Origin: Streptomyces sp. NBC_01803
GTDB taxonomy: Bacteria; Actinomycetota; Actinomycetes; Streptomycetales; Streptomycetaceae
Direction: 5' to 3'
NCBI RefSeq assembly: GCF_035917415.1
Contig: NZ_CP109073.1
Location: forward strand, 3,704,501 to 3,768,500
DNA: 64,000 nucleotides
Positions within the stretch are counted from its first letter, which is position 1; every line of letters begins with the position of its first letter. The translations under genes were made by a program, and so were the position numbers. Below the pieces are notes generated by a model. That model had not been told where the DNA came from. It did no database searches and worked only from the letters and a program-made list of their open reading frames with translations. Of the stretch, positions 1 to 64,000 are shown in pieces.

Positions 1-597
1 GATGTCCAGCCGCCGGGTGGGCCCGAAGGCGGGCGCGTCGGTGCCCACCGAGGGACGGCCCTGCCCGCACGGGCGGACGACGGGGGTGCCGGAGACCACG
101 ACCGTGCCCGCCCGGCCGTGGTAACCGATCGGAAGGTGCTTCCAGTTGGGCGTCAGCGCCGCGCCGTCCGGGCGGAAGATGCGGCCCACGTTGGTCGCGT
201 GGTGCTCGCTGGCGTAGAAGTCGACGTAGTCGGCCACCTCGAACGGCAGGTGGAGCTCGACCGCGTCGAGGGGCAGCAGCAGCGGCTCCACGCGCGCCCG
301 GTGGGCGGGGGAGCCGAGCCAGTCGCGCAACTCGGCGCGCACGGCCCGCCAGACCGGACGTCCGGCCGCGAGCAACGGATGGAGCGAGGGGGCCGCGAGC
401 AGGCCGGCGTGCGGGGAGCGGAACGCGCGGGCGGCGGCGGCCACGTCCAGCACACGGTCCCCGAACCGGACGCCGATCCGGCGCCCGCCGGGACCGTCGG
501 GACCGTCGGGACCGCCGGATTCGCCGGCCGCGCCGAACAGGCCGTAAGGGAGGTTGTCGACACCGAACAGGCCGGGCTCTGGCGTGGGGTCTGGCAT
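1..597 (-). CDS. fahA: Fumarylacetoacetase, N-terminal 199 residues (partial)
   Basis: Fumarylacetoacetase hydrolyses fumarylacetoacetate to fumarate and acetoacetate, the last step of tyrosine/homogentisate breakdown in the cytosol. The reverse strand reads without stops from an ATG at 597 to the window edge. The typical family signatures follow in order: VADYVDFYASEHHATNVG, then LTPNWKHLPIGYHGRAG, then GTPVVRPCGQ near residues 70-180, which hold the catalytic His and the first metal ligands. The N-terminal SH3-like region contains a Gly/Pro-rich insert (around residues 25-40). About half of the enzyme, including the remaining metal ligands, lies beyond the window. It is divergent from the next gene, with 134 bp between the two starts. 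Confidence 0.93.
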   Translation of the reverse strand, partial: MPDPTPEPGLFGVDNLPYGLFGAAGESGGPDGPDGPGGRRIGVRFGDRVLDVAAAARAFRSPHAGLLAAPSLHPLLAAGRPVWRAVRAELRDWLGSPAHRARVEPLLLPLDAVELHLPFEVADYVDFYASEHHATNVGRIFRPDGAALTPNWKHLPIGYHGRAGTVVVSGTPVVRPCGQGRPSVGTDAPAFGPTRRLDI

Positions 598-731
598 GGC
601 CACACCCTAGACCGGGTCCGGAATCGGTCCGTCGCGGTCGTCGTCTTCCGCAGGCGTGGCCGCCTGGGAGGCGCCCCCTCCGACCGGTTACGCTGCCGGA
701 GACAACTCACCGGACACAGGGGAGAACGCTC

Positions 732-1742
732 GTGATCGTCGTGGGTCCTTTCGGGGTGAGCGTGCGGGACGAGCCCCTGAACGCCGAGCTTCAGGCGGGT
801 CTGGCGGCTGTCGAGGCGAGGCTGTTCGAGGCCACCAAGAGCGACGTCCCCTTCATCACGGAGACCGCGCAGCACCTGGTGCGCGCGGGCGGGAAGCGGT
901 TCCGGCCGCTGCTGCTGCTGCTGGCTGCCCAGTTCGGCGATCCGCACGCGCCCGGTGTGGTCCCGGCGGCCGTGGTGGTGGAGCTGACGCACCTGGCCAC
1001 GCTGTACCACGACGACATCATGGACGAGGCCGACATGCGGCGGGGCGTGCAGAGTGCCAACGCCCGCTGGAACAACTCGGTGGCGGTGCTGACCGGGGAC
1101 TTCCTCTTCTCCCGCGCCTCGACCATAGCGGCCGATCTGGGGACGGACGCGGTGCGCATCCAGGCGGAGGCGTTCCAGCGCCTGGTGACCGGTCAGATCC
1201 AGGAGACCGCCGGGCCGCGCGCGGGGGAGGACCCGATAGCGCACTACCTGGAGGTCATCGAGGGCAAGACGGCCTCGCTGATCTCGGTGGCTGGGCGGCT
1301 GGGCGCGCTCATGTCGGGCGCGCCCGAGTCCGTCATGAACGTCATGGCGCTGTACGGGGAGCGGATCGGGACCGCGTTCCAGCTCGCCGACGACGTGCTG
1401 GACATCGCCAGCGACGGCCAGGAGTCGGGGAAGACGCCGGGGACCGACCTGCGCGAGGGTGTCGCCACGCTGCCGGTGCTGCGGCTGCGGGAGATGGCCG
1501 CCCAGGGCGGCTCGCCGGAGGACCGCGAGCTGTGCGAGCTGCTGGACGGCGATCTGACGGATGACGCGCGTCACGCGGAGGCGCTGGCCCGGCTGCGCGC
1601 CCATCCGGCGCTCGGTGTCGCCAAGAGCGACGCGTGGTCGTACGCGCGGCTGGCCCGGCAGACGCTCGACCCGCTGCCCGACGTGCCGGCCAAGGCGGCA
1701 CTCGCCCACCTGTGCGACGTGGTGGCGGACCGCACGGTGTAG
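732..1742 (+). CDS. Long-chain polyprenyl diphosphate synthase
   Basis: This 336-residue protein is an all-trans polyprenyl diphosphate synthase, which extends allylic diphosphates with isopentenyl diphosphate to make the menaquinone side chain. The two Asp-rich Mg-diphosphate motifs are present: DDIMD at 94-98 and DDVLD at 220-224, with the GGKRFRP substrate motif at 53-59. The residues 4 and 5 before the first motif are small (Thr90, Ala89), which in this family fits a long product chain. The start is GTG at 732; the alternative GTG about 24 bases later would drop residues that Streptomyces homologues usually keep. A quinone-tail enzyme close to a complex I cluster is a sensible context. 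Confidence 0.9.
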   Translation: MIVVGPFGVSVRDEPLNAELQAGLAAVEARLFEATKSDVPFITETAQHLVRAGGKRFRPLLLLLAAQFGDPHAPGVVPAAVVVELTHLATLYHDDIMDEADMRRGVQSANARWNNSVAVLTGDFLFSRASTIAADLGTDAVRIQAEAFQRLVTGQIQETAGPRAGEDPIAHYLEVIEGKTASLISVAGRLGALMSGAPESVMNVMALYGERIGTAFQLADDVLDIASDGQESGKTPGTDLREGVATLPVLRLREMAAQGGSPEDRELCELLDGDLTDDARHAEALARLRAHPALGVAKSDAWSYARLARQTLDPLPDVPAKAALAHLCDVVADRTV

Positions 1743-1929
1743 CCGCGGCCGGCCCGTTTCCCGGTGCGAACCCCGGCGGGGTAGGGGCAGACCCTTACGG
1801 GACGGGGCGGCGTGCGGGGGGCCGCGGTCATCCCCTGGTCGTACGCGGATTGCCAACTCTCGGCGGATGCCGGACTCGCCCCGGCCTGGTGCAATTGGTT
1901 GTGCCGAGCGGCGAGTGGAGGGGCATCTG

Positions 1930-2799
1930 ATGGCTTGGAACAGTGCGGTGCGACGGGCGGCCGTCCCGGTCGCGGTGGTGGCCGGGATCGCGGCGGTCGG
2001 GGCGGGCCTGTGGCCCGCGATCGCCAGTGACAGCGGCCCCGAGCTGCCGGACGTCACGGCGGAGGAGCTGCTGGCGCGGGTCGCGGAGTCGGAGACGGCC
2101 CAGCTCTCGGGCACGGTCGAGGTGGACGCCGATCTGGGCATCCCGGACCTGGGCGGGATGCTGGGCGGCGTGCTGAGCGGGATAGAGGGCCCGGCGGGCC
2201 GGCTCGCTGAGCTGGCCGCCGGGGAGAGCACGCTGCGGGTCGCGGTGGACGGCCCGGAGCTTCAGCGGCTGGCGGTGGTCAGCGGCTCCGAGGAGTTCGC
2301 CGTGATTCACAACGGCGACGAGCTCTGGGCGTATGACTCCGACAGCAACACGGTCCTGCGCACCGAGGTGCCGGAGGGCTTCGAGGCGGAGGAGCGGGAC
2401 CCGGCCCAGTGGCTCGGCGGGCTCACGCCGCAGGAGGCCGCCCAGCGGTTCCTGGAGGCGGCGGGCGAGCACGCCGACATATCGGTGGACGGCACGGCCC
2501 GGGTCGCGGGCCGCAGCGCGTATCAGCTGCTGGTCGAGCCGAAGGACGCGGCGCGGACGGAGGTGGAGTCGGCCCGGATCTCCATCGACGCCGAGACGGG
2601 CGTCCCGCTGGCCCTGACGGCTCAGGCCGACGGGGGCCGGTCGCTGGACGTGGCGTTCTCCCAGATCGACTACGCCAAGCCGGCCGGCGGGGTCTTCGAC
2701 TTCACGCCGCCCGGCGACGCGGAGGTCCTGGAGGTCGACCCGGAGGACCCCTTCGCGGGCATCCTCCCGGACCTCCTGCCGGACGACCTCGCCAGGTAA
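1930..2799 (+). CDS. LolA-like / DUF2092-type exported protein
   Basis: This 289-residue protein has an N-terminal hydrophobic segment (residues about 12-32, ending near AIAS) that looks like an uncleaved anchor or signal peptide, followed by a soluble beta-rich domain. The pattern ELLARVAESETAQLSGTVEV, the later HNGDELWAYDSDSNTV and FDFTPPGDAEV near the end are typical of the actinobacterial proteins annotated as outer-membrane lipoprotein carrier (LolA) family. Gram-positive bacteria have no Lol pathway, so the role is unknown; lipid or lipoprotein binding outside the membrane is an inference. The ATG at 1930 follows a GAGTGGAGGGG ribosome-binding stretch. There is no lipobox cysteine. Confidence 0.75.
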   Translation: MAWNSAVRRAAVPVAVVAGIAAVGAGLWPAIASDSGPELPDVTAEELLARVAESETAQLSGTVEVDADLGIPDLGGMLGGVLSGIEGPAGRLAELAAGESTLRVAVDGPELQRLAVVSGSEEFAVIHNGDELWAYDSDSNTVLRTEVPEGFEAEERDPAQWLGGLTPQEAAQRFLEAAGEHADISVDGTARVAGRSAYQLLVEPKDAARTEVESARISIDAETGVPLALTAQADGGRSLDVAFSQIDYAKPAGGVFDFTPPGDAEVLEVDPEDPFAGILPDLLPDDLAR

Positions 2800-2884
2800 G
2801 CCATCCCGGGGGTGGGAGCGCCGTCCGGGGCCGCGTGGGGGCGGCTCCGGACGCGCCGCCCCGGCGCGGCCCCCGCCCCGGCGG

Positions 2885-3337
2885 CTAGGTCACGCAGAAC
2901 TCGTTGCCCTCCGGGTCGCGCATGACCCACCAGTGGCCCGCCGGGCCCTGGTTCTGCTCCTCGACGCGGGTGGCGCCCAGCCCTTCGAGGCGGGTGACCA
3001 GCTCTTCGAGCGTGCCGTGTTCGCCGTGGATGTCGATGTGCAGGCGGTTCTTGACGGTCTTGGACTCGGGGACGTCCTGGAAGAGCAGCCGTCGGCCGCG
3101 GCCGGCGCCGGTCACCTCGTCGTAGGGGTCGTCGGGGTGACGGACGCCCGCGAGGCCGCGGAAGATCTTGCGGCCGTGCCGCTCCGCGATCAGGTCGGGG
3201 CCGATCTGCCCGGCGGCCAGGAGGTGTTCGATCAGCGCGCTGTTGTCCTCCACCACGTAGTCCAGGGCGGCGGCCCAGAAATCGGCGAGCGCGGGGGCGT
3301 CCTCGGTATCGATGACCAGCTTCCAGTGCAGTGCCAT
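2885..3337 (-). CDS. VOC (glyoxalase-like) superfamily protein
   Basis: This 150-residue protein consists of two VOC-type beta-alpha-beta-beta-beta modules. It starts MALHWKLVIDTEDAPALADF and ends HWWVMRDPEGNEFCVT, the classic module ending with a Glu metal-ligand position, and it has HIDIHGEHGTLEELVTRLE in the second half. This subgroup (Glyoxalase_6 type) is of mostly unknown function; individual members bind small molecules, detoxify or confer resistance. The ATG lies directly at the edge of a 27-bp palindrome shared with the divergent CGNR gene, only 21 bp from that gene's ATG. There is no room for a ribosome-binding site, so the mRNA is probably leaderless. Confidence 0.85.
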   Translation of the reverse strand: MALHWKLVIDTEDAPALADFWAAALDYVVEDNSALIEHLLAAGQIGPDLIAERHGRKIFRGLAGVRHPDDPYDEVTGAGRGRRLLFQDVPESKTVKNRLHIDIHGEHGTLEELVTRLEGLGATRVEEQNQGPAGHWWVMRDPEGNEFCVT

Positions 3338-3361
3338 GTAACTACTTATAGTAGTTACATG
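3335..3361. promoter_or_regulatory. 27-bp palindrome covering both divergent start codons
   Basis: The sequence is a perfect inverted repeat: a 12-base arm CATGTAACTACT, a 3-base centre TAT, and the matching arm AGTAGTTACATG. The outermost bases of the two arms are the ATG codons of the VOC gene (minus) and the CGNR gene (plus). A -10-like TATAGT sits in the centre on the plus strand, placed so that transcription would begin at about the plus ATG. This is a combined promoter/operator for two leaderless genes. Confidence 0.75.
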
Positions 3362-3979
3362 ACGTCGTCCGCAACAGGTCTCGTCCTGCGTTCCGCCACC
3401 GGCGCGCCGTATCGCTTCGATCCCGGCACCCTCTGTCTGGAGCTGCTGCCGACCGGAGGCCCCAGCGCGTTCGCGCGGTACGAGGTGCTGCACGAGCCCG
3501 CTGATCTGGCCGACTGGGCCGGGAGCTCCCGGCTGACGCCGACGCCCGCCGTCGCGGTGTCGCCCGAGGAGCTGGTCGCGGCCAGAGCGCTGCGGGACGC
3601 GCTGTGGCGGCTGGCCTTGGCGCGGGCCGAGGGCGCTCCGGTGACGCCCGCCGACCTCGCCGTCGTGAACGAGGCCGCCGCTCGCCCGGCGCTGGCCCCG
3701 TCGGCCGGCCCGGACGGCGAGCGGGCCTGGGCCGGCCCGCTGACGGGCGAGCGGCTGCTCGCCACGGTCGCGCGGGACGCGGTGGAGCTGTTGACCGGCC
3801 CGTTCCGGGACCGGATCAGGATGTGCTCCGGCGAGAGGTGCCATCTGGTCTATGTGGACACCTCGCGGCCGGGCAGTCGCCGCTGGTGTTCGATGGAGCA
3901 CTGCGGCAACCGCCACAAGGTGCGGGCCTCGCGGGCCCGGGCCCGCCGCTCCGGAGAGCCGGAGGAGGGAAAGGGCTGA
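3359..3979 (+). CDS. CGNR zinc-finger domain protein (ABATE family)
   Basis: This 206-residue protein has the ABATE-type N-terminal domain (FDPGTLCLELLPTGG near residue 20, a putative stress-response ligand domain). It ends with the CGNR zinc finger: MCSGERCHLVYVDTSRPGSRRWCSMEHCGNRHK (about residues 158-190) provides four Cys and the CGNR motif. Family members are considered transcription regulators, often next to the gene they control. It is divergent from the VOC gene, and the shared palindrome is the likely binding site for this protein (inference). The ATG at 3359 is inside the palindrome arm, so a leaderless message is expected. Confidence 0.85.
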   Translation: MTSSATGLVLRSATGAPYRFDPGTLCLELLPTGGPSAFARYEVLHEPADLADWAGSSRLTPTPAVAVSPEELVAARALRDALWRLALARAEGAPVTPADLAVVNEAAARPALAPSAGPDGERAWAGPLTGERLLATVARDAVELLTGPFRDRIRMCSGERCHLVYVDTSRPGSRRWCSMEHCGNRHKVRASRARARRSGEPEEGKG

Positions 3980-3993
3980 CGCCCGTGGGCGGG

Positions 3994-4404
3994 TCAGCCC
4001 AGCGAAGCCAGCAGGTCGTCGCACGCCCGCTCGCAGCGGCGGCAGGCTTCCGCGCACACGCGGCAGTGCTCGTGCGTGGTGGCGTGCCGCTCGCATTCCT
4101 CGGCGCACGCCTTGCAGACGGTGGCGCACGCCATGAGCTGAGCGCGGGTGACGTTGGCGTCGTAGCCGGTGTGCCGGGAGAGCACCCGCGCGGTGGCCTC
4201 GCAGATGTCCGCGCAGTCCAGATCGGTGCGGACGCACTTGGCCAGGTCCGCGACCTGCTCCTCGGAGAGACAGGAGTCCGCGCAGGCGGTACACGCCTGG
4301 GCGCAGACCATGCACTCCTCGATACAGCGCCTGAGCTGGTCGCGGTCCACCCTGCCGAGGTCGGCGGGATAGGTGCGCAGCATGTCGTCGATCGCCATGG
4401 TCAT
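3994..4404 (-). CDS. Four-helix-bundle copper-binding protein (DUF326/Csp type)
   Basis: This small 136-residue protein is very rich in cysteine, mostly as CxxxC pairs on helices: CIEECMVCAQACTACADSC, then CADIC, CATVCKACAEEC, CRVCAEACRRCERAC, with His residues in HATTHEHC. This is the signature of cytosolic copper-storage proteins (Csp3-like), which bind many Cu(I) ions inside a four-helix bundle. There is no signal peptide, so it should act in the cytoplasm. The ATG at 4404 follows GGGAGCG; an in-frame ATG two codons later is a possible alternative. No copper pump or CsoR gene is nearby in this window. Confidence 0.85.
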   Translation of the reverse strand: MTMAIDDMLRTYPADLGRVDRDQLRRCIEECMVCAQACTACADSCLSEEQVADLAKCVRTDLDCADICEATARVLSRHTGYDANVTRAQLMACATVCKACAEECERHATTHEHCRVCAEACRRCERACDDLLASLG

Positions 4405-4484
4405 GATTGATCGCTCCCACAGGGTGTCGGAAGAGCCGTTATGTCCCGCCCCGGGTAACCGGTGAGCGGGCTCGGGAAACAGCG

Positions 4485-5447
4485 TCAGTCCGTCACCGCT
4501 GCCGGGCGCGGCTCGAACACCGGCGGGGTGTGGCGGGCCACGGCGGCCGTCCTGCGGTTTCGGTGCGCCTGGCGGAGGGCGTCCCACGTCAGCACGCACA
4601 GCGCCATCCACACCAGCGCGAAGCCGGCCCAGCGCTCCGGCGGCATCTCCTCGCGGAAGGCCAGCACCCCGAGCAGGAACATGGTGGTCGGCGCGATGTA
4701 CTGCATCAGGCCGATCGTGGACAGCGGGACGCGGACGGCGGCGGCGCCGAAGAAGATCAGCGGCAGCGCGGTGGCCAGCCCGCTGACGACCAGCAGCAGC
4801 GCGTGCCCGACGCCCTCCCCGGTGAACGTGGCGTCGCCGCGCGCCCCGATCACCACGAGGAAGCCGAGCGCCGGCAGGAACTGGAGGGCCGAGTCGGCGC
4901 TGAAGCCCGCCAGCCCATCCAGGTCGGTCCGCTTCTTGAGCAGGCTGTAGGTGGCGAAGCTGGTGCTGAGCGCCAGCGAGATCCAGGGCACCTGCCCGTA
5001 GGCGACGCTCATCACGATCACCGCCGTGCCGCCGATGCCGACGGCCGCCCACTGCGCGGGCCGCAGCCGCTCGGAGAGCAGGAGCACGCCGAACGCGATG
5101 GTGAAGAGGGGGTTGATGAAATACCCCAGCGAGGCTTCCAGCACCCGGTCCTCGGCGACGGCCCAGATGAAGATGTACCAGTTCACCGAGATGAGCGTCG
5201 CGGAGAGCGCCAGCATGCCCAGCCGCTTCGGCTGGCGCAGCAGCGGCCGTATCCAGCTCCAGCTGCGCACCAGGGCGAGCATGAGCACGGCGGTCGGCAG
5301 CGACCACGCCATGCGGTGGGCCAGCACCTCGGCGGCGGGCGTCGTGTCCAGCAGGTGCCAGTAGAGCGGGAGCAGGCCCCACATGCCGAACGCCGCGAGC
5401 CCGTAGGTCAGTCCCGCCCGGCTCGCCGTGCCGCCGACTGTGCTCAC
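4485..5447 (-). CDS. rarD: RarD-type EamA/DMT family permease
   Basis: This 320-residue protein has about ten hydrophobic helices and the two EamA repeats of the drug/metabolite transporter superfamily. The RarD subgroup pattern is clear: GLTYGLAAFGMWGLLPLYW at the N-terminus, NWYIFIWAVAEDRVLEASLGYFINPL in the first half, and GLMQYIAPTTMFLLGVL in the second. The substrate is unknown; RarD was named for chloramphenicol sensitivity in Pseudomonas. GTG at 5447 is chosen because GGGGAGG lies just upstream; the GTG one codon earlier is equally possible. A run of 16-bp tandem repeats lies in the upstream gap. Confidence 0.85.
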   Translation of the reverse strand: MSTVGGTASRAGLTYGLAAFGMWGLLPLYWHLLDTTPAAEVLAHRMAWSLPTAVLMLALVRSWSWIRPLLRQPKRLGMLALSATLISVNWYIFIWAVAEDRVLEASLGYFINPLFTIAFGVLLLSERLRPAQWAAVGIGGTAVIVMSVAYGQVPWISLALSTSFATYSLLKKRTDLDGLAGFSADSALQFLPALGFLVVIGARGDATFTGEGVGHALLLVVSGLATALPLIFFGAAAVRVPLSTIGLMQYIAPTTMFLLGVLAFREEMPPERWAGFALVWMALCVLTWDALRQAHRNRRTAAVARHTPPVFEPRPAAVTD

Positions 5448-5549
5448 CACTGCCTCCCCACCCCGGGCTCGCCCGGGGGACCCCATCGCCCGACGCCTCC
5501 ACGAAGGTAGCGCCGGGCGGGCGGGTTGTCATTCCCGTTTCAGCCCTTT

Positions 5550-5660
5550 GGTGCTGACGGGCGATGGTGCGGGCAGGCGGTGGTGCGGGCAGGCGGTGGT
5601 GCTGACGGGCGATGGTGCGGGCAGGCGATGGCGCGGGCAGGCGATGGCGCGGGCAGGCTT
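5550..5660. repeat. Seven tandem 16-bp repeats
   Basis: Seven consecutive units of 16 bp (the last is 15) lie between the RarD gene and korB. The commonest unit is GGTGCGGGCAGGCGGT; variant units end GCGAT, and units 1 and 4 read GGTGCTGACGGGCGAT. Unit starts are 5550, 5566, 5582, 5598, 5614, 5630 and 5646. The repeat occupies the presumed 3' end of the kor transcript. It is probably slippage-derived; a function in RNA folding is possible but unproven. Confidence 0.9.
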
Positions 5661-5688
5661 GACGGGCCATCAGTCCTTGTCGGAGCCG

Positions 5689-6766
<1,078 letters not shown>

Positions 6767-6777
<11 letters not shown>

Positions 6778-8671
6778 CGTCGACAGCCTCCTTGAAAGCG
6801 GATGCGAGCTGCTCGGCCTTGAACGGCATGCCATTGACCTGGGTGAAGGAGCGGACGTCCACCAGGTACCTGGCGCGCAACAGGGTGGCGAGCTGGCCGA
6901 GGTTCATCTCGGGCAGGACGACCCGGTCGTAGGCCCGCAGCACCTTCCCGAGGTTGGCCGGGAAGGGGTTGAGGTGACGCAGATGAGTCTGGGCGATCTC
7001 CCCGCCGGCCCGGCGGATGCGGCGGACGGCGGCGGTGATCGGCCCGAACGTCGAGCCCCAGCCCAGCACCAGCACCTTCGCCCGGCCGCTCGGGTCGTCG
7101 ACGACGACATCGGGGACGTCGACGCCGTCCGTCTTGGCCTGGCGGGTGCGGACCATGAACTCGTGGTTGGCCGGGTCGTAGCTGATGTTGCCCGTGCCGT
7201 CCTGCTTCTCGATACCGCCGATGCGGTGCTCCAGCCCGGGGGTGCCGGGGACGGCCCACGGCCGGGCCAGCGTCACCTCGTCCCGCTTGTACGGCCAGAA
7301 GACCTCGGTGCCGTCGGCGAGCGTGTGGTTCGGCCCGGCGGCGAACTGGACGCGCAGGTCCGGCAGTAGATCCGCCTCCGGCACCCGCCACGGCTCGGAG
7401 CCGTTGGCCAGATAGCCGTCGGAGAGCAGGAAGACCGGGGTGCGGTAGGTCAGCGCGATACGGGCCGCCTCCAGGGCCGCGGTGAAGCAGTCGCCTGGTG
7501 TGGCCGGGGCCACGATCGGCATCGGCGCCTCGCCGTTGCGGCCGAACATCGCCTGGAGCAGGTCGGCCTGCTCGGTCTTCGTCGGCAGGCCGGTGGACGG
7601 GCCGCCGCGCTGGATGTCCACGATCAGCAGCGGCAGCTCCAGCGAGACGGCCAGACCGATCGTCTCGGACTTGAGCGCGACGCCGGGGCCCGAGGTGGTG
7701 GTCACGCCGAGCGCGCCGCCGAAGGCCGCGCCCAGGGCCGCGCCGATGCCCGCGATCTCGTCCTCGGCCTGGAAGGTGCGGACGCCGAAGTTCTTGTGCC
7801 GGGACAGCTCGTGCAGGATGTCCGAGGCGGGCGTGATCGGGTACGAGCCGAGGAAGAGCGGCAGATCGGCCCGCCGCGCGGCGGCGATCAGGCCGTAGGC
7901 GAGCGCCAGGTTCCCCGAGATGTTCCGGTAGGTGCCGGCCGGGAACGCGGAGGCGGCCGGGGCCACCTCGTAGGAGACGGCGAAGTCCTCGGTGGTCTCC
8001 CCGAAGTTCCACCCGGCGCGGAACGCCGTGATGTTCGCCTCGGCGATCTCCGGGCGCTTGCCGAACTTGGCCCGCAGGAACGCCTCGGTGCCCTCGGTCG
8101 GCCGGTGGTACATCCACGACAGCAGGCCGAGCGCGAACATGTTCTTCGAGCGGCCCGCGTCCTTGCGCGTGAGATCGAAGTTCTTCAGCGCCTCGACCGT
8201 CAGCGTGGTCAGCGGCACCTTGTGCAGCGCGAACCCGTCGAGGGAGCCGTCCTCCAGGGGATTGCTTTCGTAACCGACTTTGGCGAGGGCGCGGGCACCG
8301 AACTCGTCGGTGTTCACGATCAACTCGGCGCCGCGCGGCAAATCGGGAAGATTCGCCTTCAACGCCGCCGGATTCATCGCCACCAGGACATTCGGGGCGT
8401 CGCCCGGAGTGAGGATGTCGTGGTCGGCGAAGTGGAGCTGGAAGGAGGAGACACCCGGCAGCGTGCCGGCGGGGGCACGGATTTCCGCCGGGAAGTTCGG
8501 CAGTGTGGACAGGTCATTCCCGAGGGAAGCCGTCTCCGAGGTGAAACGGTCGCCCGTGAGCTGCATTCCGTCCCCGGAGTCCCCGGCGAACCGGATGATC
8601 ACCCGGTCCAGGCGCCTGATGTCCTTGGCGCTTCCGCTGTCCCGGCTTCCCTGGTCGACCTCAGTGGTCAC
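6767..8671 (-). CDS. korA: 2-oxoacid:ferredoxin oxidoreductase, fused gamma-alpha subunit
   Basis: This 634-residue subunit fuses the gamma domain (VIIRFAGDSGDGMQLTGDRF, about residues 24-200) to the pyrimidine-binding alpha domain (GSYPITPASDILHELSRHK, FQAEDEIAGIGAALGAAFGG, TTTSGPGVALKSETIGLAVSLELPL) and a C-terminal transketolase-like domain. The fusion is standard for the KorA type. It is the first gene of the korAB pair, with the start at 8671 following a GGAGG-like purine stretch. The enzyme gives the cell reduced ferredoxin and an alternative to the 2-oxoglutarate dehydrogenase complex. Its position beside a partial complex I cluster is notable. Confidence 0.93.
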
Positions 8672-8850
8672 TGCTCAGTCCTCCTTCGAGGCGGCTCATC
8701 CCGGCCATGGTACGTGGGTAAGGGTTACCTACCTAAAGGTGATCACATGATGGGACGTACCCCGGTCCCATGGCGTTCCCGCACCCTCAACCAGCCCCCC
8801 GCACCCCGCCCTTGCTCCCGCGGAGATCCCTGTTCCAGCCTGTCAGGAGG

Positions 8851-9510
8851 CTAGGAATTGAGATAGGTCAGAACCGCCAAGACCCGCCGGTGATCTGTGT
8901 CACTCTGCGCCAAGCCGAGTTTCATGAAGATGTTGCTAACGTGCTTTTCGACCGCTCCGTGACTCACAACGAGTTGTTGAGCGACGGCCGAGTTCGTTCG
9001 GCCCTCCGCCATAAGTCCTAGGACTTCCCTTTCCCGGGGGGTGAGCCCGGCGAGCACGTCCTGCTTGCGACTGCGTCCGAGCAGCTGTGCGACGACCTCC
9101 GGGTCCAGCGCCGTGCCGCCCGACGCGACCCGGGTCACCGCCTCCACGAACTCGCTGACGTCGGCGACCCGGTCTTTCAGGAGATAGCCCACTCCCCGGC
9201 TGGACCCGGCGATCAGCTCCGTGGCGTACTGCTCCTCCACATACTGCGAGAGCACCAGCACCCCCAGCTCCGGATACCGCTGCCGCAGCCGCACGGCCGC
9301 CCGCACGCCCTCGTCCGTGTGCGTCGGCGGCATCCGCACGTCCGCCACCACGACGTCGGGCGGCTCACCCCCGTCCGCCAGCTCTCGCACCGCGCTGATC
9401 AGCGCTTCCCCGTCCCCGACCCCCGCGACGACGTCGTGCCCCCGGTCGCCCAGCAATCGGGTCAGCCCTTCCCGCAGCAGCACCGAGTCCTCGGCGATGA
9501 CTACTCGCAC
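8851..9510 (-). CDS. LuxR-type (NarL/FixJ) response regulator
   Basis: This 219-residue protein has a receiver domain (residues 1-120; acidic pocket E7/D8, phospho-acceptor D57 in VVVADVRMPP, Lys in GYLLKDR) and a C-terminal LuxR helix-turn-helix (LTPREREVLGLMAEGRTNSAVAQQLVVSHGAVEKHVSNIF, about 153-195). Such regulators dimerise on phosphorylation and activate promoters. It lies 66 bp downstream of two histidine kinase genes on the same strand, so it is likely their common partner. The divergent nuo cluster is a plausible target, but nothing in the sequence proves it. Confidence 0.92.
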   Translation of the reverse strand: MRVVIAEDSVLLREGLTRLLGDRGHDVVAGVGDGEALISAVRELADGGEPPDVVVADVRMPPTHTDEGVRAAVRLRQRYPELGVLVLSQYVEEQYATELIAGSSRGVGYLLKDRVADVSEFVEAVTRVASGGTALDPEVVAQLLGRSRKQDVLAGLTPREREVLGLMAEGRTNSAVAQQLVVSHGAVEKHVSNIFMKLGLAQSDTDHRRVLAVLTYLNS

Positions 9511-9576
9511 GTCCGGTTCCCCCTATGTTCCGTTCACGATGGCAAGCTCCCGCGCAGGATCTCACCTCGCGCCGGA

Positions 9577-10866
9577 TCAGGGGGCCGTGCGCTCGCGCCA
9601 GGGCAGTTCGGCGGTGACGGTGGTCGGGCCGCCGGGTGGTGAGTGGACGGCGAGCAGGCCGTCGACGGCGGCGAGTCGTTCGGCGAGTCCGGCGAGGCCG
9701 GAGCCGGCGGTGGCGTCGGCGCCGCCCCGGCCGTCGTCCGTGACCTGGAGCATCAGCCGGTCCCCGGCCCGCCACAGGTCGATCCCCGCCCGCCGCGCGC
9801 CGGAGTGCTTGCTGACGTTCTGCAGCAGCTCGGAGGCCGTGAAATACGCGATGCCCTCGATCGCCTCCGCCGGGCGCGACCCCAGCTCCACCTCCACCGT
9901 CACCGGCACGGTGCAGCGGGAGGCGACGGCGGACAGCGCCGGGCCCAGGCCCCGGTCGGTCAGGATCGCCGGATGGATGCCCCGGGCCAGATCCCGCAGC
10001 TCCCGCAACGCGAGCTTCACCTCGCCGTGCGCCTCGTCCACCATCCGGGCCGCCGCCGCCGGATCCTCCGTGAGCTTCTCCTTCGCCATCCCCAGCCCCA
10101 TCGCCAGCGCCACCAGCCGCGCCTGCGCCCCGTCATGCAGATCCCGCTCGATCCGCCGCAGATCCGCGGCCGAGGCGTCCACCACCACCGACCGGTCCGA
10201 CTCCAGCTGCCACATCCGCGTCGCCGCCGCCGACGGGCCGAGCAGGCTCGACACCAGCAGCCGGTCCACCGCCGCCATGCCCCGGATCAGGGGAGCGGCG
10301 GCGATCAGCACCAGCAGTCCGAGCACGGCGGCCATGACCACCTCCAGCGGTCCGTCCCAGCTCCAGCCACCGCCCTGGCCGTCCGTGTTGACCCCGACCC
10401 CGGGCTCGTCGGTGTAGGTGGGGATCGTCCAGAACCACAGCGGGTACGTCAGCAACGACCAGCCCGCCGCCCACAGCGCGATCACCACGGCGAACGTGAA
10501 CACGCCCCACGGCAGGTGCAGCAGGGCGTACGCCGCCGACCGCCACGACACGTTGCTGCGCAGCATCGCGCCCGTCCAGGCCAGCGGCCCCCGGCGGCCC
10601 TCGCGCGGTCGCGACGGCTCCGGCTCGGCCACGTCCAGGCGCAGCAGCAGCCGGGCCCTCAACCGCTCCAGCCGCCCGAACAGGCGCAGCACCAGCAGCA
10701 CGGCGGCCATCAGCGGCAGTCCGACGAACGTCACCAGCAGCCCGCCGCTGACCGACAGGCCGACCACCGCGACGACGAACCCGATCAGCGCCATCGGGAG
10801 GTTCAGCAGCCCGTACAGGCCCTCGCGCCAGGTGCGGGCCGTGAAGGGCAGACGCAGCACGGTCAT
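9577..10866 (-). CDS. Sensor histidine kinase (HisKA_3), second of a tandem pair
   Basis: This 429-residue membrane kinase begins with a sensor region of about four hydrophobic helices (roughly residues 20-65 and 115-200), consistent with the 'sensor domain' group of Streptomyces kinases. The dimerisation/phospho-acceptor helix follows ([16 protein letters not shown], His244), then the HATPase domain with [12 protein letters not shown] and [22 protein letters not shown]. The ATG overlaps the stop of the upstream kinase by 4 bp, so the two are coupled. Its catalytic half is nearly identical in DNA sequence to that of the neighbouring kinase, while the sensor halves differ. Confidence 0.92.
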   Translation of the reverse strand: MTVLRLPFTARTWREGLYGLLNLPMALIGFVVAVVGLSVSGGLLVTFVGLPLMAAVLLVLRLFGRLERLRARLLLRLDVAEPEPSRPREGRRGPLAWTGAMLRSNVSWRSAAYALLHLPWGVFTFAVVIALWAAGWSLLTYPLWFWTIPTYTDEPGVGVNTDGQGGGWSWDGPLEVVMAAVLGLLVLIAAAPLIRGMAAVDRLLVSSLLGPSAAATRMWQLESDRSVVVDASAADLRRIERDLHDGAQARLVALAMGLGMAKEKLTEDPAAAARMVDEAHGEVKLALRELRDLARGIHPAILTDRGLGPALSAVASRCTVPVTVEVELGSRPAEAIEGIAYFTASELLQNVSKHSGARRAGIDLWRAGDRLMLQVTDDGRGGADATAGSGLAGLAERLAAVDGLLAVHSPPGGPTTVTAELPWRERTAP

Positions 10867-12101
10867 CGGGGGGCTCCTTCCGGTTCCGGTTCCGAGGCGT
10901 CGGCCGCCGGTGACGTGCGCTCGCGCCAGGGCAGTTCGGCGGTGACGGTGGTCGGGCCGCCGGGTGGTGAGTGGACGGCGAGCAGGCCGTCGACGGCGGC
11001 GAGTCGTTCGGCGAGTCCGGCGAGGCCGGAGCCGGCGGTGGCGTCGGCGCCGCCCCGGCCGTCGTCCATGACCTGGAGCATCAACCGGGTCTCCGTCCGC
11101 CAGACGTCGACGGAGGCGTGCGCGGCGCCGGAGTGCTTGCTGACGTTCTGCAGCAGCTCGGAGGCGGTGAAGTACGCGATGCCCTCGATGGCCGGGGCCG
11201 GCCGGGCGGCCGTCTCGACCGTGACCCGGACCGGCACGGTGCAGCGGGAGGCGACGGCGGACAGCGCCGGGCCCAGGCCCCGGTCGGTCAGGATCGCCGG
11301 ATGGATGCCCCGGGCCAGATCCCGCAGCTCCCGCAACGCGAGCTTCACCTCGCCGTGCGCCTCGTCCACCATCCGGGCCGCCGCCGCCGGATCCTCGGTG
11401 AGCTTCTCCTTCGCCATCCCCAGCCCCATCGCCAGCGCCACCAGCCGCGCCTGCGCCCCGTCATGCAGATCCCGCTCGATCCGCCGCAGATCCGCGCTGG
11501 CCGTGTCGGTCACCGTCACACGGTCCGACTCCAGCTCCGCGATGCGCCGCTCCAACTCGTCGGAGGGCGACAGCAGGCCGCGCACCAGCGCCCGGTCCAC
11601 GTTGGTCATCCAGCGCGCCAGCCACGGCAGCGCGGGCCAGGCGACGAACAGCGCGGCGCATGTCACCCAGCAGGTCAGCGTCGTCCATGGCAGCCGCACC
11701 ACGAAGAACAGCGCGGTGCGCCACCCGACCGGATCCTTCAGTCCCGCCCACACCCAGCCGAAGAAGCCGGCGCCGCGCCGCGCGCCGCTCAGCGGGCTCG
11801 GCTCGTCGATGCGGAGCTTCAGCAGCGCCCTGGCCCGGGCTCGCTCCCAGGCGCCGAAGCGGCGGCAGCCGAGCAGGCCGAGGGCCAGCACCGGCAGGCC
11901 GATCACCGTCACCGAGAGCAGCACCCCGGCGTAGATCCACGCCAGCACGTAGCAGAACGCGATCAGATCGAGCGGCCAGCTCGACAGCAAGTACCCGCAC
12001 TCCCGCCACGTCTGCGCGCCCAGGGGGGCGCGCGGCGGTGGCAGCGGCGCGGGGGCCTCGGCGCTCGCGCCGGTCCCGGGGGCGGTGATGGTGCTGGTCA
12101 T
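10863..12101 (-). CDS. Sensor histidine kinase (HisKA_3), first of a tandem pair
   Basis: This 412-residue kinase has the same layout as the next gene: hydrophobic sensor helices (about residues 35-75 and 120-165), then [16 protein letters not shown] with His213, and a HATPase domain with [12 protein letters not shown] and [22 protein letters not shown]. Its N-terminus is Pro/Ala-rich ([12 protein letters not shown]). It is the first gene of the operon kinase-kinase-regulator, and its start lies 174 bp from the divergent nuoA start. Duplication of a kinase with one regulator suggests two inputs, or a heterodimer, acting on the same regulator (inference). Confidence 0.92.
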
Positions 12102-12159
12102 GGCCCCAAGAGTGCCGGGCGGCGGGAACGGCCGCCATGGGGTACGTCGGTCAACCGCG

Positions 12160-12175
12160 GTGGGGCTATCCCCAC
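12160..12175. promoter_or_regulatory. Inverted repeat in the kinase/nuoA divergent region
   Basis: The sequence GTGGGG-CTAT-CCCCAC is a perfect 6-bp inverted repeat. It lies 58 bp upstream of the kinase start and 100 bp upstream of nuoA. It is a candidate operator for the two-component system or for another regulator of nuo. Short GC-rich inverted repeats occur by chance in such DNA, so support is weak. Confidence 0.3.
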
Positions 12176-12275
12176 CCCTCGGGAGACCGCCGTGGTCACA
12201 AGCGGGTCACCACCCCTAGACTCCCGTGCAGTCAGTCCTCACTTCCCGTTCCCGCTCGCTGTCGGAGGCCGAACC

Positions 12276-12647
12276 GTGCCCGACTACTTCCACGGCTACT
12301 CGGTCGTCGGTCTGGTCGCGGTCGTCGGCGTGCTGTTCGTCGCCGTCGCGTTCGGCGCGAACCGGCTGCTGCGGCCCGTGGTCCCCACGCCGGAGAAGCT
12401 GCTGACGTACGAGTCCGGCGTCGACCCGGTCGGGGAGGGCTGGGCCCACACGCAGGTGCGGTTCTACGTCTACGCCTTCCTGTACGTGATCTTCGCCGTC
12501 GACTCCGTCTTCCTCTTCCCCTGGGCGACGGTCTTCGCGGCGGACGGCTTCGGCGGGACGACGCTGGTGGAGATGTTCATCTTCCTGGGCTTCCTCGGCG
12601 TCGGACTGCTGTACGCCTGGAAGAAGGGAGTCCTGACGTGGACCTGA
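12276..12647 (+). CDS. nuoA: NADH-quinone oxidoreductase-like subunit A
   Basis: This 123-residue membrane subunit of the complex I proton-pumping arm has three hydrophobic helices. The conserved loop is recognisable: [16 protein letters not shown] (usually YECG; here the Cys is Ser), then [24 protein letters not shown]. The GTG at 12276 has GGAGG seven bases upstream. It is the first gene of a ten-gene run in which every neighbour overlaps or nearly touches. The Cys-to-Ser change in the ECG loop, which lies near the quinone site in canonical complex I, is an oddity of this partial cluster. Confidence 0.92.
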
Positions 12648-13201
12648 CGCCGGTCAAGCCCACCCTCGGTCCGCTGGCGCGGCTGGCGCCCGAGCCGATG
12701 AAGGTGGTCCTGAACTGGGGCCGTCGCTACAGCCTCTGGGTGTTCAACTTCGGACTCGCCTGCTGCGCGATCGAGTTCATCGCCGCGTCGATGGCGCGGC
12801 ACGACTTCATCCGGCTCGGCGTGATCCCGTTCGCGCCCGGACCGCGCCAGGCCGACCTGATGGTCGTCGCCGGAACGGTCACCGACAAGATGGCGCCGGC
12901 GGTCAAGCGGCTCTACGAGCAGATGCCGGAACCGAAGTACGTGATCTCGTTCGGCGCCTGTGCCAACTGCGGCGGCCCGTACTGGGACTCGTACGCCGTG
13001 ACCAAGGGCGTCGACCAGATCATCCCGGTCGACGTCTACGTGCCCGGCTGCCCGCCCCGGCCCGAGGCGCTCATGCAGGGCATCCTCACCCTCCAGGAGA
13101 AGATCGCGGCGGAGTCGGTCCCCGAGCGGTACACGGCCTCCCCGGCGGCCCTGACCAGCGGTCTCGTCACCCCGGCCACTCCCGAGGGGAGCGGGCGGTG
13201 A
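12638..13201 (+). CDS. nuoB: NADH-quinone oxidoreductase-like subunit B (N2 cluster)
   Basis: This 187-residue peripheral subunit holds the terminal 4Fe-4S cluster N2 that reduces quinone. The cysteine ligands are all present: the CC pair in LACCAIEF, the single Cys in [13 protein letters not shown] and the Cys in [15 protein letters not shown]. The GTG at 12638 lies 10 bp inside nuoA. The gene ends with a Thr/Ala/Pro-rich tail of about 25 residues. Canonical NuoB works against NuoD, which is not encoded in this cluster. Confidence 0.95.
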
Positions 13202-14406
13202 CGGTCGGCTGGCTGCCGCGTCCCGCCGCCGAGATCTTCGGGGAGGGCGCGGAGGCGTCGGAGGCGTACGAGGTGCTGACCGTCGACGTGCCACCGGCCG
13301 CCTGGCCCCAGGCGCTGCGGACGGCGCGGGACGAACTGGGCTGCGCGTTCTTCGACTGGCTGAGCGCCGTGGACGAACCGGGCACCGGCTTCCGGGTCTG
13401 CGCCCACGTCGCCGCCCTCGGCACCCCACCGCGCCGCCTGCTGCTGCGGACGACCGTGCCGCACGAGAACCCGGCGCTGCCGACCGTGACCGGCGTGTAC
13501 GCGGGGGCGTCGTGGCACGAGCGGGAGACGCACGAGATGTTCGGCATCGACTTCCCGGGCCACCCGGAGCTGATTCCGCTGCTGCTCCCGGAGAACTTCG
13601 AGGGCCACCCGCTGCGGAAGGACTTCGTCCTCGCGGCGAGGGTGGCGAAGGCGTGGCCCGGCGCGAAGGAGCCGGGCGAATCGGCCCACGGCGGCCCCAA
13701 GCGCCGCCAGATGCTGCCCCCCGGCGTCCCCGACCCCAACGAATGGGGCCCCCTGAAGGGCCAGCTCCCCGACCTCCCGGCGGCCAGACCCCCCCGCCGC
13801 ACGGGCGCCTCCCCGCCGGAGGGCCGGGCCGCGTCTCGCCGGAGTCGCACGGCGGGCGAGGGTTCGGCGAGCCAGCGCGACGACGCGCCGGAGGCGGGCA
13901 CGACGGCGTCTGCCGGGGAGGGCCGCCCCGCGTCCCGCCCGGACCGCTCGGCGGGCGAGGGTTCGATGCGCCGGCGCGACGACGCGCCGGAGGCGGGCAC
14001 GACGGCGTCTGCCGGGGAGGGCCGGGCCGCGTCCCGTCGGAGTCGCATGGCGGGCGAGGGCTCGGCGAGCCAGCGCGACGACGCGCCGGAGGCGGGCGGC
14101 GAGACGTCTGCCGCGGCGGGCCGCCCCACGTCCCGTCGGGACCGCTCGGCGGGCGAGGGTTCGGCGAGCCGGCGCGATGACGCGCCGGAGGCGGGCACGA
14201 CGGCGTCTGCCGGGGAGGGCCGCCCCGCGTCCCGCCCGGACCGCTCCACCGACGAGGATTCGGCGAGTCGGGAGGCCGGCTCCGCGTCGGCTGGTGAGGC
14301 GGCGCGGCGGCGGACCGATGTGCCGTGGAATCAGGTTCCCTCCGACGACAGCGACCGCGATACCGACAGCGATACCGACAGCGATACCGACGGAGGCGGT
14401 CGTTGA
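13198..14406 (+). CDS. nuoC: NuoC-like subunit with a long repetitive C-terminal tail
   Basis: Residues about 1-165 form the NuoC (30-kDa) domain, ending in the signature [22 protein letters not shown] and [13 protein letters not shown]. The 402-residue protein then carries about 200 residues of low-complexity tail where family members usually stop near 180-240. From residue 209 there are four full units and one partial unit of a 33-residue repeat with the core [16 protein letters not shown], rich in Arg, Asp, Ala and Ser. A short Asp/Thr/Ser run ([11 protein letters not shown]) follows. The start overlaps nuoB by 4 bp. The tail is probably disordered and mixed-charge; its role is unknown. 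No NuoD fusion is present. Confidence 0.88.
13822..14280 (+). repeat. 99-bp tandem repeats inside nuoC
   Basis: Units of 99 bp (33 codons) begin at 13822, 13921, 14020, 14119 and, partial, 14218. They keep the reading frame. Units vary mainly at the positions corresponding to RRSR / RPDR and to TASAGE / ETSAAA. Because 99 is a multiple of 3, copy-number change would lengthen or shorten the NuoC tail without a frameshift. Confidence 0.92.
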
Positions 14407-15365
14407 TGGATCTTCTCGATGTCGGCGCGCGGCTTCTCGCCGTGCTGCTCGCCTTCCTCGTGCTGCCCCTCCTCGTCGGGCAGAGCGAGCACAAGGTCAT
14501 GGCCCACATGCAGGGCCGCGTCGGCCCGATGCACGCCGGCGGGTTCCACGGCTGGGCCCAACTCGTCGCCGACGGTGTGAAGTTCGCGCAGAAGGAGGAC
14601 ATCGTCCCCGCCGGGGCCGACCGCCGGGTCTTCCAGCTCGCGCCCGCCGTCGCGCTCATCCCGTACCTGATCGTCCTCATCGCCATCCCCTTCGGCCCCG
14701 ACGGGATGGTCGGCCAGATCCTCGACGCCGGAATCCTCTTCGTGCTCGCCGTTCTCGGCGTCGGCGTCCTCGGGGCGCTCATGGGCGGCTGGGCCTCCGC
14801 CAACAAGTACTCGCTGCTCGGCGGCATGCGGACCGCCGCCCAGCTCATGGCCTACGAGCTGCCGCTCCTCCTCACCGCCGCCTCCGTCGCCATGGCCGCC
14901 GGAACGCTCAGCCTCCCCGGCATCCTGGCCGAGTTCGAGTGGTGGTGGGTGCCCTGGCAGCTCGCCGGCGCCTTCGTCTTCTTCACCGCCGGCCTCGCCG
15001 AGCTGCAACGGCCGCCGTTCGACGCGCCGATCGCCAACGAGGAGATCGTCTTCGGCGCCTACACCGAGTACTCCGGCCTCCGCTTCGCCCTCTTCCTCCT
15101 CGCCGAGTACGCCGGCATCGTCGTCATCTGCGCCCTGACCGCCGTCCTCTTCCTCGGCGGCTGGCACGGCCCGGCCGCCGACCAGCTCGGCTGGCTGTGG
15201 ATGCTGCTGAAGACCGGCGGCCTCGCCTTCCTCGTCATCTGGGCCCGCGTGGCCTGGCCGCGGCTGCGCGCCGACCAGATCCAGAAGTTCGCCTGGACCG
15301 TGCTCGTGCCGCTCGCCCTCGCGCAGGTGGCCCTCACCGGAGTCGTCAGGGTGGTGATCGCATGA
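14406..15365 (+). CDS. nuoH: NADH-quinone oxidoreductase-like subunit H
   Basis: This 319-residue integral membrane subunit joins the peripheral and membrane arms and forms part of the quinone channel. It has about eight hydrophobic helices. The hallmark segments are [24 protein letters not shown] near residue 40, [13 protein letters not shown] near residue 150, and [27 protein letters not shown] near residues 200-225. The ATG at 14406 shares its A with the nuoC stop codon (TGATG), so the two are coupled. Confidence 0.95.
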
Positions 15366-15892
15366 GCTTCGGATCCGGTCTCGTCAAGGGGCTGGCCGTC
15401 ACGCTGCGCACGATGACGCGCCGCGCCGTCACGCGGCAGTATCCGGAGGTCCAGCCCGAGCTGCCGCCGCGCAGCCGGGGCGTGATCGCGCTGTTCGAGG
15501 AGAACTGCACGGTCTGCATGCTCTGCGCCCGCGAGTGCCCCGACTGGTGCATCTACATCGACTCCCACAAGGAGACCCTCCCCGCCACCGCTCCCGGCGG
15601 GCGGGAGCGCAGCCGCAACGTCCTCGACCGGTTCGCCATCGACTTCTCGCTGTGCATGTACTGCGGGATCTGCGTCGAGGTGTGCCCGTTCGACGCGCTG
15701 TTCTGGTCCCCGGAGTTCGAGTACTCCGAGACCGACATCCACGAGCTGACCCACGAGCGCGACCGGCTGCGCGAGTGGATGTGGACCGTGCCCGAGCCGC
15801 CGCCGCTGGACCCGGCGGCCGAGGAGCCGAAGGAGATCGCCGCCGCCCGCAAGGCGGCGGAACGGGAGACGCGCGCGGGGGAGGGAACGTGA
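15362..15892 (+). CDS. nuoI: NADH-quinone oxidoreductase-like subunit I (two 4Fe-4S)
   Basis: This 176-residue ferredoxin-like subunit carries clusters N6a and N6b. Both motifs are intact: [12 protein letters not shown] (about residues 50-61) and [12 protein letters not shown] (about 99-110). The C-terminus is a charged helix ([12 protein letters not shown]) and an Ala/Glu/Arg tail. It overlaps nuoH by 4 bp (ATGA). With NuoB it gives the cluster an electron path, although the NADH module (E, F, G) is absent here. Confidence 0.95.
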
Positions 15893-16419
15893 CCGGCGGC
15901 AACGGATATCTCTCGCCGTCCGGACAGGAGATCGTCTTCATCCTGACCGGCCTCGTCGTCCTCGGCGCCGCCGTGCTGTGCGTCACGACCAAGCAACTCG
16001 TGCACGCCGCGCTCTGGCTGGTCGTCGCCCTCGGCGGGCTCGCCGTCCAGTACCTGCTGCTCACCGCCGAGTTCGTGGCCTGGGTGCAGGTCCTGATCTA
16101 CCTCGGGTCGGTCGTCGTCCTGCTGCTGTTCGGGCTGATGCTCACCAAGGCGCCCATCGGCCCGTCCGCCGAGGCCGACTCCGGCAACCGCCCCGTCGCC
16201 CTCGTCGTCGCCCTGGCCGCCGCCGCCACCCTCGTCACCCTGGTCGTCGACGCCTTCCGCACCGCCTGGATCGACCTCGACACCCCGCACGGCGAGACCG
16301 GACCGGTCGGCGAGAGCCTGTTCCGCGTCTGGGTGCTGCCCTTCGAGGCGCTGTCGGTCCTGCTGCTCGCCGCGCTGGTCGGCGCCATCGTCCTGTCCCG
16401 CAAGGACGGTGAGGGCTGA
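15889..16419 (+). CDS. nuoJ: NADH-quinone oxidoreductase-like subunit J
   Basis: This 176-residue membrane subunit has five hydrophobic helices. The conserved core is [48 protein letters not shown], which contains the Glu and pi-bulge region of NuoJ. The GTG at 15889 overlaps the end of nuoI by 4 bp. The C-terminal helix ends [14 protein letters not shown]. Its size and layout are normal for actinobacteria. Confidence 0.94.
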
Positions 16420-16739
16420 TGCACCTCGTCTACCCGGCCGTGCTCTCCGCGCTGCTGTTCGGCGTCGGCCTGTACGGCGTCCTGGCCCGGCGGAACGCCA
16501 TCCTGGTGCTGATGTCGGTGGAGCTGATGCTCGCCGCCGTCGGTCTCAACCTCGTCGCGTTCGACGTCTGGCTGCGCGACGCCACCCACGCCGGCCAGGT
16601 CTTCACGCTCTTCCTCATCGCCCTCGCCGCCGCGGAGATCGGTATCGGCCTCGCCATCGTCCTGCTCGTCCACCGACGACGCGGCACCACGGCCGTCGAC
16701 CGGCTCACCGAGCTCCGGGAGAAGAAGCCCGTCACGTGA
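16419..16739 (+). CDS. nuoK: NADH-quinone oxidoreductase-like subunit K
   Basis: This 106-residue subunit has three transmembrane helices. The two buried glutamates expected for proton transfer are visible in [17 protein letters not shown] and in [20 protein letters not shown]. The ATG at 16419 shares one base with the nuoJ stop. It ends [14 protein letters not shown] ([10 protein letters not shown]), and its stop overlaps the start of nuoL. Confidence 0.95.
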
Positions 16740-18643
16740 ACACCACGACCGCCGCCGTCCTCGTCCCGCTGCTGCCCTTCGCCGCCGCGGCGCTGATCCT
16801 GCTCACCGGTCGGCGCGCCCCGGAGTTCGCGCGCCCGCTCGCCGTGCTGCCCACGCTGCTTTCCGCCGCCCTCGCGGTCTTCGTGGCGCTGCGTCAGGGC
16901 GGCGACGAGCCGATCGACGCCGCCACCCGCCTCACCCGCACCGGGAACGACGCGCTGCCCATCGAGCTGGCCCTGCACCTCGACGGGTACGCCGTTCTGG
17001 TGGCCGTGCTGGTCACCGTCGTCGCCGGCTGCGTCCAGCTCTACTCCACCGGCTACATGCGCGGCGACGCCCGCTACCCGTCGTACGCCGCCCTTGTCTC
17101 CCTTTTCACCGCCGCGATGCTGCTGGTCGTCTACACCGACGATCTGATCGTGCTGCTGACCGGCTGGGAGGTCATGGGCATCGCCTCCTACTTCCTGGTC
17201 GGCCACTACTGGGAGACCTCGGCGGCCCGCGCCGCCTCGCTGAAGGCGTTCCTGGTCACCAAGCTCGGTGACGTGCCGTTCCTGATCGGCATCCTGATCC
17301 TGGCCGGCGACGCGGGCACGTTCCGGATCAGCGCCATCGCGGACCGGCTCTCCTCGCCGTCCTCGTCCTTCGCGCTCGACCACCCCACGCTGGTGGCGCT
17401 GCTGCTGCTCGCCGGGGTGGCCGGCAAGTCGGCACAGGTGCCGCTGCACACCTGGCTGCCGGACGCGATGGCCGGCCCGACGCCCGTCTCCGCGCTCATC
17501 CACGCCGCCACCATGGTCGCCGCGGGCGTCTACTTCGTCGCCCGGCTGCTGCCGGTCTTCACCGCCTCGGCCGCCGCCCTCACTGTCCTCGCCGTCGTCT
17601 CCGCGCTGACCATGCTGGGCTCGGCCCTCGCCGCGCTCGCCCAGGACGACGTCAAACGGATACTGGCTTACTCCACCATCGGCCAGCTCGGCTACATGAC
17701 CGGCGCGCTCGCCGTCGCGGACCGCGAGGCCGCCGTCTTCCACCTGCTCACCCACGGCGCGTTCAAGGCGCTGCTGTTCCTCACCGCCGGGGTGCTCATC
17801 CACACCGCGGGCACCGGCTCGCTGACCGCCATGTCGCGGCTGCGCGCCCTGCGGCGGCGGGCGCCGGACGCCTTCTGGGCGATGACGATCGGACTGCTCG
17901 CGCTGGCCGCCGTGCCGCCGTTCTCCGGGTTCTTCTCCAAGGAGGCCGTGCTGGGCGCGGCCGAGCACGCCGCGCTGGACTCCGCGCACGGCGTCCCGGC
18001 CGCCGCGGGCTGGATCGTGCTGGTAGCGGGCCTGGCGACGGCGCTGGTCACCGCCGCCTACGCGGCGCGGCTGTGGCTGGTCGCCTTCCACGATCCGGCC
18101 GGCGTCCGGGAGGAGCCGGTGCCGGTCGGGGAGGGCGCGAGCCCGGCGATGACCGCCGTGCTGTGGCTGCTCGCGCTGCCCGCCCTGGCGCTCGGCCTGG
18201 CCTACCGGGAGCTGCCCGACTGGTTCGACGGCGGCTCGCTCGCCCCGTCCCCGGCCACCTCGGCGCTGGCCACCGGGGCCGCGCTGTTCGGCGCGCTGAT
18301 CGCCTGGGCGGGCTGGCGGCGGGCGTACGAGGGCGACCGGCCGGTCGACCCGGGGCCGGTGCTGCTCGGCCGGCTGCACCGGCACGCCGCCGCCGGTTTC
18401 CACCTGGACGCCGTCTACGCGGCGGCGTTCGTCCGGCCGGTCCGGGCCGCCGCCCGGCTGGTGCGCTTCCTCGACGCGGCCGTCGTCGACACGTACGTGC
18501 GCGGCGCCGCCAACGGCACCGGCCTGCTCGGCACCCTCACCCGCCGCGCCCAGACCGGCAACATCCAGACCTATCTCAGCGCCCTGGCCGCGGGGGCCCT
18601 CATCCTGACCGTCGCCGCCGTCCTCGTCGTCACGGGGAAGTGA
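16736..18643 (+). CDS. nuoL: NADH-quinone oxidoreductase-like subunit L (antiporter-like)
   Basis: This 635-residue antiporter-like subunit provides a proton channel and the lateral helix of the membrane arm. The family landmarks are [18 protein letters not shown] (key Glu), [37 protein letters not shown] (key Lys and His), [10 protein letters not shown] and FFSKEAV. The GTG at 16736 overlaps nuoK by 4 bp. A C-terminal amphipathic region and final anchor helix ([20 protein letters not shown]) are present, as in complete NuoL. Confidence 0.95.
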
Positions 18644-18649
18644 CCGCCC

Positions 18650-20227
18650 ATGATCAGCCTGAACGACACCGCGACGCGACTGCTGCTGGTCGCCGTCGTC
18701 GTCCTGCCGCTGCTGGGCGCGGTGGCCGCGCTGCTGCCCGCGCCGCCCGGCCTGCGCGGCCGGCACGGCCCCGACCGTGACGTGCTGCGGCACGGCGTGA
18801 CCGTCTCCGGGCTCGTGCTCGTGGCCACGCTGGTGCTGACCGCCGCGTTCGACCACGACGACCCCGGCGCGATACAGGCCGAGAGCGACGTGAGCTGGAT
18901 CCCCGCGCTCGGCGTCCGGCTGCACCTCGGCGTGGACGGTGTCTCGCTGCCGCTGCTGCTGCTGACCGCGCTGCTCACGTTCCTGTGCGCCCTGCACAGC
19001 TACTTCCGGCCGCCGGACGGCCCGCGGCCCGCCGCGTTCGTCGCGCTCCTGCTGCTGCTGGAGGCCGGGACGCTGGCCACGTTCGCCGTGCTCGACCTGG
19101 TGCTGTTCTTCCTCGCCTTCGAGACGGTGCTCGTCCCGATGTACTTCCTCATCGCCCGCTGGGGCGGCGCCGGACGGGCGGCGGCGGCCTGGAAGTTCGT
19201 GCTGTACACCGTGCTCGGCTCGGTGGTGATGCTGCTCGGCCTGCTGCTGATCGGCGTCCAGGCCGGGACGTTCGACATGGTCGCCCTCGCCGGGGCGCAC
19301 GGCGAGGGGCTCACGCACACCACGCAGGTGCTCGCCGTCCTGGCGCTCGGCATCGGGTTCGCCGTCAAGACACCGATGTGGCCGCTGCACAGCTGGCTGC
19401 CGGACGCGCACACCGCCGCGCCCACCACCGGGTCCGTGCTGCTGGCCGGGGTGCTGCTGAAGATGGGCACCTACGGGCTGGTCCGCATCGCGCTGCCGGT
19501 GGCCCCCGAGGGCATGGAGACGTTCGCCCCGTACCTCGGCGCGTTCGCCGTGGCGGGCATCGTCTACGGCTCGCTGGCCTGCCTCGCCCTGGTGCGGGAG
19601 GGCGCGGGCGGGGACCTCAAGCGGCTGATCGCGTACTCCTCGGTCGGCCACATGGGCTTCGTGCTGCTGGGCGTGGCCACGCTCACCCCCACCGGGGTGA
19701 ACGGCGCGCTGTTCGCGAACATCGCCCACGGGCTGATCACCGGGCTGCTGTTCTTCCTGGTCGGCGCCCTGAAGGAGCGGACCGGCTCCACCGACCTGGA
19801 CCGGTTGGCGGGAGCGGGCGGCGCCGCGCTCTACGGGCGATCGCCGCGGTTCGGCGGGCTGCTCGCGTTCGCCGCCGTGGCCTCCCTCGGGCTGCCGGGG
19901 CTGGCCGGGTTCTGGGGCGAGCTGCTGGCGATGCTCGGCGCGTTCGACCCGGCCGACGGGCTCAGCCGGCCGGCGTTCCTCACCTATCTGGCGGTCGCCG
20001 CGTTCGGCACCCTGCTGACGGCCGCGTATCTGCTGCTCGTCGTCCGTCGCGTCTGCATGGGCGACCGCCCGGCCGACGGCGGCGCGCTGCCCGACCTGCG
20101 CGGCTACGAGTACGCCGCCTTCGCGCCGCTGGCCGCGCTCACCGTGCTCGCCGGGCTGTGGCCCGCCGTGCTGCTCGACCTCACCGATCCGGCCGTGCAG
20201 AGCCTCCTGCCGGGAGTCGTCAGATGA
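18650..20227 (+). CDS. nuoM: NADH-quinone oxidoreductase-like subunit M (antiporter-like)
   Basis: This 525-residue antiporter-like subunit has about 14 helices. The key charged residues are in FLAFETVLVPMYFLIARWGG (Glu) and GFAVKTPMWPLHSWLPDAHTAAPTTGSVLLAGVLLKMGTYG (Lys, His). YSSVGHMGFVLLG and the Lys-rich discontinuous helix follow as usual. The start lies 6 bp after the nuoL stop, the only real gap in the operon. Its end overlaps nuoN by 4 bp. Confidence 0.95.
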   Translation: MISLNDTATRLLLVAVVVLPLLGAVAALLPAPPGLRGRHGPDRDVLRHGVTVSGLVLVATLVLTAAFDHDDPGAIQAESDVSWIPALGVRLHLGVDGVSLPLLLLTALLTFLCALHSYFRPPDGPRPAAFVALLLLLEAGTLATFAVLDLVLFFLAFETVLVPMYFLIARWGGAGRAAAAWKFVLYTVLGSVVMLLGLLLIGVQAGTFDMVALAGAHGEGLTHTTQVLAVLALGIGFAVKTPMWPLHSWLPDAHTAAPTTGSVLLAGVLLKMGTYGLVRIALPVAPEGMETFAPYLGAFAVAGIVYGSLACLALVREGAGGDLKRLIAYSSVGHMGFVLLGVATLTPTGVNGALFANIAHGLITGLLFFLVGALKERTGSTDLDRLAGAGGAALYGRSPRFGGLLAFAAVASLGLPGLAGFWGELLAMLGAFDPADGLSRPAFLTYLAVAAFGTLLTAAYLLLVVRRVCMGDRPADGGALPDLRGYEYAAFAPLAALTVLAGLWPAVLLDLTDPAVQSLLPGVVR

Positions 20228-21756
20228 ACCTCGTCCAGACCGTCGAGTGGGCGGTCATCGCGCCGCCGGTGATCGCCGCCGTCGCCGCGGTGGCGGTGCT
20301 CGTCGCCGACCTGTTCCTGCCCGCCGCCCGCAAGGCCCTGCTCGGCTGGGGCGCGGCGGCGGCGCTGGCGCTGGCCGCGTTCGCCCTGCTGCCGCTGCGG
20401 GACGGAGACCGGACCACGTTCTGCCTGCCGGACGATCCGGAGCTGTGCAGCTATGTGGCGGACCGGTTCGCCGTGACCGTCCAGCTCCTGGTGCTCGGCG
20501 GCGCCTTCCTGGCCGCGCTGCTGTCCATCCCGGAGACCGAGGACGGCGAGATGCCGGGCGGGGAGTTCTGGTTCCTGCTGCTGTCCTCGGCGGCCGGCGC
20601 CGCGCTGCTGCCCGCCGCCCGCGACCTGGCGACGCTGATCATCGCCCTGGAGGTCACCACCCTCCCGGCGTACGCGCTGGTGGGGCTGCGGCGCGGCGGC
20701 GGCGCCGGGCCCGAGGCGGCGCTGAAGTTCTTCCTGTCCTCCGTCACCGCCACGGCCGTCGGGCTGCTCGGCGTCAGCTTCGTCTACGCGGGCTCCGGCA
20801 GTCTCTACCTCGACGGGATCGCGGCGGGCCTGCCGGACGCCGATCCCCGGCTCGCCACGCTCGCCGAGGCCGGGGTGGCGCTGACCCTGGTCGCCTTCGC
20901 CTTCAAGACGGCGGCGGTGCCGTTCCACTTCTGGGTGCCCGAGACCTACGTCGGCGCCCCGCTGCCGGTGGCCGGCTACCTGTCGGTGGTCGGCAAGACG
21001 GCGGGCATCGCCGGGCTGATCCTCGTCACCACCGGCGCCTTCCCCGGCTACGGGGACCTGTGGGGGCCGGTGACAGGCGTGCTGGCCGGGCTCACCATGA
21101 CGGCGGGCAACGTCGCCGCGCTGCGCACCGATCCGGAGGCCCCGCACAGCGCGGTCCGGCTGCTGGCCTGGTCCTCGATCGGGCAGGCGGGCTATCTGCT
21201 GGTCCCGGTCGCCGCGGCGGCGTACGCGACGGACACCATCGGCACCGCCGTGGCGTACGCCCTGATGTACGGCGTGGTGAACCTCGGCGCGTTCGCCGTG
21301 GCCGCGCACGTCGCGCGGCAGCGGTCCGCGCACCGGCTCGCGGACTACCGGGGGTTGTACGCCCGGCAGCCGGCCGCCGCCCTCGCCCTGGCCTTCTTCC
21401 TGCTCTGCCTGGCCGGGCTGCCGCCGGGCGTCATCGGGCTCTTCGCGAAGGTGGCGGTCTTCGAGACGGCCGTCGACGCCGACCTCGGCGTGCTGGCGGT
21501 GGTGATGGCGGTCAACGTGGTCATCGCCCTGTACTACTACCTGCGCTGGACGGCGTACCTGTTCCAGCGGCCCGCCGCGGACGGGGCCGCGGTTTCCGAG
21601 CCCGCCGCGGACGGGGCCGCGGTTTCCGAGCCCGCAGCCGCCCGGTGGCCCGCCGTGCCCCTGACCGGCGCGATCGGCCTCGCCGCGCTCACCGGAGTGG
21701 TGCTGTCGGGAGCCCCGCAGATCATTCTCACGTTCGCCTCGGGAACGCTTTTCTAG
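20224..21756 (+). CDS. nuoN: NADH-quinone oxidoreductase-like subunit N (antiporter-like)
   Basis: This 510-residue third antiporter-like subunit closes the operon. The landmarks are ATLIIALEVTTLPAYALVGL (Glu), AFAFKTAAVPFHFWVPETYVGAPLPVAGYLSVVGKTAG (Lys) and WSSIGQAGYLLVPVA. Near the C-terminus, between the last two helices, an exact 30-bp tandem duplication encodes the decapeptide PAADGAAVSE twice (about residues 450-469). The loop is cytoplasmic or periplasmic and not part of the proton path, so the protein should remain functional. Confidence 0.94.
   Translation: MNLVQTVEWAVIAPPVIAAVAAVAVLVADLFLPAARKALLGWGAAAALALAAFALLPLRDGDRTTFCLPDDPELCSYVADRFAVTVQLLVLGGAFLAALLSIPETEDGEMPGGEFWFLLLSSAAGAALLPAARDLATLIIALEVTTLPAYALVGLRRGGGAGPEAALKFFLSSVTATAVGLLGVSFVYAGSGSLYLDGIAAGLPDADPRLATLAEAGVALTLVAFAFKTAAVPFHFWVPETYVGAPLPVAGYLSVVGKTAGIAGLILVTTGAFPGYGDLWGPVTGVLAGLTMTAGNVAALRTDPEAPHSAVRLLAWSSIGQAGYLLVPVAAAAYATDTIGTAVAYALMYGVVNLGAFAVAAHVARQRSAHRLADYRGLYARQPAAALALAFFLLCLAGLPPGVIGLFAKVAVFETAVDADLGVLAVVMAVNVVIALYYYLRWTAYLFQRPAADGAAVSEPAADGAAVSEPAAARWPAVPLTGAIGLAALTGVVLSGAPQIILTFASGTLF
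21571..21630 (+). repeat. Perfect 30-bp tandem duplication in nuoN
   Basis: Two identical 30-base units (21571-21600 and 21601-21630), each beginning CCCGCCGCGG and ending GGTTTCCGAG, lie head to tail. They encode PAADGAAVSE twice in frame. Perfect identity suggests a recent duplication. Confidence 0.98.
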
Positions 21757-21927
21757 GGCGTTTCAGGGCGTTCCAAGGCCGTGGTGTGGGGGCCGCGCGG
21801 GGTGTGCGGGGGAACGGAATTCCCCCGTATGGCGTTGTGCACATCGGGAGTGTCCACTGTTAGTGGAGAAACTCCGACATCCGGATCCTTCCGGGCACCC
21901 CCACACCGCGCTACTGGAGGGCACACC

Positions 21928-22788
21928 GTGCACCGCCGGCACAACGGACTGAGGACAGCCGCCCTGCTCGGCGGCATGTCCGCGCTGATCCTGGTCATCG
22001 GCAGCTTCTTCGGCCGGGCCGGGCTGGTCATCGCCTTGCTGATCGCCCTCGCCACCAACGGCTACGCCTACTGGAACAGCGACAAGCTCGCCCTCCGTTC
22101 CATGCGCGCCCGGCCGGTCAGCGAGTTCCAGGCGCCGGAGCTCTACCGCACGGTCCGCGAGCTGGCCGGGCAGGCCCGGCAGCCGATGCCCCGGCTCTAC
22201 ATCTCCCCGACCGAGGCCCCCAACGCCTTCGCCACCGGCCGCAATCCCCGCAACGCGGCCGTCTGCTGCACCGAGGGCATCCTGCGCCTGCTCGACGAGC
22301 GGGAGCTGCGCGGCGTCATCGGGCACGAGCTCAGCCACGTGTACAACCGGGACATCCTCATCTCGTCGGTGGCCGGTGCCATGGCCTCCGTGGTGATGTT
22401 CCTGGTCAACTTCGCGTGGCTCATCCCCTTCGGCCGCGACGACGAGGACGGGCCCGGCATCCTCGGGATGCTGCTGATCCTGATCCTCGGCCCGATCGCC
22501 GCCTCGCTCATCCAGCTCGCCGTCAGTCGCTCCCGGGAGTTCGAGGCGGACGCGTCCGGCGCCCAGCTCACCGGCGACCCCATGGCGCTGGCCAGCGCCC
22601 TGCGCAAGCTGGAGGCCGGCACCCAGGCGCGCCCACTGCGGCCCGAGCCGCAGCTGGAGACGGCGAGTCACATGATGATCGCCAACCCGTTCCGCAGAGG
22701 CGAGGGCCTGGCCCGGATGTTCTCCACGCACCCGCCGATGGCCGAGCGTGTCGCCCGGCTGGAGCGCATGGCGGGCGGCCGGTTCTGA
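21928..22788 (+). CDS. htpX: HtpX-type M48 membrane zinc protease
   Basis: This 286-residue protease of membrane-protein quality control has two N-terminal helices (about residues 10-50), the zinc motif HELSH (residues 133-137, in [14 protein letters not shown]), two further hydrophobic segments (about 150-200) and the third zinc ligand in [13 protein letters not shown]. The C-terminus [16 protein letters not shown] is typical. The GTG at 21928 follows CTGGAGG; longer in-frame readings back to 21781 have no ribosome-binding support. It is not part of the nuo operon (171-bp gap). The short gap downstream leads straight into yccF. Confidence 0.93.
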
Positions 22789-22803
22789 CGCCATGCTGAG
22801 GGC

Positions 22804-22974
22804 GTGAAGACACTTCTGAATCTCCTATGGCTGATCTTCTCGGGCCTGTGGATAGCCCTGGGCTATGCCGTGGCCGGGCTGATCTGCTTCGTCCTGATCG
22901 TCACCATCCCCTTCCGGATCGCTCACCCGGTAGCAGCATCAACCGGGGATCGATTTTCCCCTCGATACGCATAG
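22804..22974 (+). pseudogene. yccF: yccF 5' part, interrupted by the integrated element
   Basis: From GTG 22804, 37 codons encode the N-terminal half of a YccF-domain membrane protein (KTLLNLLWLIFSGLWIALGY, then AVAGLICFVLIVTIPF). At 22914 the reading enters the mobile element and ends 19 codons later at TAG 22972-22974. The missing half (31249-31539) joins exactly in frame at the TTC core. The intact protein would have 133 residues, the normal YccF size, with motifs VTIPFGIACF and IIGIPFGIAHFK repeated. Function of YccF is unknown; it is an inner-membrane protein family. Confidence 0.9.
22900..22930. other. attL: left junction of the element
   Basis: The host half ends ATCACCATCCCC-like (GTCACCATCCCC) and the element half begins CGGATCGCTCACCCGG, with the shared core TTC at 22912-22914. 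The core is placed between the two positions where the left and right junctions differ (CCC versus CCG before it, C versus G after it). This gives the crossover to within three bases. Confidence 0.8.
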
Positions 22975-24883
22975 GAGGAGAAGCCACGCCGACGGGTACA
23001 GGGACGCGGGGAACATCGGTCAGAAGAGAGTCAATCCGGGCCCACGTACCGTCTGCGGACCACCGCTTGAAGTGGTAATTCGCGGTGGTCTGAGTTGCCC
23101 CGCATGCCGCCCTTACGGCGTGCCAGGGCTCACCCGTCCGGGCCTTGTACAGCAGAGCATCAATTGTCCGGCGAAGGATGGCGGGGCGTCCGCCGGACAG
23201 CAGGGGCGCAATCAATTCCCATTGGTCGTCTGTCAGCCCTTCGGCAGGAATGTCACGCTGCATCGACGTGTACCAACCCCGGATGGAGCAGGGGGCACCG
23301 CCTTTTCCCATTCCGGCGGGACCTTCGAGATAGACCTTCAGGTCAATCAGCTCCGCGAACTCGGATTGCTCCTGAAGAGTCATGCTTCCCAAGTGGTCAT
23401 GCGCCATTCTCGCAAGCGCCTTGAGGTCTTTTGCCCTCCTGTCTGCATCCTCTTGCTCGGCAAGCCAGTCAGCGGCCTCTTTGCGCATGCCCTGCAACTG
23501 GGCCAGTTCATCAGTCAGCGTCTTTGTCGCCTCATGAATGTAATCCTCCGGCGCATCCTCGCCCCTTGCGATCGCTTCCTTTGCCGCCATAGCCATCACA
23601 GCGGAAATTGCCTTTCGCTGAGCGTCGATCTGCCGATCAAGCTCAGCTACCCTTTCGATCGATGCGGTGGAATTCCCCACTGTCATACCAAGCCACTCGG
23701 AGGCGAGTTCTTCAAGCTGTGCAGGATTACCGAGAACCTTCACTAGCTCTTGCCATACCGGAACTTCAATGGCTTCAGCACTCACGTACGAAGGAGCGCA
23801 GTTGCACGTCTCTTCGCCAGGAATTTGAGCCAACTTCCCTGTGCAACGGTAGAAGCGCTGCTTACCCCCTCGGGTGTGCCCCGTTAGCGGAGATTCGCAC
23901 AACGAGATAACTCGCCCCGAAAGCGGAAAGCATCCGTCGCTACCTTCCTGGACAGTCGACTTCTTGTTCTTTCTGACAACTCGCTGCATCGCTGCCGCCT
24001 GTTCTTCGGTCAGAATCCGAGGCAACTTGATGGTGACGGACTCGCCGAATAGGAGATTTCCGTCGTTGTCCCTCTTAGCATTGTCCCCTCGGAAGACGAT
24101 TGCCCCTTCGAGCACCGCGCGGGACATAATCCGATCGCGGACATTGGCGTATGACCACAATTTGCCCCGACGGGAGAGTTTTCCTTCTGCGTTGAGTCTG
24201 GCAGCACATTGGCGGAGGGTCAGTCGTTCGCTGCCCACCATCCATCCATAAACCTGGAGAATGACGGCCGACTCCGACTCGTCAATGACCAGGTAGGAAC
24301 CCCTCTCCCCTTTGTGTTCCACCCGGTAACCGAAGGGAGGCGGACCCCCAATGTGTGGCGATCCGTCATCGAGTGCTTTCTCCTGTAGCCCTCCCTGTGT
24401 GCGACTCCGGATCTTCTCCCACTCCCTTTCAGCGTAGTCAGCCTGACTACGCATCTCAGAGCGACCGTCCGGAGTGGTGTTGTCGATATCGCCATCCGCA
24501 ATGGCGACGAAAATTCCGAGATCTTCCAAGGCCCAGACCCAGCGCCAGAAAGCGCGCCCCGTGCGTCCGATGGCCCGGCCTTCTTTCACCACGACCACAT
24601 CGAATGCGTGAGCGCGAGCGTTCTCCATCAACCGCTTAAGGTCGTCCCGATCCTCGGCCTCAAGGCTGCCGCTTACGCCGTCGTCGGTGTAAGTATCCAC
24701 GTGCTTCCAGGATTTCTTCGCGATGTAGCCGCGAGTCTTCTTCCCCTGGCTTGCGACGCCGTAGCCCTTTTTCTGCTCCTCCGTCGAAACGCGAAGGTAG
24801 TCCACCGCCCGCAGGACACGGACTGGCGTCATCTTGGCCACCGCCTGGACGGGGGCAGGGGCGGGTGTGGTTTTATAGGCCAT
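22901..24883 (-). CDS. int: Large serine integrase with transposase-like C-terminal domain
   Basis: This 660-residue site-specific recombinase should integrate and excise the element. The N-terminal resolvase domain has the nucleophile Ser33 in YLRVSTEEQ and GVSGSLEAEDRDDLKRLM, VVVVKEGRAIGRTGRAFW. The recombinase domain (IGGPPPFGYR, then LRQCAARLNAEG) follows, then a degenerate zinc ribbon (YRCTG, CNC; the first CxxC is reduced to LCES), a coiled coil (about residues 420-520) and, at about 575-640, a domain like the N-terminus of IS5-type transposases (LTDDQWELIAPLLSGGRPA). The last six residues and stop are encoded across attL in host DNA. The ATG at 24883 has GGGAGC upstream. Confidence 0.92.
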   Translation of the reverse strand: MAYKTTPAPAPVQAVAKMTPVRVLRAVDYLRVSTEEQKKGYGVASQGKKTRGYIAKKSWKHVDTYTDDGVSGSLEAEDRDDLKRLMENARAHAFDVVVVKEGRAIGRTGRAFWRWVWALEDLGIFVAIADGDIDNTTPDGRSEMRSQADYAEREWEKIRSRTQGGLQEKALDDGSPHIGGPPPFGYRVEHKGERGSYLVIDESESAVILQVYGWMVGSERLTLRQCAARLNAEGKLSRRGKLWSYANVRDRIMSRAVLEGAIVFRGDNAKRDNDGNLLFGESVTIKLPRILTEEQAAAMQRVVRKNKKSTVQEGSDGCFPLSGRVISLCESPLTGHTRGGKQRFYRCTGKLAQIPGEETCNCAPSYVSAEAIEVPVWQELVKVLGNPAQLEELASEWLGMTVGNSTASIERVAELDRQIDAQRKAISAVMAMAAKEAIARGEDAPEDYIHEATKTLTDELAQLQGMRKEAADWLAEQEDADRRAKDLKALARMAHDHLGSMTLQEQSEFAELIDLKVYLEGPAGMGKGGAPCSIRGWYTSMQRDIPAEGLTDDQWELIAPLLSGGRPAILRRTIDALLYKARTGEPWHAVRAACGATQTTANYHFKRWSADGTWARIDSLLTDVPRVPVPVGVASPPMRIEGKIDPRLMLLPGERSGRGW

Positions 24884-25224
24884 GTCGGCTCCCAAGCAGT
24901 CGGCCAGCCCCGGGGCGGTTGCCGCCGCCGCCGGGGCACGTTGTGTTCCGTAGAGCATACGCCATCGCCGGACGCCCTGTCAGGAGCCGATAACTCACTT
25001 TCGTCACTAGTCCTGTGACGGAATAGCAGGCGTAGCAACCACTCCCGCTCCGCGCGAGTGAAGCTGATATCAGTCCGCCAGATGACACGAACGGTCGCTT
25101 CCGGGCGGGCAATATCCTGCTTCGGGCTCATGTCCTCGGTTTCCTTTCTGGCTTCCATGACTGGTTCTTGTTCTTCGCGAGTGTTAGCCGGATCTGCGGC
25201 AGAGAATTCGTGATGTTCGGCCAT
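24829..25224 (-). CDS. Small protein upstream of the integrase, unknown function
   Basis: This 131-residue ORF starts at ATG 25224 with GGAGGA six bases upstream; a second ATG two codons earlier is less well placed. The N-terminal half is acidic (FSAADPANTREEQEPVMEA), the middle has a predicted basic helix (RTDISFTRAEREWLLRLLFRHR), and the C-terminus is Arg/Pro/Trp-rich. The last 55 bp overlap the integrase start in another frame, so the two are likely co-transcribed. I do not recognise the family. The position next to int is where recombination directionality factors are often found, which is only a positional hint. Confidence 0.6.
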   Translation of the reverse strand: MAEHHEFSAADPANTREEQEPVMEARKETEDMSPKQDIARPEATVRVIWRTDISFTRAEREWLLRLLFRHRTSDESELSAPDRASGDGVCSTEHNVPRRRRQPPRGWPTAWEPTWPIKPHPPLPPSRRWPR

Positions 25225-25259
25225 AGGCATTCCTCCCTCTGTGGATTTCGGTCCTTCCC

Positions 25260-25295
25260 GGTCCCGCCCCGGGGCGATCACCCCGGGGCGGGACC
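25260..25295. terminator. 15-bp-stem hairpin between tra and the int operon
   Basis: A perfect inverted repeat has arms GGTCCCGCCCCGGGG and CCCCGGGGCGGGACC and a 6-base loop CGATCA. It lies downstream of tra and upstream of the small gene and int on the minus strand. No T-run follows on either strand. It could be a terminator, an attenuator in front of int, or part of a transfer site. Confidence 0.55.
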
Positions 25296-25311
25296 TGTCA
25301 CGGTTACTCGT

Positions 25312-25347
25312 TGTGCTCGTCCACGTCCACGTCCATGGATGAGCACG
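25312..25347. repeat. Second hairpin with CGTCCA repeats
   Basis: The arms GTGCTCGTCCA and TGGATGAGCAC pair with one G.U; the loop holds two further CGTCCA copies, giving three direct CGTCCA repeats. Together with the adjacent hairpin it makes the 169-bp tra/int gap unusually structured. Confidence 0.5.
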
Positions 25348-25393
25348 GGCCCTACGCGCGCAGGCGCGTGCGAGCCGTCTGGACGTTCGGCGG

Positions 25394-27343
25394 TTACTGT
25401 GTGTCGCGGTTCGGGGGCCGCAGTCGGCGGCGCGCTCGCCGGGCGCGGCGTGTCCGGGTCGGCCCGGCCGGACCCGGGCCGCTCTCGCGCCCCTGGTCGT
25501 CGGCGGCGCGCCAACGGCCGCGAGCGAGCTGCACCGCGCGGCCTGCGTCGGCATGCTCCCGCAGCCGGTAGTAGACCCAGCTCCGCCCCATGCCCGACGC
25601 TGACATGAGCCCGTCCACCGAAGCCCCGCCCGCACCGGCGCGGCGCAGCGCCGCCCACAAGGCCGCTTCCGGAGCCACGGGCGCCCGTGTGGCGCTGGTA
25701 CCGGCCGCGCCCTCCCCGGGCCTCTGAGGCGTGCTCAGTGCCTCGGACGGGGCGACGGCGGGTGCGGGCAGTCGCGGGCGCCTGGCACCGTGGTCGGTGA
25801 CATGCCGGATGACAGCGTCATCGGTGACTTCCCAGGCGCGTGCCCGGTCGGCGTTCGGGTGTTCGGGGCCGGATATCAGGAAACTCCCGGGAAGGGTGAG
25901 CGCGTCGGCGTTCCAGCCCTGTTTGGAGAATCCCTGCCCCAGGATCAGGTCAGCGTCACGGCGTTCCCGCACCCGCAGGCATATGCGGATATCCATCTGT
26001 GTCCGTGTGGCGCCTCCCATCGTTTTCTGTGTCGGCCGCTGTGTCGCGACAATCAGGGTCACGGCCACCGCCCGCCCCCGCCGTGCGATCGAATCGGCGT
26101 ATTCGCGTGCCTCTTCCGGTAGTTCGGCGTATTCGTCGATCACGATGACGAGTGCCGGATGGCCGGGGGCCGGTTCCCAGACACGGCGCCCCTGCGTGGT
26201 GAGGATGCGGGCGCGGCGTTCCAGTTCCGCGACTCCGTTCCGCAGGAGTTCCGTTGCTTGTTTCCCGGTCGTGGCGAGCCGTCCGAGGCATGGTTTCCAT
26301 GGGGAGAGTTCCATTCCTTCCTTGAGGTCGATTCCCCAGACCACCGCATCGCGGCAGGCCGCGAGTGCGCCGAGGATGACATTCACGATGCCCGACTTTC
26401 CCGAGCCGACCACACCGCCTACGAGGACATGGCGGCGCAGGAAGGAGACGGCCACTTCGCGGGCATCCTCGAAAAGGCCCAGAATGATTGGCCTGTTGAT
26501 GCTCGCCGCAGCCGGGGCGGGCCATGCGAGGGGTTCTGCGTGCGGGTCTCTTTCGACTACTCGCATAACGCACCGGTCGGCCCTCCTGGCGTCGGGAAGG
26601 ATCCGCACCGATCCGGCACGCATACCGAGTGCCGATTCGATCGACGGTATCCGGCCGACCGCATCCGTTACGGTGCTCCCTTTCCTCAGCCTGAGCCGTG
26701 CCGAGAATCCCCACGCATCGGCGACTGCCGAGGCGATCCGGGATCCGGGAAGGCCCATGCTTTCCGCCAGAGTCGGCCAGTCGGCCGTGATCCGCTCCAC
26801 ACGGACACGGGCGCGCCGCCGACGATGCAGCCACCACGGAATACCGCACACCGCGATTCCCGCCAGCCACACGGCTGGAAGCGGCCGGGTATACGGGCCC
26901 ATGGAGATAGCCAGCGCCGACCACCCGCCGACTACGACCACCACAACGGCGCCGTACGCCCGCTCCGTCGGCCGGTCCATTCCGCAGGCCGACCACGTCC
27001 GCGCCAATACCGTTGCGACGCGCACACCGGCAGGGCTCCTCTTCAGAACCGTGTGCGGAATACCCAGAGCCACGCCTATGACGACCGTGGCCACGATCAG
27101 GGAAACCCACGCATGCGGGTAGCGGACGTGCGCGACAGCGGATGCGAGAAACGCGATTCCCGCGAGGGATACCGGGGCGAGTGCCGACCGGTGGCGCCAC
27201 ACGAACCGGCTCAGTATTCCCAGCATAGCCACGAATACCGGTTCGCTGTTCACGAGCATGAAACCGACCGTGTCGCGGTCGCGTCGCCACGCGCGCCGCT
27301 GTCGGCGGAATTGCCTTGGGTTCGGATGCCTCAAATACGTCAC
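25394..27343 (-). CDS. FtsK/SpoIIIE-type conjugative transfer ATPase (Tra)
   Basis: This 649-residue protein is the DNA translocase expected to move the element as double-stranded DNA between mycelia. It has an N-terminal membrane region with about four helices (residues 25-160), a Walker A motif GGVVGSGKSG near residue 310, IDLKEGMELSPW, Walker B in LVIVIDEYAEL near residue 400 and the sensor VATQRPTQKTMGG. A winged-helix domain at about 560-615 (GGASVDGLMSASGMGRSWVYYRL) fits the part that TraB proteins use to read 8-bp transfer repeats. GTG at 27343 is chosen: it has GGGAAAGG upstream and overlaps the stop of the preceding gene by 4 bp. Confidence 0.88.
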   Translation of the reverse strand: MTYLRHPNPRQFRRQRRAWRRDRDTVGFMLVNSEPVFVAMLGILSRFVWRHRSALAPVSLAGIAFLASAVAHVRYPHAWVSLIVATVVIGVALGIPHTVLKRSPAGVRVATVLARTWSACGMDRPTERAYGAVVVVVVGGWSALAISMGPYTRPLPAVWLAGIAVCGIPWWLHRRRRARVRVERITADWPTLAESMGLPGSRIASAVADAWGFSARLRLRKGSTVTDAVGRIPSIESALGMRAGSVRILPDARRADRCVMRVVERDPHAEPLAWPAPAAASINRPIILGLFEDAREVAVSFLRRHVLVGGVVGSGKSGIVNVILGALAACRDAVVWGIDLKEGMELSPWKPCLGRLATTGKQATELLRNGVAELERRARILTTQGRRVWEPAPGHPALVIVIDEYAELPEEAREYADSIARRGRAVAVTLIVATQRPTQKTMGGATRTQMDIRICLRVRERRDADLILGQGFSKQGWNADALTLPGSFLISGPEHPNADRARAWEVTDDAVIRHVTDHGARRPRLPAPAVAPSEALSTPQRPGEGAAGTSATRAPVAPEAALWAALRRAGAGGASVDGLMSASGMGRSWVYYRLREHADAGRAVQLARGRWRAADDQGRESGPGPAGPTRTRRARRARRRLRPPNRDTQ

Positions 27344-27696
27344 CGCCTTTCCCGGTGAGGCGCTGAGTTCCGCTGTGCGGTGTACTCGTCCCGCAGGAAC
27401 CACAACGGGTCATGCTCCCCGTCGGCAGCGGCGGAAAGAGCCGCACGGATCGCCGCCCGCAGATTCGCGGCCGACTCCCGCGCTTCGGCCAACTGATCGG
27501 CCATACGACGGTTTTCGATGGCGTACCGCGCGGAATCGACGGTACGCGCGGAGAAATGCAGGAGCAGAGCCAGCCCGTCGGCCTGGCACCGGCCGCAGTG
27601 GTTCACCCGTTCCAGCGCACCCCATGCGTTGTTGATGGCCTCCAGGTCTATTTCCACGCGCGGCAGAAGCCGAGCGAATTCATCGTTGATTGTCAA
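27340..27696 (-). CDS. Small transfer-region protein, TTG start, unknown function
   Basis: This 118-residue protein reads (L/M)TINDEFARLLPRVEIDLEAINNAWG, then ERVNHCGRCQADGLALLLHF, then a long helix ENRRMADQLAEARESAANLRAAIRAAL and WFLRDEYTAQ. The CGRC pair may bind metal. The start is set by a strong AAAGGAGG eleven bases before a TTG at 27696; the longer reading from 27792 would bury that site inside the gene. The 3' end overlaps tra by 4 bp, so it belongs to the transfer operon. I know similar small ORFs upstream of tra in Streptomyces elements but no proven function. Confidence 0.7.
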   Translation of the reverse strand: MTINDEFARLLPRVEIDLEAINNAWGALERVNHCGRCQADGLALLLHFSARTVDSARYAIENRRMADQLAEARESAANLRAAIRAALSAAADGEHDPLWFLRDEYTAQRNSAPHRERR

Positions 27697-27738
27697 ATGT
27701 GTGACGACCTCCTTTGATCGGGATCTACTTACTTTTCC

Positions 27739-27787
27739 GGTATCCGCGTCCCGCGCGCACCTTGCGCGCGGGACGCCCTTGGATACC
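27739..27787. promoter_or_regulatory. Long two-part stem-loop inside the transfer operon
   Basis: An inner perfect 14-bp stem (GCGTCCCGCGCGCA / TGCGCGCGGGACGC, loop 3 bases) is enclosed by an outer 7-bp stem (GGTATCC / GGATACC). It fills the gap between the 63-residue membrane-protein gene and the TTG-start gene. There is no U-run on the minus strand. It could be an attenuator, a processing site or a DNA site for transfer. Confidence 0.6.
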
Positions 27788-27809
27788 GTCATGTCACGAC
27801 CTCACCGGG

Positions 27810-28001
27810 TCACCCTTGGCCCTGGATCACGTCGAAGAGGCCACTCATCGCCTCCGAAATCGGGCCCGCCATGCTGGATGACGCCAGGTAGAAACCCAGC
27901 ACCACACACACGGCGGCATGGGAAATCCGCAGCCCCGCATACCGGCACAGCACGAATACCAGCACGCTGAGTATGCCGACGACCGACAGATTCACTGTCA
28001 A
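27810..28001 (-). CDS. Small two-helix membrane protein, Spd-like, TTG start
   Basis: This 63-residue protein has two hydrophobic stretches: VVGILSVLVFVLCRYAG and AAVCVVLGFYLASSSMAG. A short amphipathic C-terminus follows (SEAMSGLFDVIQGQG). Tiny membrane proteins of this kind lie upstream of tra in actinomycete elements and are thought to help plasmid spread (Spd proteins). The start is TTG at 28001 with GGGAGGTGAG upstream; a GTG two codons later is the alternative but is farther from the ribosome-binding site. Confidence 0.65.
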   Translation of the reverse strand: MTVNLSVVGILSVLVFVLCRYAGLRISHAAVCVVLGFYLASSSMAGPISEAMSGLFDVIQGQG

Positions 28002-28054
28002 AAAGTTCTCACCTCCCTACACCTACAGATATCTGGATACGGGCCGAGTTACGG

Positions 28055-28204
28055 CTACCGGCCCGGCCGGAAACCGCGACCGGACTTCCGCCGCGACCAG
28101 CGCGCACGCCGCGTGCACTTGGTACACACGTCACCCGCATCCGTCGCCATCGCGCCACAGGCGCACCGACGTCCCGTACGGCACTCCCTAACTCCGCTTA
28201 ACAG
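28055..28204 (-). CDS. Candidate tiny zinc-ribbon protein, CTG start
   Basis: A 49-codon reading frame contains RRCACGAMATDAGDVCTKC, a CxC...CxxC zinc-ribbon pattern, then a strongly basic tail (RRARWSRRKSGRGFRPGR). No ATG, GTG or TTG precedes the first Cys pair after the upstream stop; CTG at 28204 lies nine bases after GGGGAGG. If the ATG at 28150 is used instead, the protein has 31 residues and loses the first Cys pair. The ribosome-binding layout parallels the two neighbouring TTG-start genes. Function unknown; a transfer-region protein is the contextual guess. Confidence 0.4.
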   Translation of the reverse strand: MLSGVRECRTGRRCACGAMATDAGDVCTKCTRRARWSRRKSGRGFRPGR

Positions 28205-28313
28205 TGCTGCTCACCTCCCCAAACCTCAGAGATCACAACCTTTCTGAAAAGCCGTTACGCACAGCACAACGGCCCCGGTACACTGAGTACCGGGTGACCG
28301 TTGCGTCTCCCAG

Positions 28314-28359
28314 CCGCGCCGCCCTAACGGTTTCCAGCCCCAGGGGCGGCGCGGTTTTT
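28314..28359 (+). terminator. Intrinsic terminator on the plus strand
   Basis: A perfect 10-bp GC stem (CCGCGCCGCC / GGCGGCGCGG) with a 21-base loop is followed directly by TTTTT on the plus strand. No plus-strand gene ends here. It lies in the gap between the HATPase gene and the transfer operon, both on the minus strand. It may end an unannotated plus-strand RNA starting somewhere after about 28200. Confidence 0.6.
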
Positions 28360-28432
28360 GAGTTATGGAGTCCGGAGCTATCTCCTCCTTTCCCCGGGAC
28401 TCTTTCCCGGGAAGTTTCCGGTTGTTTCTCGG

Positions 28433-28939
28433 CTACTGGTTCCACATGGCGCGGCAGTTCACCAAGGCCCACACCATTTGTCCGACGTACCGTTTTTTCT
28501 CGACCACGTGGACCGCGCCCCAGTCAGTTGATAGTCCATTTAGAAGCAGTCGGCCATATTTGCTTTTGGGCGTGTTTTCCGGACTGGCCGGACGCCGGCG
28601 GTTGGGGTTTCTGTCGAATACCTCTATCGCCACCCCTAAACTGACCGGCCGTAATGTCAGCGTCAGTGTTGCTATGGCAGCTAATTCGGCGTAGGTGGGC
28701 GGCTGTTCGCTTGCGTAGGATTCGCGCACCGCGTCGGCGATCAACTCGGACGTGACGAGTCGCGCGTCATTGATCTTTGATGGACCCACACCCCATGACA
28801 CGAGCACGCTTTGGGTCTGAAGGCGCGCGATGCCCAAGGCCGTGGGTACGGCTGCCAATTGCAGGGGAATGGGTGGCGGAAGGGGCCGATGCCCCGCGCG
28901 GACAGACGCCGGAATACCGCCGCCCGCACCTCTGGTCAT
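28433..28939 (-). CDS. HATPase-type ATP-binding protein (anti-sigma-like), altered N-box
   Basis: This 168-residue protein resembles the short ATP-binding regulatory proteins common in Streptomyces (RsbW/SpoIIAB-like fold): ARLVTSELIADAVRESY stands at the N-box, AIEVFDRNPNRRRP at the G1 box and GRLLLNGLSTDWGAVHV at the G2 region. The N-box Asn that coordinates Mg in this fold is replaced by Asp, so ATP binding may be weak or changed. The ATG at 28939 overlaps the preceding gene by 4 bp (ATGA). It is the last gene of a three-gene operon divergent from the HTH regulator. Partner unknown. Confidence 0.72.
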   Translation of the reverse strand: MTRGAGGGIPASVRAGHRPLPPPIPLQLAAVPTALGIARLQTQSVLVSWGVGPSKINDARLVTSELIADAVRESYASEQPPTYAELAAIATLTLTLRPVSLGVAIEVFDRNPNRRRPASPENTPKSKYGRLLLNGLSTDWGAVHVVEKKRYVGQMVWALVNCRAMWNQ

Positions 28940-29244
28940 AGTGGATGATCACCCCCTCTCTTCTCCAAGTCGTAGTAGGGGTTACCGGGGGCGGGAAGGA
29001 CGATCCAGAAACATTCCATCGTGGACCGGTACCGGCGATGATCCGGATTCGCGCCTGTGTGTTTCAGCGTCCACATTTCCACCGGCAGTGACTCGTTGTT
29101 CGCCGCCTCGGACTCCGCACCGCAATCCACACACGCGACACGGAAGATTGTTCGTGGCGCGTCCTCGTCGCCGATCTCGGTGAGAGCGGAGTTTGCTTGG
29201 AACAATTGCCACTCAGCGGCCTTGATGATCGTCCGGCGGATCAC
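28936..29244 (-). CDS. Conserved small protein (DUF7848-like), unknown function
   Basis: This 102-residue protein has a CVDCGAES zinc-knuckle-like pair (about residues 38-45) and the pattern [20 protein letters not shown], then [20 protein letters not shown]. This recalls the Streptomyces DUF7848-type proteins found beside HTH/HATPase genes; the family assignment is from memory. It overlaps both neighbours by 4 bp (ATGA at each end), so the three are translated as a coupled unit. No enzyme motif is visible. Confidence 0.65.
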
Positions 29245-29459
29245 TCCGCACCTCCGCGCGCAACGGCGGCGCCGCTGTTACTGATCACCCGCACGTCACC
29301 AGGAGTTGCGTCCCACTCACGGCCACCGGTCAGCGGGCGCAGCCACACTCGCCCGCCCTGATAGTCCATGACACGGCCGACATCGCCACGGACATCCCGC
29401 ACGACCGCCCCAGGCTCGGGCCGAGCACCCGCCTTCTGCCTCTCCGATTCACGCTGCAT
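29241..29459 (-). CDS. Conserved small basic protein, unknown function
   Basis: This 72-residue protein has the pattern [46 protein letters not shown], a small beta-barrel-like module frequently seen next to HTH/HATPase genes in Streptomyces. ATG 29459 is preferred because homologues start close to it. A GTG at 29501 would add 14 residues but lies in the inverted-repeat operator. It leads a three-gene unit that ends with the HATPase protein. Function is unknown. Confidence 0.6.
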
Positions 29460-29496
29460 ACCACGACAGTGACGCGCGGATCTCTCCACGGGATCC

Positions 29497-29553
29497 CCCA
29501 CGTTGGGGGCCTCATCGTGGGGCCCCCAACGTGGGTAGACTTCCGAACGTGGG
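29497..29553. promoter_or_regulatory. Inverted-repeat operator with an extra half-site
   Basis: The perfect arms CCCACGTTGGGGGCC (29497-29511) and GGCCCCCAACGTGGG (29521-29535) are separated by 9 bases. A third AACGTGGG half-site lies at 29546-29553. The element sits between the divergent HATPase operon and the HTH regulator, so it is probably bound by that regulator to control both directions. Confidence 0.75.
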
Positions 29554-29600
29554 TCTTGTGGTACTCCTTGAAGAGATCGCGATCAATGCGGGGACGCAGA

Positions 29601-30971
29601 ATGATCAACAAACCCCCGGCGGCTCTGCCGCCCACCGTGCTGGAACGAGCTGACGTACGTAGTGCACTTGCGCACTACGATTTCGGCGAGCTATTCCGTC
29701 TAGCCAATAAGTATGGTGGCATCAGTTTCAAGAGAATTGGGGATGCGATCGGTGTTGATTCAAATCGGGTAAGCAAGTATGCCCATCGCACGCCGCCCGA
29801 TCCTCCGTACCAGCCCTCATACAAGAAAGTCGTTGAGATCGCCGATGGTTTGCGGATTCCCGGTTACCTACTGGCGTTGGGCCCCCGCCCCTGGGAAAGC
29901 GATAGAGCCGAACGGGATAAGGTTGGGGTCGATCGGCCCATTGCCAGCCTTCCCAGTGCGCGGCAAGCTGATAGAAGTTTCACTCTTGCCGCAGAGCACG
30001 GCCCCTGGGAGGTAATGGAGTTGGCCCGCCGACTAAATGCTACCGACATTAGTCCTGGTGACATGGACACCATTACGCTCGTGATTGACAGGTTGTGCCG
30101 ATCGTACCCGTACATGCCTGCCGAGAAGCTTCACGAGGAGACGCGAACGGGAATTCGCTACGTCACGGACTTGCTGAATGGGCGTACCACGCTAAAACAG
30201 CACCGAGAGCTTTTGGTGTCGGCAGGGTGGCTTTTCCTTCTCGGCGGCTGCCTCGAATATGACATGGGACAGCGGGAAGCCGCTGACCTCAGCCGGGCGA
30301 CGGCATTCCGAATTGGGCAGGAGTCCGGGCATAGTGAGATCGTGGCCTGGTCGTTTGAACTCGGAGCATGGTTCTCTCTGACGCAAGGTCAATACTCCGA
30401 GGCGCTCGACTCCGTGGAGTCCGGACACCGAGCGGATTCTACACACAGCGTCGGCGTGCAGCTTTATGCACAATCGGCAAAATCATATGCGCGGGTCGGA
30501 AATGCTCGCCAAGTCCGCGACGCCCTGGACGCGGGGCGAGCCCGGTTGGAACGTTTGCCGAGACCCGAACACCGAGAGCACCATTTCGTAATCGATCCTG
30601 AAAAGTGGGATTTCTACGAAATGGACGCTTACCGCATGCTGGGAGACGACGACCGGGCTTCAACTCACGCCAACGAGGTGATCAGACTCAGTACTGCGCC
30701 TGACGGCACCGAAGCGTCTCCGATGCGGGTGGCTGAGGCGCGCCTCACGCTGGGAGTAGCGGCGGCGCGTGCGGGTGAGCTTGAAGAGGCAGTAGCCATA
30801 GGTGAAAGGGCGCTCCAAACGCCGAGGAAGTCACTGCCCTCGCTTCTCCTGGTAGCCGGAGAACTTAGCGATGAACTTGTGAAGCGGTATCCGCGTGAAG
30901 CACTCACCCAGGATTTCCGGAACCACCTCCGCGAGTTGGTCGCAACAGCGCGTCCCGAATTGGAGGCGTGA
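29601..30971 (+). CDS. HTH regulator with TPR-like C-terminal region
   Basis: This 456-residue protein begins with a helix-turn-helix (GGISFKRIGDAIGVDSNRVSKYAHR, about residues 39-63). A long helical region built of TPR-like pairs follows (for example GWLFLLGGCLEYDMGQREAADLSRATAFRIGQ and VAEARLTLGVAAARAGELEEAVAIGERAL). Such XRE/TPR regulators often sense small peptides or other ligands and act as element repressors. ATG 29601 has GGGGAC at good spacing; ATG 29586 is an alternative. It is divergent from the HATPase operon with an inverted-repeat operator between. The AT-richer codon use differs from the flanking chromosome. Confidence 0.82.
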   Translation: MINKPPAALPPTVLERADVRSALAHYDFGELFRLANKYGGISFKRIGDAIGVDSNRVSKYAHRTPPDPPYQPSYKKVVEIADGLRIPGYLLALGPRPWESDRAERDKVGVDRPIASLPSARQADRSFTLAAEHGPWEVMELARRLNATDISPGDMDTITLVIDRLCRSYPYMPAEKLHEETRTGIRYVTDLLNGRTTLKQHRELLVSAGWLFLLGGCLEYDMGQREAADLSRATAFRIGQESGHSEIVAWSFELGAWFSLTQGQYSEALDSVESGHRADSTHSVGVQLYAQSAKSYARVGNARQVRDALDAGRARLERLPRPEHREHHFVIDPEKWDFYEMDAYRMLGDDDRASTHANEVIRLSTAPDGTEASPMRVAEARLTLGVAAARAGELEEAVAIGERALQTPRKSLPSLLLVAGELSDELVKRYPREALTQDFRNHLRELVATARPELEA

Positions 30972-31068
30972 GCGCTGAGCGGCGCCGTAACGATGGCGTC
31001 TCGGTGACTGTCGGAGTCCCCTTCCACGCAGCGCTGAGAGCCGCTGTGGGGCTCGCACACGCATGCGT

Positions 31069-31104
31069 GAGGCTCTGGCTCCCTCCGGAGGGAGCCAGAG
31101 CCTC
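31069..31104. terminator. 36-bp perfect palindrome after the HTH gene
   Basis: The arms GAGGCTCTGGCTCCCTCC and GGAGGGAGCCAGAGCCTC are exact reverse complements with no spacer. The palindrome begins 97 bp after the regulator stop, between it and the right end of the element. It would form an extended hairpin in RNA from either strand and is most likely a bidirectional terminator insulating the element from yccF. Confidence 0.75.
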
Positions 31105-31224
31105 AGGGGGTCTGGTGCCGGGCGTGGCGCGATCGGGACCACAGGCGCCCGCGTCGGGCGTGTCCTCAGGTCAGCGCCTACGCCAACGCGAAGCGGAACC
31201 TGATCACGGCGCTGGGACGATCCT

Positions 31225-31262
31225 GCTCGCCGGATCCCGATCCCGTTCGGTATCGCCTGCTT
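31225..31262. other. attR: right junction of the element
   Basis: The element half ends GCCGGATCCCGATCCCG and the host half begins GGTATCGCCTGCTTC, with the core TTC at 31246-31248. Fusing the attL host half to this host half recreates an uninterrupted yccF frame (VTIPFGIACF). Fusing the two element halves gives attP, whose centre reads GATCCCG-TTC-CGGATC, roughly symmetrical as expected for a serine integrase. Confidence 0.8.
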
Positions 31263-31539
31263 CCGCATCGCGGGCTACGCGCTGTGGCCCTTCGGCTACA
31301 CGGTCACCGAGCGCCGGGACGCGGGCGTGGCGTCCGGGGTGGGCAATGTGATCTGGCTCATTGTCGCCGGGATCTGGATCACTATCGGCCACATCGTGGC
31401 CGGGATCGCCTTCTGCGTGACGATCATCGGCATCCCGTTCGGCATCGCGCACTTCAAGATGGTGCCGGTCTCGCTGATGCCGCTGGGCCGCGAGGTCGTG
31501 CCGACCAGCGATCCGTACCCCCGGTACCGCTGGTCCTAG
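31246..31539 (+). pseudogene. yccF: yccF 3' part, cut off from its start
   Basis: From the TTC core the frame reads FGIACFRIAGYALWPFGYTV, then two hydrophobic helices (VIWLIVAGIWITIGHIVAGIAF) and the second YccF motif IIGIPFGIAHFKMVPVSLMPLG, ending at TAG 31537-31539. An internal ATG at 31327 could produce a 70-residue fragment, but there is no clear ribosome-binding site. The stop overlaps the end of the convergent DedA gene by 4 bp. Excision would restore the full gene. Confidence 0.9.
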
Positions 31540-32153
31540 TCGACCTTGGCCGCCGCCCGGCGCTCGCGGATGAAGCGCACTCCCTCGTGGAGGCCGGCGA
31601 GCGCCAGGGCCAGGCCGAGCCCGAGGGCGACGCCGCGCAGCGGGTTCTTCTCGAATGCCGCCCCGCCGATGAAGCCGATCATCGCGGAGTAGATCGCCCA
31701 ACTCGACGCGGCGATCGCGTCGTAGGCGGAGAATGACCGCAACGGGTACTTGGTGGCGCCCGTGGTCAGCGTGGCGGCCGTCCGGCCGCCCGGGATGTAG
31801 CGGGCGATGATCAGCATGAGCCCGCCGCGCTTCTCCAGCATGTCACCCACCCGGTCGTATGCCTTCCGGGTGCGCCCCTCGGGTTTCAGCCGCGCGTAGA
31901 TGCGATCGCCCGATTTCCGGCCTATGAAGTAGGAAATATGGTCCCCGGTGAAGGCGCCGAGAGCCGCGACGATGATGATGAGGGCCAGATTCGGATTTCC
32001 GTCCGCCGCCGCGAAGACCCCCAGGGTGACCACCAGGGTCTCACTGGGCACCACGGGGAAGAAGCCGTCGAGTTTCGCGACGGCGAAGAGAGCCACATAC
32101 ACCCAGGGGGTGGCGATGAAGCCTTCGATCGCGTCGAGGATCGCGTTGTCCAC
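31536..32153 (-). CDS. DedA-family membrane protein (VTT domain)
   Basis: This 205-residue integral membrane protein carries the DedA/VTT core: FFPVVPSETLVVTLGVFAA, then GAFTGDHISYFIGRKSGDR, and the conserved GGLMLIIARYIPGGRTAATLTTGATKYPLRSF with the essential Arg and Gly residues. DedA proteins act in lipid-carrier (undecaprenyl phosphate or phospholipid) flipping and membrane homeostasis. The start is GTG at 32153. The gene is convergent with yccF and downstream of corA on the same strand (24-bp gap). Confidence 0.9.
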   Translation of the reverse strand: MDNAILDAIEGFIATPWVYVALFAVAKLDGFFPVVPSETLVVTLGVFAAADGNPNLALIIIVAALGAFTGDHISYFIGRKSGDRIYARLKPEGRTRKAYDRVGDMLEKRGGLMLIIARYIPGGRTAATLTTGATKYPLRSFSAYDAIAASSWAIYSAMIGFIGGAAFEKNPLRGVALGLGLALALAGLHEGVRFIRERRAAAKVD

Positions 32154-32177
32154 GAGGCCAAGACTAAACCGCCGGTC

Positions 32178-33293
32178 TCACAGCCATCCGTTGCGCCGGA
32201 ACCCCCGGTAGAGCAGGAAGCACGAACTGAGGATCACGCCCCACACGAGCGGATAGCCGAACGTCCAGCCCAGCTCCGGCATGTGCTCGAAGTTCATGCC
32301 GTAGACGCCGCAAACCATGGTGGGCACGGCGATGATCGCCGCCCATGAGGTGATCTTGCGCATGTCCTCGTTCTGGGCCACCGTCACCTGGGCGAGGTTG
32401 GCCTGAAGGATCGAGTCGATGAGCGCGTCGAAGCCCGAGATCTGGTCGCTCACCCGCGACAGGTGATCCTCGACGTCCCGGAAGTACCGCCTGATGTCCG
32501 GGTCGATCAGCGGCAGCCCGTTGTCGGAGAGCTGCTGGAGCGGCCGGGCCAGCGGCGTCACGGCCCGCTTCAGCTCCATCAGCTCGCGCTTGAGCTGGTA
32601 GATCTGCCCGGGATCGGCGCCGCGCCCGGGGATGCCGGCGAAGACCGACAGCTCCACCTCGTCGATGTCGTCCCTGACCGCCTCGGAGACATCCAGGTAG
32701 TGGTCCACCACATGGTCCGCGATGGCGTGCAGCACGGCGGACGGCCCCTTGGCCAGATGCCCGGGGTCGGCCTCCAGGTGCTCCCGGAGCGGACCGAGCG
32801 AGCCGTGCCCGCCGTGCCGGACGGTGACCACGAAGTCCTTGCCGGTGAAGATCATGATCTCGCCGGTCTCCACCACCTCGCTGGTGGCGGTGAGCGCCGC
32901 GTGCTCGACGTAGCGGACCGTCTTCAGCACCATGAACAGCGTCTCGTCGTAACGGTCGAGCTTCGGCCGCTGGTGCGCGTGGACCGCGTCCTCCACGGCC
33001 AGCGGATGCAGCCCGAACAGCTCCGCCATCCCCGCGAACTCCTCCTCGGTCGGCTCGTGCAACCCGATCCACACGAATCCGCGCCCCGGCCGCCTGCGGA
33101 TGTAGTTCAGCGCCTCCTCGGGCGACCGGTGACCGTCGTGGCGCACGCCGCCGCGGTAGGCCGCGCAGTTGACGACCGCGGTGCCCAACGGGGAGCGGGC
33201 CGGGTGGCTCAGGTCCACCTTGCCCTGCGAGGTCCCGTCACCCCCCGGCCGGCGCTGCGTCAGCCGGACGGCCTTGCGGAGACTGCGGATCAT
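32178..33293 (-). CDS. corA: CorA-type magnesium/cobalt transporter
   Basis: This 371-residue protein has the large cytoplasmic N-terminal domain of CorA (FVWIGLHEPTEEEFAGMAELFGLHPLAVEDA, KTVRYVEHA), a long stalk helix and two C-terminal helices. The selectivity motif YGMNFEHMPEL sits between the helices. The pentamer imports Mg2+ across the cytoplasmic membrane. ATG 33293 has AGGAGG ten bases upstream; a GTG two codons earlier is a possible alternative. Confidence 0.92.
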   Translation of the reverse strand: MIRSLRKAVRLTQRRPGGDGTSQGKVDLSHPARSPLGTAVVNCAAYRGGVRHDGHRSPEEALNYIRRRPGRGFVWIGLHEPTEEEFAGMAELFGLHPLAVEDAVHAHQRPKLDRYDETLFMVLKTVRYVEHAALTATSEVVETGEIMIFTGKDFVVTVRHGGHGSLGPLREHLEADPGHLAKGPSAVLHAIADHVVDHYLDVSEAVRDDIDEVELSVFAGIPGRGADPGQIYQLKRELMELKRAVTPLARPLQQLSDNGLPLIDPDIRRYFRDVEDHLSRVSDQISGFDALIDSILQANLAQVTVAQNEDMRKITSWAAIIAVPTMVCGVYGMNFEHMPELGWTFGYPLVWGVILSSCFLLYRGFRRNGWL

Positions 33294-33324
33294 CGACACG
33301 GAACCTCCTGTGTCCGCCATGGAG

Positions 33325-33813
33325 TCAGCGGTAGTTGACAAACTGCACCGCGAAGTCGAAATCGGCTTCCCGCACCAGCCGCTGAACCTCCTGCAGCGCG
33401 TCCCTGCTCTTGGAGCTCACCCGCAGCTCGTCACCCTGGACCTGCGCCTTGACGCCCTTGGGGCCCTCGTCCCTGATCAGCTTGGTGACCTTCTTGGCGT
33501 CCTCGGTGGAGATGCCCTCCTTGACCGTGGAGTACAGCCGGTACTCCTTGCCGGACGCCTGCGGCTCGCCCGAGTCCAGCGCCTTGAGGGAGATGCCGCG
33601 CTTGATCAGCTTCGACTGGAAGATGTCGAGCACGGCCATGGCCCGCTCCTCGGCGTTGGCCCGGATCTCGATCCGCTCCCCGGACCACGCGATCGACGCG
33701 CCGACACCGCGGAAGTCGTAGCGCTGGGAGATCTCCTTGGACGCCTGGTTCAGCGCGTTGTCGACCTCCTGCCGGTCGACCTTCGAGACGATGTCGAAAC
33801 TGGAGTCGGCCAT
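33325..33813 (-). CDS. YajQ-family nucleotide-binding protein
   Basis: This 162-residue protein is a typical Yaj[54 protein letters not shown] and a C-terminal [19 protein letters not shown]. It has two ferredoxin-like folds that bind nucleotides or RNA; some homologues bind cyclic di-GMP. It is 31 bp upstream of the corA start on the same strand, with its ATG shortly before the divergent tRNA-Tyr gene. Confidence 0.92.
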
Positions 33814-33949
33814 GGTGTGTCTGGCTCCTCGTGCTCTGGCTCATCGGGCTGGGTCGGCGCTCAGCCTAGCCACCCGCTACCCCGAACCACCCCACACAAC
33901 CGAGTGGCGGACCACCCCCCGAGATCGGGTATCGTTTACCGCGTTGCGA

Positions 33950-34031
<82 letters not shown>

Positions 34032-34040
34032 CCCAGCGAA

Positions 34041-34079
34041 AAAGGCCCCTGACCTGCGGTTCAGCAGGTGAGGGGCCTT
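34041..34079 (+). terminator. Terminator after tRNA-Tyr
   Basis: The arms AGGCCCCTGACCTGC and GCAGGTGAGGGGCCT pair with one mismatch around a 6-base loop (GGTTCA), ending CCTTCCC. It begins ten bases after the tRNA. Confidence 0.7.
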
Positions 34080-34189
34080 CCCTGTTCGCCCATCGACATC
34101 ACAGGCGTGCCCTGTGTTCCTTTTTGCCGCACCGGATTCCGCCTGCTGACCAGTGCGTGTGGGGTACGGGTGGGACAGCGCGGATACCC

Positions 34190-34378
34190 TCAGGGTCGCT
34201 TGGTCTCTCCGCTGAGGCGCGCGGAGATCTTCATGTTCGCGGCATCGTCGCTGTTCTCAATGGACTTGGCGTGGACCCGGAACAGCACGGTGATGCTGTG
34301 CCCCGCCCGCCTGGCAACGGTCTGCGGGTCGACCCCCGAACGCCAGCCAGGTGAGACAGCCGCGTGTCGGAGGTCGTA
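34190..34378 (-). pseudogene. Remnant of a tyrosine-recombinase integrase (C-terminus)
   Basis: The last 62 codons before the stop at 34190 read YDLRHAAVSPGWRSGVDPQT, then VARRAGHSITVLFRVHAKSIE and DDAANMKISARL. This is the C-terminal catalytic end of actinobacterial tyrosine integrases: the Arg-His box, the GHS box and the final helix. The catalytic Tyr of the usual RVYAK is His here, and no recognisable domain precedes the fragment, so it is inactive. Its 3' end points at tRNA-Tyr, as int genes of tRNA-inserted elements do. It marks a former element. The rest of 34080-34681 holds no gene I can support. Confidence 0.75.
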
Positions 34379-34681
34379 CCGAGCCTGGGGCGCACCCCGG
34401 GACCGGAGACGGTGGCGGCCGTGTGCCGGCAGCCACGCAAGGCCCTGGAGGACGGCAAGAACGAACCGGACGCCGCACGACGTCCGAACCGGTCCTGGCC
34501 CGGCAGCTGTTCGGCCGCCTTGGTGAGGCGGGTGGTGGGCCTGCGTGAGTGAAGCCGCGGTCGAGGTGGAGGCGGTGCGTCCTGGCTTCGGCGTCGCTCG
34601 ATCCGTCTGATGCTCGTCGGGCACCACACCCCTCCCTCCCCGTGCGGGAGCGGCGGGGAAGGGGGGGTGGCGGGGAAGTGG

Positions 34682-36271
34682 CTACTGACCCACGTGGCCC
34701 GGCTGGAGCACCTTGGTGAACAGGACGGTGCCGCCCACCTCGCGCAGCCGCACCGTCAGCTCGCCGCTGGCGCCGTCGATGTCCACCTCGCCGTAGAACT
34801 GGTAGCCCTCGACGGGAGAGACCTCCAGCCGGTCCGGGGCCTTGACGAAGACCAGCTCCGGGCCGAAGGTGCCGTCCAGGTCATTCGCCGGGTAGCCACC
34901 GGCGTTCAGCGGGCCGGTGACGAACTCCCAGAACGGCTCGAAATCGGTGAACGCGGCCCGCGACGGCTGGTAGTGCTGCGCAGAGGTGTAGTGCACGTCC
35001 GCGGTCAGCCACACCGTGCCGGTGATCCGCCGGTGTTTGATGAAGCGCAGCAACTCGGCGATCTGGAGCTCGCGGCCGAGCGGGGCGCCCGGGTCGGCGT
35101 TCGCGACGGCCTCGAAGTCCGGGGTGCCGTAATCCGGCACCACGACCCCCAGCGGCATATCGGCGGCGATGACCTTCCACACCGCCCGCGACCTGGACAG
35201 CTCGCGCTTGAGCCAGTCCAACTGCTCCCGCCCGAGGATGCCCTGGGTGTCCTCGGGCTGCCGGTTGGGCGAGTTGGCGTTGCGGAAGGTGCGCATATCG
35301 AGGACGAAGACGTCCAGCAGCGGCCCGTGCCGCACCACCCGGTGCACGCGACCCTCCTGGGCGCCGGCGGTGGGCAGCGTCGAGATCGGGAAGTACTCCG
35401 CGTACGCCTGCCTGGCCCGCGTCGCGAGGACGTCCACGGACTTCTCCGTGTAGCGGGCGTCGTCCAGGATCTCGCCGGGGTACCAGTTATTGGTCACCTC
35501 ATGGTCGTCCCACTGCACGATCGAAGGCACCTGGGCGTTGAAACGCCGCAGGTTCTCATCGAGGAGGTTATAGCGGAAGTTCCCCCGGAACTCGGCGAGG
35601 GTCTCGGCCACCTTCGCCTTCTCGTCCGTGGTGATGTTCCGGTAGACCCGCCCGTCCGGCAGGGTCACGCTCTCCTTGATCGGCTCGTCCGCGTAGATGC
35701 TGTCGCCGCTGAGGAGAAAGAAGTCCGGGTCGCGCAGGCGCATCTCCTCGAAGACGCGGTAGCCGCCGATCTCCGGGTTGATGCCGAAGCCCTGTCCCGC
35801 CAGGTCGCCCGACCACACGAATCGCACATTGCCGCGCCGCCGTACGGGCGCGGTGCGGAAGGTGCCGGTCACCGGCTCACCGGTGCGCCGCGGGTCGTCC
35901 GGGTCCGCGAGCACGACCCGGTAGTGCACCTGCTCGCCGGGCGGCAGACCGCGCAGCGCGGTGGTCCCCGTGAAGTCGGTGCCGGGACCGACGATCGGGC
36001 CGCGCCAGCGGCGTGCGTTGCGGAAGGATTCGGTCGCTGAGGTCTCGACGATCATCCGGGCCGGGCGGTCTGCCCGCGCCCAGATCAGTCCCGAGGAGCT
36101 GGTCACATCCCCGACCTGCACGCCCCAGCGGGCGGCGGGCCGTCCGCTGAGGGCCAGCGCGGGCGCCATGCCGGACAGCGCCGTCGGCAGGGCGAGCGCC
36201 GTCGACGCGACGGCACCGCCCCGCAGTATCGCCCGCCGACCGACGGATCTTCCGGAATGCTGCGCCGTCAT
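34682..36271 (-). CDS. phoD: Alkaline phosphatase D (PhoD), Tat-exported
   Basis: This 529-residue secreted phosphodiesterase/phosphatase carries a twin-arginine signal (GRRAILRGGAVASTALALP, residues about 9-30). A PhoD N-terminal domain (GVQVGDVTSSSGLIWARADR) is followed by the metal-binding catalytic domain with SGDSIYADEPI, WDDHEVTNNWY, ADMPLGVVVPDYG and TADVHYTSAQHY. PhoD enzymes use Ca/Fe and work under phosphate limitation. ATG 36271 is chosen because AGGAGG lies six bases upstream. The 410 bp upstream contain a 15-bp direct repeat, but I see no clear PHO box. Confidence 0.92.
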   Translation of the reverse strand: MTAQHSGRSVGRRAILRGGAVASTALALPTALSGMAPALALSGRPAARWGVQVGDVTSSSGLIWARADRPARMIVETSATESFRNARRWRGPIVGPGTDFTGTTALRGLPPGEQVHYRVVLADPDDPRRTGEPVTGTFRTAPVRRRGNVRFVWSGDLAGQGFGINPEIGGYRVFEEMRLRDPDFFLLSGDSIYADEPIKESVTLPDGRVYRNITTDEKAKVAETLAEFRGNFRYNLLDENLRRFNAQVPSIVQWDDHEVTNNWYPGEILDDARYTEKSVDVLATRARQAYAEYFPISTLPTAGAQEGRVHRVVRHGPLLDVFVLDMRTFRNANSPNRQPEDTQGILGREQLDWLKRELSRSRAVWKVIAADMPLGVVVPDYGTPDFEAVANADPGAPLGRELQIAELLRFIKHRRITGTVWLTADVHYTSAQHYQPSRAAFTDFEPFWEFVTGPLNAGGYPANDLDGTFGPELVFVKAPDRLEVSPVEGYQFYGEVDIDGASGELTVRLREVGGTVLFTKVLQPGHVGQ

Positions 36272-36387
36272 GGGGAACCTCCTGGTGCTTGTCATATGTG
36301 GCAGTTGAGCAGCATGGTCCGTTACCGGCGATACCGGATGCCCTGAGGCATAACGCTCAGTAAATACCTGGCCAATGTTGCGGCCCG

Positions 36388-36417
36388 GCGGTCAGGTCAC
36401 GCGCGGTCAGGTCACGC
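36388..36417. repeat. Perfect 15-bp tandem repeat upstream of phoD
   Basis: The unit GCGGTCAGGTCACGC occurs at 36388-36402 and 36403-36417. It lies in the 400-bp gap between phoD and the aminopeptidase gene. Direct repeats upstream of phosphatase genes are PhoP-box-like in layout, but the sequence is not the 11-bp GTTCACC type, although each unit contains GTCA. Confidence 0.5.
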
Positions 36418-36671
36418 GGGCAGGGGTCGCTCGGGCGACCGTCGCCCGGCATCAGGACGACGGCGGCCAGCGGCGGCAGGAACAGAAGCACCAGCGGCAC
36501 GCCGGAGCGGGGCCGTGATTCCCGCGAGTTCGTGAAAACCGAAGGTGGTGGAGCGGGAACTCGCGGCTCCGATGTGCCGATTTCCGGCCTGCCCGCGCGG
36601 GCGCGCGGGCTCGCGGTGAACATGCGGGTGGGCGTGGGGATGGTCAGCGCTGCGACGGTTCGCTGCCCGGA

Positions 36672-37439
36672 TCAGGGCAGGGTCAGGATGCGGGGGCCTT
36701 CTTCGGTGATGGCGACGGTGTGCTCGATGTGGGCTGCCCGGCTGCCGTCGGTGGTGAGGAGAGTCCAGCCGTCGGTGCCGGTGCGGTAGCCGTCGTGTCC
36801 GCCCGCCATGAGCATGGGTTCGATGGCGAGGGTCAGGCCGTGGCGGAGGGGAAAGCCGCGGCGGGGGCGTCCCCGGTTGGGGACGTGGGGGTCTTCGTGC
36901 ATGTGGCGGCCGATGCCGTGGCCGCCGAAGTCGGCGGGCATGCCGCAGCGGGCTGCTGCGGCGACGGCGCCGATGGCGTGGGAGATGTCGCCGACGCGGT
37001 TGCCGGGGGTGGCGGCGGCGATGCCGGCGTCGAGGGCGCGCTGGGCGGCGTTGATCAGCTCCACGTCAGCGGGCCGGGGGGTGCCGACGGTGAAGCTGAT
37101 GGCGGCGTCGCCGGTCCAGCCGTCGAGCTCCGCGCCGCAGTCGATGCTGACCAGGTCGCCGTCGCGCAGGCGGTAGTGGGTGGGGATGCCGTGGACGATG
37201 GCGTCGTTGACCGAGGCGCAGATCACCGCGGGGAAGGGGGTGGGGGCGAAGGAGGGCCGGTAGCCGAGGAAGGGCGAGCGGGCCCGGGCCTTCTTCAGAA
37301 CGGTGCGGGCCGCTTCGTCCAGCTCCCGCAGGGACACCCCGACGCCCGCTGCTTCCTGGACGGCGGCGAGGGTTTGGGCCACGACGCGCCCGGCTTCGCG
37401 CATCGCGTCCAGCGCCGTATCGGTCTTGATCTCCACCAT
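36672..37439 (-). CDS. map: Type I methionine aminopeptidase (paralogue)
   Basis: This 255-residue cytosolic metallo-aminopeptidase removes initiator Met. The five metal ligands can be traced: Asp in SIDCGAELDGW, Asp in TGDAAISF, His in FGGHGIGRHMHEDPHV, Glu in LAIEPMLMAGG and Glu near the end in IEHTVAI. There is no N-terminal SH3-binding zinc extension. Streptomyces usually have other map genes (one in the ribosomal-protein cluster), so this is probably an extra copy. It is divergent from a small XRE regulator 64 bp away, an uncommon pairing. Confidence 0.9.
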   Translation of the reverse strand: MVEIKTDTALDAMREAGRVVAQTLAAVQEAAGVGVSLRELDEAARTVLKKARARSPFLGYRPSFAPTPFPAVICASVNDAIVHGIPTHYRLRDGDLVSIDCGAELDGWTGDAAISFTVGTPRPADVELINAAQRALDAGIAAATPGNRVGDISHAIGAVAAAARCGMPADFGGHGIGRHMHEDPHVPNRGRPRRGFPLRHGLTLAIEPMLMAGGHDGYRTGTDGWTLLTTDGSRAAHIEHTVAITEEGPRILTLP

Positions 37440-37480
37440 GTCCTGCGACTCCCTGCCTCACGCGCCGACGTCCAATTCTT

Positions 37481-37490
37481 ATACCGGTAT
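37481..37490. promoter_or_regulatory. Palindrome between map and the XRE gene
   Basis: ATACCGGTAT is a perfect 10-bp palindrome in an AT-rich island (TTCTTATACCGGTATTAGTAT). A -10-like TAGTAT follows at 37491-37496, seven bases before the XRE ATG. It is the best candidate operator for the divergent pair. Confidence 0.5.
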
Positions 37491-37503
37491 TAGTATCACG
37501 GGC

Positions 37504-37779
37504 ATGGTGAGAACTCCTTTGACCCCGTGGGAACGGCAGCGCGGAGAGCGGTTCGGCGCGCTGCTGCGTCAGGCGCGCGGCGACCGCAGCATGGTGGACG
37601 TCGCCGCGGCGGCGGGGGTGTCGGCGGAGACGCTGCGCAAGATCGAGACCGGTCGGGCGCCGACTCCGGCGTTCTTCACCGTGGCGGCCCTGGCCGCAGC
37701 GCTGGAGGTGTCCTTGGACGAATTGGCCGCCGCCTGCGTGCGGGACAGCGACTGCGGTGAGCAGGCGCTTTCGGCGTGA
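37504..37779 (+). CDS. Small XRE-family helix-turn-helix regulator
   Basis: This 91-residue protein is essentially one XRE domain: LLRQARGDRSMVDVAAAAGVSAETLRKIETGRAPTPAFFTVAALAAALEVSLDEL (residues 20-75). It ends with a short tail containing CVRDSDCGE. It probably represses its own promoter and that of the divergent aminopeptidase gene through the ATACCGGTAT site (inference). The -10-like element is so close to the ATG that the mRNA may be leaderless. The 220 bp downstream to the sialidase gene hold nothing I can support. Confidence 0.85.
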   Translation: MVRTPLTPWERQRGERFGALLRQARGDRSMVDVAAAAGVSAETLRKIETGRAPTPAFFTVAALAAALEVSLDELAAACVRDSDCGEQALSA

Positions 37780-38000
37780 ATCTCGACGGTGGGTTCGGTG
37801 TGCGGGCCACCCGCGGGCTCACCGCCACCCTCGAACGACTCCGCGTCGACCGCCGCTGGTCCCGGGACACCTGGGCGAGACGCGCGCCACCCGGGAGCCG
37901 GCCGAGGACACGCTCGTCCGTCGGTGGCGCGTGCCGGAAGCGGTCACCCCGACACCGCGCGCGGCGCCCGGTTCCTCAAGGGCCTGGACGGCCCGGCGGC

Positions 38001-39221
38001 CTAGAGGCCCTCGATCCGCCGGAACTCGATCCGTTCGTACGGCCCTTCGGCGCCCGTCTCGAAGAACACCCCGGCCGTCCCGTCGTCCAGCTCGACCAGG
38101 TCCGAGTACGCCGCCGGATCGGCCGACAGGGACCGGAGCCGGTCGAACGTCCGGCCGCCGTCGTCGCTGCGCCACACCGTCAGGGCCTTCCGCGCGTCCG
38201 GGTTCGACGGCCCGGAGAACAGCAGTGGGCCGTCGCCCATCCCCACCACACTGCCCTGCACCACCGGCACGGCGTCCAGATCCCGCTGCGCCGCGTAGCC
38301 GTCGCCCTCCAACGACTCGCCGCCATCGGCCGAGTACGCGCCGACCCGGTTCCCCGGGCCCGTGCCGTTCTGGTCGCGGGAGCTGAAGTACAGCCGCCCG
38401 TCCGGGAGTTCCGCGACGGATGACTCGTTCGCGTTGACCAGGCCCTCGTACGTGCCGTCCACGTACCCGATCCGCCAGGTCTCGCCGCCGTCGTCGCTCA
38501 GCAGCGCGTGCGCGCCGTAGTACCTCGGCTCCTCGCCGGTGTCCGGCGAGCCCGGCGGCGGCGCGACCGAGTGGTTGGCCGGGACGACCAGCCGCCCCGC
38601 GCGCGCCCCGCGCGTCAGCGCGATCGCGTGGCCGGGACCCGTGGCGTACCAGCGCCAGTCGGGCAGTTTGACGTCCGCGGTGATCTCCCTCGGCCCGGTG
38701 AACGTCCTGCCGTCGTCGTCGCTCGTCTGCACGAAGACCCGACGGCTCTCCCGCGCCGTGACCTCGCCGCGCATGATCGCGGCCTCGGTCACCTCGCCGC
38801 CGTTGAAGGAGGTCAGCAGCACCACCCGTCCGGAGGCCGGATCGACCACGGGCGCGGGGTTGCCCCGGGTGTCACCGCCGCCCGCCGCCACCACGGTCAG
38901 CGGCTCCCACGTGCAGCCGCCGTCCGTCGAACGCCGGGCCACCACGTCGATGTGGCCGGTGTCGCCCGCGCCGCCGAGGCGGCCCTCGGCGAAGGCGAGC
39001 AGCGTGCCGTCCGGCGTGGTGACGGCGGCCGGGATCCGGTACGTGTCATAGCCGTCCGTGCCGGCCGTGAACGGCACCGACGACGCGCACGCCGCCCGCG
39101 AGTCCGTCCCGGGGTCCGCACCGGAATCCGTCATCGCCACCACCACCGTCGTTATCGCGCCCAACGCGGCCACCGCCGCCGTCACCACGAGAACCCGTCT
39201 GGCCCGGGAGAAGGGGAACAT
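38001..39221 (-). CDS. Exo-alpha-sialidase (GH33), exported
   Basis: This 406-residue protein has an N-terminal membrane/signal helix (RRVLVVTAAVAALGAITTVVVA). A six-bladed sialidase propeller follows. The catalytic-triad Arg is in YDTYRIPAAV, and five Asp-box motifs are recognisable: STDGGCTW, SDDDGRTF, SDDGGETW, SADGGESL (degenerate) and SDDGGRTF. ESSVAELPDGRLYFSSRDQN holds the conserved Glu. It should remove terminal sialic acids from glycans outside the cell. No signal-peptidase II Cys is present near the helix, so it may be secreted or anchored. Confidence 0.9.
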   Translation of the reverse strand: MFPFSRARRVLVVTAAVAALGAITTVVVAMTDSGADPGTDSRAACASSVPFTAGTDGYDTYRIPAAVTTPDGTLLAFAEGRLGGAGDTGHIDVVARRSTDGGCTWEPLTVVAAGGGDTRGNPAPVVDPASGRVVLLTSFNGGEVTEAAIMRGEVTARESRRVFVQTSDDDGRTFTGPREITADVKLPDWRWYATGPGHAIALTRGARAGRLVVPANHSVAPPPGSPDTGEEPRYYGAHALLSDDGGETWRIGYVDGTYEGLVNANESSVAELPDGRLYFSSRDQNGTGPGNRVGAYSADGGESLEGDGYAAQRDLDAVPVVQGSVVGMGDGPLLFSGPSNPDARKALTVWRSDDGGRTFDRLRSLSADPAAYSDLVELDDGTAGVFFETGAEGPYERIEFRRIEGL

Positions 39222-39261
39222 GCCCGGACCCTAGTCCAGACAGGGCAACGGACCCGCCCGA

Positions 39262-39921
39262 TCAGCGCAAGACGGCCGAGACCGCCGCCGGGATGGGCGT
39301 GTCCCCGTTGATCAGGTCCAGTGTCAGCCCCGCCGTGCCCGGCTTGTCCAGCAGCGTCATCAGCACCGCCGCCACGTCGTCCCGGGTGACCGCGCCGCGC
39401 GGGGCCTTCGCCGCCAGGTGGACCCGGCCCGTGCCATGGTCGTCGGTGAGGCGGCCGGGGCGCAGGATCGTCCAGTACAGGCCGGAACGGGCCCGGACGT
39501 TGTCGTCGGCGGCGCCCTTGGCCCGCAGATACGCGGCGAACACCGGATCGGTGCCCGGTGGTGGCTCCTCGTCCACGTTCATGGCCGAGACCACGACGAA
39601 CCGGCGGACCCCGACCCGCTCGGCGGCGTCCGCGAACAGCACGGCCGCCGCCCGGTCCACCGACTCCTTCCGCGCGGCGCCGCTCCCCGGGCCCGCGCCC
39701 GCCGCGAAGACGGCCGCGTCCGCGCCCTCCAGGTGCCGGGCGACGTCGTCCACGCCCGCCGACTCCAGGTCGCAGACGATCGGCTCCGCCCCGGCCGCGA
39801 GCAGTGCCCCGGCCTGGTCAGGTCTGCGGATCAGGCCCGAGACCTCGTCCCCGCGCCCGGCCAGCAGCCGTTCCAGGCGGCGGGCGATCTTGCCATGTCC
39901 TCCAGCGATCACTGTGCGCAT
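39262..39921 (-). CDS. NAD(P)-binding SDR-like protein (NmrA/HSCARG type)
   Basis: This 219-residue protein has the Rossmann glycine motif at its start (VIAGGHGKIARRLERLLAGRG), then IRRPDQAGALLAAGAEPIVCDLES, VVVSAMNVDEEPPPG and WTILRPGRLTDDHG, followed by a beta strand GAVTRDDVAAVLMTLLD. This is the atypical-SDR group of NAD(P)-sensing or isomerase-like proteins. No catalytic Tyr-Lys pair of classical SDRs is evident except AYLRAKGAAD. The substrate is unknown. Confidence 0.85.
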   Translation of the reverse strand: MRTVIAGGHGKIARRLERLLAGRGDEVSGLIRRPDQAGALLAAGAEPIVCDLESAGVDDVARHLEGADAAVFAAGAGPGSGAARKESVDRAAAVLFADAAERVGVRRFVVVSAMNVDEEPPPGTDPVFAAYLRAKGAADDNVRARSGLYWTILRPGRLTDDHGTGRVHLAAKAPRGAVTRDDVAAVLMTLLDKPGTAGLTLDLINGDTPIPAAVSAVLR

Positions 39922-39944
39922 GCGTCCGACCGTACGCCCGCCGA

Positions 39945-40030
39945 TCGCCGGACGCGGATCGCCGTGCGCCCGCCGATCGCCCGCCGCCCGCCGCCCGCCG
40001 CCCGCCGCACGCGGATCGCCGGAACGCGGG
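39945..40030. repeat. GC-rich simple repeats between two genes
   Basis: The gap contains CGCCGATCGCC repeated and a run of CCGCCGC triplet-like units (ATCGCCCGCCGCCCGCCGCC), with three CGCGGATCGCC-like motifs. It lies between the amidohydrolase 3' end and the NAD(P)-binding gene start. It is probably slippage-prone low-complexity DNA. Confidence 0.6.
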
Positions 40031-40042
40031 CTGGGGCGGGTT

Positions 40043-41248
40043 CTACCCGGTCGCCTGCCGGGGCAGCCCGAGCCCGTTCGACGGCGGCGGATCGCCGTAC
40101 TCGCGCACCGCGCTCGTCCGGGCCACGATCCGGCCCCGGTGGATCACCAGCCGGCTGTAGGCGAGCGACAGCGCCTCCGCGATCGTCTCGCCGCGGACCG
40201 CGAGCAACTCGGCCGGGAACCCGGCGTCGATCCGCACCTCGGGCAGCGCCAGCGCGGCCCGCGCCCGCCCGCTGACGGCGGCATAGGCGTCCGGCGCGCC
40301 GCACTCGCCGCGCGAGGCCAGCAGGAACGCCGCCTCCAGCGGATCGCCGCGGCCCACCGGGTTGGCGGCGTCGCGCAGCGCCCCGCCGCCCGCCGCGACG
40401 CGGACCCCCGCGGTGGTGAGGAGGCGGACCGGCGTGATCCGTCCGGGCCGGTGGCCGGGGGAGAGCGCGCAGGGGCCCTGCGGCAGGCACACGACGGTGA
40501 TCCCGGCGGCGGCGAGCCGGTCGGCGGCGCGGGCGGCGGCGGCCGGGGGCAGCAGGGAGAGCCCGGTGCACGGGCCGATCGTCACCCCCGGCCGGTGCGC
40601 GGCGGCGGCGGACGCCAGCCGGGCGAGCCGGACCGGGTCGTCGCCCTCGGTGTGCAGGTCGACGGCGCGGCCGTGGTCGCCGGCCAGGCCGAGGACGATG
40701 TCGAGATAGCCGGCCGGGTCGGGATCGACGTCGGGGCAGCCGCCCAGCGCGTCGGCGCCCATCTTGGCGGCGTCGTGGAGCTGGGCGCGGTTGTCGGCGC
40801 CGGCCAGGCCGGTCAGCAGCCGGGGCGCGGCCACGGTGGCGAGATCCGCCAGGCCGCGCAGCGCGCGCCGGACGTCCAGGGCGGCCTCCAACGCGGTCAG
40901 GCCGCGCGCGTCCCCGACCCGGACGTGGCTGCGCTGGGCGGTCGCACCGTGGCCGAGCTGGGCGAGCACCGCCTCGGTGACGCGGCGGCGCAGGTCGCGC
41001 GGGGTGTCGGGCGGGGGCGCCGCCACGGTCCGGGCCCCGGTCAGGGCCGTGTCGTGGTGGGCGTGCGGCTCGGCGGGGGCGGGGAGCAGCAGGTAGCCGG
41101 TGAGGTCGAGGCGCGAGCCGCCGTCCCCGTCCGGGGTGGACAGGCTGCCGGGGGTGCCGACGGCCTCGACCCGGCCGCCGCTCAGCCGGACGTCGACGGT
41201 CCGGCCGTCGGAGAGCCGCGGCCCGCTGAGTACTAGACGCTCTGGCAT
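40043..41248 (-). CDS. Amidohydrolase family protein (cytosine-deaminase-like)
   Basis: This 401-residue metal-dependent hydrolase has the composite beta-sandwich start (GPRLSDGRTVDVRLSGGRVEAVG), the metal site EPHAHHDTAL (HxH; family consensus is DAHVHLD), VDLHTEGDD in place of the DLHxDE site, and PQGPCALSPGH and AGGGALRDAANPVGRGDPLEA near the C-terminus, where cytosine deaminases have SDN-type residues. Several of the ligands are therefore conserved only loosely. The closest known activity is cytosine or N-isopropylammelide-type deamination, but the substrate cannot be called. It ends close to a GC-rich repeat tract. Confidence 0.8.
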   Translation of the reverse strand: MPERLVLSGPRLSDGRTVDVRLSGGRVEAVGTPGSLSTPDGDGGSRLDLTGYLLLPAPAEPHAHHDTALTGARTVAAPPPDTPRDLRRRVTEAVLAQLGHGATAQRSHVRVGDARGLTALEAALDVRRALRGLADLATVAAPRLLTGLAGADNRAQLHDAAKMGADALGGCPDVDPDPAGYLDIVLGLAGDHGRAVDLHTEGDDPVRLARLASAAAAHRPGVTIGPCTGLSLLPPAAAARAADRLAAAGITVVCLPQGPCALSPGHRPGRITPVRLLTTAGVRVAAGGGALRDAANPVGRGDPLEAAFLLASRGECGAPDAYAAVSGRARAALALPEVRIDAGFPAELLAVRGETIAEALSLAYSRLVIHRGRIVARTSAVREYGDPPPSNGLGLPRQATG

Positions 41249-41330
41249 CGTGTGCGAGCCTAGAGGCCGGTTGGCCCGGCCTTTACGGATTTCGCCTTCC
41301 GGGTCAGAGCGTGTAATCTCTTGAGCGCTC

Positions 41331-41403
41331 GCCCCAATAGCTCAGTCGGCAGAGCGTCTCCATGGTAAGGAGAAGGTCAACGGTTCGATTCCGTTTTGGG
41401 GCT
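41331..41403 (+). tRNA. tRNA-Thr (anticodon GGT)
   Basis: The 73-nt gene has acceptor GCCCCAA / TTGGGGC, D-arm AGCTCAGTCGGCAGAGC, anticodon GGT at 41364-41366 in loop ATGGTAA, and T-loop GGTTCGATTCC. The discriminator is T and CCA is not encoded. It precedes tRNA-Met and rpmG, a conserved order in streptomycetes. Confidence 0.97.
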
Positions 41404-41455
41404 CTGAGGTGCGGAGTCTCCCACACGTGACTGTGGGGGCGGCTGTCCACCTCGT

Positions 41456-41528
41456 GGCGGCGTAGCTCAGTCGGTAGAGCAAACGGCTCATAATCGTTGT
41501 GTCACCGGTTCAAGTCCGGTCGCCGCTA
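41456..41528 (+). tRNA. tRNA-Met (elongator type, anticodon CAT)
   Basis: The 73-nt gene has acceptor GGCGGCG / CGCCGCT, with a G.U first pair, D-arm GCTCAGTCGGTAGAGC, anticodon CAT at 41489-41491 in loop CTCATAA, and T-arm ACCGGTTCAAGTCCGGT. The absence of the three G-C pairs of initiator anticodon stems marks it as an elongator. It is 52 bp after tRNA-Thr. Confidence 0.95.
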
Positions 41529-41625
41529 CGTCACGTAGCCGATTACAGGGTTGGCCCTCTGATCGGCTACTCTTCTCTGTGTTCCATTCCTGTTCGACCC
41601 GTCCATCCGTCCTAGGAGCACTCAC

Positions 41626-41790
41626 GTGGCTGCCACCGACGTCCGCCCGAAGATCACGCTGGCCTGCGTGGAGTGCAAGGAGCGGAACTACATCACCAGG
41701 AAGAACCGGCGCAACGACCCGGACCGTCTGGAGATGAAGAAGCACTGCCCGCGCTGCAACGCGCACACGGCTCACCGCGAGACGCGCTGA
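41626..41790 (+). CDS. rpmG: 50S ribosomal protein L33, zinc-ribbon form
   Basis: This 54-residue protein reads [20 protein letters not shown], then [33 protein letters not shown]. The two CxxC pairs (CVEC, CPRC) identify the zinc-containing (C+) paralogue of L33; Streptomyces also encodes zinc-free copies induced when zinc is scarce. The GTG at 41626 follows TAGGAGC. It is downstream of the two tRNA genes and upstream of the MaoC-type dehydratase pair. Confidence 0.95.
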
Positions 41791-41898
41791 CCGTCCCACG
41801 ACACCGATCAGTGGTTCACCGCCGAGGCCGCTCCCATGCCGGGGGCGGCCTCGGCGTTTTGTGACAGGCCGATGGCCGGGAATTTGAGGATTCTGCCG

Positions 41899-42363
41899 AT
41901 GCCCCTTGACCAGTCCTTCGCCGGGCGGAGCTATCCGCCCACCGCGCCGTACGAAGTCGGCCGGGAGAAGATCCGCGAGTTCGCCGAGGCGATCGGGGAC
42001 GCCAACCCGGCATACACGGACCCGGTGGCGGCCGGGGAGCTCGGGCACGAGGACGTGATCGCGCCGCCGACGTTCGTGTTCGCCATCACGTTCAAGGCGG
42101 CCGGACAGGTCATCCAGGACCCGAAGCTCGGCCTCGACTACGCCCGGGTGGTCCACGGCGACCAGCGGTTCGTCTACTCGCGCCCGGTGCGGGCGGGGGA
42201 CCGGCTCTCGGTCACCTCCACCATCGAGTCGATCAGGTCCATGGCGGGCAACGAGATCCTGGACGTCCGCGGCGAGGTCCACGACGCCGCGGGGGAGCAC
42301 GTGGTGACCGCGTACACCAAGCTGGTGGCACGCCAGAAAGAGGATGGGGAAGAGCAGCGATGA
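41899..42363 (+). CDS. MaoC/HadA-like (3R)-hydroxyacyl dehydratase subunit (UPF0336)
   Basis: This 154-residue hot-dog-fold protein reads FAGRSYPPTAPYEVGREKIREFAEAIGDANPAYTD and APPTFVFAITFKAAGQV, typical of the non-catalytic HadA/UPF0336 partner. The second gene (4-bp overlap) carries the catalytic residues. In mycobacteria the HadAB heterodimer dehydrates 3-hydroxyacyl-ACP in long-chain fatty acid synthesis; in Streptomyces the pair probably acts in fatty-acid or related metabolism. ATG 41899 has TGAGGA upstream. The order rpmG-hadA-hadB matches mycobacteria. Confidence 0.9.
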   Translation: MPLDQSFAGRSYPPTAPYEVGREKIREFAEAIGDANPAYTDPVAAGELGHEDVIAPPTFVFAITFKAAGQVIQDPKLGLDYARVVHGDQRFVYSRPVRAGDRLSVTSTIESIRSMAGNEILDVRGEVHDAAGEHVVTAYTKLVARQKEDGEEQR

Positions 42364-42794
42364 CGGCCAGGATCGCCTACGCGGACGTCGAGGCCGGCAC
42401 CGAGCTGCCCGCCGCCGCCTTCCCGGTCACCCGCGACACGCTCGTGCGGTACGCGGGCGCGTCGGGGGACTTCAACCCGATCCACTGGAACGAGAGGTTC
42501 GCCAAGGAGGTCGGGCTGCCGGACGTGATCGCGCACGGCATGTTCACCATGGCCGAGGCGGTCCGGGTGGTCACCGACTGGGCCGGGGACCCGGCGGCCG
42601 TCGTGGAGTACGGGGTGCGGTTCACCAAGCCGGTCGTGGTGCCCGACGACGACGCGGGCGCCCTGATCGAGGTCTCCGGGACCGTGGCGGCCAAGCTGGA
42701 CGACGAGGCCCGCACGGTTCGCGTCGACCTCATCGCGCGCAGCGCGGGGCTGAAGGTTCTCGGCATGGCCCGCGCGGTCGTCCGGCTGGCTTGA
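42360..42794 (+). CDS. MaoC/HadB-like (3R)-hydroxyacyl dehydratase catalytic subunit
   Basis: This 144-residue hot-dog protein carries the hydratase-2 motif YAGASGDFNPIHWNERFAKEVG with the catalytic Asp and His, and GLPDVIAHGMFTMAEA. It forms the active half of the heterodimer with the preceding gene, with which it overlaps by 4 bp (ATGA). The end, KVLGMARAVVRLA, is the usual last beta strand. Confidence 0.92.
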   Translation: MTARIAYADVEAGTELPAAAFPVTRDTLVRYAGASGDFNPIHWNERFAKEVGLPDVIAHGMFTMAEAVRVVTDWAGDPAAVVEYGVRFTKPVVVPDDDAGALIEVSGTVAAKLDDEARTVRVDLIARSAGLKVLGMARAVVRLA

Positions 42795-42827
42795 CCGCGG
42801 GACGGTCACGCGGGCGGCTTGACGAGA

Positions 42828-42845
42828 TTAGTGATTGACCACTAA
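42828..42845. promoter_or_regulatory. Operator upstream of the tetR gene
   Basis: The inverted repeat TTAGTG-ATTGAC-CACTAA lies 10 bp before the TetR ATG. Its core TAGTGATTGACCACTAA matches 15 of 17 bases with a site upstream of the MFS gene. It is the likely autoregulation site of the TetR protein. Confidence 0.75.
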
Positions 42846-42854
42846 CTTGCTCGT

Positions 42855-43421
42855 ATGGCCAAGGAGAGCAGCCGGATGTCCGCGGAGGAGCGGCGCGAGA
42901 GCGTCATCCGCGCGGCCATCACCGAGTTCGCCCACGGTGGGTACGCGGGCACCTCGACGGCCGCGATCGCCCGCCGGGTGGGCGTTTCCCAGCCGTATCT
43001 CTTCCGGCTTTTCCCGGACAAGCGGGCGATCTTCCTGGCGGCGGCGCGACGGTGCACCGACGAGGTCCGCGAGGTGTTCGAGCGGGCGGCCGAGGGGCTG
43101 GATCCGCAGGCCGCGCGGGAGGCGATGAGCGCCGCGTACGCGGAGCTGATCACCGATCGCGACCGCCCGATGTTCCAGCTCCAGATGTTCGTCGCGGTGA
43201 ACAACGCGGCCTCCGCCGGGGACCACCAGTTCGGCGACGAGGTCCGGGCCGCCTGGGAGAAGCTGTGGGACTCGGCGCGCCTGCTGCTGGGCGCCGACGA
43301 CCGGGAGATCGGCGACTTCGTCGGCGTGGGGATGCTCATCAACACGCTGGTGGCTCTCGGCTTCCCCGAAGGGCACCGGGTCTGGGCGGCCTGCGCCGAC
43401 ATCTACCAGCCCTCCGGCTGA
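42855..43421 (+). CDS. TetR-family transcription regulator
   Basis: This 188-residue repressor has the N-terminal TetR helix-turn-helix (VIRAAITEFAHGGYAGTSTAAIARRVGVSQPYLFRLFPDKRAIFLAA, residues 17-62) and an all-helical ligand domain. It is followed by an MFS exporter gene on the same strand, 165 bp downstream, and a near-identical 17-bp operator precedes both genes. Derepression by an exported drug is the expected logic. The ligand is unknown. Confidence 0.92.
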   Translation: MAKESSRMSAEERRESVIRAAITEFAHGGYAGTSTAAIARRVGVSQPYLFRLFPDKRAIFLAAARRCTDEVREVFERAAEGLDPQAAREAMSAAYAELITDRDRPMFQLQMFVAVNNAASAGDHQFGDEVRAAWEKLWDSARLLLGADDREIGDFVGVGMLINTLVALGFPEGHRVWAACADIYQPSG

Positions 43422-43547
43422 TCGGCGCCCCCTTCCCTCGCCGCTGCCCCTCTTCTCGCTCTCCCGTCATCCCGTCCCATCCCGTCCCGTCATCCCCGCC
43501 CTTTCCCGTCTTGGTGGCTCTCCCGGGGTCACGTAGGCGACAGAAAG

Positions 43548-43564
43548 TTATTGATCAATCACTA
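43548..43564. promoter_or_regulatory. Operator upstream of the MFS exporter
   Basis: TTATTGATCAATCACTA read on the minus strand is TAGTGATTGATCAATAA, which matches the tetR operator in 15 of 17 positions. It contains the perfect palindrome ATTGATCAAT. It lies 22 bp before the MFS start and would overlap its promoter. Confidence 0.75.
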
Positions 43565-43586
43565 CCTATGTCTCTGTGGAGGAGTC

Positions 43587-45029
43587 ATGCAGGACCCGGC
43601 CCCCCGCGGCCTCGTCGTCTGGACGCTGATCATCACCGGCGCGGCCACGTTCATGTCCGCGCTCGACAACCTCGTCGTCACCACCGCGCTCCCCGTCCTC
43701 CGCGACGATCTCGGCGGCGATCTGTCCGACCTGGAATGGATCGTCAACGGCTACACCCTCCCCTTCGCCTGTCTCCTGCTGCTCGGCGCCGCCCTCGGCG
43801 ACCGGTTCGGCCGCCGCCGGATCTTCGGCGTCGGTGTCGCGCTCTTCACCGTCGCGTCCGCCGCCGCCGCCCTCGCCGGCTCCACCGAGGCGCTGATCGC
43901 TGCCCGCGCCGCCCAGGGCGCGGGAGCCGCGATCATCCTGCCGCTGAGCCTCACCCTCATCTCCGCCGTCGTCCCGGCCGGGCGGCGCGGCGTCGCGTTC
44001 GGCATCTGGGGCGCGGTCAGCGGCCTCGCCATCGCCAGCGGTCCGCTCGTCGGCGGCGCCATCACCGAACACCTCTCCTGGCAGTGGATCTTCTGGCTGA
44101 ACATCCCCGTCGGCCTGGCCGTCCTGCCCCTCATCCGCCTCCGCCTCACCGAGAGCCGGGGCCCCAACAACCGCCTCGACCTCGTCGGGACCGCCCTGGC
44201 CAGCGCGGGTCTCTTCGGTGTCGTCCTGTCCATCGTGCGCGGCCACGAGCACGGCTGGACCTCGGGCCCGGTCCTGGCCGGCTTCCTGCTGGGCGCCGCG
44301 CTGCTGTTCGCGTTCGTCCGGTGGGAGCTGCGCACCCCCGTCCCCATGCTGCCGATGCGCTTCTTCCGCGACCGCACCTTCACCGCCGTCAACGTGGCCA
44401 GCCTGCTGATGTACGTCGGGATGTTCGGCTCGATCTTCCTGCTCACCCAGTTCCTCCAGCTCATCCAGGGCTACAACCCGCAGGAGGCCGGGCTGCGCAT
44501 GCTGCCGTGGACCGCCGCGCCGCTGATCGTGGCCCCGATCGCGGGTGCGCTGACCGACCGTGTGGGCGGCCGGCCGATCGTCGCCTCCGGGCTGGCCCTG
44601 ATGGCCGGTGGCATCGGCTGGTTCGCGCTGCTCGCCGAGCCCGGCGTCAGCTACGGCAGCCAGGTGCCCGCGTTCGTGCTCTGCGGGATCGGCATGGCGA
44701 TGTTCTTCGCGCCGACCGGCGCGATGGTGATGGGAGCCGTCCCGGTCGGGCAGGAGGGCGTCGCCTCCGGGGTGAACAACGCGCTCCGCGAGGTCGGCGG
44801 CGCCCTCGGCGTCGCGCTGCTCGCCTCCGTCTTCGCCGGCCAGGGCGGCTACGAGACCCCGCAGGCGTTCACCGACGGCCTGGTCCCGGCGCTGTGGATC
44901 GCGGTGGCCGCGCTGGTCGCCGCCTCGGCGGCGGTCCTGACCGCGCCCTCCCGGCGCCGGACCGCCGCCGTCCCCGCCGGGGCAGGCGGCCCCGCCCACC
45001 CCGTTCCCGTGCCGGCGGACGTCCGCTGA
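43587..45029 (+). CDS. MFS drug exporter, DHA2 (14-TM) family
   Basis: This 480-residue transporter has the DHA2 signature order: motif D1 near ATFMSALDNLVVTTALPVL, motif A GAALGDRFGRRRIFG, motif B region AAQGAGAAIILPLSLTLIS and motif C GLAIASGPLVGGAIT. About 14 hydrophobic helices are visible. Proton-driven export of drugs or dyes is the family role. ATG 43587 follows GGAGGAGTC. It is under the apparent control of the upstream TetR through the shared operator. Confidence 0.92.
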   Translation: MQDPAPRGLVVWTLIITGAATFMSALDNLVVTTALPVLRDDLGGDLSDLEWIVNGYTLPFACLLLLGAALGDRFGRRRIFGVGVALFTVASAAAALAGSTEALIAARAAQGAGAAIILPLSLTLISAVVPAGRRGVAFGIWGAVSGLAIASGPLVGGAITEHLSWQWIFWLNIPVGLAVLPLIRLRLTESRGPNNRLDLVGTALASAGLFGVVLSIVRGHEHGWTSGPVLAGFLLGAALLFAFVRWELRTPVPMLPMRFFRDRTFTAVNVASLLMYVGMFGSIFLLTQFLQLIQGYNPQEAGLRMLPWTAAPLIVAPIAGALTDRVGGRPIVASGLALMAGGIGWFALLAEPGVSYGSQVPAFVLCGIGMAMFFAPTGAMVMGAVPVGQEGVASGVNNALREVGGALGVALLASVFAGQGGYETPQAFTDGLVPALWIAVAALVAASAAVLTAPSRRRTAAVPAGAGGPAHPVPVPADVR

Positions 45030-45057
45030 CCCCCGTGTCGCCCGCTGACCCCCGTGC

Positions 45058-45089
45058 CGCCCGGTCGCCCGGCCGCCCGGTCGCCCGGC
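45058..45089. repeat. 16-bp tandem repeat upstream of murB
   Basis: The unit CGCCCGGTCGCCCGGC occurs twice head to tail, inside a longer C/G-rich tract of about 100 bp between the MFS gene and murB. Low-complexity intergenic DNA. Confidence 0.6.
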
Positions 45090-45134
45090 CGCCGCCCATC
45101 CGGGCGGGCGGCCGGGCCGCCGTATTCTGGCGGG

Positions 45135-46190
45135 GTGCAGGAGATCCTCAACGCGCCGCTCGCCCCGCTGACCACCCTCCGCCTCGGCGGACCGGCCACG
45201 CGGCTCGTCGTCGCGGAGACCGACGACGAGGTCGTCGCGGCCGTCCGGGAAGCCGACGACACCGGAACGCCGCTGCTGATCATCGGCGGCGGCAGCAATC
45301 TCGTCGTCGCCGACGAGGGCTTCCCCGGCACCGCCCTGCAAGTCGCCACCACCGGTTTCCGCCTGGACGGCGCCCGCCTGGAGCTGGCCGCCGGCGAGGT
45401 CTGGTCCGACGCCGTCACCCGCACCGTCGACGCCGGGCTCGCCGGCATCGAGTGCCTGGCCGGCATCCCCGGCTCGGCCGGCGCCACCCCCATCCAGAAC
45501 GTCGGCGCCTACGGCCAGGAGGTCTCCACGGTCCTCACCGAGGTCGTCGCCTACGACCGCGCCGACCGCGCCGTGGTCACCCTCCCGGGCGCCGCCTGCG
45601 GATTCGCCTACCGGCACAGCCGTTTCAAGGCCGACCCCGACCGTTTCACCGTGCTCCGCGTCCGCTTCGAGCTCCAGGACGCGGGCGGGCTCTCCGCGCC
45701 CATCCGGTACGCCGAGACAGCCCGCCTGCTCGGCGTCGCGCCCGGCGACCGGGTCCCCGCCGCCGACGCCCGTGACGCCGTGCTCAAGCTGCGCACCGGC
45801 AAGGGCATGGTGCTCGACCCCGAGGACCACGACACCTGGTCGGCCGGCTCCTTCTTCACCAACCCCGTCCTGGACGACGCCGAGTTCGCCGCCTTCCGCG
45901 CCCGCGTCGCCGAGCGCCTCGGCCCCGACGCCGCCCCGCCCGCCTACCCCGCCGGCGACGGCCGCACCAAGACCTCCGCCGCCTGGCTCATCGACCGGGC
46001 CGGCTTCACCAAGGGCTACGGCACCGGCCCGGCCCGCATCTCCGGCAAGCACACCCTGGCACTGACCAACCGCGGCGGCGCCGCCACCGCCGACCTGCTC
46101 ACCCTGGCCCGCGAGGTCAGGGACGGCGTGCGGGCGGCGTTCGGCGTCACGCTGGTCAACGAGCCGGTGCTGGTCGGCACCGCCCTCTGA
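45135..46190 (+). CDS. murB: UDP-N-acetylenolpyruvoylglucosamine reductase
   Basis: This 351-residue flavoenzyme uses NADPH to reduce UDP-GlcNAc-enolpyruvate to UDP-MurNAc in peptidoglycan synthesis. FAD-binding motifs are LLIIGGGSNLVVAD and IPGSAGATPIQNVGAYGQEV. The catalytic Arg is in FAYRHSRFK, the proton-donor Ser in SAGSFFTNPV and the Glu in VNEPVLVG. GTG 45135 lies only 7 bp after a -10-like TATTCT with no ribosome-binding site, so the transcript is probably leaderless. Confidence 0.95.
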   Translation: MQEILNAPLAPLTTLRLGGPATRLVVAETDDEVVAAVREADDTGTPLLIIGGGSNLVVADEGFPGTALQVATTGFRLDGARLELAAGEVWSDAVTRTVDAGLAGIECLAGIPGSAGATPIQNVGAYGQEVSTVLTEVVAYDRADRAVVTLPGAACGFAYRHSRFKADPDRFTVLRVRFELQDAGGLSAPIRYAETARLLGVAPGDRVPAADARDAVLKLRTGKGMVLDPEDHDTWSAGSFFTNPVLDDAEFAAFRARVAERLGPDAAPPAYPAGDGRTKTSAAWLIDRAGFTKGYGTGPARISGKHTLALTNRGGAATADLLTLAREVRDGVRAAFGVTLVNEPVLVGTAL

Positions 46191-46223
46191 CCGTCCCGGC
46201 CGGTCGGTCCGGTCCCGGCCAGC

Positions 46224-46265
46224 CGGTCACCGTCGCTCGGTCACCGTCGCTCGGTCACCGTCGGC
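46224..46265. repeat. 14-bp direct repeats, three copies
   Basis: The unit CGGTCACCGTCGCT occurs at 46224 and 46238, with a variant (CGGTCACCGTCGGC) at 46252. It fills the gap between the convergent murB and adenosine deaminase genes. Confidence 0.85.
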
Positions 46266-46283
46266 CGGCTCACCAACGGCTGG

Positions 46284-47303
46284 TCACAGCGCCAGCCACT
46301 CGTCGATCTCCAGCAGGATCTTGCCGCGCACGTCCTCCGGCGCCGCCGAGGCCCGCACCGATTGCCGGGCCAGCTCCGCCAGCTCCGGGTCCGTGAACCC
46401 ATGGTGCTCGCGCGCGATCTCGTACTGCGCCGCCAGCCGCGAGCCGAACAACAGCGGGTCGTCCGCGCCCAGCGCCATCGGCACCCCCGCCCGCCACAGC
46501 GTGCGCAGCGGCACGTCGGCCAGCTTGTCGTACACGCCGAGCGCCACGTTCGACGCCGGGCACACCTCGCACGTCACCCGTGCCTCCGCGAGCCGCTCCA
46601 GCAGCCGCGCGTCCTCGGCGGCCCGCACCCCGTGCCCGACCCGGGCGGCGCGCAGGTCGTCCAGGCAGTCCCGCACGCTCATCGGGCCCGAGAGCTCCCC
46701 GCCGTGCGGCGCCGCGAGCAGCCCGCCCTCCCGGGCGATGGCGAACGCCCGGTCGAAGTCCCGGGCGAAGCCGCGCCGTTCGTCGTTGGACAGGCCGAAC
46801 CCGACGACGCCCCGGTCCCGGTACCGGACCGCGAGCCGGGCCAGGGTCCGCGCGTCCAGCGGGTGCCTGACGCGGTTGGCCGCCACCACCACACGCATGC
46901 CGAGAGCGGTCTCGCGCGCGGTGGTCTCCACCGCGTCCAGGATGATCTCCAGCGCCGGGGACAGCCCGCCCAGCCGGGGCGCGTACGAGGTCGGGTCGAC
47001 CTGGATCTCCAGCCAGCGCGAACCGTCCCGGACATCCTCCTCCGCCGCCTCGCGCACCAGTCGCTGGATGTCCTCGGGGGCGCGCACGCAGGAGCGGGCG
47101 ACATCGTACAGCCGCTGAAAGCGGAACCAGCCGCGCTCGTCGGTGGCCCGCAGTCGGGGCGGGCGACCGCTGCTGAGGGCCTCCGGCAGGTGGACGCCAT
47201 ACTTGTCGGCGAGCTCCATCAGAGTGCCGGGGCGCATCGAGCCGGTGAAGTGCAGATGCAGGTGAGCCTTCGGCAGAGCGCGGACGTCACGAACACGATC
47301 CAT
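46284..47303 (-). CDS. add: Adenosine deaminase family protein
   Basis: This 339-residue zinc enzyme deaminates adenosine (or adenine or a related nucleoside) to inosine. The metal and catalytic residues are HLHLHF (residues 15-20), HGGE (usually HAGE), GHGVRA, and GADDPLLFGS (consensus TDDP). The ALGMRVVVAANR and LSNDERRGFARDF segments match the actinobacterial paralogues. Because HAGE is HGGE and TDDP is ADDP, the exact substrate may differ from classical Add. The ATG at 47303 closes a 99-bp gap below aspC, with which it shares direction. Confidence 0.88.
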   Translation of the reverse strand: MDRVRDVRALPKAHLHLHFTGSMRPGTLMELADKYGVHLPEALSSGRPPRLRATDERGWFRFQRLYDVARSCVRAPEDIQRLVREAAEEDVRDGSRWLEIQVDPTSYAPRLGGLSPALEIILDAVETTARETALGMRVVVAANRVRHPLDARTLARLAVRYRDRGVVGFGLSNDERRGFARDFDRAFAIAREGGLLAAPHGGELSGPMSVRDCLDDLRAARVGHGVRAAEDARLLERLAEARVTCEVCPASNVALGVYDKLADVPLRTLWRAGVPMALGADDPLLFGSRLAAQYEIAREHHGFTDPELAELARQSVRASAAPEDVRGKILLEIDEWLAL

Positions 47304-47357
47304 CCCAAGATCTTGCCGTATCCGCCGCGTCGGCCGGTAGTCGCATGCCCCGGATGT

Positions 47358-47385
47358 GCGCCCGCCCGAACTGGCGGGCGGGCGC
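47358..47385. terminator. GC hairpin between aspC and add
   Basis: CGCCCGCC and GGCGGGCG pair over a 6-base loop (CGAACT), and the downstream arm continues as GGGCGC. It follows the aspC stop on the minus strand by about 17 bases. No T-run is present, as usual in streptomycetes. Confidence 0.5.
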
Positions 47386-47402
47386 GTGACCCGGTGGATC
47401 GG

Positions 47403-48641
47403 TCAGTCCGCGGCCTCGGTCAGCAGCTTCTGCAGCCGGGAGACGCCCTCGACCAGGTCGTCGTCGCCCAGCGCGTAGGACAGCCGCAGATAGCCGGGAG
47501 TGCCGAACGCCTCGCCCGGCACGATCGCCACCTCGGCCTCCTCCAGCAGCACCCCGGCCAGCTCCAGGCTGGTCGCCGGGCGCCTGCCGCGGATCTCCTT
47601 GCCCAGCAGTGCCTTGACCGACGGGTAGACGTAGAACGCGCCCTCCGGCTCGGGGCAGGTGACGCCCTCGATCTCGTTCAGCATCCGAACGATGGTGCGG
47701 CGGCGGCGGTCGAACGCCTCGCGCATCCGCTCCACCGCCGTCAGGTCCCCGGCGACGGCGGCCAGGGCCGCGATCTGGGCGACGTTGCCGACGTTGGACG
47801 TCGCGTGCGACTGGAGGTTGGTCGCGGCCTTGACCACGTCCTTCGGGCCGACCACCCAGCCCACCCGCCAGCCGGTCATCGCGTACGTCTTGGCGACGCC
47901 GTTGACGACGACGCAGCGGTCGGCCAGCTCCGGCACGAGCGTCGGCAGCGATGTGAAGCGCGCCTCCCCGTAGACCAGGTGCTCGTAGATCTCGTCCGTC
48001 AGCACCCACAGCCCGTGCTCGGCGGCCCAGCGGCCGATCTCCTCCGTCTCCTCGCGCGAGTAGACCGCGCCGGTCGGGTTGGACGGTGAGACGAAGAGGA
48101 GCACCTTGGTGCGCTCGGTACGGGCCGCCTCCAACTGCTCGACGGAGACCCGGTAACCGGTGGTCTCGTCGGCGACCACCTCGACCGGCACGCCGCCGGC
48201 CAGCCGGATCGACTCGGGGTAGGTGGTCCAGTACGGCGCGGGCACGATGACCTCGTCACCCGGATCGAGCAGCGCGGCGAACGCCTCGTAGATGGCCTGC
48301 TTGCCGCCGTTGGTCACCAGGACCTGCGCCGCCTCCACCGCGTAGCCGGAGTCGCGCAGCGTCTTGGCGGCGATGGCCTCCTTCAGCTCGGGAAGGCCGC
48401 CGGGCGGGGTGTAGCGGTGGTACTTGGGGTTGCGGCAGGCCGCCACCGCGGCCTCGACGATGTAGTCGGGGGTGGGGAAGTCCGGCTCACCGGCGCCGAA
48501 TCCGATCACCGGGCGCCCGGCGGCCTTGAGCGCCTTGGCCTTGGCGTCGACGGCCAGCGTCGCCGACTCGGAGATAGCGCCGATCCGCGCCGAGACCCGG
48601 CGCGCTGCGGGAGAGGAGGAAGCGAGGGTCATGGGAGGCAT
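47403..48641 (-). CDS. aspC: PLP-dependent aspartate/aromatic aminotransferase (class I)
   Basis: This 412-residue fold-type I aminotransferase transfers the amino group of aspartate (or related) to 2-oxoglutarate. The PLP lysine lies in [17 protein letters not shown]; other landmarks are [38 protein letters not shown] and the carboxylate-binding Arg in LRLSYAL. The ATG at 48641 has GGAACG close by; an in-frame ATG three codons later is possible. The conserved neighbour secE lies beyond tRNA-Trp on the opposite strand. Confidence 0.92.
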
Positions 48642-48789
48642 CGTTCCAGACGGCCCCGTGGCGCGGCACCCGGGCTCCCGCGGTTGTGCCGGGCGGGCAC
48701 GTCAGCGGCCGTTCGACGGCGGGCGCTTCACCACGTACACTCCTCTGCGGTGGCGCTCGATGCGGTACGTTGTCGGGACCACACGGCAA

Positions 48790-48862
48790 AGGGTCGTAGC
48801 TCAATTGGTAGAGCACTGGTCTCCAAAACCAGCGGTTGGGGGTTCAAGTCCCTCCGGCCCTG
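48790..48862 (+). tRNA. tRNA-Trp (anticodon CCA)
   Basis: The 73-nt gene has acceptor AGGGTCG / CGGCCCT, D-arm AGCTCAATTGGTAGAGC, anticodon CCA at 48823-48825 in loop CTCCAAA and T-arm GGGGGTTCAAGTCCCTC. The discriminator is G. It lies just before secE, the typical bacterial tRNA-Trp-secE-nusG order. Confidence 0.97.
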
Positions 48863-48932
48863 CTACACGAAATACACAGCCGTCCGGGTGGCCGGGCGGC
48901 TTTTGACCATGACCGGGATCAGGTGAGGACGA

Positions 48933-49214
48933 GTGGCTGGGATCACGGACTCCGTGGAGACGCCAGAGCCCCGGGAGCCCCGGGGCGAGGGCAAAACCGG
49001 CCGTCGCGGAAAGCGCGCGAAGAAGGGGCCGCTGGCCAGGCTCGCGCTGTTCTACCGCCAGGTGATCGCGGAGCTGCGCAAGGTCGTGTGGCCTTCCCGG
49101 CGCCAGTTGTCGACCTACGCTTCCGCGGTGATCTTCTTCGTGATCGTCGTCATCTGCATCCTGAGCGTGCTTGACTGGGGATTCAGCCGAGTCGTCGAGT
49201 ATGTCTTCGGCTGA
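48933..49214 (+). CDS. secE: Preprotein translocase subunit SecE
   Basis: This 93-residue subunit of the SecYEG channel has a long charged N-terminus ([20 protein letters not shown]), the conserved amphipathic helix [20 protein letters not shown] and a single C-terminal membrane helix ([19 protein letters not shown]). The GTG at 48933 has GGTGAGGA upstream. It is followed 41 bp later by nusG, probably in one transcript with it. Confidence 0.95.
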
Positions 49215-49255
49215 TGTTCCTCCCCTCGTCCGAAAGTCAGGAAGAAGCAGCTACC

Positions 49256-50053
49256 GTGTCTGACCCGATCCCGAACGACGCCGCGCCCGACGCCGAGGGC
49301 GAGGACATCGCGCGCGACGACATCGTCGAAGAAGACACCGCGCGCGACGACATCGTCGAAGAGGCGGAGACCGCGGAAGAGGCGGAGGCCGTCGAGGAGC
49401 CCGCGGAGGCCGTCGAGGAGCCCGCGGTCGCGGAGCCCGTCGACCCTGTCGCCCAGCTCCGCGAGGAGCTGCGCGTCCTGCCGGGTGAGTGGTATGTCGT
49501 GCACACGTACGCCGGGTACGAGAACCGCGTGAAGACGAACCTGGAGCAGCGGGCCGTCTCGCTGAACGTCGAGGACTACATCTTCCAGGTCGAGGTGCCG
49601 CAGGAAGAGGTCGTCCAGATCAAGAACGGCGACCGCCGGACGATCAAGCAGAACAAGCTTCCCAGCTACGTCCTGGTGCGGATGGACCTGACGAACGAGT
49701 CCTGGGGCGTGGTGCGGAACACCCCGGGTGTCACCGGCTTCGTCGGCAACGCCTACGACCCGTATCCGCTGACCCTGGACGAGATCGTCAAGATGCTCGC
49801 GCCCGAGGCCGAGCAGAAGGCCGCGGCGGAGGCCGCCGCCGAGGGCGGCGGAGGCGGGGGCCGCAAGGTCGAGGTCCAGGTGCTGGACTTCGAGGTCGGC
49901 GACTCGGTCACGGTCACCGACGGCCCGTTCGCCACGCTGCAGGCGACGATCAACGAGATCAACCCGGACTCCAAGAAGGTCAAGGGCCTGGTCGAGATCT
50001 TCGGCCGGGAGACCCCGGTCGAGCTGAGCTTCGACCAGATCCAGAAGAACTGA
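49256..50053 (+). CDS. nusG: Transcription elongation/antitermination factor NusG
   Basis: This 265-residue factor binds RNA polymerase and suppresses pausing. It has a long acidic N-terminal extension typical of Streptomyces, here with a repeated octapeptide ARDDIVEE and AEAVEEP copies (residues about 15-65), then the NGN domain ([23 protein letters not shown] to GNAYDPYPL), a Gly/Ala-rich linker with six Gly, and the KOW domain ([25 protein letters not shown]). GTG 49256 is selected because the conserved start VSDPIPND follows it; longer readings are not supported. Confidence 0.95.
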
Positions 50054-50070
50054 GCCCAGTGGGGCGGTGA

Positions 50071-50111
50071 CAGGCCCCCGGTCGGCGGTGAATCCGCGGG
50101 CCGGGGGCCTG
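50071..50111 (+). terminator. Hairpin after nusG
   Basis: The arms CAGGCCCCCGGTC and GGCCGGGGGCCTG (one G.U) enclose a 15-base loop. It starts 18 bp after the nusG stop and separates secE-nusG from rplKA. Confidence 0.7.
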
Positions 50112-50151
50112 CCGTCGCCCGGGCCGGTCTCCTCGCCCGAGGAGGCTGATT

Positions 50152-50179
50152 TTGGCCGCGCGGCGGGAGCCGTTACCGT
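50152..50179 (+). promoter_or_regulatory. Putative rplKA promoter
   Basis: A -35 TTGGCC and a -10 TACCGT, separated by 16 bp, lie 84 bp before rplK and just after the nusG hairpin. The match to the housekeeping sigma consensus is moderate. Confidence 0.45.
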
Positions 50180-50262
50180 TGTGCGGTATGTCTTCGTGCG
50201 GGTCGCCGCACGACATTCCCGGGGGCTCATCCCCTCATGCATCAAGGACCCGGAGAGAGCGA

Positions 50263-50694
50263 ATGGCTCCAAGGAAGAAAGTCACTGGGCTGATCAAGCT
50301 CCAGATCCAGGCCGGCGCGGCCAACCCGGCGCCGCCCGTCGGTCCGGCCCTGGGCCAGCACGGCGTGAACATCATGGAGTTCTGCAAGGCCTACAACGCC
50401 GCGACCGAGGCGCAGCGCGGCTGGGTGATCCCGGTGGAGATCACGGTCTACGAGGACCGCTCCTTCACCTTCATCACCAAGACCCCGCCGGCCGCCAAGA
50501 TGATCCTCAAGGCCGCGGGCGTGGAGAAGGGCTCCGGCGAGCCCCACAAGACCAAGGTCGCCAAGATCACGCGCGCCCAGGTCCGGGAGATCGCCACCAC
50601 CAAGCTGCCCGACCTCAACGCCAACGACCTGGACGCCGCCGAGAAGATCATCGCCGGCACCGCCCGTTCCATGGGCGTGACCGTCGAGGGCTGA
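50263..50694 (+). CDS. rplK: 50S ribosomal protein L11
   Basis: This 143-residue protein of the GTPase-associated centre reads [45 protein letters not shown] and the C-terminal RNA-binding half [32 protein letters not shown] 50263 is preceded by GGAGAG; the longer frame reading from 50152 lacks homology. L11 is the target region of thiostrepton-type antibiotics. It is cotranscribed with rplA. Confidence 0.97.
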
Positions 50695-50776
50695 CCGTCC
50701 CGCAGACCCCGTGGAAGGGCCGCGCGCTGGCCCGCACCACGACTCCCCGTCAAAGCTCGCAGAAGCAGGAGCAGCA

Positions 50777-51493
50777 GTGAAGCGCAGCAAGAACCTCCGC
50801 GGCGCCGACGCCAAGGTCGACCGGACCCGCGTCTACGCACCGCTTGAGGCCGTCCGCCTCGCCAAGGACACCGACACCGCGAAGTTCGACGCGACCGTCG
50901 AGGTCGCCATGCGCCTGGGCGTCGACCCGCGCAAGGCCGACCAGATGGTCCGCGGCACCGTCAACCTTCCGCACGGCACCGGCAAGACCGCCCGGGTCCT
51001 GGTCTTCGCGACCGGTGAGCGTGCCGCGGCGGCGGAGGCCGCGGGAGCCGACATCGTCGGCTCCGACGAGCTGATCGAGGAGGTCGCCGGCGGCCGTCTG
51101 GACTTCGACGCCGTCGTCGCGACCCCGGACCTCATGGGCAAGGTCGGCCGCCTCGGCCGCGTCCTCGGCCCGCGCGGTCTGATGCCGAACCCGAAGACCG
51201 GCACCGTCACCCCCGACGTGGCCAAGGCCGTCACCGAGATCAAGGGCGGCAAGATCGAGTTCCGCGTGGACAAGCACGCGAACCTGCACTTCGTGATCGG
51301 CAAGGTGTCCTTCGAGGAGCGCCTCCTGGTCGAGAACTACGCGGCGGCGCTGGACGAGATCCTCCGGCTCAAGCCGTCGGCCGCCAAGGGGCGTTACCTG
51401 AAGAAGGCGACCATCTCCACCACGATGGGTCCGGGCGTGCCGGTCGACACCAACCGCACGCGCGACCTCCTCGCGGAGGAAGCCGCCGTCTGA
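50777..51493 (+). CDS. rplA: 50S ribosomal protein L1
   Basis: This 238-residue protein of the L1 stalk also acts as translational repressor of its own operon in many bacteria. Signature segments are [44 protein letters not shown] and [14 protein letters not shown] 50777 has AGGAGCAGCA upstream. A strong terminator follows at 51531. Confidence 0.97.
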
Positions 51494-51530
51494 CCTTCCC
51501 GGTCGCCCGGGCGCGTCGAGAACGACATCG

Positions 51531-51570
51531 GCCCGTCCCCGTTCTGTTACAGAGCGGGGACGGGCATTTT
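51531..51570 (+). terminator. Terminator after rplA
   Basis: The perfect 11-bp stem GCCCGTCCCCG / CGGGGACGGGC with a 13-base loop is followed by ATTTT. It lies 37 bp after the rplA stop. Confidence 0.88.
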
Positions 51571-51647
51571 CGTTGCCGGGGCGCTGAGTTAGCGTGAACG
51601 GAGGTACGAGTCAGACGTTCGCACACCACGGAAGGACCGGGGGGAAC

Positions 51648-52574
51648 ATGCGTCCCATACGCAAAGCCGCGCTCGGGGCCGTCGGCGTCGCCCTGCTGGC
51701 CGCCACGGCGGCATGCGGCGATTCCGGCTCCGGCGAAGCGGCGGAACGCGCGCCGGAGGAGAACGGGAGCTCCGTCCGGGCCGCCTTCGACGCGGTGGCC
51801 GCGGCGGCGGAGACCACCCAGGAGACCACGTCCGCCCGCTTCGAGGCGGTCATGCGGTCCCCGCAGTCGGCCGGCGGCGACCTGGAGATGTCGGGCGCCA
51901 TGTCGTGGGCCCCGGAGCTGGCCATGGACATCACCATGACCGGCGAGGGGCTCGCGGCCGACCCGGCGATCCCCGAGGAGATCGCGGTCGTCTGGGTGGA
52001 CGACGTGATGTACATGGACATGGGGGACGCCTTCGGTGGCGAGTTCCAGGGCCGTGACTGGATCTCCCTCGACCTGACGGCCCTCGCCGAGGAGTCCGGC
52101 GACGAGGCCGCGGCGGACGCCCTGTCGTTCGGCCTGGACGAGGCCAACCAGGACCCGGCCCAGCAGCTCGCGCTGCTCCTTCAGTCGCCGGAGATCGAGA
52201 TCGTCGGCGAGGAGACACTGGACGGCGTCGAGGTCACCCACTATCAGGGCACGATCTCCGTCGAGGACGCGATGGAGAGCAACGGCAGCGCCGACTTCCT
52301 CACCGAGGAGGAGCGCGAGCGGCTCATCGAGGTCATGCGGGAACAGGGCATCGAGAGCTACGACGTCGAGGTCTGGGTCGACGGGAACGACTTCCCCGTG
52401 CAGATCCATCAGACCTATGACACCAGCATGGGCCCGGTGGAGTACGAGGTCAGGTATAGCGACTTCGGCACCGGTGTCGACGTGGCAGCGCCCCCGGCCG
52501 ACTCGGTGGTCGACTTCGGGGAGCTTCTCCAGGAGTTGGAGGAGGGCCTGGGACTGGGCGCGGAGGTGGGCTGA
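51648..52574 (+). CDS. Secreted lipoprotein (LppX/LprG-like fold), unknown function
   Basis: This 308-residue protein begins MRPIRKAALGAVGVALLAATAACGD, a lipoprotein signal with a relaxed lipobox before the Cys. The mature part is acidic and beta-rich, with SARFEAVMRSPQSAGGDLEMSGAMSW, DDVMYMDMGDAFGG and a C-terminal FPVQIHQTYDTSMGPVEYEVRYSDFG. This resembles the LppX_LprAFG lipid-binding family of actinobacteria, though the match is by pattern only. It interrupts the ribosomal genes between rplA and rplJ, a placement shared with other streptomycetes as far as I recall. ATG 51648 has GGGGGAA upstream. Confidence 0.82.
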   Translation: MRPIRKAALGAVGVALLAATAACGDSGSGEAAERAPEENGSSVRAAFDAVAAAAETTQETTSARFEAVMRSPQSAGGDLEMSGAMSWAPELAMDITMTGEGLAADPAIPEEIAVVWVDDVMYMDMGDAFGGEFQGRDWISLDLTALAEESGDEAAADALSFGLDEANQDPAQQLALLLQSPEIEIVGEETLDGVEVTHYQGTISVEDAMESNGSADFLTEEERERLIEVMREQGIESYDVEVWVDGNDFPVQIHQTYDTSMGPVEYEVRYSDFGTGVDVAAPPADSVVDFGELLQELEEGLGLGAEVG

Positions 52575-52575
52575 T

Positions 52576-52605
52576 TTGCCTCGTGCCCGGCCATTCCCGT
52601 AGTCT
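52576..52605 (+). promoter_or_regulatory. rplJL promoter
   Basis: A -35 TTGCCT and -10 TAGTCT with an 18-bp spacer lie just after the lipoprotein stop. Transcription from here would begin at about 52612, immediately before the L10 leader. Confidence 0.55.
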
Positions 52606-52614
52606 CACACGGTA

Positions 52615-52760
52615 GCCAAAGACCGCAGGTTGTCGCCCTGGGCTCCACTCGGAGCTCAGGGAGACCGAAGGATCCGCTGATGCGGACGGCCCGCGCAGGT
52701 GATCGTGGAAGACTTGCACGACATCGCGCCCACGCGATCGTGTGTCCGCCCTGAGCGCCT
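52615..52760 (+). promoter_or_regulatory. L10 (rplJ) leader RNA
   Basis: The 5' region contains AAGACCGCAGGTTGTCGCCC, the hairpin CCTGGGCTCC...GGAGCTCAGG, then GAAGGATCCGCTGATGCGGACGG-like stem sequence (GATCCGC / GCGGAC) and GCCCGCGCAGGTGATC. This is the usual layout of the ribosomal-protein L10 leader, which binds the L10-L12 complex for feedback control of rplJL. The remaining leader to 52854 carries no ORF I can support. Confidence 0.8.
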
Positions 52761-52854
52761 GCGCTTGGGGCGTTTCGTTGTGTACGGCCCCTTCCGTGCG
52801 GTCCCCGACTTGGGAAAACAGCACCCGGAAAGACCCGGAAGGAGGGCCGAGGTT

Positions 52855-53403
52855 ATGGCGAGTCTTGACAAGGGCGCGGTCGTCGCGGAGATCAGGGAGA
52901 AGTTCGAGAGCTCCAACGCGGCCGTCGTCACCGCGTACACCGGGCTCACCGTGGCCCAGCTCAAGAAGCTGCGCCGCTCGCTCGGTGAGAACGCGCAGTA
53001 CCGCGTGGCGAAGAACACGCTGACCAAGATCGCGGCCAACGAGGCCGGCGTCACCGGGCTCGACGAGTTCTTCAAGGGCTCGACGGCCGTCGCCTTCGTG
53101 ACCGGGGATCCGGTCGAGACGGCCAAGGGTCTGCGTGACTTCGCCAAGGAGAACCCCGCGCTCGTCATCAAGGGCGGTGTCCTCGACGGCAAGGCGCTGA
53201 GCGCCGAGGAGATCACGAAGCTCGCGGACCTCGAGTCCCGCGAGGTGCTTCTCTCCAGGCTGGCCGGTGGCATGAAGGCGTCCATGGCGAAGGCCGCGGC
53301 GACCTTCGAGGCCCCGCTCACGAAGTTCGTCCGCACCGCGGAGGCGCTTCGCAGCAAGGTCGAGGAGCAGGGCGGTGCCGGCGAGCCGGCTCCGGCCGAA
53401 TAG
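52855..53403 (+). CDS. rplJ: 50S ribosomal protein L10
   Basis: This 182-residue protein anchors the L12 stalk and, with L12, represses its own leader. It reads [44 protein letters not shown] and [12 protein letters not shown]; the helical C-terminus (about 135-175) binds L12 dimers. ATG 52855 has AAGGAGGG upstream, so the longer in-frame reading from 52699 lies in the leader and is not used. Confidence 0.97.
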
Positions 53404-53474
53404 CCGAATAGGCGAACGCCCGCCCATTTCAACGAAAACCGGCACCAGCCGACTGACACGGAAGGACCGCCATC

Positions 53475-53864
53475 ATGGCGAAGCTGAGCCAGGACGAGCT
53501 GCTTGAGCAGTTCGCCGAGATGACCCTCCTCGAGCTCTCGGACTTCGTGAAGAAGTTCGAGGAGAAGTTCGACGTCGAGGCCGCCGCCCCGGCCGCCATC
53601 GCCGTCGCCGCCCCGGGTGGCGCCGGTGGCGCCGCCGAGGCCGAGGAGGAGAAGGACGAGTTCGACGTCGTCCTCACCGGCCCGGGCGAGAAGAAGATCC
53701 AGGTGATCAAGGTCGTGCGCGAGCTCACCTCCCTCGGCCTGAAGGAGGCCAAGGAGCTGGTGGACAACACGCCGAAGGCCGTCCTGGAGAAGGTGAACAA
53801 GGAGGCCGCCGAGAAGGCCCGCGAGTCCCTCGCCGCCGCCGGCGCCGGTGTCGAGGTCAAGTGA
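53475..53864 (+). CDS. rplL: 50S ribosomal protein L7/L12
   Basis: This 129-residue stalk protein has the N-terminal dimer helices ([29 protein letters not shown]), an Ala/Gly/Pro hinge ([20 protein letters not shown]) and the factor-binding domain ([41 protein letters not shown]). It lies 71 bp after rplJ. A hairpin follows the stop. Confidence 0.98.
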
Positions 53865-53893
53865 CCTCACGCTGACCGCGTGACTCCTGCCAG

Positions 53894-53921
53894 GGGCGAT
53901 CACCCACTCGGGTGGTCGCCC
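53894..53921 (+). terminator. Hairpin after rplL
   Basis: The 12-bp arms GGGCGATCACCC and GGGTGGTCGCCC (one G.U) with loop ACTC lie about 30 bp after rplL, followed by TTCGG. It may act as a partial terminator (attenuator) between rplJL and rpoBC. Confidence 0.65.
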
Positions 53922-54226
53922 TTCGGCGTTGTCGCGACGGGCTCCTTGCCCCGGGGGCCGCTGCGGGTAAGGTGAATCCCGGTCGCTCCCCAGGCCACAC
54001 CCGGGACGGGTGGTGATGGAGCAGGGGCCTTGACGAACCGCACCGGGCGCGCGATTCTCCTCTCGCGCCGCCAGATCGATCCGTGTTCCGAGGCATGGAT
54101 CCGCAGCGGAGCGGGAAGTGATGCGGCAGACGGGTCAGCACCCGGTGATCGAGGCGATCGGGAGTGGACCTGAAGGGCACAGGGTGAAGAGCACCGAGGG
54201 TGGCTCCTCGATGGTCGGTACGGGCA

Positions 54227-54256
54227 TTGGACATCAGTGGGTCTTGTGGCTACACT
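54227..54256 (+). promoter_or_regulatory. rpoB promoter and conserved start region
   Basis: A -35 TTGGAC and -10 TACACT, spaced by 18 bp, are followed by GACCCTTTGCGCTGCC, a stretch I recall as conserved just downstream of actinobacterial rpoB start sites. Transcription would start at about 54263, giving a leader of about 80 nt. The 300 bp before this, back to the rplL hairpin, contain nothing else I can name. Confidence 0.7.
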
Positions 54257-54345
54257 GACCCTTTGCGCTGCCTGGATGCTCCCTGCCCGTCACCAGGGGG
54301 GCCGGTACGCGCGCAGAGAGTCCGAGCCCTCGGAAGGACCCCCTC

Positions 54346-57831
<3,486 letters not shown>

Positions 57832-57932
57832 CGGGTCGGGCCGGGAGAGAGCGCCCGTCTCTCTCTCCCGGCCTCCCCACCCGGACCCCGACAGACCATT
57901 GACTGACACGACCCTGAGAGGGATTGACGAGA

Positions 57933-61832
<3,900 letters not shown>

Positions 61833-61845
61833 GTCCGGACACCGA

Positions 61846-61886
61846 AAGGCCCGGCCGGGACGGCATCGCCGCCCCGGCCGGGCCTT
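61846..61886 (+). terminator. Terminator after rpoC
   Basis: AAGGCCCGGCCGGG and CCCCGGCCGGGCCTT form a 14-bp stem around a 12-base loop, starting 14 bp after the rpoC stop. It separates rpoBC from the convergent LCP gene. Confidence 0.88.
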
Positions 61887-61916
61887 CGGCCTGCGGTGCC
61901 TTCTCCGCCGGCCGCG

Positions 61917-62990
61917 TCAGCGCACGGTGTCGCCGAGCTCCGCCGGGGCCTGGTCGCCGGTCAGGAAGGTGGCCATCTCGTCGTCGCGCATCGCCCGCCA
62001 CAGTGGCTGGGCCGCCTCGTGGTCCAGCAGGACCACCGACTGGCCGTCGATCATGTCGGTGCCCGTCACCGGGGCGTTCATGAAGTGCACGTCCGAGGCG
62101 CGGATGTCGCGCAGGCCCCACAGGAGGCCGCGCAGGTCGCCGTTGCTGAGCTGGTCGTCGACGCTCACCACGTCGCCGACTGCGTCCAGCAGTCCGCCGA
62201 GCCGGCCCGGGTCGGTGAGTGTGTCGGCGCTCAGGGTCTGGGTCATCAGGGCACGCAGGAAGTTCTGCTGGCGGCGGGTGCGGTCGAAGTCGCCGCCCGG
62301 CAGCGACTTGCGCTCCCGCACGTAGGTCAGGGCGTCCTCGCCGTTCATGTGCTGCCCGTCCACGTCGACGCCGCCGACCGCGTTCGTCAGCTCCTTGAAG
62401 CCGGTCCAGTCCACGACGGCCAGGTGGTCGACGCGGATGCCGGTGAGGTTCTGCACGGTCTCCACCATCAGCGGCGGCCCGCCCCAGGAGTAGGCCGCGT
62501 TCAGCTTCGCGTCGCCATGGCCCGGGATGTCCACCCAGGTGTCCCGGGGCAGCGACACCACCGAGGCGGTCTGGCGGTCCCCGGAGAGCTGGAGCAGCAT
62601 CATCGTGTCGCTGCGCGCCGCGCCCGCCTGCCAGGCGGGGCCCTCCTCGGGGGTCTCCTCGGCGTCGAGGCCGACCAGCAGATAGACCTCGGCGTCGCCC
62701 GCCGCGCCCGGCGGCTGGTCCTCCTCGGGGAGGCTGGGCAGGGCGTCGGGGATGCGGTCGATGGAATCGAGGGCCTGGTCGGTGCGCCAGTACGCGTACC
62801 CGGCGCCGGCGAGCAGGAGCGCCAGGACTCCGGCGACCGAGCCGAGCAGGACGCGCGGCCAGAGCCGTCTTCTCCTGGGCGGCGGCCCGGTGGGTTCGGC
62901 TTCGGTATCTTTCTCTATGTCCGTCTCGGGCGCGGCCTCATCGCCCGCGGCGTCCGGTGTAGCGGTCGTCACGCTCTCGTCCCCTCCCAT
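61917..62990 (-). CDS. LytR-CpsA-Psr (LCP) family cell-wall ligase
   Basis: This 357-residue membrane protein has an acidic cytoplasmic N-terminus ([13 protein letters not shown]), an Arg cluster and one membrane helix ([21 protein letters not shown], about residues 47-67). The extracellular LCP domain follows, with [48 protein letters not shown] and [26 protein letters not shown]. The Arg/Asp residues bind polyprenyl-diphosphate substrates. LCP enzymes attach secondary polymers such as teichoic acids to peptidoglycan. It is divergent from the str operon. Confidence 0.92.
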
Positions 62991-63027
62991 GCTCCTACGG
63001 TCATCGTGCTGTTCTCAGGCGCTTGTT

Positions 63028-63056
63028 TTGACCGCAGCCCGTGGGGTAGGTACGCT
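63028..63056 (+). promoter_or_regulatory. rpsL (str operon) promoter
   Basis: A -35 TTGACC and -10 TACGCT with a 17-bp spacer lie about 190 bp before rpsL. This is the best housekeeping-type promoter match in the window. The leader of about 180 nt has no ORF I can support. Confidence 0.7.
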
Positions 63057-63242
63057 CTGACCTTGTGCCTGGGGTGTTCCCTGCGTTTTTTCAGCCCGCA
63101 GAAGAGCTCCCGGATCTGCATCCGCTCCCCGCAGCTTAGCGAGGATCCGGAATCGTGCAGTCTTCGACACGCCCGACCGCGTGGGTCGGTGCGGTGGTCC
63201 AGGTTAGTTTCATCGAGTCGGCACAGAGAAACCGGAGAAACG

Positions 63243-63614
63243 GTGCCAACGATCCAGCAGCTGGTCCGCAAGGGCCGGCAGGACAAGGTCGAGAAGAACA
63301 AGACACCCGCCCTTGAGGGCTCGCCCCAGCGGCGCGGTGTCTGCACGCGTGTGTTCACGACCACCCCGAAGAAGCCGAACTCGGCCCTCCGCAAGGTCGC
63401 CCGCGTGCGTCTGAGCAACGGGATCGAGGTCACCGCCTACATTCCGGGTGAGAACCACAACCTTCAGGAGCACTCCATCGTGCTGGTGCGCGGTGGTCGT
63501 GTGAAGGACCTGCCGGGTGTTCGTTACAAGATCATCCGCGGCTCCCTGGACACCCAGGGTGTCAAGAACCGCAAGCAGGCCCGCAGCCGCTACGGCGCCA
63601 AGAAGGAGAAGTAA
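63243..63614 (+). CDS. rpsL: 30S ribosomal protein S12
   Basis: This 123-residue decoding-centre protein reads [42 protein letters not shown] and [22 protein letters not shown]. The Lys residues whose mutation gives streptomycin resistance (in TTPKKPNS and GRVKDLPG) are wild type. The GTG at 63243 follows ACCGGAGAAA. It is the first gene of the str operon (rpsL-rpsG-fusA-tuf). Confidence 0.98.
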
Positions 63615-63618
63615 GCCA

Positions 63619-64000
63619 TGCCTCGTAAGGGCCCTGCCCCGAAGCGCCCGGTCCACATCGACCCGGTGTACGGCTCTCCTCTGGTGACCTCCCTCATCAA
63701 CAAGGTCCTCCTGAACGGCAAGCGTTCCACTGCCGAGCGCATCGTCTACGGTGCCATGGAGGGTCTGCGGGACAAGACCGGCAACGACCCGGTCATCACT
63801 CTCAAGCGCGCGCTGGAGAACGTGAAGCCGACCCTTGAGGTCCGCTCCCGCCGCGTCGGCGGTGCCACCTACCAGGTGCCGGTCGAGGTCCGTCCCGGCC
63901 GTTCGTCGACGCTCGCGCTGCGCTGGCTGGTCGGGTACTCCCGCGCCCGCCGCGAGAAGACCATGACCGAGCGGCTGATGAACGAGTTGCTCGATGCGTC
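63619..64000 (+). CDS. rpsG: 30S ribosomal protein S7, N-terminal part (partial)
   Basis: From ATG 63619, with AAGGAGAAG upstream and four bases after the rpsL stop, 127 codons read [41 protein letters not shown] and [37 protein letters not shown] before the window ends. This is S7, the 16S rRNA head-assembly protein; about 29 residues lie beyond the edge. Confidence 0.97.

Follow-up and report, generated by a model that had tools for sequence, protein, structure and literature searches.

A separate directionality factor is the main explanation given for the direction in which a serine integrase works. In the SSV1-type integrases of archaeal viruses, attP is located inside the integrase gene (int), and integration splits the gene in two parts. 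A different gene is cut in the systems of integration-dependent immunity, which have been found in mycobacteriophage BPs, in clusters G, I, N and P, and in Gordonia, M. abscessus and Bifidobacterium relatives. According to the available portions of the reports on these phages, attP lies in the repressor ORF, with a host-provided stop codon at or near attL, and the viral repressor is longer by about 18-35 residues at its C-terminus, an extension that often ends in -AA and is stripped on integration (PMC4557955, PMC8092301, PMC9934374, PMC6109161). The same portions describe that the viral repressor of BPs is degraded and its integrase has a proteolysis signal, and that in many immunity phages the integrase also ends in -AA, some systems having no -AA tag.

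Here we describe an integrated element in a window of 64,000 nucleotides (the whole stretch of DNA analysed) from Streptomyces sp. NBC_01803, in which attP falls inside the gene of a serine integrase. An earlier note on this DNA had likened the locus to phages in which integration cuts the repressor. The comparison is apt, and among known systems integration-dependent immunity comes nearest in logic: in both cases attP is inside an ORF that has a long and a short form, with C-termini that depend on the state. However, the immunity systems split a repressor and their integrase, where the available portions of the reports name it, is of the tyrosine type, whereas the window element splits the serine integrase itself; moreover, the conserved part in the family of the window is an [IL]xFx[hydrophobic] motif, unlike in the immunity repressors. 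As integration here cuts int rather than a repressor, the element is not regarded as a member of integration-dependent immunity. SSV1-type enzymes differ in turn as tyrosine recombinases, whereas the serine integrase of the window exchanges only a short tail and keeps its Int domains. The Streptomyces phages phiJoe and SV1 share with the window the enzyme class, a short core and targets in the host chromosome, but the accessible parts of their descriptions place attP 18 bp upstream of int in phiJoe and downstream of int in SV1, and the phiJoe integrase, ending in ...DDFAETF, lacks the motif of the window family. Finally, actinomycete integrative and conjugative elements with serine integrases resemble the 8.3-kb window element in combining int with a TraB/FtsK-like translocase. 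The portions of the literature on these elements that were available to us hold no mention of a split-int arrangement, and in the open-access literature searched, as far as its accessible text goes, no description was found of a serine integrase gene that contains attP and exchanges its tail.

The two ends of the integrase gene

The genome carrying the window is a single contig of 5.85 Mb. The features of the locus, in window coordinates, are the following:

22804..22914, plus strand: 5′ half of the gene targeted in the host (yccF by eye)
22901..24958, minus strand: int, a large serine integrase with Resolvase, Recombinase and zinc-ribbon domains, all above Pfam cut-offs
22901..22914, minus strand: end of int in the integrated state (...RGW, stop), made of the core plus host DNA
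22912..22914: attL crossover core, TTC on the plus strand and GAA on the int strand
22915..31248: integrated element of about 8.3 kb, one core copy counted
25394..27403, minus strand: TraB/FtsK-like DNA translocase, an AICE-type transfer gene (Pfam)
29469..30971, plus strand: TPR-containing ORF of the element, with an N-terminal HTH-like stretch seen by eye and no Pfam call for it
31178..31246, minus strand: orphaned free-form int tail TGSGSGEQDRPSAVIRFRFALA plus TAG, the predicted int C-terminus in the circle
31240..31539, plus strand: 3′ half of the same host gene
31246..31248: attR crossover core, TTC on the plus strand

The borders of the element are taken to be right because joining both flanks at the shared TTC restores one unbroken host ORF of 133 aa. 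The gap-free alignment of attL (GCGATCCGGAAGGGGATGG) and attR (GCGATACCGAACGGGATCG) centres on GAA, a very short crossover core, as for large serine integrases. The translocase scored above the cut-off for FtsK_SpoIIIE and reached 151 bits with the NCBIfam TraB model, below its cut-off of 800 bits, and no replication protein was found among the six element ORFs scanned.

The C-terminal domain of the integrase corresponds to DUF4096 (Pfam), as in IS5-type transposases; a full-length alignment suggests that this region is common to the relatives and to R4-like phage integrases, the domains themselves having been scanned in the window integrase. Its listed 5′ end (24883-24958) is probably too long, the true start probably being the ATG at 24883, at residue 26, since many relatives show an in-frame stop before the homologous ATG (LAD*LGVDM, the asterisk being the stop); the residues upstream still align.

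On the minus strand, int ends as GGT GAG CGA TCC GGA AGG GGA TGG TGA, its stop codon (22901-22903) lying inside the host yccF half. The claims that int crosses attL to end in host DNA as ...GERSGRGW, and that in the circle it runs on through attP to IRFRFALA, are both borne out: read across attP, the frame gives ...GERSG followed by TGSGSGEQDRPSAVIRFRFALA and a stop, versus ...GERSG-RGW and a stop when integrated. The tail lengths of 6 and about 24 residues given in the earlier note have to be corrected to 3 and 22 after the shared SG. An open frame in the window alone is no evidence, because 66% of the positions along the element, read on the int strand, give 21 open codons, and conservation was therefore sought in relatives.

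Free-form tails in related elements

A scan of genome contigs yielded 24 related loci (19 in Streptomyces, 2 in Kitasatospora and 3 in other actinobacteria; L numbers are our handles for loci), a search of the genus matched 36 of 392 genomes at E <= 1e-60, and scans of IMG/VR gave 6, 21 and 16 loci. Of the 23 relatives translated, 12 have an int whose end lies in yccF-like host DNA. Tails were read in 25 elements, the window included, which fall into six target groups: yccF (12), dprA (7), mpaB-like (2), PNKP-like (1), acyl-CoA-synthetase-like (2) and a free phage (1). Targets were named by eye, except dprA, which was assigned through PF02481 in the genome of the window plus matches to the PF02481 protein. 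The 25 elements are kin and their events are not independent, the six target groups being the fairer number. In seven of the 25 (L010, L013, L016, L017, L023, L045 and L047), attL and attR are on separate contigs and their pairing is inferred. Outside the tail counts are L005, L007, L008, L011, L024-L026, L034, L036, L039, L040, L042, L046, L049-L054, L056 and L057, as well as L028, excluded for its interrupted int. The L028 gene is broken by an apparent IS5-type insertion, and its attR tail still has the motif.

The DNA upstream of eleven integrases was scanned for the motif. At 2-40 kb upstream, the strict pattern gave two matches on the int strand and none on the opposite strand, one of them unrelated to att, so that L043 provided the only att-linked match and is the only one of the 25 elements located via the motif itself. 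Four more (L033, L038, L047 and L048) were read via the host gene, and for the other six (L034, L036, L039, L050, L051 and L052) no tail was read. A looser scan of the upstream slices proved unspecific, with 5 matches on the int strand versus 4 on the opposite one, and was discarded.

Sister elements keep the frame open across attP, as the earlier note had asked, in 24 of the 25, window included; the remaining one, L048, has a frameshift in int ahead of the site, and its open tail comes from the host frame alone. The observation that the earlier note named as refuting its reading, a related integrase with a stop ahead of the crossover, was made in one relative, L011, against these 24 open tails. 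The L011 integrase stops before the att position (11900-12055), with no yccF half at the int end, as would be expected if the borders had been misplaced or the element were degenerate, the true int ending earlier and the tail being an accident of the window copy. With an empty site that gives an intact ORF and a pair of phage contigs, L059 and L060, whose crossover falls inside int, such an explanation is hardly credible. L011 also shows a yccF copy just upstream of int.

The other half of yccF was present as a remnant in 11 of the 15 genomes searched. All 12 yccF tails are open, with a stop 2-3 residues past the motif: IRFRFALA (window), IRFKLSL (L006), LRFRLKA (L009 and L012), LRFRMNA (L010), LRFRLKV (L013), LRFHLNA (L014), LRFRLEV (L015), LRFRLDA (L016), LRFRLHT (L017), LRFRLNA (L018) and LRFRLRT (L019). 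The core of L006 is CA, not GAA, and the host side of attR is rearranged in L018. The attR of L005 was not readable, and L007 and L008 showed no yccF half at the int end.

Integrases at genes other than yccF are 38-44% identical to that of the window and have the same arrangement. In 7 of 7 genomes searched, dprA is split and its C-terminal half is fused in frame to int, the tails being IRFRVAIAA (L021-L023), IRFRLAIAA (L041 and L044), IRFRLDHAA (L020) and IRFRMELV (L045). The mpaB-like target gave IRFRMELAA in L043, where the motif led to the tail and the split host gene then served as a check, and IRFQITLVA in L038, an element of about 47 kb read via the host gene, as was IPFRIMVAA in L033 at the PNKP-like target. 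At the acyl-CoA-synthetase-like target, the tails are IPFQMRLGA in L047 and ISFLMTVAA in L048, an element of about 100 kb. An apparent frameshift of the L048 int is found around position 3500, shortly before the att site; the idea of arbitrary integrated tails, based on a single host gene being read in one frame by L047 and in another by L048, was withdrawn on account of it.

A motif [IL]xFx[LMFVI], typically LRFRL or IRFRL and located 2-4 residues before the stop, occurs in 24 of the 25 tails, the sole exception being the free phage L059 (RLHLRI). The narrower pattern [ILV][RP]F[RKHQ][LMFVI] is present in 23 of 25 and, among the first 23 tails, in 22; 2000 shuffles of the residues gave 0.04 matches on average and at most 2. 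The motif starts 13 residues into the tail in the yccF clade, 11 in six of the seven dprA tails (7 in L045), and 4-8 in the mpaB, PNKP and acyl-CoA synthetase groups.

Constraint was assessed in 11 yccF-clade tails of equal length, the window tail being one codon longer. Over the five motif codons, mean dN is 0.14 and mean dS 0.89, with dN>dS in 0 of 52 defined pairs, versus 50 of 55 pairs when the same stretch is read one base off frame (-1). The last ten codons show 186, 81 and 261 differences at codon positions 1, 2 and 3, and the first ten 151, 183 and 182, with dN>dS in 25 of 51 defined pairs. A uniform constraint over all twenty tail codons was ruled out, as dN>dS in 9 of 50 defined pairs. 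By these substitution patterns, the distal motif of the yccF clade is under protein constraint and the linker is not.

The overlap could also be neutral, attP being kept in int for compactness and the conserved bases belonging to an attP arm or a promoter, with the peptide as an incidental product. Chance open frames are indeed common (the 66% noted above), the first ten codons lack protein constraint, and in the mpaB, PNKP and acyl-CoA synthetase groups a constraint on the DNA may apply, because there the motif, some 12-40 bp from the crossover, lies within the usual attP of 40-50 bp. However, the motif of the yccF clade is found about 40-57 bp past the core and changes mainly synonymously, its R-F codons vary (AGGTTC, CGGTTC, CGCTTC, AGATTC, CGTTTT), and it recurs at unrelated target genes, all of which makes a neutral overlap quite improbable.

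The predicted integrase thus has two C-termini depending on the state, and its free-form tail, to judge from the comparison of relatives, is real and selected, being stripped by integration. Both states are seen in a single metagenomic phage: the IMG/VR contigs L059 and L060 share 7,029 identical bases and then split after CCATCCCGAA, inside int. In L059 int ends in ...AEPSRTEWFPHSQDVRPRLHLRIDRESAQLRTVLTAA and close to 10 kb of other ORFs come after it, for which reason this contig is taken as the free form; in L060 it ends in ...AEPSRRRWSPVG and the contig enters a rarD-like gene (named by eye), as in an integrated form.

Integrated forms of int are fused in frame to 3′ parts of host genes in L020-L023, L033, L035, L037, L041, L044, L045, L047, L050 and L061. 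The partners are DprA and, by eye, PNKP, acyl-CoA synthetase and an MFS transporter, which would yield Int-host fusion proteins. The tail given by the host past the matched int spans at least 499 residues in L033, 442 in L050 and 131-143 in the dprA group.

Possible roles of the tail

Conservation was seen for the free tail only, the integrated one being whatever the host offers, three residues in the case of the window. Together with the same layout in related elements at other chromosomal sites, this suggests that the tail marks the free versus the inserted state. On balance, we favour the reading that the tail would be a state label acting on the protein, which would limit the integrase of free circles and leave the integrated copy tail-less. 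In the geometry shown by the sequences, attP sits inside the 3′ end of int, and the circle encodes the long form of the protein, with a linker of about 4-14 residues, the [IL]-x-F-x-hydrophobic motif and 2-4 further residues often ending in Ala or Ala-Ala. Integration cuts int at the crossover, leaving the peptide at attR, and the host gene provides a new tail. The tail on circle-made integrase would most likely lower its amount or its integration activity, for example by proteolysis, and the limit would act after a burst of expression, so that a freshly excised element would avoid prompt re-integration. The tail-less integrase of the integrated copy would be kept for excision with the directionality factor. 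The long in-frame host fusions in several groups would be odd, however, if a clean tail-less form were needed. Under the state label, a turnover tag and a structural or directional strand are held to be equally plausible, each somewhat short of an even chance, and any other role is rather unlikely.

The tail could act mainly as an ssrA-like degron that is lost on integration, as in integration-dependent immunity. The ends of the tails are consistent with this possibility outside the yccF clade, where 10 of 13 finish in -AA and one more in LVA, and the tmRNA tag of the host, ANSQRDSFSLAA, ends in SLAA. But none of the 12 yccF-clade tails ends in -AA, that of the window ending in ALA, and conservation falls on a core ahead of the final residues. 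In the earlier note the hydrophobic ALA end was a possible degradation signal, a proposal that gains from the -AA ends at the other targets and loses in its own clade, where the other ends are KA, NA, DA, KV, EV, HT, RT and SL and the conserved part is RFR-L. A degron deduced from the ALA of the window alone was consequently dropped as the main claim, and by analogy with the immunity phages a mainly degron-like tail can be entertained only tentatively.

Alternatively, the tail would be an ordinary C-terminal strand of the working integrase, with attP inside the gene by happenstance. Such a strand would pair perhaps near the base of the zinc-ribbon and coiled coil, and its loss would weaken integration or alter the response to the directionality factor. 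The strongest conservation does fall in the strand-like [IL]xFx[hydrophobic] and not in the final residues, and AlphaFold2 predicted a beta strand at the tail of L058 (residues 659-663) and L078 (657-662), two virus contigs taken to be free forms, with low confidence (pLDDT about 41-61 and 41-46, respectively); as a whole, both models match the integrases of Bxb1, SPbeta and phiC31. Similar ends without -AA are also present among the R4-like Streptomyces phage integrases, where, in 37 rows, some from the same contig, 26 end in ...F[ET]FEI..., 2 in ILFAQM... and 4 in R[IM]QIACV..., 3 are truncated and 2 come from prophage contigs. The integrases of these two prophages, L086 and L095, align with that of phage Triumph no further than residue 650 of 667, and their tails differ; the right ends of both prophages were searched for and not recovered. 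Apart from the low model confidence at the tail, a plain strand has to cope with a truncated form that must still excise, and it leaves unexplained the -AA ends, which occur in one or more members of five of the six target groups. It is a serious possibility, if one slightly short of even.

With the tail as a state label, a family of serine integrases from actinobacteria, carried by phages and by smaller or conjugative elements with several targets, could have evolved into self-reporting recombinases. The recombination that each enzyme performs would edit its own C-terminus, removing the conserved tail, and so set its stability or direction according to the free or integrated state, a proposal to which we give an even chance. 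If true, a tail gained and lost through recombination would be a second, built-in layer of directionality, and a separate sensor would be unneeded. For tool building, the int annotated in an integrated element differs from that of the circle, and a clone of attL would carry another C-terminus. Searches for attP confined to the intergenic DNA by int would miss such sites; one study of a Streptomyces phage, in its available portion, sought attP in the intergenic DNA next to int (PMC10276819).

Two further observations concern the surroundings of these elements. In an ORF upstream of the window element, a 30-bp unit is present in two identical head-to-tail copies (21571-21630). The window element has no yccF copy at its right end, and in 11 of 12 yccF-inserted elements a yccF copy without stops lies just inside that end, adjoining attR (L069-L074, L076, L077, L012, L014 and L015), which looks like a replacement for the broken gene.
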